Shown here: positions 1-39,739 of the stretch, piece after piece | Layout of the letters: every line of letters begins with the position of its first letter | Numbering within the stretch: position 1 is the stretch's first letter | IMG/VR virus record: IMGVR_UViG_3300009157_000030 | Span: 1-39,739 of that record | Strand: one strand, 5' to 3' | Source of the DNA: a virus | DNA length: 39,739 nt | Notes under the pieces: model-generated | Databases searched by the model: none | Told to the model about the DNA's origin: nothing | What the model saw: the letters and a program-made list of their open reading frames with translations, nothing else | Made by a program: the position numbers and the translations under genes

Positions 1-1
1 G

Positions 2-820
2 ATCTGGTCTGCATTCTACTGTAAAGGATATCTTGCCGGTAGAGTGACGGTTAGAGGAGTAGATTTTCAGCGTGGAAAAGGAGATACAATCTCTATTCGT
101 ATTCGAAGTAAAAGAACCGCACAAGGGCCACTTGCTGCTTGTGAGTGTCTAAGTTGTGTTTCAAGTTCGTTTACCAAAGTGAGTCTAACCTTAGATTCAT
201 ATGGTGATCTTGCTGAAATTTGTGAACTTGATCTTCAATTGGCCGGTGACGTTGTAAAAGACGGAATCATCGAAGATATGGCTTCCGGACTTGCCGAACA
301 AGTCGATCTTGAAATTTACAACCAGTTAGTAACCGCAACCACAAGTTTTACCGCAACTCTTGACTCGTGTTGTTCTGACCCAAGTCTTGACTCATGCTGC
401 TTTGATACTTTCAATCTATACAACGCAATTGTAAAGATGGAAGCAGGTATGCGTGAAGCAGGATACCACCCCGATTATATCATCGTGTCACCTTCCGTTG
501 CTGCTCACTTCAAATACAAAGAAGCAGTAAGTGCAAAGGGATTACAGATCGCAATGTCCGGAAACGAACTTTCAAAGATCGGAACAATGAGTGTGATCGA
601 ATTCCCATGTGCCAACTTATGTGACGGTGCTGCGGGTATCGTGGCAGTCTTACTCGATTCAAGTCGAGCAGTTGGAGAAGGATGGGGTATGAAACCCAAG
701 TTGGAACAGGATCGAAACATCGATTGTGATTCAACAACTGTGGCCATACACATGTATGTCGGTATTGATGAACTCGATGACAACGCTATCGGGCTTATCA
801 GTGCACCATCTTGTCCGTAA
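2..820 (+). CDS. Major capsid protein, HK97 fold (5' partial)
   Basis: The reading frame is open to the left edge, so the gene starts outside the window; the GTG at 44 is only the first start-like codon inside it. About 272 C-terminal residues are visible. An acidic, helical stretch around residues 70-110 (from GTG 44: DVVKDGIIEDMASGLAEQVD) looks like the spine-helix region, and MREAGYHPDYIIVSPSVAAHF looks like the P-domain segment common in HK97-fold capsid proteins. Its place before neck genes and the tail tube gene supports the call. The subunit would build the icosahedral head. It is followed by two RNA hairpins and then a nuclease gene. The family is recognised from pattern, not from a search; a different HK97-fold shell protein is the only real alternative. 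Confidence 0.8.
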   Translation: MWSAFYCKGYLAGRVTVRGVDFQRGKGDTISIRIRSKRTAQGPLAACECLSCVSSSFTKVSLTLDSYGDLAEICELDLQLAGDVVKDGIIEDMASGLAEQVDLEIYNQLVTATTSFTATLDSCCSDPSLDSCCFDTFNLYNAIVKMEAGMREAGYHPDYIIVSPSVAAHFKYKEAVSAKGLQIAMSGNELSKIGTMSVIEFPCANLCDGAAGIVAVLLDSSRAVGEGWGMKPKLEQDRNIDCDSTTVAIHMYVGIDELDDNAIGLISAPSCP

Positions 821-826
821 ATAATT

Positions 827-843
827 GGGGGGTAAATCCCCTC
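827..843 (+). terminator. GC-rich hairpin after the capsid gene
   Basis: GGGGGG (827-832) can pair with CCCCTC (838-843) around a TAAAT loop, seven bases after the capsid stop. A pyrimidine-rich tail (TCTTAATTCTTT) follows. It could end transcription or protect the 3' end of the abundant capsid mRNA. There is no long T run, so termination is uncertain. Confidence 0.45.
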
Positions 844-856
844 TCTTAATTCTTTC

Positions 857-886
857 GTTGGAATAATCCAAGTTCGACTCTTGGGA
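857..886 (+). other. T-arm-like RNA hairpin, copy 1
   Basis: CCAAG (868-872), loop TTCGACT (873-879), CTTGG (880-884) form a perfect 5-bp stem with a 7-base loop that fits the tRNA T-loop rule (TTCRANY). GGAATAA lies at 860-866. A second copy at 7509-7539 keeps the same loop and spacing while stem base pairs differ in a compensated way. It sits between the capsid stop and the next start (895), ending about ten bases before that ATG. No acceptor, D or anticodon arm is present, so it is not a tRNA. Function unknown; mRNA processing, 3' protection or control of the next gene are possibilities. Confidence 0.55.
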
Positions 887-894
887 AAGGATAT

Positions 895-1551
895 ATGTCA
901 GAACCAAAGTGGTTAATTAAAACACCTGCGGAATTCATTTGCACAGATAATTATTATCTGATCAAAGGAAAAAAATACGCACGTGTAACTCGAATCAATA
1001 GTATCATCGATAAACCAGAATTAAAAAACTGGTATGCGAAAACAGGTCCAATAAAGGCAAAAGAAATATTAAAAAAACGTGCAGGATTTGGATCAACACT
1101 ACATAAATTGATTGAAGTAACACTAAAAAAAGAAGTATTAACAAAAGCAAATTATGATTCAATGTTAATAGAAAGCATTGAATTATTTGAAAAGTGGCAA
1201 GAAAAACATGAATTACTACCAGACTCACTTGAACAACATCTCTGGTCTGAAAAACACAAGTATGCGGGAACTGCCGACTACATTGGAATATTCGATGGTA
1301 AATTATACATTCTTGATTGGAAATCATCAAGAGGAATTTACGATGAATATTGGTTGCAAATGGCAGCATATGTAAATGCATTTGAAGAACAGACAGGGTT
1401 AAAAGTAGAGGGAGTTGGAATATTACAAATTCGTGATGGAGAGACAAATTTCATAACAAAATCATACGATGAAATAATGAGTGTCTACTTCCCAGTATTT
1501 CTTGCTGCAATGACAATATATAATTGGAAACATAAAGGTGAGGTAGAATGA
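895..1551 (+). CDS. RecB/Cas4-like PD-(D/E)XK nuclease
   Basis: A 218-residue single-domain nuclease. The expected motifs are in order: H70 in GFGSTLHKLIE, D128 in GTADYIG, D141-x-K143 in ILDWKSS, and Q155/Y159 in LQMAAY, as in the RecB-type exonuclease family. It would cut or resect DNA with a metal ion. It ends ATGA-overlapped with the next gene, and the T-arm-like hairpin lies just upstream. No Cys cluster of the Cas4 type is seen, so an iron-sulfur version is unlikely. Its place between capsid and neck genes is unusual; DNA processing linked to packaging is one idea, late expression of a recombination nuclease another. Confidence 0.8.
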   Translation: MSEPKWLIKTPAEFICTDNYYLIKGKKYARVTRINSIIDKPELKNWYAKTGPIKAKEILKKRAGFGSTLHKLIEVTLKKEVLTKANYDSMLIESIELFEKWQEKHELLPDSLEQHLWSEKHKYAGTADYIGIFDGKLYILDWKSSRGIYDEYWLQMAAYVNAFEEQTGLKVEGVGILQIRDGETNFITKSYDEIMSVYFPVFLAAMTIYNWKHKGEVE

Positions 1552-2498
1552 AACATTACATCGTAACTCAACCAAAAGAATTTGGAACATATCTTCGTGG
1601 AGATACAGTTGACATATACATTAATATAAAAGATACACTAACTAATCAATTAAGTGATCCAAGTTCTGTAAATATTACAATTAGAAGTCCATCAAATGTG
1701 GTGGTAGATGGACCAACTCCAATGATAAATTTATCAACCGGTATCTATGAACATGAATACTCAATACCAACGAGCACGACCATTTACCCATTTGGTATTT
1801 ACGAGGCACATATTTCAACAGTTACAGATAGTTCATTAACTGTTTTTAATTTCGTTGTATTTCCTTGGGATGTTGTCTCAAGAATAAGATCATTATCTGG
1901 AATTTCGCAACAGGCAGACATATCAGATTATCATTTAGCAACACTCGCATGGTTAGCATACGAAGAAACACTTGAGACAATATATGAAATGCACGAAAAA
2001 GAAAAACCATTGTGCGATCCAGTTACAGGTGATTATATTGATGGAGTAAATACAACATTTCAATTAACGAATTATCCATTAGCTGATCACAACGGAGATG
2101 AACAAATAACTGGTTCTGGTCAAATAGCATATGGGTGGGATGTTGAAGGTTATTATATTGATTCAACCGGTGCTAAACAAACATGTATAATTACTGTTTC
2201 AGATTCAAGTTACGGAATGGTAACAATAACAACCGGTGGTGCAACACCAATACCCGCAGACGCATGTGGAATTTACGTTAAATATTACACAGAATCACCA
2301 ACATATAACAAACAATTAATGCAAGAAGCAGTCGCATGTTTATCTGCATATAAGGCAGCAATCGCATTCCAAAGTTTAAATAAAGCAACTCTTGCAGATT
2401 TACAAACAAACAGAGACATGCTATACAATAGATTCCTAATAAGGTATGATCAAATAATTGAGGAAATAGGATTTCCAAATATTGGTGCAGGTAAATAA
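1548..2498 (+). CDS. Putative head-tail connector / neck protein
   Basis: A 316-residue protein not matched to a named family. The first 105 or so residues look like an immunoglobulin-like beta sandwich (YLRGDTVDIYINIKD, then GIYEHEYSIPT, then FGIYEAHIS), as in adhesive or bacterial macroglobulin-type domains. A middle part (about 150-245) is beta-rich, and the last 60 residues are helical (QLMQEAVACLSAYKAAIAF). The helical N-to-C 'connector' pattern and its position between the capsid and tail genes suggest an adaptor at the head-tail joint carrying a decorative Ig domain. It starts on the stop of the nuclease gene with GGTGAGGT upstream. Confidence 0.45.
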   Translation: MKHYIVTQPKEFGTYLRGDTVDIYINIKDTLTNQLSDPSSVNITIRSPSNVVVDGPTPMINLSTGIYEHEYSIPTSTTIYPFGIYEAHISTVTDSSLTVFNFVVFPWDVVSRIRSLSGISQQADISDYHLATLAWLAYEETLETIYEMHEKEKPLCDPVTGDYIDGVNTTFQLTNYPLADHNGDEQITGSGQIAYGWDVEGYYIDSTGAKQTCIITVSDSSYGMVTITTGGATPIPADACGIYVKYYTESPTYNKQLMQEAVACLSAYKAAIAFQSLNKATLADLQTNRDMLYNRFLIRYDQIIEEIGFPNIGAGK

Positions 2499-2506
2499 GT
2501 GGTAGA

Positions 2507-4096
2507 ATGACTTGGGCAGATATAAACTATGAATATAAAAAGACAATCACTGTCGATAAGAATAGAGTATATCATACCATAACAGACTACCCAATTTTAG
2601 TTTACAAAGTAGATGTTGATCTAAAAGATGTTTCAAACGGTGGACATGTGAGATCATCTTCTGGATTTGACATATGCTTCTATGATTCAACAGAAACAAT
2701 AAAATTAAAACATGAACTCGTTGGATATGATCCAATAACTGGAAAACTTTATTGTTTTGTGAAACAAACAATAACACCATCAGCAGACACTATAATATAT
2801 ATGTATTATGGAAATGTTCACCAAACAACAGATCAATCAACAACCGATACGTGGAATTCAAACTATACTGCCGTATATCACATGAAAGATTTTGATACAT
2901 CGCACGTGCATGATAGCACAATTAATGCAAATCATCTAACAAAAAATGCAGTAAATACTCCAATAGAGTCATCGACTGCTAAGTTTCACAGATCACAATA
3001 TTTCGATGGTGCTCTTACAACATTTATGGATGCAGCAAGTCCAGTTGTTGGAACAGGTGCAAAATCAGTTATTTTTCACGTTAAAAAACCAACAGATGCA
3101 AATAGAAATGTTGGTATTTCAAATTCTGATGTAAATGAATACTCTGGAATAACAATGAGAATAAGACCTTCAACGTGGTCAGTTGCATTTAGAGTTGGAA
3201 ATGGTGCACCCGTAGGAGAATACTTTGATTTCGTTTCACTCGATCTATATGATTACATACGATGGTGTATGTATATTTTCGTCTGTTCAACGGTTGCAGA
3301 CCCACTTCATCCGGAATATAGTTTTCCAAGATTACATGGATACAATGAACAGGGAGATCACTGGTTTAGTGGTGCACCAGTTGGAACAGAAGCAGCAGGA
3401 ACAAGTAATTTAAGATTCGGTAAATCATACTCCGCTTCAATACCATATCCATTTAAAGGATACCTCGAAGAAGTTGAAATTTTAAATGTTCAATTAATGG
3501 AGGATCAAGTTTGGACAATAATGGAAAACCAATGGTATTCTTCAACATTTTATTCATTTGGAATCGAAGAAGTAGCACCACCATTACCACCAACACCAGA
3601 CCCAGTTTATGAAAGTTTTGATCCACGAAAAGACATAAGAGATGGCATAAGCACAGAGGCAGATATATATTCAAGTGGAGTTAATCAGAAAGTTTTAACA
3701 TTTACTGATATAAACGGAAATATACAACAGATTCCAATATACTTATCAGAAGAAACAAAATCAAGTAATTCACCATTACCTTCTTTACCATTGATTGAAT
3801 TATGTCTTGTTTGGGAGAAATCAGACCCACAAGATATAGGTGCAGATACAAGAAAAAATTTTGCACATGTTGATATCAATATTTACTATCAACATAACGA
3901 TGAAGTCGATCAAACAATATTGGGCCAAGAAATTGCAGACACATTATGCAATATAATAAGATTAAAACAAACACAATTAATCCCTGGTGTTAGTTTTGTA
4001 AACTTCAATGGAGTGAGTTACATACCACCAGAAGTTCGTGATAGACAGGTTGTTTATCACATAAACATAGAATTAGAAGCACTATGGTATAATTGA
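2507..4096 (+). CDS. Neck protein with DUF2341 and LamG-like adhesion domains
   Basis: 529 residues in three parts. Residues 1-105 match the DUF2341 pattern (YKKTITVDK, DYPILVYK, SGFDICFYDS, then IIYMYYGN). Residues about 120-355 match a LamG/concanavalin-like sandwich (YTAVYHMKD, HDSTINANHL, YFDGA, GYLEEVEILN). Residues about 368-529 form a domain repeated in the protein at 4600-6540, with FDPRK, IPIYLSE, SPLPSLPLIEL, INIYYQ, IADTLC and EVRDRQVVY shared. The gene order suggests this C-terminal domain is a tail-completion or tail-terminator type subunit and the N-terminal parts are exposed carbohydrate binders. The virion location is inference; the domain duplication is direct. Confidence 0.65.
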   Translation: MTWADINYEYKKTITVDKNRVYHTITDYPILVYKVDVDLKDVSNGGHVRSSSGFDICFYDSTETIKLKHELVGYDPITGKLYCFVKQTITPSADTIIYMYYGNVHQTTDQSTTDTWNSNYTAVYHMKDFDTSHVHDSTINANHLTKNAVNTPIESSTAKFHRSQYFDGALTTFMDAASPVVGTGAKSVIFHVKKPTDANRNVGISNSDVNEYSGITMRIRPSTWSVAFRVGNGAPVGEYFDFVSLDLYDYIRWCMYIFVCSTVADPLHPEYSFPRLHGYNEQGDHWFSGAPVGTEAAGTSNLRFGKSYSASIPYPFKGYLEEVEILNVQLMEDQVWTIMENQWYSSTFYSFGIEEVAPPLPPTPDPVYESFDPRKDIRDGISTEADIYSSGVNQKVLTFTDINGNIQQIPIYLSEETKSSNSPLPSLPLIELCLVWEKSDPQDIGADTRKNFAHVDINIYYQHNDEVDQTILGQEIADTLCNIIRLKQTQLIPGVSFVNFNGVSYIPPEVRDRQVVYHINIELEALWYN

Positions 4097-4107
4097 TGGT
4101 GAAAAAC

Positions 4108-4578
4108 ATGACAGACACAAACATAAATGAAAAAAGCATAAAGGTTACAGGAACTTTACATATCGTATTGACCGATGAACACGGAAACATAATACAAGAG
4201 TCATGGGAAGAAAATCTTGTCGTTACCGTAGGATTAGCACACATCGCAGATCAACTAAGTAGTGTTCACGATGAATTAGCAATGAGTCACATGGCAATAG
4301 GTAATGATGACGATCCTGCACCCGCATTAGGAAATACGACATTAAATAGTGAACTCGGTAGAGTCGCATTGACAAGTAGAACACAAGGTGTTGTTTTGAC
4401 AAACACTGTCGTTTACGTTGCAACATTTCCACCAGGAACGGGAACAGGAAATATCGTTGAAGCAGGATTATTTAATGCAGCAGTTGCGGGAACAATGCTC
4501 TGCCGTAGTATCTTTGCAGTAAAACCAAAAGGTGCGTTAGATACATTAAATGTCACATGGACATTAACAATAGCTTAA
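4108..4578 (+). CDS. Conserved phage virion protein (tail-fibre type)
   Basis: About 156 residues. The pattern (VVTVGLAHIADQL, then MAIGNDD, then TTLNSELGR, VVYVATFPPGTGTGNIVEAGLFN and DTLNVTWTLTI) is one I recognise from many phage structural modules, usually labelled tail-fibre or hypothetical protein. It lies between the two adhesion/neck fusions. The ATG at 4108 is chosen because GGTGA lies six bases upstream; a TTG at 4093 and an ATG at 4096 in the same frame are less well placed. It probably forms part of the neck or tail fibre assembly; the exact role is not known. Confidence 0.6.
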   Translation: MTDTNINEKSIKVTGTLHIVLTDEHGNIIQESWEENLVVTVGLAHIADQLSSVHDELAMSHMAIGNDDDPAPALGNTTLNSELGRVALTSRTQGVVLTNTVVYVATFPPGTGTGNIVEAGLFNAAVAGTMLCRSIFAVKPKGALDTLNVTWTLTIA

Positions 4579-4599
4579 ATAAATAATAGATGATGTGAA

Positions 4600-6540
4600 A
4601 TGACAGACACGATCTTCCAATGGGATACAACTGAAACCAGTTCTGGTTCATCTGCGAGTAATCAAGCAAGATTACCGTTAGAGGCATCCGGAACATACGA
4701 TTTCATTGTATATTGGGGAGATGGATCGAATAATCACATAACAGTTTGGAATCAACCAGAAGTTACTCACACGTATGCATCCGGTGGAATGAAAACAATT
4801 ACAATAAGTGGAACATGTTACGGATTTAGATTCAATAATACAGGTGATAGACGAAAATTGAGAGAAGTAACACAGTGGGGTAGTTTAAGAGTTGGTAACA
4901 ATCAAAATTATTTCTACGGGTGTAATTTCATTAGAGTATATGCAACCGATAATCTTGATCTAACTGGAACAACGGATATGACAGGAATATTCAGAGAAGC
5001 AAATTATCTAAACGATGCAAGTGTTGGAAATTGGAACACATCCGGTGTTACAATTATGACAAATGCATTTTATAATGCAACAAGATTCAATAAAAGTCTA
5101 AATAGTTGGAATGTTTCAAATGTAACAAACATGAGTGGGATGTTCTGCGGTGCAGCAGCATTTAATGGAAATATAACAAGTTGGAATACATCTAACGTAA
5201 CAAACATGAATGATATGTTTAATGCAGCAGGTGGATTTAATCAAAATATTGGAAGTTGGGATACATCAAAGGTTACAACAATGACAGGAATGTTTGCATT
5301 TGCAGCAACATTTAATCAAAACATTGGTGGATGGGATACACACTTAGTCACAACAATGTATGCAATGTTCTATGGTGCAGCAGCGTTTAATCAACATTTA
5401 AACAGTTGGAATGTTTCAAATGTGACAAACATGATGTTTATGTTTAGAAATGCATCAGTATTTAATGGTAATATATCGAGTTGGGATACATCAAAAGTAA
5501 CAAATATGGATGCAATGTTTCAACAGGCATATTTATTCAATCAAAATATTAGTGGATGGGATACACACTTAGTTACAAACATGGAAGAAATGTTCGATTA
5601 TGCAAATGCTTTTAATCAAAATCTCGGTAGTTGGAATGTTGCAAATTGTAATTATTTTGCAGACATGTTTTATCATTGCACACTATCAACTGCAAATTAT
5701 GATGGTATATTGATAGGGTGGTCTGCTCAGACACTAAAAACATATAAAACGATAAGTTTCGGATTTTCAACATACTGTGCAGTTGCAGCGAGAGCAATAT
5801 TAACTGGAACATATCACTGGACAATCACAGATGGTGGAATGTCTGGATCGTGCGGAAGCACATTAACACTAACGATAGCAGATACAACAACTGGAATAAC
5901 AGATTCACCAGTTGAACAAGCTGATTACAATGTGGCTATTTCAGATACATCAATAATAACAGATTTACTTTCAAATTCAATAATTTATAATATAAGTATT
6001 GCAGATTCAGTTTTAACAACTGATCTAATAAGTCTAAACAGAATAAAATATTACACGTTCTTTGATCCAAGAAAAGCAATTAGAGACACAATAGGTTCTT
6101 TAATTGACATAAATTCAGACGGTAGAGATTGGCGATCTATAACAGTGGTTGTTGATGGAAATGATCATCACATCCCGATATATTTATCTGAACAAACAAA
6201 ATCACACAACTCACCACTTCCAACTTTACCATTAATTGAATTAGAGTTATCCTCGAGTAAAACAATTCCAGAGAATGTTATGGCAACAGTTAGACGATGT
6301 GAGGCAATCGTAAAACTGAATATCTACTATCAGAGAGAGGATAATGTAGATCAAGCAGACTTTGGAAAATTGATTGCAGATGAATTATGTAATCAAATAA
6401 GAAACAATCAGTGTTCTATACCAGGAACGCAATTTGTAAATGTGAGAAGCACGGGTCGTGTAATCACAGAAGTTCGTGAAAGACAGGTTGTGTATAAAAG
6501 AGTAATGGAGGCATATGCGTTATTCTACGACACACCATAA
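4600..6540 (+). CDS. Neck protein with PKD-like and BspA-type LRR (DUF285) adhesion domains
   Basis: 646 residues. The start is PKD-like ([16 protein letters not shown], then [17 protein letters not shown]; about 30-75). Residues about 143-370 hold nine 25-residue BspA-type repeats of the form [24 protein letters not shown], capped by a region typical of DUF285 proteins ([19 protein letters not shown]). Three short repeats of the IADS-TDLIS type follow (about 425-480). The last 160 residues are the neck domain also found at the end of the protein at 2507-4096. This is a surface-exposed binding protein mounted on a structural base; host-surface binding is inferred from the repeat family. Confidence 0.7.
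5029..5700 (+). repeat. Tandem 75-bp coding repeats (DUF285/BspA type)
   Basis: About nine in-frame units of 75 bp encode 25-residue repeats. Units starting with [16 protein letters not shown] and WDTHLVT recur in the same order twice, so a three-unit block was probably duplicated. Such arrays change length by recombination, a common way to vary a binding surface. Confidence 0.8.
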
Positions 6541-6578
6541 CAAATTAGAATAAATAAAAATTAAGGAGGAAAAAAACA

Positions 6579-7463
6579 ATGGCAAGTTTAGGACTTCCCT
6601 TTCAGGGAAAAATCTGGTATTATGTCGAATCTGCCTACGGTAGTGGACCGTCATCAGTAGGTGAATTGCCCATTTCCGTTAAGGTAGTTGACGCAAAACC
6701 AGGAGTAGGCGACAAGCACAAAAAGTTGAGAGGAATCGATAAACGAGAAGCGTGTTATTTGCTCGAACAGTGTAACGATTTTACATTCCACTTAGAATAC
6801 ATCCCACAAGTTGGAGATACTCTATTTGAGGATGTAAATATCAGTGATCCAAGTGATTGTAGATTAGAAACAGTTGCTTTCGTTCTTGTTACAAATGACT
6901 GTCTCGGTGCTGATCAATCGATCTATCTTATCTCAGGTGCAAAGGTTAAAACAACACGTGTATCCGCAAGTCACAATACAGAATATATGTATGTGATGGA
7001 TTTTAGCGTTGAGAGCATTGTTACTGCATCATCGCCAACAGGATACTCCGAACCTGCTGCACTCACGGGAGACATCTGTGCTTTTAATGTCGCAGGATCG
7101 ATAACTAAAGACGGTGGAGACTTTGCATACATCCTGAATTCAATCGATGTAACAATCGATCAAGGAATAAAGGACTACTGGGATCACGATTCACTCGAAA
7201 AACAATTTGCAATAGAGGGTGAATTCAACGTAGAAGGATCAGTAGATATTTCACTCGATGAGGGTGGTGCGATGCATTTCGCAGAGGTCTTAGCACAAGA
7301 TGATTTCACAATCGTCTTAAATCTCGGTGCTGCCGGTGCACCAAAGATCACCATCAACAACTGTAAGTGGAAGAACAGTTCAATCGATGTCAACATCTCC
7401 GGTGAAGATATGAAGGAGTCTGCACCATTTACTGGTAAGACAATTTCATACGCAACTGTCTAA
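6579..7463 (+). CDS. Major tail tube protein
   Basis: A 294-residue beta-rich protein directly before the tail chaperone and tape measure genes, the standard place for the tail tube subunit. A very strong ribosome site (AGGAGG at about 6564-6569, eight or so bases before ATG) fits an abundant structural protein. The C-terminal half (AIEGEFNVEGSVDISLDEG, then ITINNCKWKNSSIDVNISGED) resembles the tail-tube beta-sandwich pattern. No contractile sheath gene is visible, which together with the tape measure points to a siphovirus-like tail. The function rests on gene order more than on sequence identity. Confidence 0.7.
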   Translation: MASLGLPFQGKIWYYVESAYGSGPSSVGELPISVKVVDAKPGVGDKHKKLRGIDKREACYLLEQCNDFTFHLEYIPQVGDTLFEDVNISDPSDCRLETVAFVLVTNDCLGADQSIYLISGAKVKTTRVSASHNTEYMYVMDFSVESIVTASSPTGYSEPAALTGDICAFNVAGSITKDGGDFAYILNSIDVTIDQGIKDYWDHDSLEKQFAIEGEFNVEGSVDISLDEGGAMHFAEVLAQDDFTIVLNLGAAGAPKITINNCKWKNSSIDVNISGEDMKESAPFTGKTISYATV

Positions 7464-7466
7464 GTA

Positions 7467-7493
7467 GGTGAATGGAGGGATTCACCACCCTCC
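7467..7493 (+). promoter_or_regulatory. Two mutually exclusive hairpins after the tail tube gene
   Basis: GGAGGG (7474-7479) pairs with CCCTCC (7488-7493) over an 8-base loop. Alternatively GGTGAAT (7467-7473) pairs perfectly with ATTCACC (7480-7486), placing GGAGGG in the loop. Both cannot form at once. The element begins a few bases after the tail tube stop. It may be a terminator or mRNA-stabilising end; a switch between two states is possible but unproven. Confidence 0.5.
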
Positions 7494-7508
7494 AATATTA
7501 TTTAATCT

Positions 7509-7539
7509 GTGGGAATAAACAAGGTTCGACTCCTTGGGA
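7509..7539 (+). other. T-arm-like RNA hairpin, copy 2
   Basis: CAAGG (7520-7524), loop TTCGACT (7525-7531), CCTTG (7532-7536). Compared with copy 1, the second pair changes from C-G to A-T and the fourth from A-T to G-C, both compensated. GGAATAA sits the same eight bases upstream of the stem. As with copy 1 it follows a hairpin after a major structural gene and precedes the next start (7559). Confidence 0.55.
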
Positions 7540-7558
7540 TTGAAGTGAGGTAATAAAA

Positions 7559-7909
7559 ATGGTAGAATTATATAGCGTGAAATGCGTATTAGAAGGTAAG
7601 ACCTTTGAGATGCCAGAGTGGACAGTAAAGAAACATGAAACTTTACTTGAAGAAATGATTCCATACGATGAAAAATTAAAATCAATGAAAATAACACAGA
7701 AAGATTACGATAGAGCATATAGAGTAAAAATGATATTAATGTCAATCAATGAAGTTGATCCAAAAGTAACAGAGTCCGATCTTTCAACACTACATCCCGA
7801 TGATTTCATCGAACTGTGGATTGCAGTTTACAATTCTGGAAAACGAGGAGTTGTGAGAAAGAAACCTTCGGATTTTCAGAACGGGGAAAAGACCCCGATA
7901 TCAAAATAG
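7559..7909 (+). CDS. Tail assembly chaperone, short form (gpG-like)
   Basis: 116 residues, mostly helical, between tail tube and tape measure genes. In siphoviruses this spot holds a chaperone made in a short form and, through a -1 ribosomal frameshift, a longer form. Here the next frame (-1) stays open across the end of this gene to 8130, as expected. GAGGT lies eight bases before the ATG. The protein would coat the tape measure during tail assembly and be absent from the finished virion. Assignment is by position and by the overlapping -1 frame. Confidence 0.7.
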   Translation: MVELYSVKCVLEGKTFEMPEWTVKKHETLLEEMIPYDEKLKSMKITQKDYDRAYRVKMILMSINEVDPKVTESDLSTLHPDDFIELWIAVYNSGKRGVVRKKPSDFQNGEKTPISK

Positions 7910-8130
7910 GATTAGAAGAACAACTTGACAACATGCGAAAATGGAGGTATAGAATTTATCTCCACGTAGGAAATATGAAAGATATATTAAATATGACACT
8001 CCTTGATTTCCAATCTGTTGTTGATGAAATGATATACGAAAATACACCGAGAGATAAAAGATATGGTCATCAGACAGAATCGCAAAAGGAAATGATCAAA
8101 AGATTAAAAGAAATTAAAAAGGTGAAGTAA
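7816..8130 (+). CDS. Tail assembly chaperone, -1 frame extension (gpGT-like C-terminal part)
   Basis: This frame is -1 to the upstream gene and overlaps its end. Its start codon at 7816 has no good ribosome site, so it is best read as the extension reached by frameshifting. The region after the shift (KWRYRIYLHVGNMKDIL, then VDEMIYENTPRDKRYG) would be the T part that binds the tape measure. It ends one base before the tape measure ATG. An alternative is separate translation from an internal ATG at 7933. Confidence 0.6.
   Translation: MDCSLQFWKTRSCEKETFGFSERGKDPDIKIGLEEQLDNMRKWRYRIYLHVGNMKDILNMTLLDFQSVVDEMIYENTPRDKRYGHQTESQKEMIKRLKEIKKVK
7883..7891 (+). promoter_or_regulatory. Candidate -1 frameshift site GGGGAAAAG
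   Basis: The run GGGGAAAAG is read as GGG-GAA-AAG in the short form and resembles the lambda slip site GGGAAAG, but its frame differs from the canonical X-XXY-YYZ heptamer. Slipping here would continue into KDPDIKIG. A-AAG-AAA at 7858-7864 is another candidate. Confidence 0.3.
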
Positions 8131-8131
8131 G

Positions 8132-11100
8132 ATGGCCGGAGATGTTGAGAAAAAGATTACTATAAAATACTCGAGCACTGGTTTAGCTGAACTCACTCGG
8201 CAAACAGAAAATTACAGTCGGAGTTTAAAGACAATTACAACTACGAACCAAACTCTCAACACTCAAACTGGAACATGGCAAACAACGAGTCAGTCGATTA
8301 GAAACACCACTGGAACAATGGGTGGATTGAAGGGTGCACTGACAAGCACAATGATGGGATTCATCGGAATAAACGCAGCGATAGGTTATGCATCGGAGGC
8401 ATACCAAGAACTTCGTAAATGGATAGATGCATCAGTCGTTTCATATAGAGCATTCGAGTATCAGATCGCAGAGGTCAGTTCCATCTTAGATAGCACAACC
8501 AGGGATACATTACCATCACTTGAAGTTGGTCTTTCAACTCTATCGATAACATACGGTAAATCAATCGGTGATCTTACAAAAGGATTATATGAAATAGTTT
8601 CAGCAGCTTTCGATGTCGATGATGCAATGAACCTATTGAATGTTGTTACAAAAGCATCAATGGCAGGATTAACAACTGTTGAGGGTGCTGTTAAAACCTT
8701 TACCGGTGTTCTAAACGCTTATGGACAATCTGCTGCACATGCTGCGGAATTATCTGATCAGATGTTCGAAGCAGTTATTCGTGGTAATTTTACATTTAAA
8801 GACTTAGAAGGATCACTTGGATATGTAGTTCCAATTGCTGCAAACCTTGGTGTTGAATTTAAAGAAGTTGCTGCATCACTTGCAACCGCAACAAGACAAG
8901 GACAACACATAGATTCAGTGACAAGGGGTCTTGGTCTTTTAATGCAGGGAATGGTTGATCCAACGAAGGAAGCATCCGAAGCAGCAAAGAAATATGGAAT
9001 AGACATGTCAGCAACCGCTTTAAGAATAACGGGATTAACTGGATTCTTCAAACAATTACACGATGCAACTCAAAAATATGGTATGCAAATTCTACCAGAA
9101 TTAATTGGAAACATGAGATCATTGAGAGTAGCGATGGCATTAACTGGTGATGAAGGAATACAGGGATTCACGGAAGATATGGCACTGTTGGAAACCGCAA
9201 CTGGTAAAACCGATGCTGCATTAGCTGCGATGATGAACACTCAGAAAACAATGTCTGACATCCTAACTCAATCAATGGAAAAAGTAAATAGAAGTATTGG
9301 TGAAGCATGGTCTGGTGTCGATATCTGGTGGAAGAAAGCACAATTATGGTGGGGAACTTTATTATCCGGTGGAGATGCCGATAAAGCAGTCCAGGGATTC
9401 GACTCCGCAGTAGAAGCAATGCGTCAATCTTACATTCAAAATATAGTTCAACCTGCTGCATCCGGTGAAAAAACAATCTTTGATAAATTACAAGAAATGG
9501 ATGTTCCATCAACCGTAACACCTGCTTTTTCAAAATTGATTAAAGATACAATGCAATTTGGCACTGTTAAACAATACCTTGACGTTACAGATCAGGCAGA
9601 ATCGTTAAATAAGGAAGCAACCGCAGCAACAAATGCACAATTGGCAATTAAATCATTATTGTATCAAGCGGAAGTTGCCGGTAAAGAATTAAATAAAAAG
9701 AGTGTTTCCCCATTACGATATCACTATGATCAGAATATGAATAAGGGTATGCAATACGTTGATCAAAACACTCTTGCAGTTGCTAACCAAGCATTATCCG
9801 TTCTCGGAATGAATACCGTTGATACAACAATGTCAATATCAGAATTAAATAAAGTTCTTGAGAATGTTAATGTTAGAAGTGCAGATTTAACTGGTTCACT
9901 CGAAGGTGTAACGAAAGCAGAGAACGAATTAAGACCCGCAGTAGATCAATTTCAATCAGCATTCGAGGACATGAGTGCAGCGATAGCTGATCACCAAGAC
10001 AACATAGTATCACTTGAGGCAGAATTAAGAAAACTCGAAGAACAAATAAGTGATACATATAAGGGATTCTCTGGAAAACTTACATATGAAGTTGAAGTTA
10101 AAATATCAGAAAACAAAATGGATCAATTTCAAGAGTATTCAAACATGGCAGCAAAGTATGGATCAGAATACATAAATGAATGGACAAATGTATTTGATCA
10201 ATATGGTAACAACATGTCAGATGTTCTCAAAACTATCTACGAATATAACGATGCATTGGAAGAACAAACACGTGCACAACAGGAAGCGAAGAATGCAGCG
10301 AGAGAACTTGAAATACAACTTGCAGAGAACAACATTCAGATGCTTAAACTACAATTGGCCGGTATGATGAGGCGTAGAGGAAACACACGTGCAGAACAAC
10401 GTGAAATGAAAATGATTGAGATTGAAAATACTAAAATTAGAATTCAACAAATGCAACAACAGTATGATGAACAAGTTGCAAACCATGAAGAAACAAACGA
10501 TGCAACTCGATCAGCTTATGAGGAAGCACAACAGATTCTTCAAGCATACACTGATTATGAAAAACATCAATTGTGGTTACTGAAAGACACACGTGCGGAG
10601 GACATTGCCGATCTTCAACAGAACATACAAGATCAGAAAACACTGTATGAATCAAGAACAAAGATGTTGCAGGATGAGTATGCACAATTGAACTCGATGA
10701 CAACATTATACACACAAACATTGATGGCAGTTGCTCGTGATCCTGAACTTGCAGCACAGTATAAAAAATTCTTCGGTATCGATGCAATGGAACAGGCACG
10801 TATTGCATACGAAGATTACATAACTTTCGTTTCACAAAATCCAGTATCGGGAGGAGTTGGGGGATCGGGTGGTGGAGTTCCTAAAGTTAACACATATAGA
10901 GTTAAATCAACTAATCCACCACCGGATTTCGTTGGTCCAATTCTTGAAAAATCAGTTACATCATCGAGTGGTGTGACAAAATCATACAATTGGAAAACAG
11001 GTGTTGGTGATAAATCAATCACATCATTGAAGATTGGAGACACAATCGGATGGACAAGAGGAACTAACTATATTCCAGAAACGGGAATGTATCAATTACA

Positions 11101-11293
11101 TAAATATGAAAAAGTAGTTCCGGCAGGTGGGGAAGGTGGAGAATCAATTTCAAATGTTGTTACAATTAATATTAACAATCCTCAAGTGAACAGTGATCAA
11201 GATATTTCAAAACTTGCGAGAACCCTTGAGAACGTGATGAGAGCAAACCTTACCGATAAAAAATACGGCAAGAGTAAACACAGGATAGCATAA
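8132..11293 (+). CDS. Tail tape measure protein
   Basis: 1053 residues, the longest gene here. The N-terminal third (about 75-330) has the phage tape-measure pattern: a hydrophobic segment (STMMGFIGINAAIGYASEAY), then VVTKASMAGLTTVEGAVKTF and a TIGR01760-like core. Residues about 600-880 are coiled coil, rich in Q, E and K. A glycine linker (about 905-915) leads to a C-terminal domain with WTRGTNYIPETGMYQLHK, a motif common at tape-measure ends. It would set the tail length (roughly 0.15 nm per residue in known systems) and pass into the host envelope. GGTGA lies six bases before the ATG, and the gene begins right after the chaperone stop. Confidence 0.9.
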   Translation: MAGDVEKKITIKYSSTGLAELTRQTENYSRSLKTITTTNQTLNTQTGTWQTTSQSIRNTTGTMGGLKGALTSTMMGFIGINAAIGYASEAYQELRKWIDASVVSYRAFEYQIAEVSSILDSTTRDTLPSLEVGLSTLSITYGKSIGDLTKGLYEIVSAAFDVDDAMNLLNVVTKASMAGLTTVEGAVKTFTGVLNAYGQSAAHAAELSDQMFEAVIRGNFTFKDLEGSLGYVVPIAANLGVEFKEVAASLATATRQGQHIDSVTRGLGLLMQGMVDPTKEASEAAKKYGIDMSATALRITGLTGFFKQLHDATQKYGMQILPELIGNMRSLRVAMALTGDEGIQGFTEDMALLETATGKTDAALAAMMNTQKTMSDILTQSMEKVNRSIGEAWSGVDIWWKKAQLWWGTLLSGGDADKAVQGFDSAVEAMRQSYIQNIVQPAASGEKTIFDKLQEMDVPSTVTPAFSKLIKDTMQFGTVKQYLDVTDQAESLNKEATAATNAQLAIKSLLYQAEVAGKELNKKSVSPLRYHYDQNMNKGMQYVDQNTLAVANQALSVLGMNTVDTTMSISELNKVLENVNVRSADLTGSLEGVTKAENELRPAVDQFQSAFEDMSAAIADHQDNIVSLEAELRKLEEQISDTYKGFSGKLTYEVEVKISENKMDQFQEYSNMAAKYGSEYINEWTNVFDQYGNNMSDVLKTIYEYNDALEEQTRAQQEAKNAARELEIQLAENNIQMLKLQLAGMMRRRGNTRAEQREMKMIEIENTKIRIQQMQQQYDEQVANHEETNDATRSAYEEAQQILQAYTDYEKHQLWLLKDTRAEDIADLQQNIQDQKTLYESRTKMLQDEYAQLNSMTTLYTQTLMAVARDPELAAQYKKFFGIDAMEQARIAYEDYITFVSQNPVSGGVGGSGGGVPKVNTYRVKSTNPPPDFVGPILEKSVTSSSGVTKSYNWKTGVGDKSITSLKIGDTIGWTRGTNYIPETGMYQLHKYEKVVPAGGEGGESISNVVTININNPQVNSDQDISKLARTLENVMRANLTDKKYGKSKHRIA

Positions 11294-11295
11294 CC

Positions 11296-11865
11296 ATGAC
11301 GAGAGCAGGAACGTATAATAATCAAATAAAACCATCTATACCATATATAGAACTGCATGGTGCAAATTGTGATTACGTTGCAGACTCACCAGATTGGAAT
11401 ACTTTAAAGTGGCAGATTGTTAAAGTCTTGACATCTGATTTCATAGATGAGAGTGGATCGACAGACGAGGGAATAAAAGTTGTTACAACTGGAATATACA
11501 GAATTGATTTTGAATTATGTCTTGACAATAGACAATGTAGTGGAGAAACACTTGTAATGACGAGAGTGGTCAAAGGAAGTGGAACATCACCATTATATGA
11601 TTCAGAAGAAATATTATACTCTGGAAGTTGCGGATCGACTGCGAGTATTGTTCAATTGAATTCATCGATAACTGTTTATCTTGAAAAAGATGAACACGTT
11701 TATTTTCAATTCAGAACAGACGATGCATCAACAACAATAATGTCAGAGATTGATGTTAATGACGTTTACAGAAATTTTTCAAGAGTTAGAATATCATTCA
11801 TCCCACTTGGTGGATGGAATAACAACAACTGTGGAAATATTATAAACAGAGGAATTAGGCGATAA
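11296..11865 (+). CDS. Tail-tip protein with C1q/TNF-like jelly-roll pattern
   Basis: 189 residues. GIYRIDFELCLDN, then SSITVYLEKDEHVYFQFRTDD and a last strand RVRISFIPLGGW follow the strand order of C1q/TNF-like jelly rolls, a fold used in phage tail fibres. It follows the tape measure stop by two bases, in the tail-tip region. No strong ribosome site is visible; translation may be coupled to the tape measure gene. Family call is from pattern only. Confidence 0.45.
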   Translation: MTRAGTYNNQIKPSIPYIELHGANCDYVADSPDWNTLKWQIVKVLTSDFIDESGSTDEGIKVVTTGIYRIDFELCLDNRQCSGETLVMTRVVKGSGTSPLYDSEEILYSGSCGSTASIVQLNSSITVYLEKDEHVYFQFRTDDASTTIMSEIDVNDVYRNFSRVRISFIPLGGWNNNNCGNIINRGIRR

Positions 11866-11866
11866 A

Positions 11867-12451
11867 ATGGCAGACGATCTTCCATATTATGAGACAATGT
11901 ATGGGATATACATTGAAGATTGGGATTGGAGTTACGGAAGTGGATTCTTTGCAAACACACACTTCATGTTAACAAAAGAATACTTAAATGAAGGATGTTT
12001 CACAACCGATTACACGACTCTATCCAATGGAGAAAATGTTATAATGTTTCTATATCCACATTGGATTAAAAAACAGTATTACATCGAAGGTGTCTTAGAA
12101 GGTCAATTCTGTATTTCAATAGTCGGTGGAGTAGATGGAAGATTATACACATACAAAGTTAGACTTATGAAACTACATGAAGATGGAACAATCGGTGAAA
12201 TAGGATCAACTGGAACGAAAACAGTTATTAACCAATACTATGCATATGATATAGACATCGGAGTAGGCGATGAGGGTGTCTATCAATTCTATATGACAAT
12301 CTCACCAGAAAAAAAAGTATTGGATAAGGAACGTCTATATGTTGAAATAACATTAGATGTTGATGGAACAACTGGTGATATGTGTTTGTATCACTCAAAT
12401 GATGCAACATGGGAAGATTTCAAAATTAGTATTCCATTTAGAGGATTATAA
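11867..12451 (+). CDS. Tail-tip protein, unknown family
   Basis: 194 residues, acidic and rich in Y, G, D and beta strands (YGIYIEDWDWSYGSGFF, then YVEITLDVDGTTGDM). I do not recognise the family. It lies in a run of closely spaced tail genes and ends TAATG-overlapped with the next. A structural role in the tail tip is likely from position. Confidence 0.5.
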   Translation: MADDLPYYETMYGIYIEDWDWSYGSGFFANTHFMLTKEYLNEGCFTTDYTTLSNGENVIMFLYPHWIKKQYYIEGVLEGQFCISIVGGVDGRLYTYKVRLMKLHEDGTIGEIGSTGTKTVINQYYAYDIDIGVGDEGVYQFYMTISPEKKVLDKERLYVEITLDVDGTTGDMCLYHSNDATWEDFKISIPFRGL

Positions 12452-13971
12452 TGCCAGGACCACAAGTTGGAACAATAACATTAAGTTGTGATATTTCAAC
12501 ACCATCGTCAGTGATAATCAGGCCAATTGGAACTGGTCTGTTGAATCAACATAAAGTTAGAACAGGTGCATTTACAATAGGCCCTGGTGGACCATCGAAT
12601 TACCAAGAAGTCGATGAAGTTGTATGTGATGACACACTATCGTTTGTTGTTTGGAATGAACCATCAATCGTTAGTGATCTTTATTTATTTGAAGATATAT
12701 CACTACCGAGCAACTATGAAATAAAATCAATAATAGTAACTGCAAAAAACTTATACGATCACTCACTGTCCACAAATTATAAATATAAACTTTTAATCTA
12801 TGATGGTTCAGATATTTATAGATCACCAAATTTACAAATTAAAAATGGACTTGGTGACTACTGGTTCTATCATACTGCATACGGAAGTTCAAGTTGGGCT
12901 TGGTCAAGTCAACCAAGTGATGATTCACCATTAACACAAGATTATATAAATAATCTACAAATAGGAGTAGAGACAAGTTCACCAACAGATTACGATCCAA
13001 ATCAATTAACAATAGTTGTAACGGGTGCGGGAGATTTAACAGAACTGACACCACAAGGATCGGCAAGTAATTGGGAGAACATAAACGAGGATTGGATATT
13101 TTCAGAAACAGATTACAATTATACGACAACTGCAACAACTTGGAAGTATGATTTATATGGATTAAATGATTATCCATTGCCATCTGAACGTGGTCCAATA
13201 AGTCATATAATAATTCATGCATTTTGTAGACAGAATTATGTTTGGGGAACGATGTCACAGGCAAAAACGGCAATAAAAACTTATGGAAATATCTATTATG
13301 GAACTGCTGTCAATGTTGGTAATCAATCATACTGGCAAGTTCCAGTTGAAACAACATATACAAAGAACCCATTTACAGGTAATGATTGGACATGGCCAGA
13401 GATCGATGCCCTACAAGCAGGTATTGGACTTTATAGAAGTGCCGATGCATCTTGGGTGAGATGTGCATGTTGTTTCGTTGAAGTATTTGCCAATTCACTT
13501 GGAAATGCACAGATCGCAACATCTCAAATTTATGCAACATTAAACATATCGATAAACACAACTGAAACATGTTCATTACCAAAACCAGTAGATATAGACG
13601 TAAGACATGAAGTAGATGCTCGTGGATTAAACTTCTGGTCTGGAAACAGAGAAGTCTATGCACTCGGTAGAACATCAAAGAGAACGGTGTTGTCTGGAAT
13701 AATGTGGGATGGTTGCACCGATGGAACGTCAACGTGCGAGGACATCATAAACTGCATAAGAACGATGGCAAAACGTCAACTACCAATAGCACTCACAGGA
13801 TTGCGTTATTCATATCTAAACACAAATTACAACATCATATCATTCGCTTGGAAGAAACAATTCAACTGTTCAAATATTTCAGATTGGGAACTTGAATTAG
13901 AATTCTGCGATGAATCTCCTGGTGGACCACCGAGTGGTTTCACATATACTTTCCCAATGGAGTTGAGTTAA
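12451..13971 (+). CDS. Large tail-tip/baseplate protein, unknown family
   Basis: 506 residues. Residues 1-375 are beta-rich with tandem sandwich-like stretches (KSIIVTAKNLYDHS and ISHIIIHAFCRQNY occupy similar places in two halves, each followed by a Y/W-rich segment), suggesting an internal duplication. The last 130 residues (DVRHEVDARGLNFWSG, RTVLSGIMWDGC, IALTGLRYSYLNT, WELELEFCDE) look like a compact domain reminiscent of distal-tail or hub insert domains. It starts on the stop of the gene before. Cysteine pairs (CACC, CTDG, CED) are present. Role from position only. Confidence 0.5.
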   Translation: MPGPQVGTITLSCDISTPSSVIIRPIGTGLLNQHKVRTGAFTIGPGGPSNYQEVDEVVCDDTLSFVVWNEPSIVSDLYLFEDISLPSNYEIKSIIVTAKNLYDHSLSTNYKYKLLIYDGSDIYRSPNLQIKNGLGDYWFYHTAYGSSSWAWSSQPSDDSPLTQDYINNLQIGVETSSPTDYDPNQLTIVVTGAGDLTELTPQGSASNWENINEDWIFSETDYNYTTTATTWKYDLYGLNDYPLPSERGPISHIIIHAFCRQNYVWGTMSQAKTAIKTYGNIYYGTAVNVGNQSYWQVPVETTYTKNPFTGNDWTWPEIDALQAGIGLYRSADASWVRCACCFVEVFANSLGNAQIATSQIYATLNISINTTETCSLPKPVDIDVRHEVDARGLNFWSGNREVYALGRTSKRTVLSGIMWDGCTDGTSTCEDIINCIRTMAKRQLPIALTGLRYSYLNTNYNIISFAWKKQFNCSNISDWELELEFCDESPGGPPSGFTYTFPMELS

Positions 13972-14394
13972 ATGGCAAATTTCAATATAGCATGGACAGA
14001 CACAGATGGAACACCATCAGATGTTGATCTACATGTTCCATACAATAAAGCAGAGAGTGGACAGTTGTCATTTGGAGTTAATAATTTTTCTTTCCGTAGC
14101 GGAAATTACGCTTCATATATAAATGGATTGGATGATGAGATGTTAAGTCTCAATGGATATGAGGATGTCGATGCAATGACTAAGTTCGAAGCACTTCACT
14201 ATGTTATGGATAGTTGTTTAGAAGTGACGATCTCCGGACTTAACTCGGAAGATGACGGAACATATATAATTGCATCACTCTCATATTCACCAATCGGATT
14301 GGATGTATTCGAATATAGAATACAATTAAAATACATAAGCAATGAAGTAGATTTGGGATTCCCTGAAACATTTGATGAGTGGGAATTAGATTAG
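13972..14394 (+). CDS. Tail-tip protein, unknown family
   Basis: 140 residues, acidic, no family recognised. The ATG follows the previous stop directly (TAAATG). The second half (CLEVTISGLNSEDDGTYIIASLSYS, then VFEYRIQLKY) is beta-rich and similar in style to the proteins before it. Probably a tail-tip or baseplate accessory piece. Confidence 0.5.
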   Translation: MANFNIAWTDTDGTPSDVDLHVPYNKAESGQLSFGVNNFSFRSGNYASYINGLDDEMLSLNGYEDVDAMTKFEALHYVMDSCLEVTISGLNSEDDGTYIIASLSYSPIGLDVFEYRIQLKYISNEVDLGFPETFDEWELD

Positions 14395-14405
14395 GAGGAA
14401 AAAAC

Positions 14406-15017
14406 ATGGCATGGAATGATACAAAAATAACTGGCGATCATGTGACCGCAGCAGAATGGAATGCGATGGTGACTTATATTGAATCTTTACCAACTGAGTC
14501 AACACCACACATTATACCATTTGAAATTTATGACGCAGTTGATGGTATTACACCACGATTTATATTTGACTACGCAGAAGCAGGATCGTTACCAAGCACA
14601 TCAATTTTGCAAGGTAACAGTAATGCAAACTATGATCTGCTTATTCAAGCAAACAGTGGTGATAATCTACCATACATTAGGTTAAACTACGATAGTTCAA
14701 TAGATTTTGCAGTAAATTACGGTGGCAGAGACAATAGAATTCTAATGCAATTCATGGATAGTGGTTCACCATACGTTAACTTAGAGCACATACTAACAGA
14801 AGTAGCACCATCTGTCTTTGAAATCGCACTAACAGTTACATCAGAATTTGGAGTAGGTCCAACGGATGTTGATCTTGCACTATACCCTGCCGGTGATGGA
14901 CACGTTAAATTCGGAACGTATGAAGTAATGAGCACCGAAACATTCAGTGGATTCATAGAAATTTTAGATGCATCCGGAACATTAAGAAAATTAATGGTCT
15001 GTGAAATAGTAGCATAG
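14406..15017 (+). CDS. Tail fibre/spike-like protein
   Basis: 203 residues. The start WNDTKITGDHVTAAEWNAMVTYI is the short N-terminal pattern seen at the base of many phage fibres. The middle (SNANYDLLIQANSGDNLPYIRLNYD, then DVDLALYPAGDGHVKFGTY) has the repetitive hydrophilic style of fibre shafts, where such sequences describe display of data-like repeats. ATG 14406 is chosen over an in-frame GTG at 14379 because AGGAGG lies seven bases upstream. It probably forms the distal fibre that contacts the host. Confidence 0.6.
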   Translation: MAWNDTKITGDHVTAAEWNAMVTYIESLPTESTPHIIPFEIYDAVDGITPRFIFDYAEAGSLPSTSILQGNSNANYDLLIQANSGDNLPYIRLNYDSSIDFAVNYGGRDNRILMQFMDSGSPYVNLEHILTEVAPSVFEIALTVTSEFGVGPTDVDLALYPAGDGHVKFGTYEVMSTETFSGFIEILDASGTLRKLMVCEIVA

Positions 15018-15028
15018 GAGATGAAAAA

Positions 15029-15205
15029 ATGGTATTGGTAGACATAAACATAAACGAAATTCAGGCCCTTGATATAGTTTTCAAGGAATGTAAAGTAAGA
15101 CTCGATGCTGCGGAATTACTCCTCGGATTACGAGCAAAAATATACAAATCATATAAAGCAGAACTTGAAAAAAAGGTGAGTGAGAATGAGAAGAAGTCCG
15201 GTTAA
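15029..15205 (+). CDS. Small helical protein, unknown
   Basis: 58 residues, charged and helical (LDIVFKECKVRLDAAELLLGLRAKIYKSYKAELEKK sections). AGGAG lies eight bases upstream, and the gene overlaps the next by 20 bases. Not recognised. It begins the small-gene cassette that ends the virion operon. Confidence 0.6.
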   Translation: MVLVDININEIQALDIVFKECKVRLDAAELLLGLRAKIYKSYKAELEKKVSENEKKSG

Positions 15206-15449
15206 AAAGATCGAACCAGATCAAATGCGGGAATTGCTTAAGAACATTAAAGCACTATCACAAGAAGCAAAAAAACCGGACACAAAACCAAATTATGATA
15301 GTGTAACAAGTAAAGAGGTTCTATTCTATTTCCTCGCACAGTTTGCCGATCTCGAGACTCGAGTAACAAAGATAGAAACCACCCAAACCTGCTTAATGTG
15401 GTTCATGGGAATAGCCCTCGCAATCGTAGGGGTGGTGATCGTATTATAA
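15186..15449 (+). CDS. XhlA-like membrane-anchored protein (lysis cassette)
   Basis: 87 residues: a basic, helical front part, a coiled-coil stretch (QFADLETRVTKIETTQ) and one C-terminal membrane helix (MWFMGIALAIVGVVIVL). This layout matches hemolysin XhlA-like proteins, which sit with holins in phage lysis cassettes. ATG 15186 is preferred over GTG 15180 because GGTGA lies six bases upstream. The inner-membrane location is predicted. The family match is by architecture only. Confidence 0.5.
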   Translation: MRRSPVKKIEPDQMRELLKNIKALSQEAKKPDTKPNYDSVTSKEVLFYFLAQFADLETRVTKIETTQTCLMWFMGIALAIVGVVIVL

Positions 15450-15469
15450 ATATAATTGAACTCGAGTGC

Positions 15470-15742
15470 ATGTTCATAATGCTTCTTGCGATCCCGATCT
15501 TACTGAAAGTCAGAGACTACTTATACAAACAGAAGGGTTATACAGTTCACTATCTCGAGAATACGATCTTCAATGGATTATTCTTTACGGGCACATTTAT
15601 CGTAGGATTAATAATAAAAGACAGATTAATTGTGCTCTTATCACTTCCATTTCTCGTGTGGTTAATCATACCATTAGTGATGTTTTCACTACGGCAATGG
15701 AAAGAATTTCTTGATTTATTGTCAATATATTTAAGGAGGTAA
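15470..15742 (+). CDS. Multi-spanning membrane protein, possible holin
   Basis: About 90 residues from ATG 15470, with hydrophobic segments MLLAIPILLKV, GLFFTGTFIVGLII and LIVLLSLPFLVWLIIPLVMF, giving two or three membrane helices and a charged C-terminus. The start is uncertain: the frame is open upstream and GGTGATC lies near 15433, so a non-ATG start around 15455 is possible. Its place between an XhlA-like and a small membrane protein suggests a role in lysis or exit. Confidence 0.5.
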   Translation: MFIMLLAIPILLKVRDYLYKQKGYTVHYLENTIFNGLFFTGTFIVGLIIKDRLIVLLSLPFLVWLIIPLVMFSLRQWKEFLDLLSIYLRR

Positions 15743-15745
15743 ATT

Positions 15746-15943
15746 ATGACAGACGAAGTAGTAAAGAAATCAAAAGAACCATTGGGCCTAACGAAAGGTA
15801 GCGTGAGAGCAATTATCGTTCTATCTCTTATAGGACTTATTGCTGCATGTTTGGGTTTAAAAATATCCATACCTGAGTTTTTAGTCGCCCTGGTAATCAT
15901 GGCCGTAACCTTCTACTTTAAAGACCGATCCGACAAGGAATGA
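15746..15943 (+). CDS. Small membrane protein, holin-like
   Basis: 65 residues with two membrane helices (AIIVLSLIGLIAACLGL and FLVALVIMAVTFYF) and charged ends. The pattern GSVRAIIVLSLIG, then PEFLVALVIMAVTFYFKDRS is one I associate with small phage membrane proteins near lysis genes. AAGGAGGT lies six bases before the ATG, one of the strongest sites here. It is the last gene of the rightward virion operon. No peptidoglycan or pseudomurein hydrolase accompanies it. Confidence 0.55.
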   Translation: MTDEVVKKSKEPLGLTKGSVRAIIVLSLIGLIAACLGLKISIPEFLVALVIMAVTFYFKDRSDKE

Positions 15944-15972
15944 TCCGTTTCAAAAAAGCCATAAAAACGGAT
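15943..15972. terminator. Inverted repeat at the end of the virion operon
   Basis: ATCCGTTT (15943-15950) and AAACGGAT (15965-15972) pair over 8 bp with a 14-base loop; the repeat overlaps the stop codon of the last gene. ATTATTTAAAACGGTTTTTA follows with a T run on the + strand. Confidence 0.5.
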
Positions 15973-16004
15973 TATTTAAAACGGTTTTTACAGTAGAATT
16001 AGAA

Positions 16005-16034
16005 GTCGGGGTATGATCTACCACACACCCCGAC
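16005..16034. terminator. Bidirectional terminator hairpin between convergent operons
   Basis: GTCGGGGT (16005-16012) pairs with ACCCCGAC (16027-16034), again 8 bp with a 14-base loop. A T-rich tail (AATCTCCTTTTAATCTT) follows on the + strand. Rightward genes end at 15943 and leftward ones at 16098, so the site would stop both. Confidence 0.55.
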
Positions 16035-16097
16035 AATCTCCTTTTAATCTTATTCAACGATATACTGGCTATTTACCCTTATACAGTTGATTAAACA

Positions 16098-16418
16098 TCA
16101 AATAAAAGTGGGTTTTTTTTTATCTTGAATACGTTTCCAATCCTCTCGAAATTCGTAGACATCGCCATTTGTTGTTTTCTTATGGTCCTCATAGGGTGCT
16201 AACATCCTTCGATAGAGTTCCAATTTGCAGCACTCGAGCATTCCTATGATTTCATTATACCGTGCGTAGTTGGGTTTAATTCCAAGTTGGCGATCTATAA
16301 TCTTGGTGATCAAATAGTTAAGTTCTCCGGCATTAAGATTATTCAACTCTGGTCTGGCTAAAAATGGTGCGAGGATCAAGTTGAACTTCTCTCGATCTTC
16401 TTGTTTAATGTATGGCAT
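16098..16418 (-). CDS. Conserved phage protein, DUF6899 type
   Basis: 106 residues. The start MPYIKQEDREKF, then AGELNYLITKI, CCKLELYRRMLAPYEDHKKTTNGDVY, is a pattern I recognise in many phage and host genomes (DUF6899). The function is unknown. It is the last gene of the long leftward operon, three bases after the stop of the zincin gene. Confidence 0.7.
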   Translation of the reverse strand: MPYIKQEDREKFNLILAPFLARPELNNLNAGELNYLITKIIDRQLGIKPNYARYNEIIGMLECCKLELYRRMLAPYEDHKKTTNGDVYEFREDWKRIQDKKKPTFI

Positions 16419-16420
16419 AA

Positions 16421-16795
16421 TTATCTCCTCTTTAACATTTTCAATTCGAATTCAAGGGCCTTTTCCTCTGCCTTGGCCCAAAGATAATAGTGGCCTAATT
16501 CATGGTAAACGATACCGATCCATGCTTGACAATTTCCCTTGTAATTGTAGGGATAAAGAAGTTGTATGTTTCCATTACCCATGCACATTCCGACACACTT
16601 CTCGTGACCGAATGTTCTCCGAAAACGGACCTTCGGAACTGGCATATTGTAGAATGCACAGAATATAATCAGTGCATGATCGAATGGTGTTCTATTGTTA
16701 ATATATTCATTGGTGATCTCCGCATTATAAAATGTTTTCAATAGTTTATATAATCTTTTCGATGTCAACAAAGACGGCAATAGTATTTTCGTCAT
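16421..16795 (-). CDS. Small zinc metallopeptidase-like protein (HExxH)
   Basis: 124 residues from ATG 16795. IVYHELGHYYLW carries the HExxH zinc motif (HELGH) in the last third, with a helix after it; E, K and R-rich C-terminus. This is the minimal zincin signature, with SprT-like and ImmA/IrrE-like proteases as relatives. The start used overlaps the previous stop as ATGA; a longer reading from 16882 would begin deep in the upstream gene. A second HExxH protein opens the same operon (26979-27482). The substrate is unknown; cleavage of a host regulator or of a viral structural precursor are options. Confidence 0.65.
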   Translation of the reverse strand: MTKILLPSLLTSKRLYKLLKTFYNAEITNEYINNRTPFDHALIIFCAFYNMPVPKVRFRRTFGHEKCVGMCMGNGNIQLLYPYNYKGNCQAWIGIVYHELGHYYLWAKAEEKALEFELKMLKRR

Positions 16796-17250
16796 TTCTT
16801 TACAACCTTCTTTTTTGATTTTTTTGTGGTTAACTGTCGTAACCTGACCTGTTCTTCTTGTATCTGTTTCAACATATCCCAAGTGAGATATCTTGACATG
16901 CTCATTAAATCCTCAAGTTCTTTCTCTCGTCTTGGAAGTTTAAGGAAACGATATGAAACATAACCTATTAAACAACAACCAAGCAGGTATCCCATTGCCA
17001 AACCAGGAGTTAAGGTTATAGGAAGTCCTGTGGTTGCCAGTGCAAGAGGAATTAAAGCGAATAGGAATAGAATGTCTTTGAACATTCCAAGGTAATAACT
17101 ACCCTCGGAATAGGTGTTTCTCCAAAAGACAAACATATCCCGTATTCGCTTATGGCCGAGTCTCGAAGTGGAGGTTGCTTCGTAGACATCTATGTTATCC
17201 GAATACTTTGCAAGTTCTTTTGCATACTTATGAAAAGGAAATTTTGGCAA
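16792..17250 (-). CDS. Membrane protein with two helices
   Basis: 152 residues. Residues about 57-76 (DILFLFALIPLALATTGLPI) and 80-100 (GLAMGYLLGCCLIGYVSYRF) are two hydrophobic helices, between a charged N-terminal half and a helical, very basic tail (TTKKSKKKVVKK). No family recognised. The operon neighbours overlap by only a few bases, so it is probably co-translated. Confidence 0.6.
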   Translation of the reverse strand: MPKFPFHKYAKELAKYSDNIDVYEATSTSRLGHKRIRDMFVFWRNTYSEGSYYLGMFKDILFLFALIPLALATTGLPITLTPGLAMGYLLGCCLIGYVSYRFLKLPRREKELEDLMSMSRYLTWDMLKQIQEEQVRLRQLTTKKSKKKVVKK

Positions 17251-17436
17251 CTACTCACCATCCTTTTTCCATTCTATATCGATAGTCCATTTTGGTAGAT
17301 TTTCGTTCATCCATTTCAATACCTCATCCCAGTTTATTTTTTCCTTGAAACAATTAAATGGAATTCTCTCGTCTATTCTTCGAATGATATCCGATTCTAC
17401 GCCATCATATATTGACGGTTTTCTTTTTGTAGCCAT
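17251..17436 (-). CDS. Small protein, unknown
   Basis: 61 residues, mixed charge, with a Trp-rich second half (WDEVLKWMNENLPKWTIDIEW). Its front overlaps the end of the NDT-like gene by 32 bases. Not recognised. Confidence 0.5.
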   Translation of the reverse strand: MATKRKPSIYDGVESDIIRRIDERIPFNCFKEKINWDEVLKWMNENLPKWTIDIEWKKDGE

Positions 17437-17869
17437 TTTTCTTCATCCATTTTTTAAAATCATCGAGTGTTTTAAATCTATGATCTGCGTATATTCTGAT
17501 CCAAGGATGTTCACAGTAATTTTCACTTACAACGATAACGAGTTTACCTGTCTTGTGTGCGTGTGATATCTCGAGACATGTTCCGATACTTGGTTCGTGA
17601 ATGATTGTAAATAGACCATCACGGTTATCGATGTTTGCAAGATCACGATATACGAGTTCTTCACAGTCTTTTTGTGTTCTCCGGTATTTTATGCAATCCG
17701 TTCTTCCGTTCTTTGATAGAATAAGTCTGCGATCTTTTCGTGACATAGCATCGAAGAAAGGATTATGCAGATTTAGATTATAGTCACGTTCAAGTTCTAA
17801 TTCGATGACTCTGAATTCGTGTCTGCGATCAAAACTGTGTGCGAGATACAAATCGAGTTTCTTTTTCAT
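17405..17869 (-). CDS. Nucleoside 2-deoxyribosyltransferase-like protein
   Basis: 154 residues. YLAHSFDRR near the start and SIGTCLEISHAHKTGKLVIVV in the second half are the two recognisable blocks of the NDT fold (nucleotide-binding front and the GTxxE-A-x-GK segment with the catalytic-type Glu); NPFFDA lies between. Known members move deoxyribose between bases or hydrolyse nucleosides; related folds cleave NAD. The substrate here is unknown. It overlaps the SGNH gene by four bases. A role in nucleotide salvage or in countering nucleotide-based defence would fit, both inference. Confidence 0.6.
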   Translation of the reverse strand: MKKKLDLYLAHSFDRRHEFRVIELELERDYNLNLHNPFFDAMSRKDRRLILSKNGRTDCIKYRRTQKDCEELVYRDLANIDNRDGLFTIIHEPSIGTCLEISHAHKTGKLVIVVSENYCEHPWIRIYADHRFKTLDDFKKWMKKNGYKKKTVNI

Positions 17870-18546
17870 TTTTTAATTCCTCCTAATTGCCTAATTTCAT
17901 CCTTTATCATCCCATATAAAATCGCATGTCCTGTTTCAGACAGATGTTGACCATCCTTATGTATCATTTCTGAATAATGTCTCGTCATGTAATTCAAATT
18001 GACATGCACACAATCATACTGATATATTAGTTTTCTTAGAACATCATTGTATGAGAAAATATTGTTTCTGACACCGTAATTTCTACATGCGATACTATTT
18101 GAAACATCGGAGATGTCGATGATGATTGGGATCGCATTTGAACTTCTAATCTTTGACAATAGTTTTACCATGTTCCAATAAAATTCATCTTTAGACACCA
18201 AAACTTTTGGGAATGTTTTAGTGAACTCATATCTATATTTTGTAATTGGATACAGTGCGATTTTTCTAACTTGGGCAGGAAAAATAGACAATATTTTTCT
18301 TGTTCTGGCATCAAGCAATCGTGGAAAACAATCAACGATACCAAGATGAACAATAACGTAATCAGATAGTAAGACGGAGAACAAACTACCATTACATGCA
18401 TCTCTTGTTGTATTTCCATAAACAGAATCCATTACTATATCATAATCATTTTCAAGCAATGCTGCATATGTTTTTTCAAATGGAATATCATCTCTCGGTA
18501 GTGAAAGAGAATCACCAATTATTGCCATAGTTTTCTTTTTTTGCAT
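17866..18546 (-). CDS. SGNH/GDSL hydrolase-like protein
   Basis: 226 residues. IIGDSLS (Ser13) is block I; YGNTT near 43-47 and VHLGIVD near 65-71 fit blocks II-III; DGQHLSETGH (Asp198, His201) is block V. Family members are esterases or acyl-transferases, many acting on acetylated sugars. No signal peptide, so it would act in the cytoplasm. The gene overlaps the glycosyltransferase-like gene by 28 bases; an ATG at 18528 (MAIIGDS) is an alternative start. Together with that neighbour it suggests glycan modification. Confidence 0.7.
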   Translation of the reverse strand: MQKKKTMAIIGDSLSLPRDDIPFEKTYAALLENDYDIVMDSVYGNTTRDACNGSLFSVLLSDYVIVHLGIVDCFPRLLDARTRKILSIFPAQVRKIALYPITKYRYEFTKTFPKVLVSKDEFYWNMVKLLSKIRSSNAIPIIIDISDVSNSIACRNYGVRNNIFSYNDVLRKLIYQYDCVHVNLNYMTRHYSEMIHKDGQHLSETGHAILYGMIKDEIRQLGGIKK

Positions 18547-19745
18547 TTTGACAACTCCTTAATAACATGAACAACCATCTCCGCACTGTCGCCAAAGAAG
18601 GCCAATTTTTTCTGTATGTAAATCTCACGTGATGCTGCAAACGATTTTCTATACCAAGGTTGCAAACAGGTGTTTATTGCTAAATTGAGATCACCTATAT
18701 CGTTAGTTCTAAGTTCGACATCACTACCGAATTGATCAAAGAAACTTAAAAAATCTGGATGCATTAGAATGATTGGAATACCTTCAATTACTGCTTCAAA
18801 TGATGTGTATGATGCCATCGATACCTGAACATCGCACCGCTTTAAAACTTCTGTGAATGGTTTCTCTTTTCCTATTATTTCACAGTTTGTTAAACCAGAG
18901 AACATCTCAAAGTATGATTCTTTATTCTCAGATGGATGAACTTTAACAATGAATTTTATTAGTGGATTTTGTGTCACAACATCTACTAATTCTTGTCTAA
19001 GTAGGACATCTTGTCCAGGTTTAAGCAATCCCATATCGATCAATCGTGAATACGGTTGTGTGCACAATAGCACCGTTGGCTTACCCACCGTGATTTTAAC
19101 TTTATTATCAATACACCGATCAAAAACGTGATTTCCAACAATGAGTGTATGATCAATCACTCGCTTATTTTTAATCTGACTTGCAAAATCATCATTCCAC
19201 AATAATAGATAATTGCTTGATCGTTCACATCCATATACGAACTGATGTCGTTCAACCGGAAGATTTAAAAGTTTATTGCATAGAATATAACGAATACTTG
19301 CAGTTATTTTTTGTTTTAAAGAATAACCTGGGGTATCTATAAAACAAGGTTGAATAACAAAAAATGAAACCTTGTTCTTGTATGCCCAATCATTTATTAA
19401 TCTGGTTGCAACACCGCCCATGTCAGATGTTGTTATGATAGCGTCAGGTTTCAATTCTTTAAGCAATGAATCAATGTTGTTTGCAAGTCTTTGTTTTAAT
19501 TTTAAAACTTTAATTATATTTTTAAGTGGATCGTGATGAATATAATAATCAATTGATTCAATGAGATATTTATCAAGTTCAACGAGATCATCGAATCCCA
19601 TTTTATGAACAGTGCTGAATAAATGTTTTTTTGGTTCTTCATTTGTATCGAGATAAATATTGCGATGAAATACTGCTTCGTTTGCAATACTTGAGAACAA
19701 TGCATCGTTCAAGTATTTTGGGAGTGATATATAGACTATGTTCAT
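18519..19745 (-). CDS. GT-B glycosyltransferase-like protein
   Basis: 408 residues in two Rossmann-like halves. The C-terminal half has PTVLLCTQPYSR, LIKFIVKVHPSENKESY and VQVSMASYTSFEAVIEGIPIILMHPD, a pattern like capsule, polysialyl- and CDP-glycerol-type transferases (the KVHPxE motif). The N-terminal half includes LKPDAIITTSDMGGVATRLI. It could attach or extend a sugar polymer on host surface, virion or DNA. The gene sits between a SemiSWEET-sized membrane protein and an SGNH hydrolase and overlaps both. Donor and acceptor cannot be told. Confidence 0.6.
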   Translation of the reverse strand: MNIVYISLPKYLNDALFSSIANEAVFHRNIYLDTNEEPKKHLFSTVHKMGFDDLVELDKYLIESIDYYIHHDPLKNIIKVLKLKQRLANNIDSLLKELKPDAIITTSDMGGVATRLINDWAYKNKVSFFVIQPCFIDTPGYSLKQKITASIRYILCNKLLNLPVERHQFVYGCERSSNYLLLWNDDFASQIKNKRVIDHTLIVGNHVFDRCIDNKVKITVGKPTVLLCTQPYSRLIDMGLLKPGQDVLLRQELVDVVTQNPLIKFIVKVHPSENKESYFEMFSGLTNCEIIGKEKPFTEVLKRCDVQVSMASYTSFEAVIEGIPIILMHPDFLSFFDQFGSDVELRTNDIGDLNLAINTCLQPWYRKSFAASREIYIQKKLAFFGDSAEMVVHVIKELSKCKKRKLWQ

Positions 19746-20002
19746 TTATTTTCCCATCCTATCCTATTAAGAATATAGAAGTTCAATATTAGTTGTGAGA
19801 TCGCAACACTCAGAGCAAGGTATGTTCCAAGCATTGCGTATGCAATCACAACTAAGATGAGGGAGGTTATTTTTAATTTGAAGTGTGTTCTACTGAAAGC
19901 AGAGCAGTCATAATTCTTATTGACAAATAGTTTCCATGCCTGTTTTAAATCAGCGAACACAAAACCTAAACTTGCTGCGGTCAATATTAAATCTGCGATC
20001 AT
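19742..20002 (-). CDS. Three-helix membrane protein, SemiSWEET/PQ-loop-like
   Basis: 86 residues with three predicted helices (LILTAASLGFVFADL, KITSLILVVIAYAMLG and LALSVAISQLILNFYIL). Length, helix count and the turn LKQAWKLFVNKNYDCSAFS, which stands where PQ-loop proteins have PQxxKxxKxKS, suggest a SemiSWEET-like fold. The Pro-Gln pair itself is missing, so this is tentative. It overlaps both neighbours by four bases. Confidence 0.45.
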   Translation of the reverse strand: MIADLILTAASLGFVFADLKQAWKLFVNKNYDCSAFSRTHFKLKITSLILVVIAYAMLGTYLALSVAISQLILNFYILNRIGWENK

Positions 20003-20823
20003 TCGTATCGATCTCCTCTATCTGCGAATATTGTAAGAATTCGCTTACCTTTTAATTTCTGTGCAACAACAAAGTTTGCAGCAGACGAATATCCAATATC
20101 GATTCCATAATCGAATCGAAGCATATTTTTAACCGTGATGACCTCATTCATGGTAATATCATGGACTATTAGATTACATTCTCGTGGTTTAAGTGGTAGT
20201 GGAACACCATCACTCGTTCCTTCGATAGCACCGTCTATACAACGAAATGTATGGTAGTTTGCACTTGGGAATACGTTAAATAGCCCTGCAAGAGTGCCGG
20301 AAGTGCCTATTCCAACGACAATATCAGTTGGTGGGTAATAAATTGGCCTGTGATCCAATGCTGACATGAATTCAGGTTCTATTTCTTTTGCCATAACTGT
20401 CTGTGCAGCTAAGTTTGCAATACTATCGAACTGATTGGTCCATGTTGTGGGTGTGCCAGTTTTATTGAACATGCTTAAATCTTTCTGTAATTCTGTCATG
20501 CTATCTTTAATATCTTTACATGTCACAACAGTTGCACCATACTTTAAGATCATTTCTACCTTTCGTTTTGAAGTTGTAATTGGTAAATAAATTATACACT
20601 TACCGGAAAATCCGAGTGCTGAATACAATGCAGCGAGAGAAATTCCAGTATTGCCACTTGTGGCCTCCATAATTGTATGATTCTTAGGAACTTTTGAAAG
20701 CATATATAGTGCGGTGCGATCTTTAATCGATCCGGTTAAATTCATAAATTCACATTTAATTAGAATGTTATCTATTGACATGCACGGTGTGTTTCCTATT
20801 AGTCGATTTACATTTATTGTCAT
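19999..20823 (-). CDS. Cysteine synthase-like PLP enzyme (CysK/CysM family)
   Basis: 274 residues of fold type II. Motifs in order: LIGNTP (8-13), NLTGSIKDR with the PLP lysine K34, TSGNTGIS (55-62), substrate-loop-like NQFDSIAN (130-137), phosphate loop GIGTSGT (171-177), GYSSAANF near 245, and ADRGDRY at the end. It would use O-acetylserine (or O-phosphoserine) and sulfide to make cysteine. Slightly shorter than cellular CysK (about 310). A serine-acetyltransferase-like gene lies at 33179-33682. Other members of the family, such as diaminopropionate or cystathionine enzymes, cannot be excluded. Confidence 0.8.
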   Translation of the reverse strand: MTINVNRLIGNTPCMSIDNILIKCEFMNLTGSIKDRTALYMLSKVPKNHTIMEATSGNTGISLAALYSALGFSGKCIIYLPITTSKRKVEMILKYGATVVTCKDIKDSMTELQKDLSMFNKTGTPTTWTNQFDSIANLAAQTVMAKEIEPEFMSALDHRPIYYPPTDIVVGIGTSGTLAGLFNVFPSANYHTFRCIDGAIEGTSDGVPLPLKPRECNLIVHDITMNEVITVKNMLRFDYGIDIGYSSAANFVVAQKLKGKRILTIFADRGDRYE

Positions 20824-21080
20824 TAATTCATCGCCACCCTTTGACCATCATTCATACAATTTTTAAATTTATCGTTGAAAACCGAATAGTGAGTTATTCC
20901 TTTTGATTTGCAGAATTCAATTACTGCCTGTTCATCGACTTGTTTCGTATAGAGTATGTGTCTCTTATCCTCTGCATCCCACCACCATATCTTCCACATT
21001 CTAAGTGGTTGATCAACTGGTGGTGTGGTCGGTTCGACCTTTTTATATGTATCATCCGTGTTTAATTCATCTTGCGACAT
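20823..21080 (-). CDS. Small protein, unknown
   Basis: 85 residues; an acidic, Pro/Thr-rich first third, then RMWKIWWWDAEDKRHILY and a helix. It overlaps the cysteine-synthase-like start by one base (TAATG). The WWDAED-x-YTKQ stretch looks like a small beta-hairpin domain. Not recognised. Confidence 0.5.
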   Translation of the reverse strand: MSQDELNTDDTYKKVEPTTPPVDQPLRMWKIWWWDAEDKRHILYTKQVDEQAVIEFCKSKGITHYSVFNDKFKNCMNDGQRVAMN

Positions 21081-21110
21081 GTTTCCTCAAATAAAGGAAA
21101 AAGAGATTGA

Positions 21111-21467
21111 CTACCGGTCAACCTCGACTTTCAGATTATATGCGTCTTTGCCTTTTCCGGTTTTGAACATACCGAGATAAGTGATCCGCACAACATCACC
21201 CTCTTTCACTTGATAGACTACTTTATCACCGTGACCCATCTGTTCAACAAGACCGGTCTTTCCAGTTATCACCAGAGGTTTGTCAACTCCTTTCACTCGC
21301 ATTTGGTAAACTTTTTTATATTGCGGTGAATCTCGAATCTTCTCGATGATTCCTTCGATAGATTGTTTTTCATCTACCACGTAAGAGTTTGTTTCTTGTC
21401 CTGGTTTAACTTTTTCTTTACCAAAGACAACAAATAAAATTTCCTCACGTTGTTCTTGAAACGCCAT
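21111..21467 (-). CDS. Possible OB-fold protein, single-stranded-DNA-binding type
   Basis: 118 residues. The end (VYQVKEGDVVRITYLGMFKTGKGKDAYNLKVEVD) looks like the EGDxVRIxYLG strand pair of OB-fold proteins found in phage replication modules. The front half is charged and helical. Its neighbours are a nucleotidyltransferase-like gene and an Hjc resolvase, so a DNA-replication or repair role is reasonable. The family is not certain. Confidence 0.4.
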   Translation of the reverse strand: MAFQEQREEILFVVFGKEKVKPGQETNSYVVDEKQSIEGIIEKIRDSPQYKKVYQMRVKGVDKPLVITGKTGLVEQMGHGDKVVYQVKEGDVVRITYLGMFKTGKGKDAYNLKVEVDR

Positions 21468-21470
21468 CTT

Positions 21471-21956
21471 CTACTCACCTTCCTCCGATGATGGATCGGT
21501 CTTTTTATATTTTTTTAGAGGTATAGCGGTTGTCCGTGATCTTAACAATTCGAGCACCTGACTTATTTTAAACGCATTCCGGTGGAAGTATTCATCGTAT
21601 CCGATTGCCCGAGGAATCAGATAGCACCCGTATCCTTTTGCAGACAGGTTCGCATGAACTCGATCATTCATTGTGGCCACGTAATTAAATTTTGGTAGTT
21701 CTCTTGGGAACTCAACAAGTTCTTCAAAGTTAATTGGGTCTGAAATGATAACATATTTTGGGTATCTGAAAACAATCGATAACATTTTCTTAACCATTTC
21801 AGTAGGAATAAGAATCGGATTGTCCTCAACACAGATAATGATCTGATCATACTTCTGTTCAATTGCCATGACTGACATTATCATGCCAAATGTTGGTGGT
21901 TGTGCCGTTACTGGAATTAAACAGACCTTCATATTTGCGGGTAATTCTTCTGACAT
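21471..21956 (-). CDS. Cytidylyltransferase-fold protein (NMNAT/PPAT-like), degenerate active site
   Basis: 161 residues. CLIPVTAQPPTFGMIMSVMAIEQKYDQIIICVEDNP follows the first strand-helix-strand of HIGH-type nucleotidyltransferases, but the usual HxGH reads TFGM. SRTTAIP near the end stands where the ISSTxIR motif is found. MLSIVFRYPKYVIISDP and NYVATMNDR fit the middle of the fold. With the histidines gone, AMP transfer is doubtful; it may bind a nucleotide without catalysing the classic reaction. ATG 21956 is chosen (GAGTGA upstream); 21977 is an alternative overlapping the Hjc gene. Confidence 0.55.
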   Translation of the reverse strand: MSEELPANMKVCLIPVTAQPPTFGMIMSVMAIEQKYDQIIICVEDNPILIPTEMVKKMLSIVFRYPKYVIISDPINFEELVEFPRELPKFNYVATMNDRVHANLSAKGYGCYLIPRAIGYDEYFHRNAFKISQVLELLRSRTTAIPLKKYKKTDPSSEEGE

Positions 21957-21957
21957 C

Positions 21958-22293
21958 TTAATCACTCTCTTTGACATAAACCAGTGGAATGAATATATCC
22001 TTTCCTTTTTTCTTTGTGACGAGAACTGCTTTAAGTGATAGTTTGTCAGCGAGTTTTTTTAGTTCTGCGATTTCTTTTTCTGGTGTCTTTGCTTCCGTTG
22101 CCTTGCACTGAATAAGAATAGGAACGTAGTCTAATTCTTTTCCACGAAACCAATGACCAATTGGTGGGAATGCTATCAAGTCTGCGGGTGAATGTGAACC
22201 GGCCATTCTAAATACAACGAAACCTGCTTTTTCGTAGTGTTTTTTGATCTTGTATTCGAATGCACGACCCTTCACGTAATTCTTATTGGGCAT
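21958..22293 (-). CDS. hjc: Archaeal Hjc-type Holliday junction resolvase
   Basis: 111 residues from ATG 22293. KGRAFEYKIKKHYEKAGFVVFRMAGSHSPADLIAF, then PILIQCKA, then KAVLVTKKK is the Hjc layout: E in the first helix, the GS-x-SPAD metal site and the Q/E-x-K motif. As a dimer it would cut four-way junctions formed in replication or recombination before packaging. GAGG lies about ten bases before the ATG; the longer frame to 22371 has no good ribosome site. Archaeal viruses and hosts carry this form; bacterial phages rarely do. Confidence 0.8.
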   Translation of the reverse strand: MPNKNYVKGRAFEYKIKKHYEKAGFVVFRMAGSHSPADLIAFPPIGHWFRGKELDYVPILIQCKATEAKTPEKEIAELKKLADKLSLKAVLVTKKKGKDIFIPLVYVKESD

Positions 22294-22531
22294 TGTCTTT
22301 CTTTTCCTCTTTTGCTTTTTCTTCTGCTTTCTGTTTATCATAATTGGTGAGATCGATATCCATTGCACCAACTACTGCCTCGAGATTATTTGCGATATGC
22401 GGTGATCCCAATTTGAGAAAGATTTCTCTCATTTCAGTTATGACTTTGCGTGAGTTCTTGTAAAACTGAATAACTGATTTTTCAAGCGATTCGATTTCTT
22501 CTTTTGTTGGTTTACCTTCATCGTCTGTCAT
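22283..22531 (-). CDS. Small charged helical protein, unknown
   Basis: 82 residues, predicted helical, ending with KAEEKAKEEKKDNAQ. Overlaps Hjc by 11 bases and the next gene by one. Not recognised. Confidence 0.55.
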   Translation of the reverse strand: MTDDEGKPTKEEIESLEKSVIQFYKNSRKVITEMREIFLKLGSPHIANNLEAVVGAMDIDLTNYDKQKAEEKAKEEKKDNAQ

Positions 22532-22719
22532 TATATTTTTCCTCCTAATGTTCGTTCTAATATTTTCACATCTTCTGGTTCGAGTAGGTCAACATATCGA
22601 GCAACCTCTGCTCGTAGTAGTGTATCCGCTTCTGTGAATGATTCTGCCTCGGTGATTTCCAATGTCACAGACTTAAACTTCTGCGGGAAGATCACAATTT
22701 TTTTAGTAACTTTCGCCAT
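22531..22719 (-). CDS. Small protein, unknown
   Basis: 62 residues: a beta-like front (KIVIFPQKFKSVTLEITEAES) and a helical end. TAATG overlap with the gene after it indicates co-translation. Not recognised. Confidence 0.55.
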   Translation of the reverse strand: MAKVTKKIVIFPQKFKSVTLEITEAESFTEADTLLRAEVARYVDLLEPEDVKILERTLGGKI

Positions 22720-22731
22720 AGGAATTCCTTA

Positions 22732-22941
22732 CTATCTATTATGTTCGTTCTCCTTTATATTACTTTTGTCTATTATTTTATTGTTCATGCAAATAGCACA
22801 TATTTCTTTAAAATCTATAATTGGAAATAATTCTTTTCCACATAGTTTACATTTTCCACCAATCCAATTGTTTTCCTTTATCCATCTTTTAATATCATTA
22901 TGAAATTCATTCATTATTTTATCAATATTATTCATTCTCAT
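22732..22941 (-). CDS. Small zinc-finger protein
   Basis: 69 residues. CKLCGKELFPIIDFKEICAIC has two CxxC pairs 16 residues apart, a zinc ribbon or treble-clef. Overlaps PrimPol by four bases. It may bind nucleic acid or a partner in replication. Confidence 0.55.
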   Translation of the reverse strand: MRMNNIDKIMNEFHNDIKRWIKENNWIGGKCKLCGKELFPIIDFKEICAICMNNKIIDKSNIKENEHNR

Positions 22942-23789
22942 TCCTCGATGATTATATTATATTTATCCTTTGCGATCTGAATAACTTTATTGTAGATTTC
23001 CGGAGTTATGCATCCTGGTTTAACTTCATCGCAACGTATGAGTCCATTTAACATGGCAATTAGAGTCACTGGACCACCACCAGTTCCGCAACGGAAACAG
23101 TGCCAGATTCCTTTCTCAACATTGACACAGAAGTTACCACCAGTTGATGAACCGTGAATAGGATGTTTTCCTTGCAATTCATTATTTCCCTTTGCGGTGT
23201 ATTGACCGGTCAATACTTTTCTTACATCGATGAATTGATAATTGGCCGATTCATTTCTTTGATAGTGTTCCATTGATTGCTCTCTCTGAATGTAATTCTT
23301 AAGGACTTCCTCGATCTGCGTTTTCGTGACCGTAGCGATCTCCGAGTTATCGATGATGATATACCTATTATTTGATGGGTGAATCGATCCAGGGCCTATA
23401 ACTTGCGATCCCTGCCACTGAATTTCCCCGTAGTGGTTCTTTTCCTTGTCCTTTAGCACAATCTTCTTGTCGAGATCGGGCACGAGGTAATAGAAATGAT
23501 GACCACCTGAACCGGTTCTTATTGTAAAAGTTCGTGGTAGCTTTGCCTTAACGATTGCTGCAATAAGGGCACTGTCTGCGTCAATAACTGCAAGATTGCC
23601 ATAGCCACAACATACACCATAGTTTCCTCCTTTATCAATTTGTGAAATTAGATCACCTTCGAAATACTTGAAGTTATTTGTATTCTGCCAATCGGCATCT
23701 AATGGCCTCTTTCTCGCAGATATGCCATCCATTGCAATTCGGATGAATCTAAATTCACTCTTTCTCAATTGGTGTGGTATCACGATCAT
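22938..23789 (-). CDS. PrimPol (primase-polymerase) with C-terminal zinc finger
   Basis: 283 residues. Residues 13-170 are an archaeo-eukaryotic primase (PrimPol): KRPLDADW at 27-34, GNLAVIDAD with the acidic pair D70/D72, RTGSGGHHFYY with H97/H98 and GSQVIGPGSIHP. Residues about 205-245 (GKHPIHGSS, then FCVNVEKGIWHCFRCGTGGGP) form a DnaG CHC2-like zinc finger. It would make primers or replicate DNA. Start: ATG 23789 overlaps the next gene by 35 bases and has its ribosome site very close, so GTG 23783 is possible. Its likely partner, an SF3 helicase, is on the other strand at 33738-35357. Confidence 0.8.
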   Translation of the reverse strand: MIVIPHQLRKSEFRFIRIAMDGISARKRPLDADWQNTNNFKYFEGDLISQIDKGGNYGVCCGYGNLAVIDADSALIAAIVKAKLPRTFTIRTGSGGHHFYYLVPDLDKKIVLKDKEKNHYGEIQWQGSQVIGPGSIHPSNNRYIIIDNSEIATVTKTQIEEVLKNYIQREQSMEHYQRNESANYQFIDVRKVLTGQYTAKGNNELQGKHPIHGSSTGGNFCVNVEKGIWHCFRCGTGGGPVTLIAMLNGLIRCDEVKPGCITPEIYNKVIQIAKDKYNIIIEE

Positions 23790-23961
23790 CCTCTCGCTTA
23801 AATTTTGAAAGGTTCAACATGCGATGCTCGTTTCGTCTACGTTCACGTTTCGCTAATTCTTTGAGTTTCACCGCACGGTGATTCGGTCCGAAGTTAACCT
23901 CTCCGGTAGTTAAAATTTCAAAGTTTCGCCTTCCCATCGCCTTTTTATTAGCTTTTGCCAT
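23755..23961 (-). CDS. Small basic protein, unknown
   Basis: 68 residues, very basic (KANKKAMGRRNF, KLKELAKRERRRNEH). It may bind nucleic acid. It overlaps PrimPol by 35 bases, which hints at translational coupling. Not recognised. Confidence 0.5.
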   Translation of the reverse strand: MAKANKKAMGRRNFEILTTGEVNFGPNHRAVKLKELAKRERRRNEHRMLNLSKFKREDDRDTTPIEKE

Positions 23962-24128
23962 TATTCAATCAACTCCTGCATTAATATAGACATGATCTTT
24001 AATATATTTTTAGGTAGTGGTAGATCATTGAACCACAGTAGTTCCTCATGCTCTAAACAAATTTCTTCTGCGATTTCTTCTACGAATTTTCTAACACCAA
24101 GAAACTCATGGACATTATTTACTTTCAT
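23961..24128 (-). CDS. Small acidic protein, unknown
   Basis: 55 residues from ATG 24128, chosen because GGAGG stands seven bases upstream; a longer frame to 24191 has no such site. EFLGVRKFVEEIAEEICLEHEELLWF is acidic and helical. A 52-base gap to the gene before is unusually large for this operon and may hold a second ribosome or processing site. Confidence 0.5.
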   Translation of the reverse strand: MKVNNVHEFLGVRKFVEEIAEEICLEHEELLWFNDLPLPKNILKIMSILMQELIE

Positions 24129-24180
24129 ATTGAATCCTCCGTGATAATTGTTTTCTGATCTCGATCTCTGCTGACATATT

Positions 24181-24465
24181 TCATACTCCATTAATATCTC
24201 TTGCAGTTAGATTATATTTCTGCATGAGCTTGTCGATTGCTTTTTGTGTGAATACAATGTCCTCAAGGTGGCGAATAACACTCGATTGATATGCCTGTTG
24301 CAGCACTGGAATGTTTGCACTCGCATAACGGTTTGCGTCTGCCTGTCTCATTGCCAACACGTGTCGATACTTTTCTTCCTCGAGGAATGCAACGAAGTGT
24401 ATTGTCTCATTGCGATCAAGTTTGTCCTCATCAACAAAGTTACCGGCCTTTAATTCAATTACCAT
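24181..24465 (-). CDS. Helical protein, unknown
   Basis: 94 residues, mostly charged helix. The family is not recognised; the pattern VAFLEEEKYRHVLAMRQADANRYASAN suggests a soluble helical bundle. Overlaps the zinc-ribbon gene by 11 bases. Confidence 0.5.
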   Translation of the reverse strand: MVIELKAGNFVDEDKLDRNETIHFVAFLEEEKYRHVLAMRQADANRYASANIPVLQQAYQSSVIRHLEDIVFTQKAIDKLMQKYNLTARDINGV

Positions 24466-24709
24466 GATCTAACCTCCATATTGTCAGTGCTTTGTTCAAG
24501 AGTTTTTTTTCTGCATTGATTGCCGTCTTATCGGGGTCTTGCTTGAATTGTTCGAGTTCAATTAATCGGCCTTCAATGTTTACAGATTTCCATGCACCAC
24601 AGTAAGGGCACATTGGTTTAAATTTTTTATCTTTCCGTGTATCGTGTATTTCTTCGATGTCGATATATGTTTTCTTACAGTGTTCACAATACAAATGATC
24701 TCCTTTCAT
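24455..24709 (-). CDS. Zinc-ribbon protein
   Basis: 84 residues from ATG 24709 (GGTG six bases upstream; a longer frame to 24763 is less likely). YCEHCKKTY and MCPYCGAWK give a CxxC-CxxC ribbon 27 residues apart. The helical tail follows. Probably binds nucleic acid or protein in the replication operon. Confidence 0.6.
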   Translation of the reverse strand: MKGDHLYCEHCKKTYIDIEEIHDTRKDKKFKPMCPYCGAWKSVNIEGRLIELEQFKQDPDKTAINAEKKLLNKALTIWRLDHGN

Positions 24710-24710
24710 A

Positions 24711-25037
24711 TTACACCTTCCTTTTAATTCGAGGTTTCTTTCCACGTAGTGGTTTAATCTCAACTGCCTTTATTTGTCTGACGATCTTCTTGTTCTTGAG
24801 TTTCCGGCCTATCCTGGTAGGTTTGTATTCAATATCCTCAAGTATTGCAACACTATTAACGGTTTTCTTGACAATTCCAAATATGCGATTTGTCTCTGGA
24901 TGTATCCTCTCCTTTCCTCCAATTGCGTCTTGAGTTGTGATCGTATTGCCATTGAGTGACACGATCTCCGAAATTCTGAATGCACCGTTCTTGTCTACAA
25001 AATAAACATACTTGCCAATTGTATTCTCGATCTTCAT
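24711..25037 (-). CDS. Small basic protein, unknown
   Basis: 108 residues: a beta-rich front half (GKYVYFVDKNGAFRISEIVSLNGNTIT) and a strongly basic tail (LRGKKPRIKRKV). KOW or Tudor-like barrel is possible for the front. Overlaps the next gene by four bases. Confidence 0.5.
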   Translation of the reverse strand: MKIENTIGKYVYFVDKNGAFRISEIVSLNGNTITTQDAIGGKERIHPETNRIFGIVKKTVNSVAILEDIEYKPTRIGRKLKNKKIVRQIKAVEIKPLRGKKPRIKRKV

Positions 25038-25420
25038 AGTTCAACTCCTTGTTCAACGAATTTGTTTAATGGCACAAGCATACAATCAGCATGAACTTTT
25101 CTACGTGCAGAGAACTGCATTGATACACTATATTCATCGAATATCCCATGAATAATCGGTTGATAATACCAATTGTTGTCATCGATGTAAATTTTTTTGT
25201 GTGAATAAATGACATACAGAACTTTTGGTTTTGGTTCTTCAATTTCATATGAGAATTCTTTTCGGTCATCGAGTGGTTTAAATCGTTGGTCCATTGCACT
25301 CACTTTAACTACAACGAAATTTTCACCAATTTTTATATCGATGAAACAATCTGAATCTTTATATTTCTCACCGTTGAATAATGCAGTTGTTACAATCATT
25401 CCATGTTTTGTCATCATCAT
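25034..25420 (-). CDS. Protein, unknown
   Basis: 128 residues, beta-rich with several aromatic strands (PKVLYVIYSHKKIYIDDNNWYYQPI). No motif recognised. It overlaps the next gene by four bases (ATGA type) and starts MMMTK, so the exact start among three ATGs is uncertain. Confidence 0.5.
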   Translation of the reverse strand: MMMTKHGMIVTTALFNGEKYKDSDCFIDIKIGENFVVVKVSAMDQRFKPLDDRKEFSYEIEEPKPKVLYVIYSHKKIYIDDNNWYYQPIIHGIFDEYSVSMQFSARRKVHADCMLVPLNKFVEQGVEL

Positions 25421-25605
25421 ATTCCATACCTCACAATTGATTCAAGATCATTTAATATACGGTAAGTAAACCTGCCTCGGTATCGACAGTAACCGGTATA
25501 TTTATTCACACCGAAGAATATTACCAATTCATCGTTGACGTAACGAAGCAGGTCTAATTTCCGCAGCGTAATACGTGTTCCCATGAGAGGAATTGTCTGT
25601 TTCAT
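25417..25605 (-). CDS. Small protein, unknown
   Basis: 62 residues, basic, with aromatic strands (VIFFGVNKYTGYCRYRGRFTY). Chained by a one-base overlap to the next gene. Not recognised. Confidence 0.45.
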   Translation of the reverse strand: MKQTIPLMGTRITLRKLDLLRYVNDELVIFFGVNKYTGYCRYRGRFTYRILNDLESIVRYGI

Positions 25606-25796
25606 TATTCCACCATATTGTTATCATGTGCGAAGTTCCAAACGAGTATATCTACATGAATAAGTGCGATCTCCATCCACTTACCGCTTTCAGTTCTCGC
25701 ATATACACGGGCCATCATGTCTTTTGTCACTGGGTCTATATAGTATGCGATCTTGTTTGTATCATTGCCACCGATTAAAATCTCTGCGGTTGTCAT
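25605..25796 (-). CDS. Small protein, unknown
   Basis: 63 residues (IAYYIDPVTKDMMARVYART, then WMEIALIHVDILVW). Overlaps both neighbours by one base (TAATG). Not recognised. Confidence 0.5.
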   Translation of the reverse strand: MTTAEILIGGNDTNKIAYYIDPVTKDMMARVYARTESGKWMEIALIHVDILVWNFAHDNNMVE

Positions 25797-25960
25797 TATT
25801 CATCCTCCGATCTTACAATCTTTCCTTTTACGTTTACTAATACCGTTGATCTAAGGCCCATTTCATTTCGTAGTTTGTTTCGATATGCTTCAATGTCTGG
25901 CCTATCGAACATAAACGGTATGACTATTGCCACCGGATAACTTCGTTTAGATTTAAACAT
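25796..25960 (-). CDS. Small protein, unknown (54 aa)
   Basis: 54 residues starting MFKSKRSYPVAIVIPFMF; GGAGG stands nine bases before the ATG. It is chained by one-base overlaps to both neighbours, strong support for a real gene despite its size. Confidence 0.55.
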   Translation of the reverse strand: MFKSKRSYPVAIVIPFMFDRPDIEAYRNKLRNEMGLRSTVLVNVKGKIVRSEDE

Positions 25961-26100
25961 TATTGTATCCTCCGTTCTCTTGCAAATTCACGATCTGAAT
26001 TTCTTTTTTGTATGTGTTTATCAATGATTTGTTGGAATGTTTGCCGATTCTTCTGCGAACCATTGTATGCCTCCACAACATCAAAGAAACCATCTGGCAT
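25960..26100 (-). CDS. Small basic protein, unknown (46 aa)
   Basis: 46 residues, helical and basic (QQIIDKHIQKRNSDREFARERR). GGTG lies eight bases before the ATG. TAATG overlap with the next gene supports it. Confidence 0.5.
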   Translation of the reverse strand: MPDGFFDVVEAYNGSQKNRQTFQQIIDKHIQKRNSDREFARERRIQ

Positions 26101-26102
26101 GT

Positions 26103-26414
26103 TTAGCACCCCGTGATTAATCCTTCATCTTTGCTTTTCTTTTCTACAACGGGTTGTCCTCGTTCAAATTCTTCATCGGTGACAACTTCCCAATCCATAT
26201 CAAGACCTGTCGTGCCTGAACCATCTCTGTATGCGACTGCAAAACCGATTGTCATATATTTATGATCCCATTCATCACGACCAATAATGTAAAGGCCATA
26301 GACAATTGTTCCATAGATATAGTGTTGTTTGTCATCGATTCCACAATTCATACGGACATGTTTTCCAGTGATGAACTCAACTCCTTTTATGTCAGCGAAC
26401 CCTGATTTTCTCAT
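26103..26414 (-). CDS. Protein, unknown
   Basis: 103 residues, beta-rich first part (VRMNCGIDDKQHYIYGTIVYGLYIIG) and an acidic tail. Four-base overlap with the gene before it. Not recognised. Confidence 0.5.
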   Translation of the reverse strand: MRKSGFADIKGVEFITGKHVRMNCGIDDKQHYIYGTIVYGLYIIGRDEWDHKYMTIGFAVAYRDGSGTTGLDMDWEVVTDEEFERGQPVVEKKSKDEGLITGC

Positions 26415-26608
26415 TCTTCCACCTGTTTCAATATGTTTCCTTTTTTGTCAATATATCCTGCTTCAATGAGTGCTGCTGCGGTCCGGCCATAGTGCCCTTG
26501 TAATGTCCAAGCAGAACCATCTTTAACGAGTTCAGCGAACAATTCTATGGTCTTTTTGTTAGATAACTCGCCTGATTCGTATTCAATAATCAATCCAACG
26601 TCAACCAT
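26411..26608 (-). CDS. Conserved small phage protein
   Basis: 65 residues. ESGELSNKKTIELFAELVKDGSAWTLQGHYGRTAAALIEAGYI is a pattern I recognise from many phage genomes, where it is a conserved protein of unknown function. It overlaps the coiled-coil gene by one base. Confidence 0.65.
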   Translation of the reverse strand: MVDVGLIIEYESGELSNKKTIELFAELVKDGSAWTLQGHYGRTAAALIEAGYIDKKGNILKQVEE

Positions 26609-26898
26609 TATATCACCGTTCTCAAGTGCTTTAATTGAATTCGCAAGAAGTCTGTTTTGTCCGTGATCTCTTTGGGTAGTGTTATTAAGTTGTCAACGAT
26701 CTCTCTGACTAACTGGTGTCTCTCATTCAATATCGTGATTTGTCGGTCTAAACTCTGCATGATCTGAATGTTTATTTTCTCACGATGCTCTAATTCTGTG
26801 ATCTGTTTCACGAGAGATATTTTGTCTTTCTCCATGTCCTCAACTGCTGCCCGTAATTCATCAAAGGTCAAGTTCTCATACCATTTTCTTTCGGTCAT
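26608..26898 (-). CDS. Coiled-coil protein, unknown
   Basis: 96 residues from ATG 26898, chosen for GGAGG seven bases upstream (a TTG at 26904 is the other option). MEKDKISLVKQITELEHREK and what follows is a long coiled coil. Not recognised. Confidence 0.55.
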   Translation of the reverse strand: MTERKWYENLTFDELRAAVEDMEKDKISLVKQITELEHREKINIQIMQSLDRQITILNERHQLVREIVDNLITLPKEITDKTDFLRIQLKHLRTVI

Positions 26899-26926
26899 AA
26901 TCAATCCTCCATTCTATATTGTCGTG

Positions 26927-26950
26927 CCACCTTTATATTAATTTCGGTGG
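26927..26950. other. Weak hairpin in the gap before the coiled-coil gene
   Basis: CCACC (26927-26931) pairs with GGTGG (26946-26950), followed on the + strand by TTTTTT. No + strand gene enters here, so its role as a terminator is unclear. On the - strand it lies in a 80-base gap after the zincin gene. Confidence 0.3.
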
Positions 26951-26978
26951 TTTTTTCCTTTTCTTCTCCGAGAATTCC

Positions 26979-27482
26979 TCAGAGAAATTCATTTCTTTTA
27001 ATTGGCAACCCTGCACCAATCATATAGCGATCTTCTTTGAACCATCTGTTTTGATCTTTAATTTTGTCGAAGCCACCGGTTGCTGCAACTCCCTCGTATT
27101 TAAATACCAGATAGTGAATTATTTCGTGAGACATAACGTGGGAGAATACATCATCAAAGGGTAATTTTGTCCGATTACAAACGAGACTCACCCTTGGTAA
27201 AAATATTGTAATGTAGTTAGATATTACCTCCCCTGAATTCTTCCACCTTGCGACATGGTGGCCCAGGGTATTACCATATAGGTTGCACTTGATTCTAAAT
27301 ATCATCTTAACTGGTTTGTCCTTAAGAATCGGTTTGTCTATTTTGTCGGTCCGTTTTGTCGGTGTGTTTTGTCCGGTTTGTCCTAAAATTAGTTGGACCT
27401 TGGGAACTTGCACATCCTCTGGTTTAATCACGTTTTGGTTTTCCGGCACTTGGTCCGGTTTTACATTCTGACATTCTGCCAT
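26979..27482 (-). CDS. Zinc metallopeptidase-like protein (HExxH), first gene of the leftward operon
   Basis: 167 residues. VFSHVMSHEIIHYLVFKY contains HEIIH, a classical HExxH zinc site. The first 60 residues are low-complexity and hydrophilic (Q, N, V, P, K, T), perhaps a flexible tail. It is the first gene after the divergent promoter, whose predicted start lies within a few bases of the ATG, so the mRNA may be leaderless. A second HExxH protein ends the operon. Immediate-early timing would fit a role in changing a host protein; the target is unknown. Confidence 0.6.
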   Translation of the reverse strand: MAECQNVKPDQVPENQNVIKPEDVQVPKVQLILGQTGQNTPTKRTDKIDKPILKDKPVKMIFRIKCNLYGNTLGHHVARWKNSGEVISNYITIFLPRVSLVCNRTKLPFDDVFSHVMSHEIIHYLVFKYEGVAATGGFDKIKDQNRWFKEDRYMIGAGLPIKRNEFL

Positions 27483-27488
27483 GTATAG

Positions 27489-27520
27489 TATTATGTCGTT
27501 TCGTGTTTATATCACTTTCG
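27489..27520 (-). promoter_or_regulatory. Leftward promoter: BRE, TATA, GACATAATA element
   Basis: Read on the - strand: CGAAAG (27520-27515), TGATATAA (27514-27507), nine bases, GACATAATA (27497-27489), then the ATG at 27482. A start about 25 bases after the TATA centre falls near 27485. The same layout is found at three other promoters. Confidence 0.65.
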
Positions 27521-27552
27521 AGGCAGAATTACATTTTGATCTTTTTACATTT

Positions 27553-27565
27553 TGACATTATGTCA
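27553..27565. promoter_or_regulatory. Palindromic operator candidate
   Basis: TGACATTATGTCA, a 13-bp palindrome with one odd central base, in the divergent control region. Identical copy at 27666-27678; near copies at 29997-30009 and 30029-30041. Confidence 0.55.
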
Positions 27566-27595
27566 CTTTCGATTATCTTTTTCTTTTAATGGTAA

Positions 27596-27633
27596 TATAG
27601 CCCAAACGGTTAAAATCGTTTTACGGGCCTATA
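27596..27633. other. Long imperfect inverted repeat in the divergent control region
   Basis: TATAGCCC (27596-27603) faces GGGCCTATA (27625-27633); inside, AAACG (27604-27608) faces CGTTT (27617-27621). One bulged base. It lies between the two promoters, so it could be a regulator site or an RNA hairpin. Confidence 0.4.
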
Positions 27634-27665
27634 ATCGGTTTTTAAATTAATGTCAAATAAAAATC

Positions 27666-27678
27666 TGACATTATGTCA
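27666..27678. promoter_or_regulatory. Palindromic operator candidate
   Basis: Exact second copy of TGACATTATGTCA, 17 bases upstream of the rightward BRE/TATA box. A half site (AATGTCA) lies at about 27649-27655. Confidence 0.55.
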
Positions 27679-27694
27679 AAAAGGCATTCTCCCT

Positions 27695-27726
27695 CGATAG
27701 TTATATAAGGAGGGAATGACATAATA
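27695..27726 (+). promoter_or_regulatory. Rightward promoter: BRE, TATA, GACATAATA element
   Basis: CGATAG (27695-27700), TTATATAA (27701-27708), nine bases, GACATAATA (27718-27726). From 27718 the next 20 bases are identical to those from 30081. Predicted start near 27730, just before the AAGGAGTG ribosome site. Confidence 0.65.
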
Positions 27727-27748
27727 TAATATAAGGAGTGATAAAAAA

Positions 27749-27856
27749 ATGATTGAAAATATTAAGCAAACACCAAAAAACCTTAAAGCATGGATAGCGA
27801 AAAAAACCGAAAATAAGAGACTCTGGTTAAAGAAAAACCCAGGTTACTTTAATTAA
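27749..27856 (+). CDS. Micro-protein (35 aa), first gene of the GATC-poor block
   Basis: 35 residues, very basic (MIENIKQTPKNLKAWIAKKTENKRLW and a short tail). AAGGAGTG lies nine bases before the ATG and a good promoter lies upstream, so translation is likely despite its size. Early, basic micro-proteins of viruses often bind host machinery; no target can be named. Confidence 0.55.
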   Translation: MIENIKQTPKNLKAWIAKKTENKRLWLKKNPGYFN

Positions 27857-27894
27857 AGTCTCTTTATTATTTCTTATTAAAGGAGTGTTTAATT

Positions 27895-28401
27895 ATGGAG
27901 AATCTCATAAACGATTTAATAACACACGCTAATAAAAATCAAAATGGTTTTACTGTTAACATTAAAAACGGTAAGATTCACGAGTTTAAACCCTCTGATA
28001 AATTAAGATACGTTACCGCTATTAAAACCATTATTACAATAGAACACTATAAAGAGACAGTGACCCAGTATAAAGAAGTAATTCGACACCAAACATATAT
28101 TATATATCCATTTTTATTTAAGGATGGAAAAATTAAAAACAATAACTTCTATATGGGAGGGTGGTATAACGAAAAGGAAAACTCCTATTATATAGAAATA
28201 GTTCAAATTTTCGAGAATAAAATCGAGGCCATGATAACGGGAGAATATTTAAGACAGTATTCTATTTATGATTTACTCGAGAAAAAAGAGTTAATCGTTA
28301 AGGATTACTTCGAGGCCCTTAAGGATGACGATTTAAAACTGACTGAGTGCCAATATGTAAATATTGCACCAAACATTAATAAGGGAGAAACGACACAATA
28401 G
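27895..28401 (+). CDS. Protein, unknown
   Basis: 168 residues with a beta-rich core (TAIKTIITIEHYKETVTQYKE, TYIIYPFLFKDG) and a helical, acidic end. No family recognised. AAGGAGTG lies nine bases before the ATG. It lies in the GATC-poor early block, so it may act on the host. Confidence 0.55.
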   Translation: MENLINDLITHANKNQNGFTVNIKNGKIHEFKPSDKLRYVTAIKTIITIEHYKETVTQYKEVIRHQTYIIYPFLFKDGKIKNNNFYMGGWYNEKENSYYIEIVQIFENKIEAMITGEYLRQYSIYDLLEKKELIVKDYFEALKDDDLKLTECQYVNIAPNINKGETTQ

Positions 28402-28423
28402 TAATTAAGGAGTGTGTGAAAAA

Positions 28424-28543
28424 ATGATATTTATTGGAGTAATTGACGAAAACGAAATAAAAGAATACCAGTATATTTATAAAACGGTTGTAGTAGAAAA
28501 CCGTATTAGACAACTGGCACAGGAGGCCCGATTACATGACTGA
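28424..28543 (+). CDS. Micro-protein (39 aa), unknown
   Basis: 39 residues (MIFIGVIDENEIKEYQYIYK, then a helical basic end). AAGGAGTG lies ten bases upstream. It overlaps the next small gene by eight bases. Confidence 0.5.
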   Translation: MIFIGVIDENEIKEYQYIYKTVVVENRIRQLAQEARLHD

Positions 28544-28634
28544 GGACCACGAAAGCGAGGAATTACTTATTAAACCCAAAAAATATAAATATGTTCCCAA
28601 AGTAATAATTATTCATATGTGGGAAGGGTGTTAA
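28536..28634 (+). CDS. Micro-protein (32 aa), unknown
   Basis: 32 residues with an acidic start (MTEDHESEELL) and a basic, hydrophobic end (KYVPKVIIIHMWEGC). AGGAGG lies within the upstream gene about 16 bases before the ATG. Weakly supported by overlap and block context. Confidence 0.4.
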   Translation: MTEDHESEELLIKPKKYKYVPKVIIIHMWEGC

Positions 28635-28650
28635 AGTTACGGGTGCTCAC

Positions 28651-29301
28651 ATGAGACAGAAACCGAGTTTAAAATTAAGTCAATGGAGAAAATTAAACGG
28701 TGTTCCCACCAATAAAATATTAAGAAAAAAAATAATTGAATACAAAAATAATAAAGATTGGTATAAGAATACACACGAGGCCATTAAGCAGTTATTCCCG
28801 CACCCTTACGACAGAAACCTATTATTAAAATTAATAGCGGTTACATCACAGAGAAATAGTTTAACGGTTAATGTAGAATTCGCTTTAAGTGCATTCTACG
28901 CTATTAAAAAAGGTAATGACCCCTTAACCTTAGATTATGGCCTCGCTTCCCCCAGTATTCGAGGCAATATTAAACGAGTGCTTAATAATGACTTACCACA
29001 CGGGAATAAAATTAAACCGTTCACTCTGTGTTTACTCGGTGACGAAAAACAAATAGTTATCGATTCATGGATGACAAAATTATTTATTAATGGTAAGAGA
29101 AAAACACCAAACAAAACAGATATTAAACACATGCAAACAATAATTAATAAGTTCTCCGATGAAATGAACTTAACACCGTGCCAGGTTCAAGCGTGTTTAT
29201 GGTGCTATGTTAAAACAGAAATGAACGACACAAATAATAAAGAATCTTACGATTACTCCCACTATATAAGTGAGAATGCAATAAAAAATAGGAGTGTGTA
29301 A
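28651..29301 (+). CDS. Conserved phage protein, possible HhH-GPD-like fold
   Basis: 216 residues. The core KIKPFTLCLLGDEKQIVIDSWMTKLF and the end LTPCQVQACLWCYVKTE follow a pattern I know from a family common in phages and some bacteria: a helical protein with 'KI-PF-NLxGD-x-VxID-W' and 'TPxxxQAxxW'. Its fold resembles HhH-GPD DNA glycosylases, but no confirmed function is known to me. The ribosome site (GGGTG) is weaker than in its neighbours. It may act on DNA. Confidence 0.55.
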   Translation: MRQKPSLKLSQWRKLNGVPTNKILRKKIIEYKNNKDWYKNTHEAIKQLFPHPYDRNLLLKLIAVTSQRNSLTVNVEFALSAFYAIKKGNDPLTLDYGLASPSIRGNIKRVLNNDLPHGNKIKPFTLCLLGDEKQIVIDSWMTKLFINGKRKTPNKTDIKHMQTIINKFSDEMNLTPCQVQACLWCYVKTEMNDTNNKESYDYSHYISENAIKNRSV

Positions 29302-29302
29302 A

Positions 29303-29458
29303 ATGACAAAAAAAATATATGTATATTGGAGTAGTTCAACAGGGTTTTTTAAAAGCCCAAAGGCCACCGAGCACGAAAGCGACCCCGACATTACTTATTT
29401 AGGGGAACTTACCGAGGTAATCGAAAACATGTTAATGTTTACCAAGGAGTGTTTATAA
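29303..29458 (+). CDS. Small acidic protein (51 aa), unknown
   Basis: 51 residues (KIYVYWSSSTGFFKSPKATE, then ITYLGELTEVIENML). GGAGTGT lies seven bases before the ATG. The ribosome site of the next gene is inside its last codons, and its stop overlaps the next ATG (TAATG). Confidence 0.55.
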   Translation: MTKKIYVYWSSSTGFFKSPKATEHESDPDITYLGELTEVIENMLMFTKECL

Positions 29459-29742
29459 TGTCAGAATACCTTTATATTGTAATGGTAAGCGAGGCCAGTT
29501 TAAAAGACCCAGTAGACTTTTACCTCGTGCAATTAAGTAAACCCTGGGAGAATTATAAAAATGACCCCCTCGAGTGTTTCCAAAATAACCATAACTCAGT
29601 AATGGCCTACCCGATTAAAACATTAAAGGGTAACTTAACAAAGTCAAATAAAAATATCGTGTTTAACGTGACCGACACACGAAAAATAAAAGACTCGGTT
29701 AAGTCAATCGAAGCGAACACCGTAAACAAGGAGGGCCAATAA
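29458..29742 (+). CDS. Small protein, unknown
   Basis: 94 residues from ATG 29458. Starts MSEYLYIVMVSEASLKDP; FYLVQLSKPWENY and AYPIKTLKG follow. AAGGAGTGT lies six bases upstream. Overlaps the next ATG by one base. Not recognised. Confidence 0.55.
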   Translation: MSEYLYIVMVSEASLKDPVDFYLVQLSKPWENYKNDPLECFQNNHNSVMAYPIKTLKGNLTKSNKNIVFNVTDTRKIKDSVKSIEANTVNKEGQ

Positions 29743-29969
29743 TGACCGGAGAATTTATATTAAGTATTGCATTAAAAAAGCGTGTGTGCCAGTGTGGGAA
29801 AATTATAAACAAGGGAGAAAAACACATAAGGTTTATTTATTACCCTGGCACACAGTTTAATATAACTCAAAACTTATGTAATAAGTGCCTCGATAATATG
29901 CACAGTGACGTTAAAAAGCGAACACCGATTAAAGAACACGTTACCCGATGGCCAAACACACTTAAGTAA
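29742..29969 (+). CDS. Small zinc-ribbon protein
   Basis: 75 residues. RVCQCGKIINKGEKHIRF and LCNKCLDNMH give CxC and CxxC pairs about 30 residues apart, a ribbon-type zinc site. Starts on the previous stop. Last gene before the second operator/promoter region. Confidence 0.55.
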   Translation: MTGEFILSIALKKRVCQCGKIINKGEKHIRFIYYPGTQFNITQNLCNKCLDNMHSDVKKRTPIKEHVTRWPNTLK

Positions 29970-29996
29970 ACACTCCTAAAGGCCAGAATTCCAATT

Positions 29997-30009
29997 TGAC
30001 ATAATGCCA
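29997..30009. promoter_or_regulatory. Operator candidate
   Basis: TGACATAATGCCA, one base off the palindrome TGACATAATGTCA, 28 bases after the zinc-ribbon stop. A second site begins 32 bases later, about three helical turns. Confidence 0.45.
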
Positions 30010-30028
30010 AAGTGTAATTCGATCAAAA

Positions 30029-30041
30029 CGACATTATGTCA
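30029..30041. promoter_or_regulatory. Operator candidate
   Basis: CGACATTATGTCA, one base off the palindrome at 27553. It lies 17 bases upstream of the BRE/TATA box at 30058, the same distance as the 27666 site from its promoter. Confidence 0.5.
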
Positions 30042-30057
30042 TTCTGGTATTCTGCTT

Positions 30058-30089
30058 CGAAACATTAATAAAGGATGAACGACATAATA
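30058..30089 (+). promoter_or_regulatory. Rightward promoter: BRE, TATA, GACATAATA element
   Basis: CGAAAC (30058-30063), ATTAATAA (30064-30071), nine bases, GACATAATA (30081-30089), then the shared stretch ending in AAGGAGTG. Predicted start near 30093. Confidence 0.6.
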
Positions 30090-30110
30090 TAATATAAGGA
30101 GTGTCTAAAA

Positions 30111-30194
30111 ATGGAAAAAAATATAGTGTTTGTAGGAAGCGAGGAAAACTTTAACCGTGTGTTAATGGTTTTCTTAAATTATGGAGTGTGTTAA
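30111..30194 (+). CDS. Micro-protein (27 aa), unknown
   Basis: 27 residues (MEKNIVFVGSEENFNRVLMV and a short end GVC). Strong upstream context: promoter, AAGGAGTG nine bases before ATG. The RadC-like gene's ribosome site (GGAGTGT) is in its last codons, so it could act as a leader that couples translation. Confidence 0.5.
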   Translation: MEKNIVFVGSEENFNRVLMVFLNYGVC

Positions 30195-30197
30195 GAT

Positions 30198-30629
30198 ATG
30201 AAGCAATTATTAAAACTTCGAGAACCACAAGACCACGTAAGAACACCAGAGGATTTATTTAAAAACATCCAAAAAGTAAACATCGAATACGAAAAGGAAA
30301 ACCTAATATTAATAACCTTGAACACTAAAAACCAGATAATAAACTCCTACATAATCAGTATAGGCACTCTTGACGCTTCCCTCGTGCACCCTCGAGAGGT
30401 ATTTAGACACGCCATAATTGACTGTGCACACAGTGTAATTATAGCACACAACCACCCAAGCGGTGACGTAACACCGAGTAATTGCGATAAGGAGGTTACA
30501 CAGTTATTAATTAAAGCATCTGACATTATAGGTATAGTTCTACTTGACCATATCATATTTAACAAGCGTGAGTTTATCAGTATGGGAATGCTCGGTTTAA
30601 TGAGGTTAAACAATGAAGTTAAACCCTGA
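30198..30629 (+). CDS. RadC-like JAB/MPN metalloprotein
   Basis: 143 residues with the RadC pattern: TPEDLFKNI, YIISIGTLDASLVHPREVFRHAI, and the JAMM zinc motif IIAHNHPSGDVTPSNCD (HxH-x7-S-x2-D), then LLDHIIF. Only the catalytic domain is present; the helix-hairpin-helix part of cellular RadC is absent, as is usual in mobile elements. The JAMM site suggests a zinc hydrolase; RadC's biochemical role is unsettled. GGAGTGT lies nine bases upstream. The gene overlaps the next micro-gene by 17 bases. Confidence 0.8.
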   Translation: MKQLLKLREPQDHVRTPEDLFKNIQKVNIEYEKENLILITLNTKNQIINSYIISIGTLDASLVHPREVFRHAIIDCAHSVIIAHNHPSGDVTPSNCDKEVTQLLIKASDIIGIVLLDHIIFNKREFISMGMLGLMRLNNEVKP

Positions 30630-30681
30630 GTTAACGATAATAAAGAAACCTGAAAACAAGAAGGTTATACTATGGTATTAA
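30613..30681 (+). CDS. Micro-ORF (22 aa), weak
   Basis: 22 residues (MKLNPELTIIKKPENKKVIL and two more). It links the RadC-like gene to the next by overlaps at both ends; GAGG lies nine bases before the ATG. Too short to be sure. Confidence 0.3.
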   Translation: MKLNPELTIIKKPENKKVILWY

Positions 30682-30848
30682 ATCTTAAGCGTGTGATACA
30701 AGCACTCAAGAATATAAGAGTGTGGCCTGTGATAGAGCTATATAGTTATTACGAGTTAACACACGTAAGGAGTATTAATAAAGACTGTGAGTTTTACGAC
30801 AGAATAAAGCAGTATTTCAAGACATTAAGAGTTAAGTATAAACCTTAA
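30672..30848 (+). CDS. Small basic protein (58 aa), unknown
   Basis: 58 residues, basic and helical (LNLKRVIQALKNIRVW, then DRIKQYFKTLRVKYKP). It may bind nucleic acid. GAAGGT lies seven bases upstream. It is the last gene before the long non-coding region. Confidence 0.5.
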   Translation: MVLNLKRVIQALKNIRVWPVIELYSYYELTHVRSINKDCEFYDRIKQYFKTLRVKYKP

Positions 30849-30922
30849 CTAATTAAAGGTTATTACATTACATACTTTATACTATTAACCTTGTTAAGTT
30901 CTCTGCATGTTCTCGGAAAGTA

Positions 30923-31045
30923 ACGCCCATTTTTATTTAACCTTAAACATTAAATCATAACTATATAATGATTAATATAAATCTAAATATATATAACTCT
31001 TATTATAAATCGATCAAAATACTATGCACCCACGCCCGTTTTTAT
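30923..31045 (+). repeat. Direct repeat pair ACGCCC(A/G)TTTTTAT
   Basis: Copies at 30923-30936 and 31032-31045 differ at one of 14 bases and flank the left part of the AT-rich region. Confidence 0.5.
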
Positions 31046-31305
31046 CTTCTGCGAATTATATTTATATTAATATATTAATGGGGAAATAAAAATCAGGGCC
31101 TCGATTTATATCTGTTGATTAATATAATTTGATTAATATTTAATTAATAATATATACCCCATATTATAAAACCCGCAGGATAAAAATGAAACGTGGGGTA
31201 GTGCCTTCGATCCGGTGGTCAAATTCTGCGAAGATCACCCAAAAGTGAGTAGAAATTAATTTTTAGGTAAAATAAACCTGTAAAGCAACAACCTTAACAG
31301 TATAA

Positions 31306-31539
31306 CTACCAGGGTATTTTAATTCTTACCCTGGCAAATTTCCCTCCGAGAGAACTATCATTTACCAGGGCTACCATAGTATTTTTCCATTTAATAATCA
31401 ACTTGCCCATGACAACCTTTATCGACCTATGGAATTACGATTATAGCACTTAAATAGGGATTTTACTATGGCAATGAGCAAAACACGGAGATCGCCCAAC
31501 AGGAGGGATTTTGAATTTACCAGGGTATTTACCAGGGTA
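31306..31539. repeat. Iteron-like repeats TTTACCAGGGTA
   Basis: Units at 31307-31316 (TACCAGGGTA), 31361-31370 (TTTACCAGGG), 31516-31527 and 31528-31539 (two tandem TTTACCAGGGTA), and an inverted copy at 31326-31334 (TTACCCTGG). The tandem pair has an exact 12-bp period. Initiator or repressor binding would explain them. Confidence 0.6.
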
Positions 31540-31585
31540 TTTTACCCCGCAATAGCACAATTTGACTTTTGATATATAGGTAACA

Positions 31586-31632
31586 TTTATATATGTGTAG
31601 TTTTACTTACATATAGACGAAAGGTATATAAA
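31586..31632 (+). promoter_or_regulatory. Two candidate TATA boxes upstream of the zinc-ribbon gene
   Basis: TTTATATATG at 31586-31595 would start transcription near 31613, ahead of ATG 31635. CGAAAGG plus TATATAAA at 31618-31632 would start near 31653 and exclude that ATG. The second closely matches the element before the SF3 helicase gene. Confidence 0.45.
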
Positions 31633-31634
31633 CC

Positions 31635-31958
31635 ATGAATTACATAATATACACTATCGGATGGCACACGAACCGATTCTGTGGGATCGTGTCACAGTCT
31701 ACGCACTGTGCCCACGACAAAGATCGGGCCATCCGGTCACAATTAAATCGGAGAACTATGGCAGAATGTAAACTGTGCGGGTGTGATCTCGCAGAAGAAA
31801 TGGAAGTCATCGATGGAGATTACCGGCCACGTAACATTGTGTATTCGAAGGACAAATCTAAACAATATTACTTGTGTGATCGGTGCAAACGAATCTTTAT
31901 TCGAACCAGAAATCAGGTTACTAAATTTATCAAAGCGGATATATTTTGGAGTGAGTAG
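31635..31958 (+). CDS. Zinc-ribbon protein (start uncertain: 31635 or 31758)
   Basis: The conserved part begins at the ATG 31758 (MAECKLCGCDLAEEME) with GGAG five bases upstream and gives 66 residues: CKLCGCD and LCDRCKRIF form a CxxC-CxxC ribbon. Reading from 31635 adds 41 residues (MNYIIYTIGWHTNRFCG...) with no family likeness; whether they are made depends on which TATA box is used. Zinc-ribbon proteins are repeated throughout this region. A DNA or RNA polymerase interaction would be typical; not shown. Confidence 0.55.
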   Translation: MNYIIYTIGWHTNRFCGIVSQSTHCAHDKDRAIRSQLNRRTMAECKLCGCDLAEEMEVIDGDYRPRNIVYSKDKSKQYYLCDRCKRIFIRTRNQVTKFIKADIFWSE

Positions 31959-31960
31959 AT

Positions 31961-32374
31961 ATGGAAACAAAAAATTGCGTTAGATGTGGAAAACCGGCCA
32001 AGTTTTGGAGTGGTCATGTTGATTACTTTACGGCCCTTAAGATCGTAGGCAGACCTGGAAAAAAATTCGTTTCAAAGATTGAACGCAAGTCTGTTCTCGC
32101 AGGATGGTGTTCGAAACGGTGTTACAACGATGTTGGATTCTGTGGAATGTTTAACCCTTGGATGGGAGAAGTTAAAGGAAAGATTCCATCCATGTGCAAA
32201 TGTGCAGATCATCGAGACAATATGATTCATATCAATTGGTGTCGATTCCGGTGCTGTTTGGGTGCTATTCTATTCGCAGAGGGTATCGTTCTCGGAATAG
32301 TTGGTGGTGGACTGTTCTCACTCGCATTTACGGCAATGGGCCTTTATGTTATTCTATCGAGGAGATGGAAATGA
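31961..32374 (+). CDS. Zinc-binding membrane protein
   Basis: 137 residues. CVRCGKPAKFWSG, WCSKRCYN and MCKCADH supply several Cys/His ligands in the first 90 residues; two hydrophobic stretches (CLGAILFAEGIVLGIVGGG and LFSLAFTAMGLYVILS) follow. A zinc domain anchored by a C-terminal hairpin in the membrane. GGAGTGAG lies eight bases before the ATG. Function unknown. Confidence 0.6.
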   Translation: METKNCVRCGKPAKFWSGHVDYFTALKIVGRPGKKFVSKIERKSVLAGWCSKRCYNDVGFCGMFNPWMGEVKGKIPSMCKCADHRDNMIHINWCRFRCCLGAILFAEGIVLGIVGGGLFSLAFTAMGLYVILSRRWK

Positions 32375-32493
32375 GATGGATCACCGAGGATCGAGAAAAG
32401 AGAGATATCTATATTTGCACGATGTTAATACTCGGATATGCTTTTGTTGATTTCTTGGTTGTTCTATTTTCAATGGTAGGGTGGATAAAATGA
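32371..32493 (+). CDS. Small membrane protein (40 aa)
   Basis: 40 residues with one membrane helix (ICTMLILGYAFVDFLVVLFSMVGW). GGAG lies seven bases before the ATG and the start overlaps the previous stop (ATGA), as does its end with the next gene. Its partner may be the membrane protein just before it. Confidence 0.55.
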   Translation: MRWITEDREKRDIYICTMLILGYAFVDFLVVLFSMVGWIK

Positions 32494-32654
32494 TAGAATG
32501 CGGAGAATGTTCCGGAACTGGATTAATTTTCCAAAACGCAAGTGATGACAAACCTTCGAGTTGGATTGAGTGTGTCAAATGCAATGGTAGAGGACAGATC
32601 GATCCATTTGAAGGAAAACTCAAACCAATAAATGAATCAGGACCAAAGGAGTGA
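32490..32654 (+). CDS. DnaJ-type zinc-finger protein (54 aa)
   Basis: 54 residues with two CxxCxGxG motifs (CGECSGTG, CVKCNGRG), the zinc-binding repeat of DnaJ. Only one pair of repeats instead of the two pairs in DnaJ, and no J domain. The same finger is fused to a MazG-like domain in the next gene. May bind unfolded or partner protein. Confidence 0.65.
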   Translation: MIECGECSGTGLIFQNASDDKPSSWIECVKCNGRGQIDPFEGKLKPINESGPKE

Positions 32655-32658
32655 TTAC

Positions 32659-33189
32659 ATGGAAGATAAACCAAGGATTGAGGACACAGTAGATGAAGCC
32701 ATACGGAGATCACAAAATAAGAGAGAAGTTAAGTGCCTGAAATGCCAGGGAATGGGTGGCATCATGTGGCGTGATGGAGAGGAGAAACACTGGGAAGATT
32801 GTGATCAGTGTAACGGAACAGGTGTGATAAATAAAGTAACGGCAGATAAATTAATCGACAACTGTAAAGAAATAGATCAGATTGACAATGCAATTTTAAA
32901 AGTCATAGTCACTCGAGCAATAAATCTTTGGGGAGAACCGGCACAGATCAACATGGCAATCGAGGAGTGTGCAGAACTTATCGTGAAACTTGTGAAACTC
33001 GGAAGATTTAAGAATGGATCGGAGATCAACGAAGTAGTGAGTGAGATTGCATACGTTGAGATTATGATGGCCCAGTTGCGATTGATCTTTGGATCAGATG
33101 CAGTAGATGAAGAAAAAGCAAGGAAACTGAAAAGGTTACTCTCGAGAATTCAAGACTCAGAACAGAAGCAGGGCAACAATGACAGTTAA
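32659..33189 (+). CDS. DnaJ zinc finger fused to MazG-like domain
   Basis: 176 residues from ATG 32659 (AGGAGTGA eight bases upstream). Residues about 25-65 carry CLKCQGMG and CDQCNGTG. Residues about 95-165 look like the MazG/all-alpha NTP pyrophosphohydrolase core: INMAIEECAELIVKLVKLGRF, then VSEIAYVEIMMAQL. The usual ExxD in the third helix reads EIAY, so one metal ligand is replaced by Tyr. Activity is therefore doubtful or altered. Such enzymes cleave dNTPs or (p)ppGpp-like nucleotides in known cases. The next gene overlaps by eleven bases. Confidence 0.6.
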   Translation: MEDKPRIEDTVDEAIRRSQNKREVKCLKCQGMGGIMWRDGEEKHWEDCDQCNGTGVINKVTADKLIDNCKEIDQIDNAILKVIVTRAINLWGEPAQINMAIEECAELIVKLVKLGRFKNGSEINEVVSEIAYVEIMMAQLRLIFGSDAVDEEKARKLKRLLSRIQDSEQKQGNNDS

Positions 33190-33682
33190 AGTCACACACG
33201 CACAGAATTTACTATCATACAAGTTATCAAATTTATTTTTAGGTGCGAGAAATCGTGACTGTGGAAAACTAATATACTTCATGGGAAAGTATGCATCGAG
33301 ACTTTTAGTTACATTCATGGTTATTTTTCTCAGATCGGATATTCAAAGTAAAGTTCCATATTCAACAATTTTCAATCACGGTGGGATCGGTGTGGTCATC
33401 GGTAAGGGCATTAAAATCGGGGGTCATTGCATAATTGGACAGAACGTGACTCTCGGATCACGAAAGGGTGGAGTTCCAACAATTGGGTGGGGTGTGGTAA
33501 TCTGTGCCCACTCAATCATCATAGGGCCTATCCACGTGGGCCACCACTCTATTATCGGTGCGGGTTCTGTGGTAATTGACGATATTCCACCATATTCCGT
33601 TGTAGTGGGCAATCCGGCCCGTGTGGTGCATACCATACAATCAGAGGAAGAATACTGGAAATACAAGAGAGGAAGGGTATAG
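33179..33682 (+). CDS. Serine acetyltransferase-like protein (CysE type)
   Basis: 167 residues with a left-handed beta-helix of hexapeptide repeats: FNHGGIGVVIGKGIKIG, IIGQNVTLGSRKG, VPTIGWGVVICAHSIIIG and SIIGAGSVVIDDIPPYSVVVGNPARVV. This order matches short CysE forms; H67 stands at the catalytic His place, though the preceding residue is Asn rather than Asp. It would acetylate serine with acetyl-CoA to O-acetylserine, the substrate of the enzyme at 19999-20823. A sugar O-acetyltransferase is a real alternative. Length is shorter than cellular CysE because the N-terminal helical domain is reduced. Confidence 0.6.
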   Translation: MTVKVTHAQNLLSYKLSNLFLGARNRDCGKLIYFMGKYASRLLVTFMVIFLRSDIQSKVPYSTIFNHGGIGVVIGKGIKIGGHCIIGQNVTLGSRKGGVPTIGWGVVICAHSIIIGPIHVGHHSIIGAGSVVIDDIPPYSVVVGNPARVVHTIQSEEEYWKYKRGRV

Positions 33683-33683
33683 A

Positions 33684-33698
33684 CGAAAGGATTATAAA
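33684..33698 (+). promoter_or_regulatory. Candidate promoter of the SF3 helicase gene
   Basis: CGAAAGG plus ATTATAAA (BRE and TATA). The start would fall near 33719, giving a leader of about 18 bases before ATG 33738. The element GACGAAAGG-WWTATAAAC is shared with 31616-31633. Confidence 0.5.
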
Positions 33699-33737
33699 CA
33701 ATGATGAACAAAACATACTATATTCAGAGTTGATTTA

Positions 33738-35357
33738 ATGGCAGATGATGAATTGCAGAATTCACAAGATGTTGCAGCAATCGTTGCTCAAATTAGATCA
33801 AAGAAGAATATTTATTTTAGTCGTGATAAACTCATTGCAAATAATTTAGCGGGAGATATCATTTATGATAACTTCGACTCAGTAAATTTTACTGGGATTA
33901 ATCGTGGTTTTATTGTTATCAATTCCAAAGACTGTGAAATTTATCGTTATCGTGATGGTGTTTACTTAGACGATGGAGATCGATTCGTAAAAGCGATAAC
34001 TCGGCAGATTCTTGGCGATAAGGCGACTAATCAACGTGTAACTGAGGTTGTAACTGCTGTTAAACAATTTGCGGGTCTATTGGTAGAACGTGAACAGTTA
34101 AATAACTACGTTAATCTAATTAATCTCCAAAATGGTGTTTACAACACAGAAACCGGAGAACTCTTACCGCACGATAAAAAGTTTTATTTTACGAATAAAA
34201 TGGAAATTTTTTATAATAAAGATGCAAAATGTCCAAATATTCAAAAATTCTTTTCTGAGGTTCATCTACCAGATGATGTGTTATTAATACAAGAATTATT
34301 CGGATACTGCATGTATCCAAGGTATGACTACCATAAAATTTTCTTTATGATTGGAAACGGTAGAAACGGTAAATCAACTGAACTATCACTCATACGTGCA
34401 TTTATCGGTAAGAAGAATATTTCATCTGCAACGATACACGATCTCATCGATTCAGAATTCAATGCGTCACAATTATTTGGTAAACTCGCAAACATTTCAG
34501 GTGATATTGGATTAGACATGGTTCAGGATACCGGAATTCTAAAGAGACTATCAGGTGGCGATTCAATCATGGCCCAACACAAATTTGGTCATCCATTCGA
34601 ATTCGTTAACTTTGCAAAATTAATTTATGCTTGTAATAATCCACCAGAGATTAAAGACTCATCAGATGCCATGTGGGGTCGTATGATTCACTTCACTTTC
34701 CCAAATACGTTTTTAGATAACGCACCAGGAACAGACCCCAATCTTATTTTAAAATTAACAACTCCGGAAGAATTATCAGGATTATTTAACTGGGCAATGG
34801 ATGGACTAAAACGATTAAAAGCAAACGGAAAATTCTCATACAATAAAACAGTAGAAGAAAACAGAAAGTCATATGAAAGAAAGGCAGACCCAATAAAAGG
34901 TTTCGTTGAAGATATCCTAATATTCTCAGAAGGATCGGCAATTCCAAAAGATGTCATGTATAAATTATATTCAACGTGGTGTAAGGAATCAAAAGTTTCA
35001 ATGATCAATGAAGCGTGGTTTTCAAGAAAATTAAAAGACGCACTTCCTGGTTGTTATCCAATGAGATCAATGTCAGAAGGTAACAGACAACAGGTTTTTA
35101 TGAATGTTTCACTAAAAGATGAAAGTTCTCAACTTCCATTACCAATGTCAAATGAACCACAATCACCACAGAGAAAACTCGATTTTAAAGAATCACTATC
35201 AGATCGGATAAATAATTTATTAACGTGTATTGAAATGCACGAGCAATCAATGACAGACGAAGAACTCGATGCGGAGGGTTTCGATTCAGAATTCATAGAG
35301 AAATGTATCGAGCAAGGATTAATACACAGAAAACCAGATGGAACAATAGGGGTGTGA
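33738..35357 (+). CDS. SF3 helicase, D5/P4-family (C-terminal primase-helicase type)
   Basis: 539 residues. The D5 N-terminal-type region (LINLQNGVYNTETGEL, about 128-143) precedes Walker A GNGRNGKS (206-213), ANISGDIGLD (Walker B area, about 251-260) and YACNNPPEIKDSSDAMWGRM (sensor and arginine area, about 297-316). The C-terminal part has the winged-helix segment typical of this family (PIKGFVEDILIF). It would be a ring helicase at the fork. The primase part of such proteins is missing and is presumably supplied by the PrimPol at 22938-23789 on the other strand. Confidence 0.85.
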   Translation: MADDELQNSQDVAAIVAQIRSKKNIYFSRDKLIANNLAGDIIYDNFDSVNFTGINRGFIVINSKDCEIYRYRDGVYLDDGDRFVKAITRQILGDKATNQRVTEVVTAVKQFAGLLVEREQLNNYVNLINLQNGVYNTETGELLPHDKKFYFTNKMEIFYNKDAKCPNIQKFFSEVHLPDDVLLIQELFGYCMYPRYDYHKIFFMIGNGRNGKSTELSLIRAFIGKKNISSATIHDLIDSEFNASQLFGKLANISGDIGLDMVQDTGILKRLSGGDSIMAQHKFGHPFEFVNFAKLIYACNNPPEIKDSSDAMWGRMIHFTFPNTFLDNAPGTDPNLILKLTTPEELSGLFNWAMDGLKRLKANGKFSYNKTVEENRKSYERKADPIKGFVEDILIFSEGSAIPKDVMYKLYSTWCKESKVSMINEAWFSRKLKDALPGCYPMRSMSEGNRQQVFMNVSLKDESSQLPLPMSNEPQSPQRKLDFKESLSDRINNLLTCIEMHEQSMTDEELDAEGFDSEFIEKCIEQGLIHRKPDGTIGV

Positions 35358-35665
35358 TGTTAACTATGGTGCACAAGAAAGAGAAAATTCACTTGCAATG
35401 CGGATATGAGGATCAGTGTAAATCAAAGAACTGTTTAAGATGTCCAATAAAACTCGCACTTACAAACACCAAACTAACACTCGCAGAGGCAATCGCAATT
35501 GAGGATTTTTCAGTAGTTGATCTCGATGCATGGGCAGCACACAGTTATGGTAAGTCACAACGTAACTTGACACAGGATATCATGCGAAAGATGATGAAAA
35601 GGATTATTTGGGAGAAGGAGGGCCGATGGCGAAGAAAGATAGTAGCATTCTTCCGATTCCTTTAG
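35357..35665 (+). CDS. Cys-rich protein, unknown
   Basis: 102 residues from ATG 35357 (start overlaps helicase stop; GGGGTG upstream). QCGYEDQCKSKNCLRCPI has four or five Cys in 15 residues, a compact zinc or iron-sulfur knuckle. The rest is helical and basic. Overlaps the next gene by 40 bases in another frame. Confidence 0.5.
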   Translation: MLTMVHKKEKIHLQCGYEDQCKSKNCLRCPIKLALTNTKLTLAEAIAIEDFSVVDLDAWAAHSYGKSQRNLTQDIMRKMMKRIIWEKEGRWRRKIVAFFRFL

Positions 35666-35778
35666 ACTGTCCAAATTGCAGGATCAACGATTTTCACGTA
35701 TGGATTTGGGAAGGCGTGAGAATTTACCAGTGCGATAACTGTCTCGAGTGGTTTGTGGAGGGTGAATTATGCCGGTAG
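35626..35778 (+). CDS. Zinc-ribbon protein (50 aa)
   Basis: 50 residues: CPNCRIND and CDNCLEWF form a CxxC-CxxC ribbon 21 residues apart with Trp-rich strands between. GGAGG lies four bases before the ATG. Overlaps both neighbours. Confidence 0.55.
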   Translation: MAKKDSSILPIPLDCPNCRINDFHVWIWEGVRIYQCDNCLEWFVEGELCR

Positions 35779-35954
35779 AACGAAGATGCCCAATGTGCAG
35801 CAAACCAACAAAACGACCAATAATGAACTGGATCGATGACGATGGAAAAGGAAAGAGATGGGTTGCTCGTGGTTGCATGTTCTGTTATCTTGGATGGAAG
35901 AAAAAGAAATTAAAAGAGAACGATGCAAATGATGATCCGGATGATATCTTATGA
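35769..35954 (+). CDS. Zinc-ribbon protein
   Basis: 61 residues: RCPMCSKPT and CMFCYLGW form a CxxC-CxxC ribbon; an acidic tail (ENDANDDPDD) follows. GGAGGGTG lies eight bases before the ATG, inside the gene before. Small ribbon proteins recur here. Confidence 0.6.
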   Translation: MPVERRCPMCSKPTKRPIMNWIDDDGKGKRWVARGCMFCYLGWKKKKLKENDANDDPDDIL

Positions 35955-35964
35955 TAGACAACAA

Positions 35965-35990
35965 GTATATATAGTAGAAACGACATAATA
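35965..35990 (+). promoter_or_regulatory. Rightward promoter: TATA plus GACATAATA element
   Basis: GTATATAT (35965-35972), nine bases, GACATAATA (35982-35990). BRE is weaker (CAACAA). Predicted start near 35993, just before AAGGAG. It begins the operon that leads into the terminase genes. Confidence 0.6.
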
Positions 35991-36007
35991 TATATCAAGG
36001 AGAAAAA

Positions 36008-36115
36008 ATGCCAGAAGGTTGCTTATCGTGTCCAAACTATTCTGAAACCAAATTAGCAGATGGCACGATAATTCACAAATGCAAATTAGAGAAATGCTGC
36101 AAGGATGGTAAATAA
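36008..36115 (+). CDS. Cys-rich micro-protein (35 aa)
   Basis: 35 residues with five Cys (EGCLSCPNYSE, CKLEKCCKDGK). Likely binds zinc. AAGGAG lies five bases upstream and a promoter is in place. Confidence 0.55.
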   Translation: MPEGCLSCPNYSETKLADGTIIHKCKLEKCCKDGK

Positions 36116-36118
36116 TGA

Positions 36119-36298
36119 ATGACAGACGAGACTACGAACCCATTATGTGCAAGATGCAAAAGACCGATGGTTTGGGTCAAAGGAACTCTTTTATGCGTTG
36201 TGTGCGACTCATCTTTGTTATGGGATTTAAATACCCCGAATACATCAGAGGAACAAGATGCCTGGGTAGATCGGAACAATGGAGTGTCTAAAAAATGA
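36119..36298 (+). CDS. Zinc-ribbon protein (59 aa)
   Basis: 59 residues: PLCARCKRPM and LLCVVCDSS form a CxxC-CxxC ribbon 13 residues apart. ATG 36119 is chosen over ATG 36115, which is in another frame and gives no ribbon. The end overlaps the next start (ATGA). Confidence 0.6.
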   Translation: MTDETTNPLCARCKRPMVWVKGTLLCVVCDSSLLWDLNTPNTSEEQDAWVDRNNGVSKK

Positions 36299-36513
36299 CT
36301 CAAAAATCCAGAGTTGAAATTCACCTTCTGTCAAAAGATCATATACCACTAATATCATACCTTGAAAACGCAATGAAAGAAAATAAAATTGAGTATGCCA
36401 TAATGATCGATAGAGCAAAACTATGTCGAAAATACCCATACATAACAGTTAACGGTTCTGTTAAATGCGTGAAACGAGTAATATTGATGAAAAGGGATGG
36501 GCATCTAAAATGA
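36295..36513 (+). CDS. Small basic protein, unknown
   Basis: 72 residues, alternating beta and helix (VEIHLLSKDHIPLISYLENAM, then CRKYPYITVNGSVKCVKRVIL). It could be a small ferredoxin-like fold. GGAGTGT lies seven bases before the ATG. Overlaps the next by four bases. Confidence 0.55.
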   Translation: MTQKSRVEIHLLSKDHIPLISYLENAMKENKIEYAIMIDRAKLCRKYPYITVNGSVKCVKRVILMKRDGHLK

Positions 36514-36773
36514 TCGAGAAACACATATTCTTTGATTTGGATATCAACGAAGTAGCAATGATAATGCATACTTTTTTGAAAAAATTTGAAACAGGATACA
36601 AAACAATAAATTTTCACGTTGAAGAAGTAACATACGATGACACAAGTAAGGAACAAATTTGCATAAGTAAGCATACACTTGTAGTCATAGTCTCAAGAGA
36701 ATCAATATCAAAACAAGAATTGATGAAGATATTTGATCACATGATGTTAAAAACCTCAAGGAGTCGAATATAA
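36510..36773 (+). CDS. Small protein, unknown
   Basis: 87 residues from ATG 36510 (overlap ATGA with the gene before). FDLDINEVAMIMHTFLKKF and TLVVIVSRESISKQELMKIFDHM are alpha/beta. Same general size and strand order as the gene before; a distant paralog is possible but not shown. Confidence 0.5.
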   Translation: MIEKHIFFDLDINEVAMIMHTFLKKFETGYKTINFHVEEVTYDDTSKEQICISKHTLVVIVSRESISKQELMKIFDHMMLKTSRSRI

Positions 36774-37304
36774 ATGGCAAGGAGATCGAAAGACGACATA
36801 GCAGCAATTGAGAGTCTGATACAAAAAATTATGACAGAAGAAAATGAAACAAGTCCTTCAAAGATAGGAATAATATTAAAAGATAAATATAATAAAGAAG
36901 TAAGTAAACCCACACTACTTTCGATTGTATCAAGATTCAAGAATAAGAAAAATCAACAACCATCTGATCTTGAACTTGAATTTGAAGATCACCCTGAAAT
37001 AATAAAAATAAACAGTCGAATAGCAACACTCGAAAAAGATTTTAAATCAGCATCGTCTGTTTCAGATAGATGTAAAATAAGTAGTCAAATAGATTCAGCA
37101 CAGGAATCAAAATTAAAAATGAAAAAAACACTACGTGAAACAGAAATATTAACCGCAAATAGTAATAAAGCACAGTTCATAATAAAATTTGGTGAACCAA
37201 CTGTTATTAAAAATGCAAAACCGGTTTTCATTGCGGGTAATGGCCAAGCGACAATTGATGAAGTAGTAAAGAAAAAAGAAGGTGAAAAAATTGACTCAGA
37301 ATAA
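36774..37304 (+). CDS. Candidate terminase small subunit
   Basis: 176 residues. Residues 1-55 look like a helix-turn-helix (DDIAAIESLIQKIM, then SKIGIILKDKYNKEVSKPTLLSIVSRF); residues about 70-125 are coiled coil (INSRIATLEKDFKSAS...); the end is beta-rich. This layout (DNA-binding head, oligomerising middle) is that of terminase small subunits, and the large subunit follows three genes later. It would recognise viral DNA for packaging. No sequence match was made, so the call rests on architecture and order. Confidence 0.5.
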   Translation: MARRSKDDIAAIESLIQKIMTEENETSPSKIGIILKDKYNKEVSKPTLLSIVSRFKNKKNQQPSDLELEFEDHPEIIKINSRIATLEKDFKSASSVSDRCKISSQIDSAQESKLKMKKTLRETEILTANSNKAQFIIKFGEPTVIKNAKPVFIAGNGQATIDEVVKKKEGEKIDSE

Positions 37305-37563
37305 AATATTTATAGGAACGCCACCATTAAAAAATAGAATCTGGTTTTATTTAACATGTTGGAGGCCAGTTACAAAATATGAGTTTGCAAATCTTCAATT
37401 ACAATTAATCACAATTTTAGAAGGAATAAGAGAGAGTGACATGCAACACTATCAGACTGAAAAAATGTTGGCAGAAGAATTAAAAAAATTATATGACACG
37501 GTTCATGGAATAGGACCAAGAAAAGATTCCGATAAAAAATCGGAAGATCAAATGTTTGGATAG
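37291..37563 (+). CDS. Small protein, unknown
   Basis: 90 residues from TTG 37291, chosen because GGTGA lies six bases upstream; a GTG at 37282 is the other option. FYLTCWRPVTKYEFANLQLQL, then helical and acidic. Overlaps the gene before by 14 bases. Not recognised. Confidence 0.45.
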   Translation: MTQNKIFIGTPPLKNRIWFYLTCWRPVTKYEFANLQLQLITILEGIRESDMQHYQTEKMLAEELKKLYDTVHGIGPRKDSDKKSEDQMFG

Positions 37564-37572
37564 GTGAAAAAA

Positions 37573-38232
37573 ATGACGAATCTAAGTCAATTTACGAAGG
37601 CAGAACTATTGAAAATGGCAAATCAGTTGTGTAAACACAAACACACATATTTGGAACATCCAAATTGTTACTTAAAAGAAAGAAAAATAGAATTGAAAAT
37701 AGGATATTTCGATATTGAGTCAGGTGGACTTAACGCAAATTTCGATTATATGCTAACTTGGTGTATCAAAACCGGTGGAAAAGAAGAATACAAAGAAGGT
37801 GTGATCACACAAGGTGAGATATTGGAATACTCTTTTGATAAAGGGATAATTAAAGAATTGATAAAAGCACTAAAAGAGTATGATGTTATTGTGACATATT
37901 ATGGAACAAAATTTGACATACCATTCATAAGAACTCGAGCAATGACACACAAATTAAAATTCTTATCATTCGGTGCAGTTCAACATAAAGATGTTTATTA
38001 TATGGTGAAGGGAAGAATGCGATTAGGTCGAAGTTCCCTTGACTCAGCGTGTGCAGCACTTGGCATAAAAGGAAAAAACCACATTAAAGGAAACTTTTGG
38101 ATGAGAGCAAAAGTTGGTGATCCAACTGCATTGGCATACGTTTTAGATCACAATAGGAAAGACTGTCAAATATTAGAAAAACTTCATTTACGAATATTGG
38201 AATATGTGAAAGACCAATCGAGATCAATCTAA
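37573..38232 (+). CDS. DnaQ-like 3'-5' exonuclease (DEDD, RNase H-like)
   Basis: 219 residues from ATG 37573 (GGTGA six bases upstream). GYFDIESGG is Exo I (D-x-E); VIVTYYGTKFDIPFIRTRA is Exo II (the FDIPF segment with D); DHNRKDCQILEKL is Exo III (final D). LGRSSLDSACAALGI is also typical. This matches exonucleases of the PolB/DnaQ type with the RNase H fold. It would trim 3' ends during replication, repair or end-processing. No polymerase domain is attached. Confidence 0.75.
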   Translation: MTNLSQFTKAELLKMANQLCKHKHTYLEHPNCYLKERKIELKIGYFDIESGGLNANFDYMLTWCIKTGGKEEYKEGVITQGEILEYSFDKGIIKELIKALKEYDVIVTYYGTKFDIPFIRTRAMTHKLKFLSFGAVQHKDVYYMVKGRMRLGRSSLDSACAALGIKGKNHIKGNFWMRAKVGDPTALAYVLDHNRKDCQILEKLHLRILEYVKDQSRSI

Positions 38233-38242
38233 GGGATAGCAC

Positions 38243-38503
38243 ATGGTAATGAAAGAATGCAAAAATCCACTATGTCGAATCATCTTCGAAAGTAACAGTT
38301 ATCAACAAGAACTTTGTGGTGATTGTTACTTAATTAAAAGACGGGCAGATTTATGCAGAGCAAGGAAAAAATATAAGGATACTCACCCAAAGGAACAAAT
38401 AGGCAACCCAAAAGATGATGCAAAGATACTCAGATTTCTCCGAGAAAAGCGAGAAAAAGAAGATCGCAGACATATGGCATCCAACAGGAGAAAACGGTGC
38501 TGA
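38243..38503 (+). CDS. Small zinc-finger protein
   Basis: 86 residues: CKNPLCRIIF and LCGDCYLI (Cx4C-CxxC) form the front; the rest is very basic and helical (REKREKEDRRHMASNRRKRC). Looks like a nucleic-acid binder. Two starts (38243 and 38249) are possible. Confidence 0.5.
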   Translation: MVMKECKNPLCRIIFESNSYQQELCGDCYLIKRRADLCRARKKYKDTHPKEQIGNPKDDAKILRFLREKREKEDRRHMASNRRKRC

Positions 38504-38565
38504 TCCCCTTATATTGAGGATACAATACTATCCATAACAGACAACATAACCTTGCAAGGTGTTCT

Positions 38566-39739
38566 ATGTCTGATTTAGAGGAACTCATTTTAAAACGACC
38601 AAGGGAATTTCTCCCAAAACAACGTCAAGTTTTTGACTTTGTATTTATGGATAATATTGGTGAAAATGGAAAGAATATGAATAACTATGTTTTATATAGT
38701 GGTGCTGTCGGTGCAGGAAAAACAATGCTTTTAGCACACGTTGGAATTAAAGCAGCGATGGATTACCCAAAAAGCATAGGTTTCGTTGGATCAAAATCAT
38801 ACACACAATTGCGAGATGTAATTTTTAAAACATTTTGCGATGAGATAGACATGTATCAAGAAGAATTAAATAAAAATGACATTCCAGTTCAATTGGCCGT
38901 CTATACAATTTCGCCTGGAAAAATGAACATCGTTTTTTATAATGGATCAGAAATTTGGTTTAGATCATGTGACGATGCAGAGAAAATAAAAGGTAGAAAT
39001 TTAGATTGGTTCGAACTCGATGAACCAATTGAGATGTCCGTTGATATTTTTAAACAACTAATGGCACGTTTAAGAAATAAAAACATGCCGTTGCATTTTG
39101 GATTATTGGCAACAAATCCAGGTGCAGAAAACCATTGGATTTATCAATACTTTTATTCTGATAAAAAAGATGGTTATTTTGCAGTAGAAACAAGCACATA
39201 CGACAATGTTCTCATTCCAAACTATGAAGAATATATTAAGAGCATGGAATCTCGTTATGATGCAGATTGGGTTCGAAGATTTCTAAAAGGAAAATGGGGT
39301 GCATTCGCAGGTCAGATTTATAAAATGTTTGATCCGGAATCAGAGAATCCTGATCATAAAAAAGTAGTCCGGCCATTCACACTTAAAAATTTTAACAATT
39401 TTGATAAATTCATAGCGGGAGTAGATTGGGGTATTCGTGATCCATGCTGCGTTCTCGTTATTATGAAAACAAAAGAAAACAATCTTTTCGTTGTTGAAGA
39501 AATATACGAATCAGAAAAAACATCGGGTGAAATAGCACATATAATTTCCGATCTTCACACGAAGTATCACTTTACAAAAGTATATGTTGATCCATCTGCT
39601 GCCGATCTAACAACTCAAGCATTTAATCTTGGTGTTCCATGTGGAAGGTATGATAATAATGAGGTTCATTCATATGCGAACAATGATGTTAAACCAGGAA
39701 TAGCAAAACTTCAATCAATTTTCAAAAACCATGTAATAA
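38566..39739 (+). CDS. terL: Terminase large subunit (3' partial)
   Basis: 391 residues visible, cut by the right edge. Walker A GAVGAGKT (46-53), Walker B WFELDEP (148-154) and LLATNP (motif III) form the packaging ATPase. The nuclease half starts at GVDWGIRDP (285-293) and has VDPSAAD near 341-347; the last Asp is off-window. It would cut the concatemer and pump DNA into the head. GGTG lies seven bases upstream of ATG 38566. Portal and protease genes are expected just beyond the edge. Confidence 0.9.
   Translation, partial: MSDLEELILKRPREFLPKQRQVFDFVFMDNIGENGKNMNNYVLYSGAVGAGKTMLLAHVGIKAAMDYPKSIGFVGSKSYTQLRDVIFKTFCDEIDMYQEELNKNDIPVQLAVYTISPGKMNIVFYNGSEIWFRSCDDAEKIKGRNLDWFELDEPIEMSVDIFKQLMARLRNKNMPLHFGLLATNPGAENHWIYQYFYSDKKDGYFAVETSTYDNVLIPNYEEYIKSMESRYDADWVRRFLKGKWGAFAGQIYKMFDPESENPDHKKVVRPFTLKNFNNFDKFIAGVDWGIRDPCCVLVIMKTKENNLFVVEEIYESEKTSGEIAHIISDLHTKYHFTKVYVDPSAADLTTQAFNLGVPCGRYDNNEVHSYANNDVKPGIAKLQSIFKNHVI

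Follow-up and report, generated by a model that had tools for sequence, protein, structure and literature searches.

What are two large proteins with a common C-terminus and unrelated N-termini doing at the neck of one virus? The question is raised by the left end of an IMG/VR virus record from an uncultured tailed virus, analysed here over its full 39,739 nucleotides (the window). At this end the capsid and exonuclease genes come first, then the adaptor-like gene and headed copy 1; a small gene of phrog_5417 separates this from headed copy 2, and the tail tube, two overlapping small ORFs and the tape measure follow. A headed copy is one of the two large proteins, with an N-terminal head in front of the common domain. 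The right end breaks off inside the terminase, and the portal-to-capsid stretch is absent from the record. The features of the locus are as follows.

1548..2498, + strand: adaptor/neck-like gene, 316 aa, directly upstream of copy 1; role suggested by position
2507..3577, + strand: head 1, DUF2341 (about 2666-2908), then a probable LamG-like beta-sandwich; PF10102 above cut-off, LamG weak
3578..3616, + strand: proline-rich linker PPLPPTPDPVYES, read from the sequence, with no in-frame start codon nearby
3617..4096, + strand: putative terminator domain, copy 1, from AlphaFold2 and Foldseek; apparent pairing with the bare L018 copy
4093..4578, + strand: small phage gene, phrog_5417 (E=8e-24), related to the N-terminus of tail-collar fibre proteins
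4600..5856, + strand: head 2, PKD-like start, then BspA-type DUF285/PARCEL repeats; PF03382, TIGR02167 and repeat array
5857..6057, + strand: repetitive stalk of ISDTSIITD / IADSVLTTD units, read from the sequence
6058..6540, + strand: putative terminator domain, copy 2, 51% identical to copy 1; apparent pairing with the DUF2341-headed L027 copy
6579..7463, + strand: tail tube protein (Phage_tube_2, PF18906, E=3.6e-6)
8132..11293, + strand: tape measure protein (PF10145, E=1.5e-28, and many PHROG tape-measure matches)

Two fused proteins and their shared domain

The ORFs at 2507-4096 and 4600-6540 encode proteins of 529 and 646 aa. Compared by BLASTP, the two share a single significant alignment, which pairs residues 368-529 with 485-644 (51% identity, E=3e-42), and no similarity is detectable outside it. 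A preliminary description of this DNA had claimed related C-termini of about 160 residues behind unrelated N-termini; both claims hold, and all five motifs it quoted lie inside the alignment. Within the part of the genome that the record covers, a search with the shared domain found no copies beyond these two.

The same description had labelled the first head DUF2341 plus LamG and the second PKD plus BspA-type LRR, and in each case one label is secure. The first protein contains DUF2341, a domain for which we know of no assigned function (PF10102, 28.7 bits vs a 23.4 cut-off). A Pfam search of the protein gave no LamG match after DUF2341; a LamG-like fold is suggested there by a weak profile match to 5hon (E=0.011), and the model of this part has low confidence (pLDDT about 30). 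The second protein contains DUF285 (PF03382, E=4e-93, 307.7 bits vs a cut-off of 25) and also matches the NCBIfam PARCEL repeat TIGR02167 (E=1.5e-27, 94.8 bits vs 30); the DNA of this head carries an array of 75-nt direct repeats at 4993-5637. Its N-terminus has no PKD match in Pfam or NCBIfam, and the PKD-like label comes from a WGDGS...HTY...TI motif. The PKD-like and DUF285 parts also occur together as a unit in an uncultured huge phage record of 462 kb (40% identity over 98%). PARCEL/DUF285 repeats have been described as horizontally dispersed (PMC2996958), which fits a role as cargo on a terminator. The stalk that follows is similar in style, judged by eye, to the stalks of headed proteins in L027, L028 and L005.

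The identity of the shared domain is suggested by structure and position. An AlphaFold2 model built on a five-sequence alignment (pLDDT 78.3, pTM 0.77) was compared with the PDB by Foldseek, and the top matches are mostly tail terminators: the P74-26 neck (6.8e-7), T5 p142 (7.4e-6) and T4 gp15 (1.2e-5), followed by R4C (4.5e-5), HFTV1 (5.7e-5) and lambda gpU (3.7e-4), with DT57C, Mu and others. TM-scores are about 0.55-0.65 for the best matches and lower for many others, so the match holds at the level of the fold only. A second model, made for the full-length protein, again retrieves tail terminators with its terminator part, and tail completion, neck terminator and DUF3168 proteins are among the matches in a viral library. 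By sequence, copy 1 alone gives a weak PHROG match to the tail terminator profile phrog_179 (E=0.023), a profile search of the PDB found no match to the shared domain, and a profile search with the terminators of three relatives found no match to a curated terminator family.

Gene order agrees with the predicted fold. The gene lies between adaptor and tail tube in the window, in L005, in L027 and in 12 relatives with a bare terminator. The adaptor/neck-like gene occupies the same place in every relative that covers it (L004, L005, L009, L010, L012-L018, L021, L022 and L024), its L005 homologue having a weak MG2 match (PF01835, below cut-off), and wherever a relative covers both genes, the tube comes directly downstream of the terminator region. 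A tail-completion (HK97 gp10-like) protein was considered and ruled out. In L004 the completion protein is a gene of its own upstream (2139-2513, phrog_5), and the shared domain is therefore best called a tail terminator on its modelled fold. The earlier proposal of a "tail-completion or neck subunit" is thus narrowed: the neck part stands, the tail-completion part does not, and the structure prediction gives a virion neck fold, specifically that of a tail terminator, not a non-structural one.

Homologues of the phrog_5417 gene are found between terminator and tube in L009, L010, L021, L022, L024 and L027 (2101-2571), and after both terminator copies in L005 (8446-8907). With this shifting place relative to the terminator copies, its protein could be another neck appendage.

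Relatives and the histories of heads and bases

Relatives were found by alignment-based scans of viral contigs; single-sequence scans gave none. Twelve lineages (L003/L004, L009, L010, L012-L017, L021, L022 and L024) have one bare terminator of 159-173 aa between adaptor and tube, and searches of their whole records found no second terminator copy. Two copies occur at three loci, those of the window, L005 and L018/L027, and five of the six copies carry heads. The duplicated, headed state is therefore a minority (3 of 15 lineages in which the locus is visible), most lineages having a single bare copy; one or both copies are headed at every duplicated locus, and no head occurs in the 12 single-copy lineages, counts to be read with the shared ancestry of the 15 lineages, which are not independent cases.

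The heads themselves differ among relatives. In L005, a 527-aa protein has a beta-propeller-like N-terminus (a weak PQQ match only), and a 637-aa protein has a beta-rich N-terminal domain that also occurs in distal tail proteins within this virus group, and long LND-type stalk repeats; no bare copy was found in the L005 record. L018 and L027 are two ends of one contig, on which a bare copy, truncated at the contig ends, is followed by a 670-aa protein composed of a DUF2341 head (36.8 bits in L027), a stalk and a terminator domain. Because the two ends do not overlap, the bare copy lacks a short piece. The gene that immediately follows the adaptor in L019 encodes LamG (Laminin_G_3, E=6e-20) and a weak fn3 match before it runs off the contig, and is probably another headed terminator. 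The expectation that N-terminal domains would vary across related viruses is thus borne out: the terminator is found bare, with DUF2341 on the other paralogue, with a possible beta-propeller, or with a beta-rich domain of distal-tail type.

A tree of 18 terminator domains groups copy 1 of the window with the bare L018 copy (support 80/91), copy 2 with the headed L018 copy (92/89), and both L005 copies with each other (89/92). The L005 pair may reflect a separate duplication. An independent duplication in L018 is rejected (both L018 copies held together, AU p=0.013), whereas a tree that holds both window copies together, as after a duplication in the window alone, is not rejected (AU p=0.21). 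The supports for the window/L018 pairs suggest orthology and are not decisive. If the pairing is right, the apparent orthologues of copy 1 would lack a head in L018 and carry DUF2341 in the window, and those of copy 2 would carry DUF2341 in L018 and the PKD-LRR head in the window.

The DUF2341 head follows a different pattern. The closest homologue of the window head (43% identity) lies at the distal-tail end of the L009 order; identity is 35% with the L018 neck head (L027 69-1145) and 30% with a free-standing L017 gene (6844-8034) that lies two genes upstream of the bare terminator, upstream of the adaptor. The same type of head is thus seen fused to a terminator, near the distal-tail genes and as a stand-alone gene. 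The relationships of heads and bases are discordant.

At the end of the L009 contig, L028 2-1306 (- strand) encodes a DUF2341 head with an SDTMTLTD stalk downstream of distal tail genes and is cut by the contig end. Small HNH-like ORFs, with Pfam matches below cut-off or none, are found at varying places between neck and tail genes (L010 7735-8046; L013 6555-6860; L015 6973-7266; L016 10573-10983; L019 10470-10799; L021 4407-4760). These are possible homing endonucleases that could promote local module exchange. An extra gene of 256-261 aa lies between capsid and exonuclease in L010 (6265-7035), L018 (10818-11603), L021 (1491-2261) and L024 (5249-6031); it is absent from the window, and the two examples tested had no family match.

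Searches outside the group were less informative. By tblastn, the terminator, capsid, tube and DUF2341 head all lack relatives among cultured phages, scans of genome contigs for host assignment found no relative, and the terminase has distant matches of mixed origin, haloviruses and a Thermoanaerobacterium phage among them. In the window, 21958-22371 (- strand) matches Mrr_cat above cut-off and, weakly, the archaeal Holliday-junction resolvase Hjc; the Hjc-like match is a faint hint to the host domain, insufficient for host assignment. The minus-strand cluster at 17866-20823 encodes a GDSL-lipase-like protein, a weak match to DUF354 (glycosyltransferase-like) and a pyridoxal-phosphate enzyme (PF00291, E=6e-37), and is unusual metabolic cargo.

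Proposed display at the neck and its alternatives

The tail terminator is a core assembly ring. It is probable, on balance of the evidence above, that the terminator gene was duplicated in this lineage and that unrelated surface-protein modules were fused in front of it through a proline-rich linker or a stalk. In the proposed mechanism, the tail tube would be capped by a six-fold ring of terminator subunits, which would also dock the tail to the head. Duplication of the gene would have been accompanied by the N-terminal joining of unrelated surface-protein modules to the copies, the headed copies would assemble as a hexamer with their heads on, and the heads would be displayed outward from the ring to bind surfaces. 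The neck ring would then most likely show exchangeable accessory adhesins outward. The preliminary description had suggested that the neck "may carry exchangeable binding heads", and the varied heads on one base across relatives support this; binding to host surfaces is suggested by the head families and, by analogy, by lactococcal neck modules.

Several observations bear on the steps of this mechanism. The heads join just before the first helix of the terminator domain, and in terminator rings, according to two reports, the helices lie outside the sheet (PMC12886913, PMC10276861). With a proline-rich linker or repetitive stalk at this junction, outward projection of the heads would be the natural reading. 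An internal start that would yield the terminator part as a separate product was considered and rejected, since no in-frame ATG, GTG or TTG occurs within 90 nt upstream of either domain; the fused form should therefore be the product. Because neither the window nor the L005 record contains a bare copy, the headed proteins probably form the functional capping ring in both. A bare third copy in the window's virus is conceivable, as its record lacks the terminase-to-capsid stretch. A more tentative extension, rather less likely than not, is that the terminator has become a dedicated platform for display, in which the two paralogues co-assemble in one mixed ring or form alternative rings, presenting two different adhesins at the neck, and that heads move among both copies, free-standing genes and the distal tail.

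Alternatively, one copy could be the true terminator and the other a different head-carrying neck component, such as a second stacked ring or collar, with the heads on different rings. T4 has two tail-capping rings, gp3 and gp15, which provide a precedent, and the one bare and one headed copy of L018 are what a cap and an add-on would look like. The age of the copies, about 50% identical with both reading frames intact, is also consistent with two roles. However, both copies are headed in the window and in L005, so neither is plainly the housekeeping copy, and both retain the residues that are conserved among bare terminators, which makes a division into two rings somewhat unlikely.

Display of adhesins also has to be weighed against a purely structural role and against chance. 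The heads might be decorations that stiffen or protect the neck, as suggested by Staphylococcus phage 812, in which a beta-sandwich of the terminator binds the sheath and neck decoration proteins are thought to reinforce the joint (PMC12886913). Conservation would be expected of a structural brace, whereas these heads are mutually unrelated, sit on stalks or linkers and are missing in most relatives, and some belong to families characteristic of surface proteins (DUF285/PARCEL; LamG in L019); a decorative role is accordingly quite improbable. Restriction of the fusions to just 3 of the 15 lineages with a visible locus could point to recent or decaying accidents without function, whether read-through fusions or chimeric assembly. 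Such accidents are very hard to reconcile with the same type of architecture on three separate contigs, frames that stay open over 527-670 codons with divergence greatest at third codon positions, copies that are about 50% diverged, and the lack of any stop or internal start between head and base.

If adhesin display is correct, a duplicated terminator with different large adhesins would be a further phage mount for receptor-binding parts, and host-range predictions based only on the tail tip would miss adhesins at the neck. Bare, one-headed and two-headed viruses with the same flanking genes would provide a natural comparison in which the use of neck adhesins becomes testable. The phage collection searched contains no cultured relative of this lineage, and the analysis would also provide structural annotation for an undescribed virus group.

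Known terminators and neck appendages

The window proteins resemble the terminators gpU (lambda), p142 (T5), gp17 (SPP1), R4C and HFTV1 in predicted fold, in position between adaptor and tube, and in the size of about 160 aa when bare, as in most relatives. To our knowledge, those terminators are single genes without adhesin domains, whereas the window has two copies with heads of 350-480 residues. Another likeness is gp99 of Staphylococcus phage 812, a terminator core with an added beta-sandwich in a decorated neck; the added domain binds the tail sheath and is not described as exchangeable or as an adhesin, nor, in the portions of the report available, is the gene described as duplicated (PMC12886913). 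Core tail ring proteins likewise carry carbohydrate-binding extensions in the 936-phage major tail protein (TpeX) and in evolved Dit, but these are other rings (tube and distal tail), and TpeX is reported to be added by programmed frameshift rather than by the plain fusion found in the window (PMC6669499). Searches of the open-licence literature turned up no duplicated terminator with exchangeable adhesin heads, although one may be described elsewhere.

The nearest known analogue is the neck passage structure (NPS) of lactococcal 936 and P335 siphophages, an ancillary neck collar with a conserved ring part and exchangeable carbohydrate-binding modules; 936 phages have seven NPS module classes, with host-cell binding demonstrated for one, and the collar of TP901-1 is non-essential (PMC6669499). 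Variable modules at the neck are thus already known; what would be new, judging from sequences and models, is a duplicated terminator as their base, with the heads N-terminal. Both systems place variable modules on a conserved neck base in some members only. In the NPS a separate protein serves as the base, with a BppU-like N-terminal ring domain and C-terminal modules, whereas the base in the window is a duplicated domain of predicted terminator fold at the C-terminus, behind N-terminal heads, and does not have the BppU-type layout. The two arrangements are alike in working and belong to different families.
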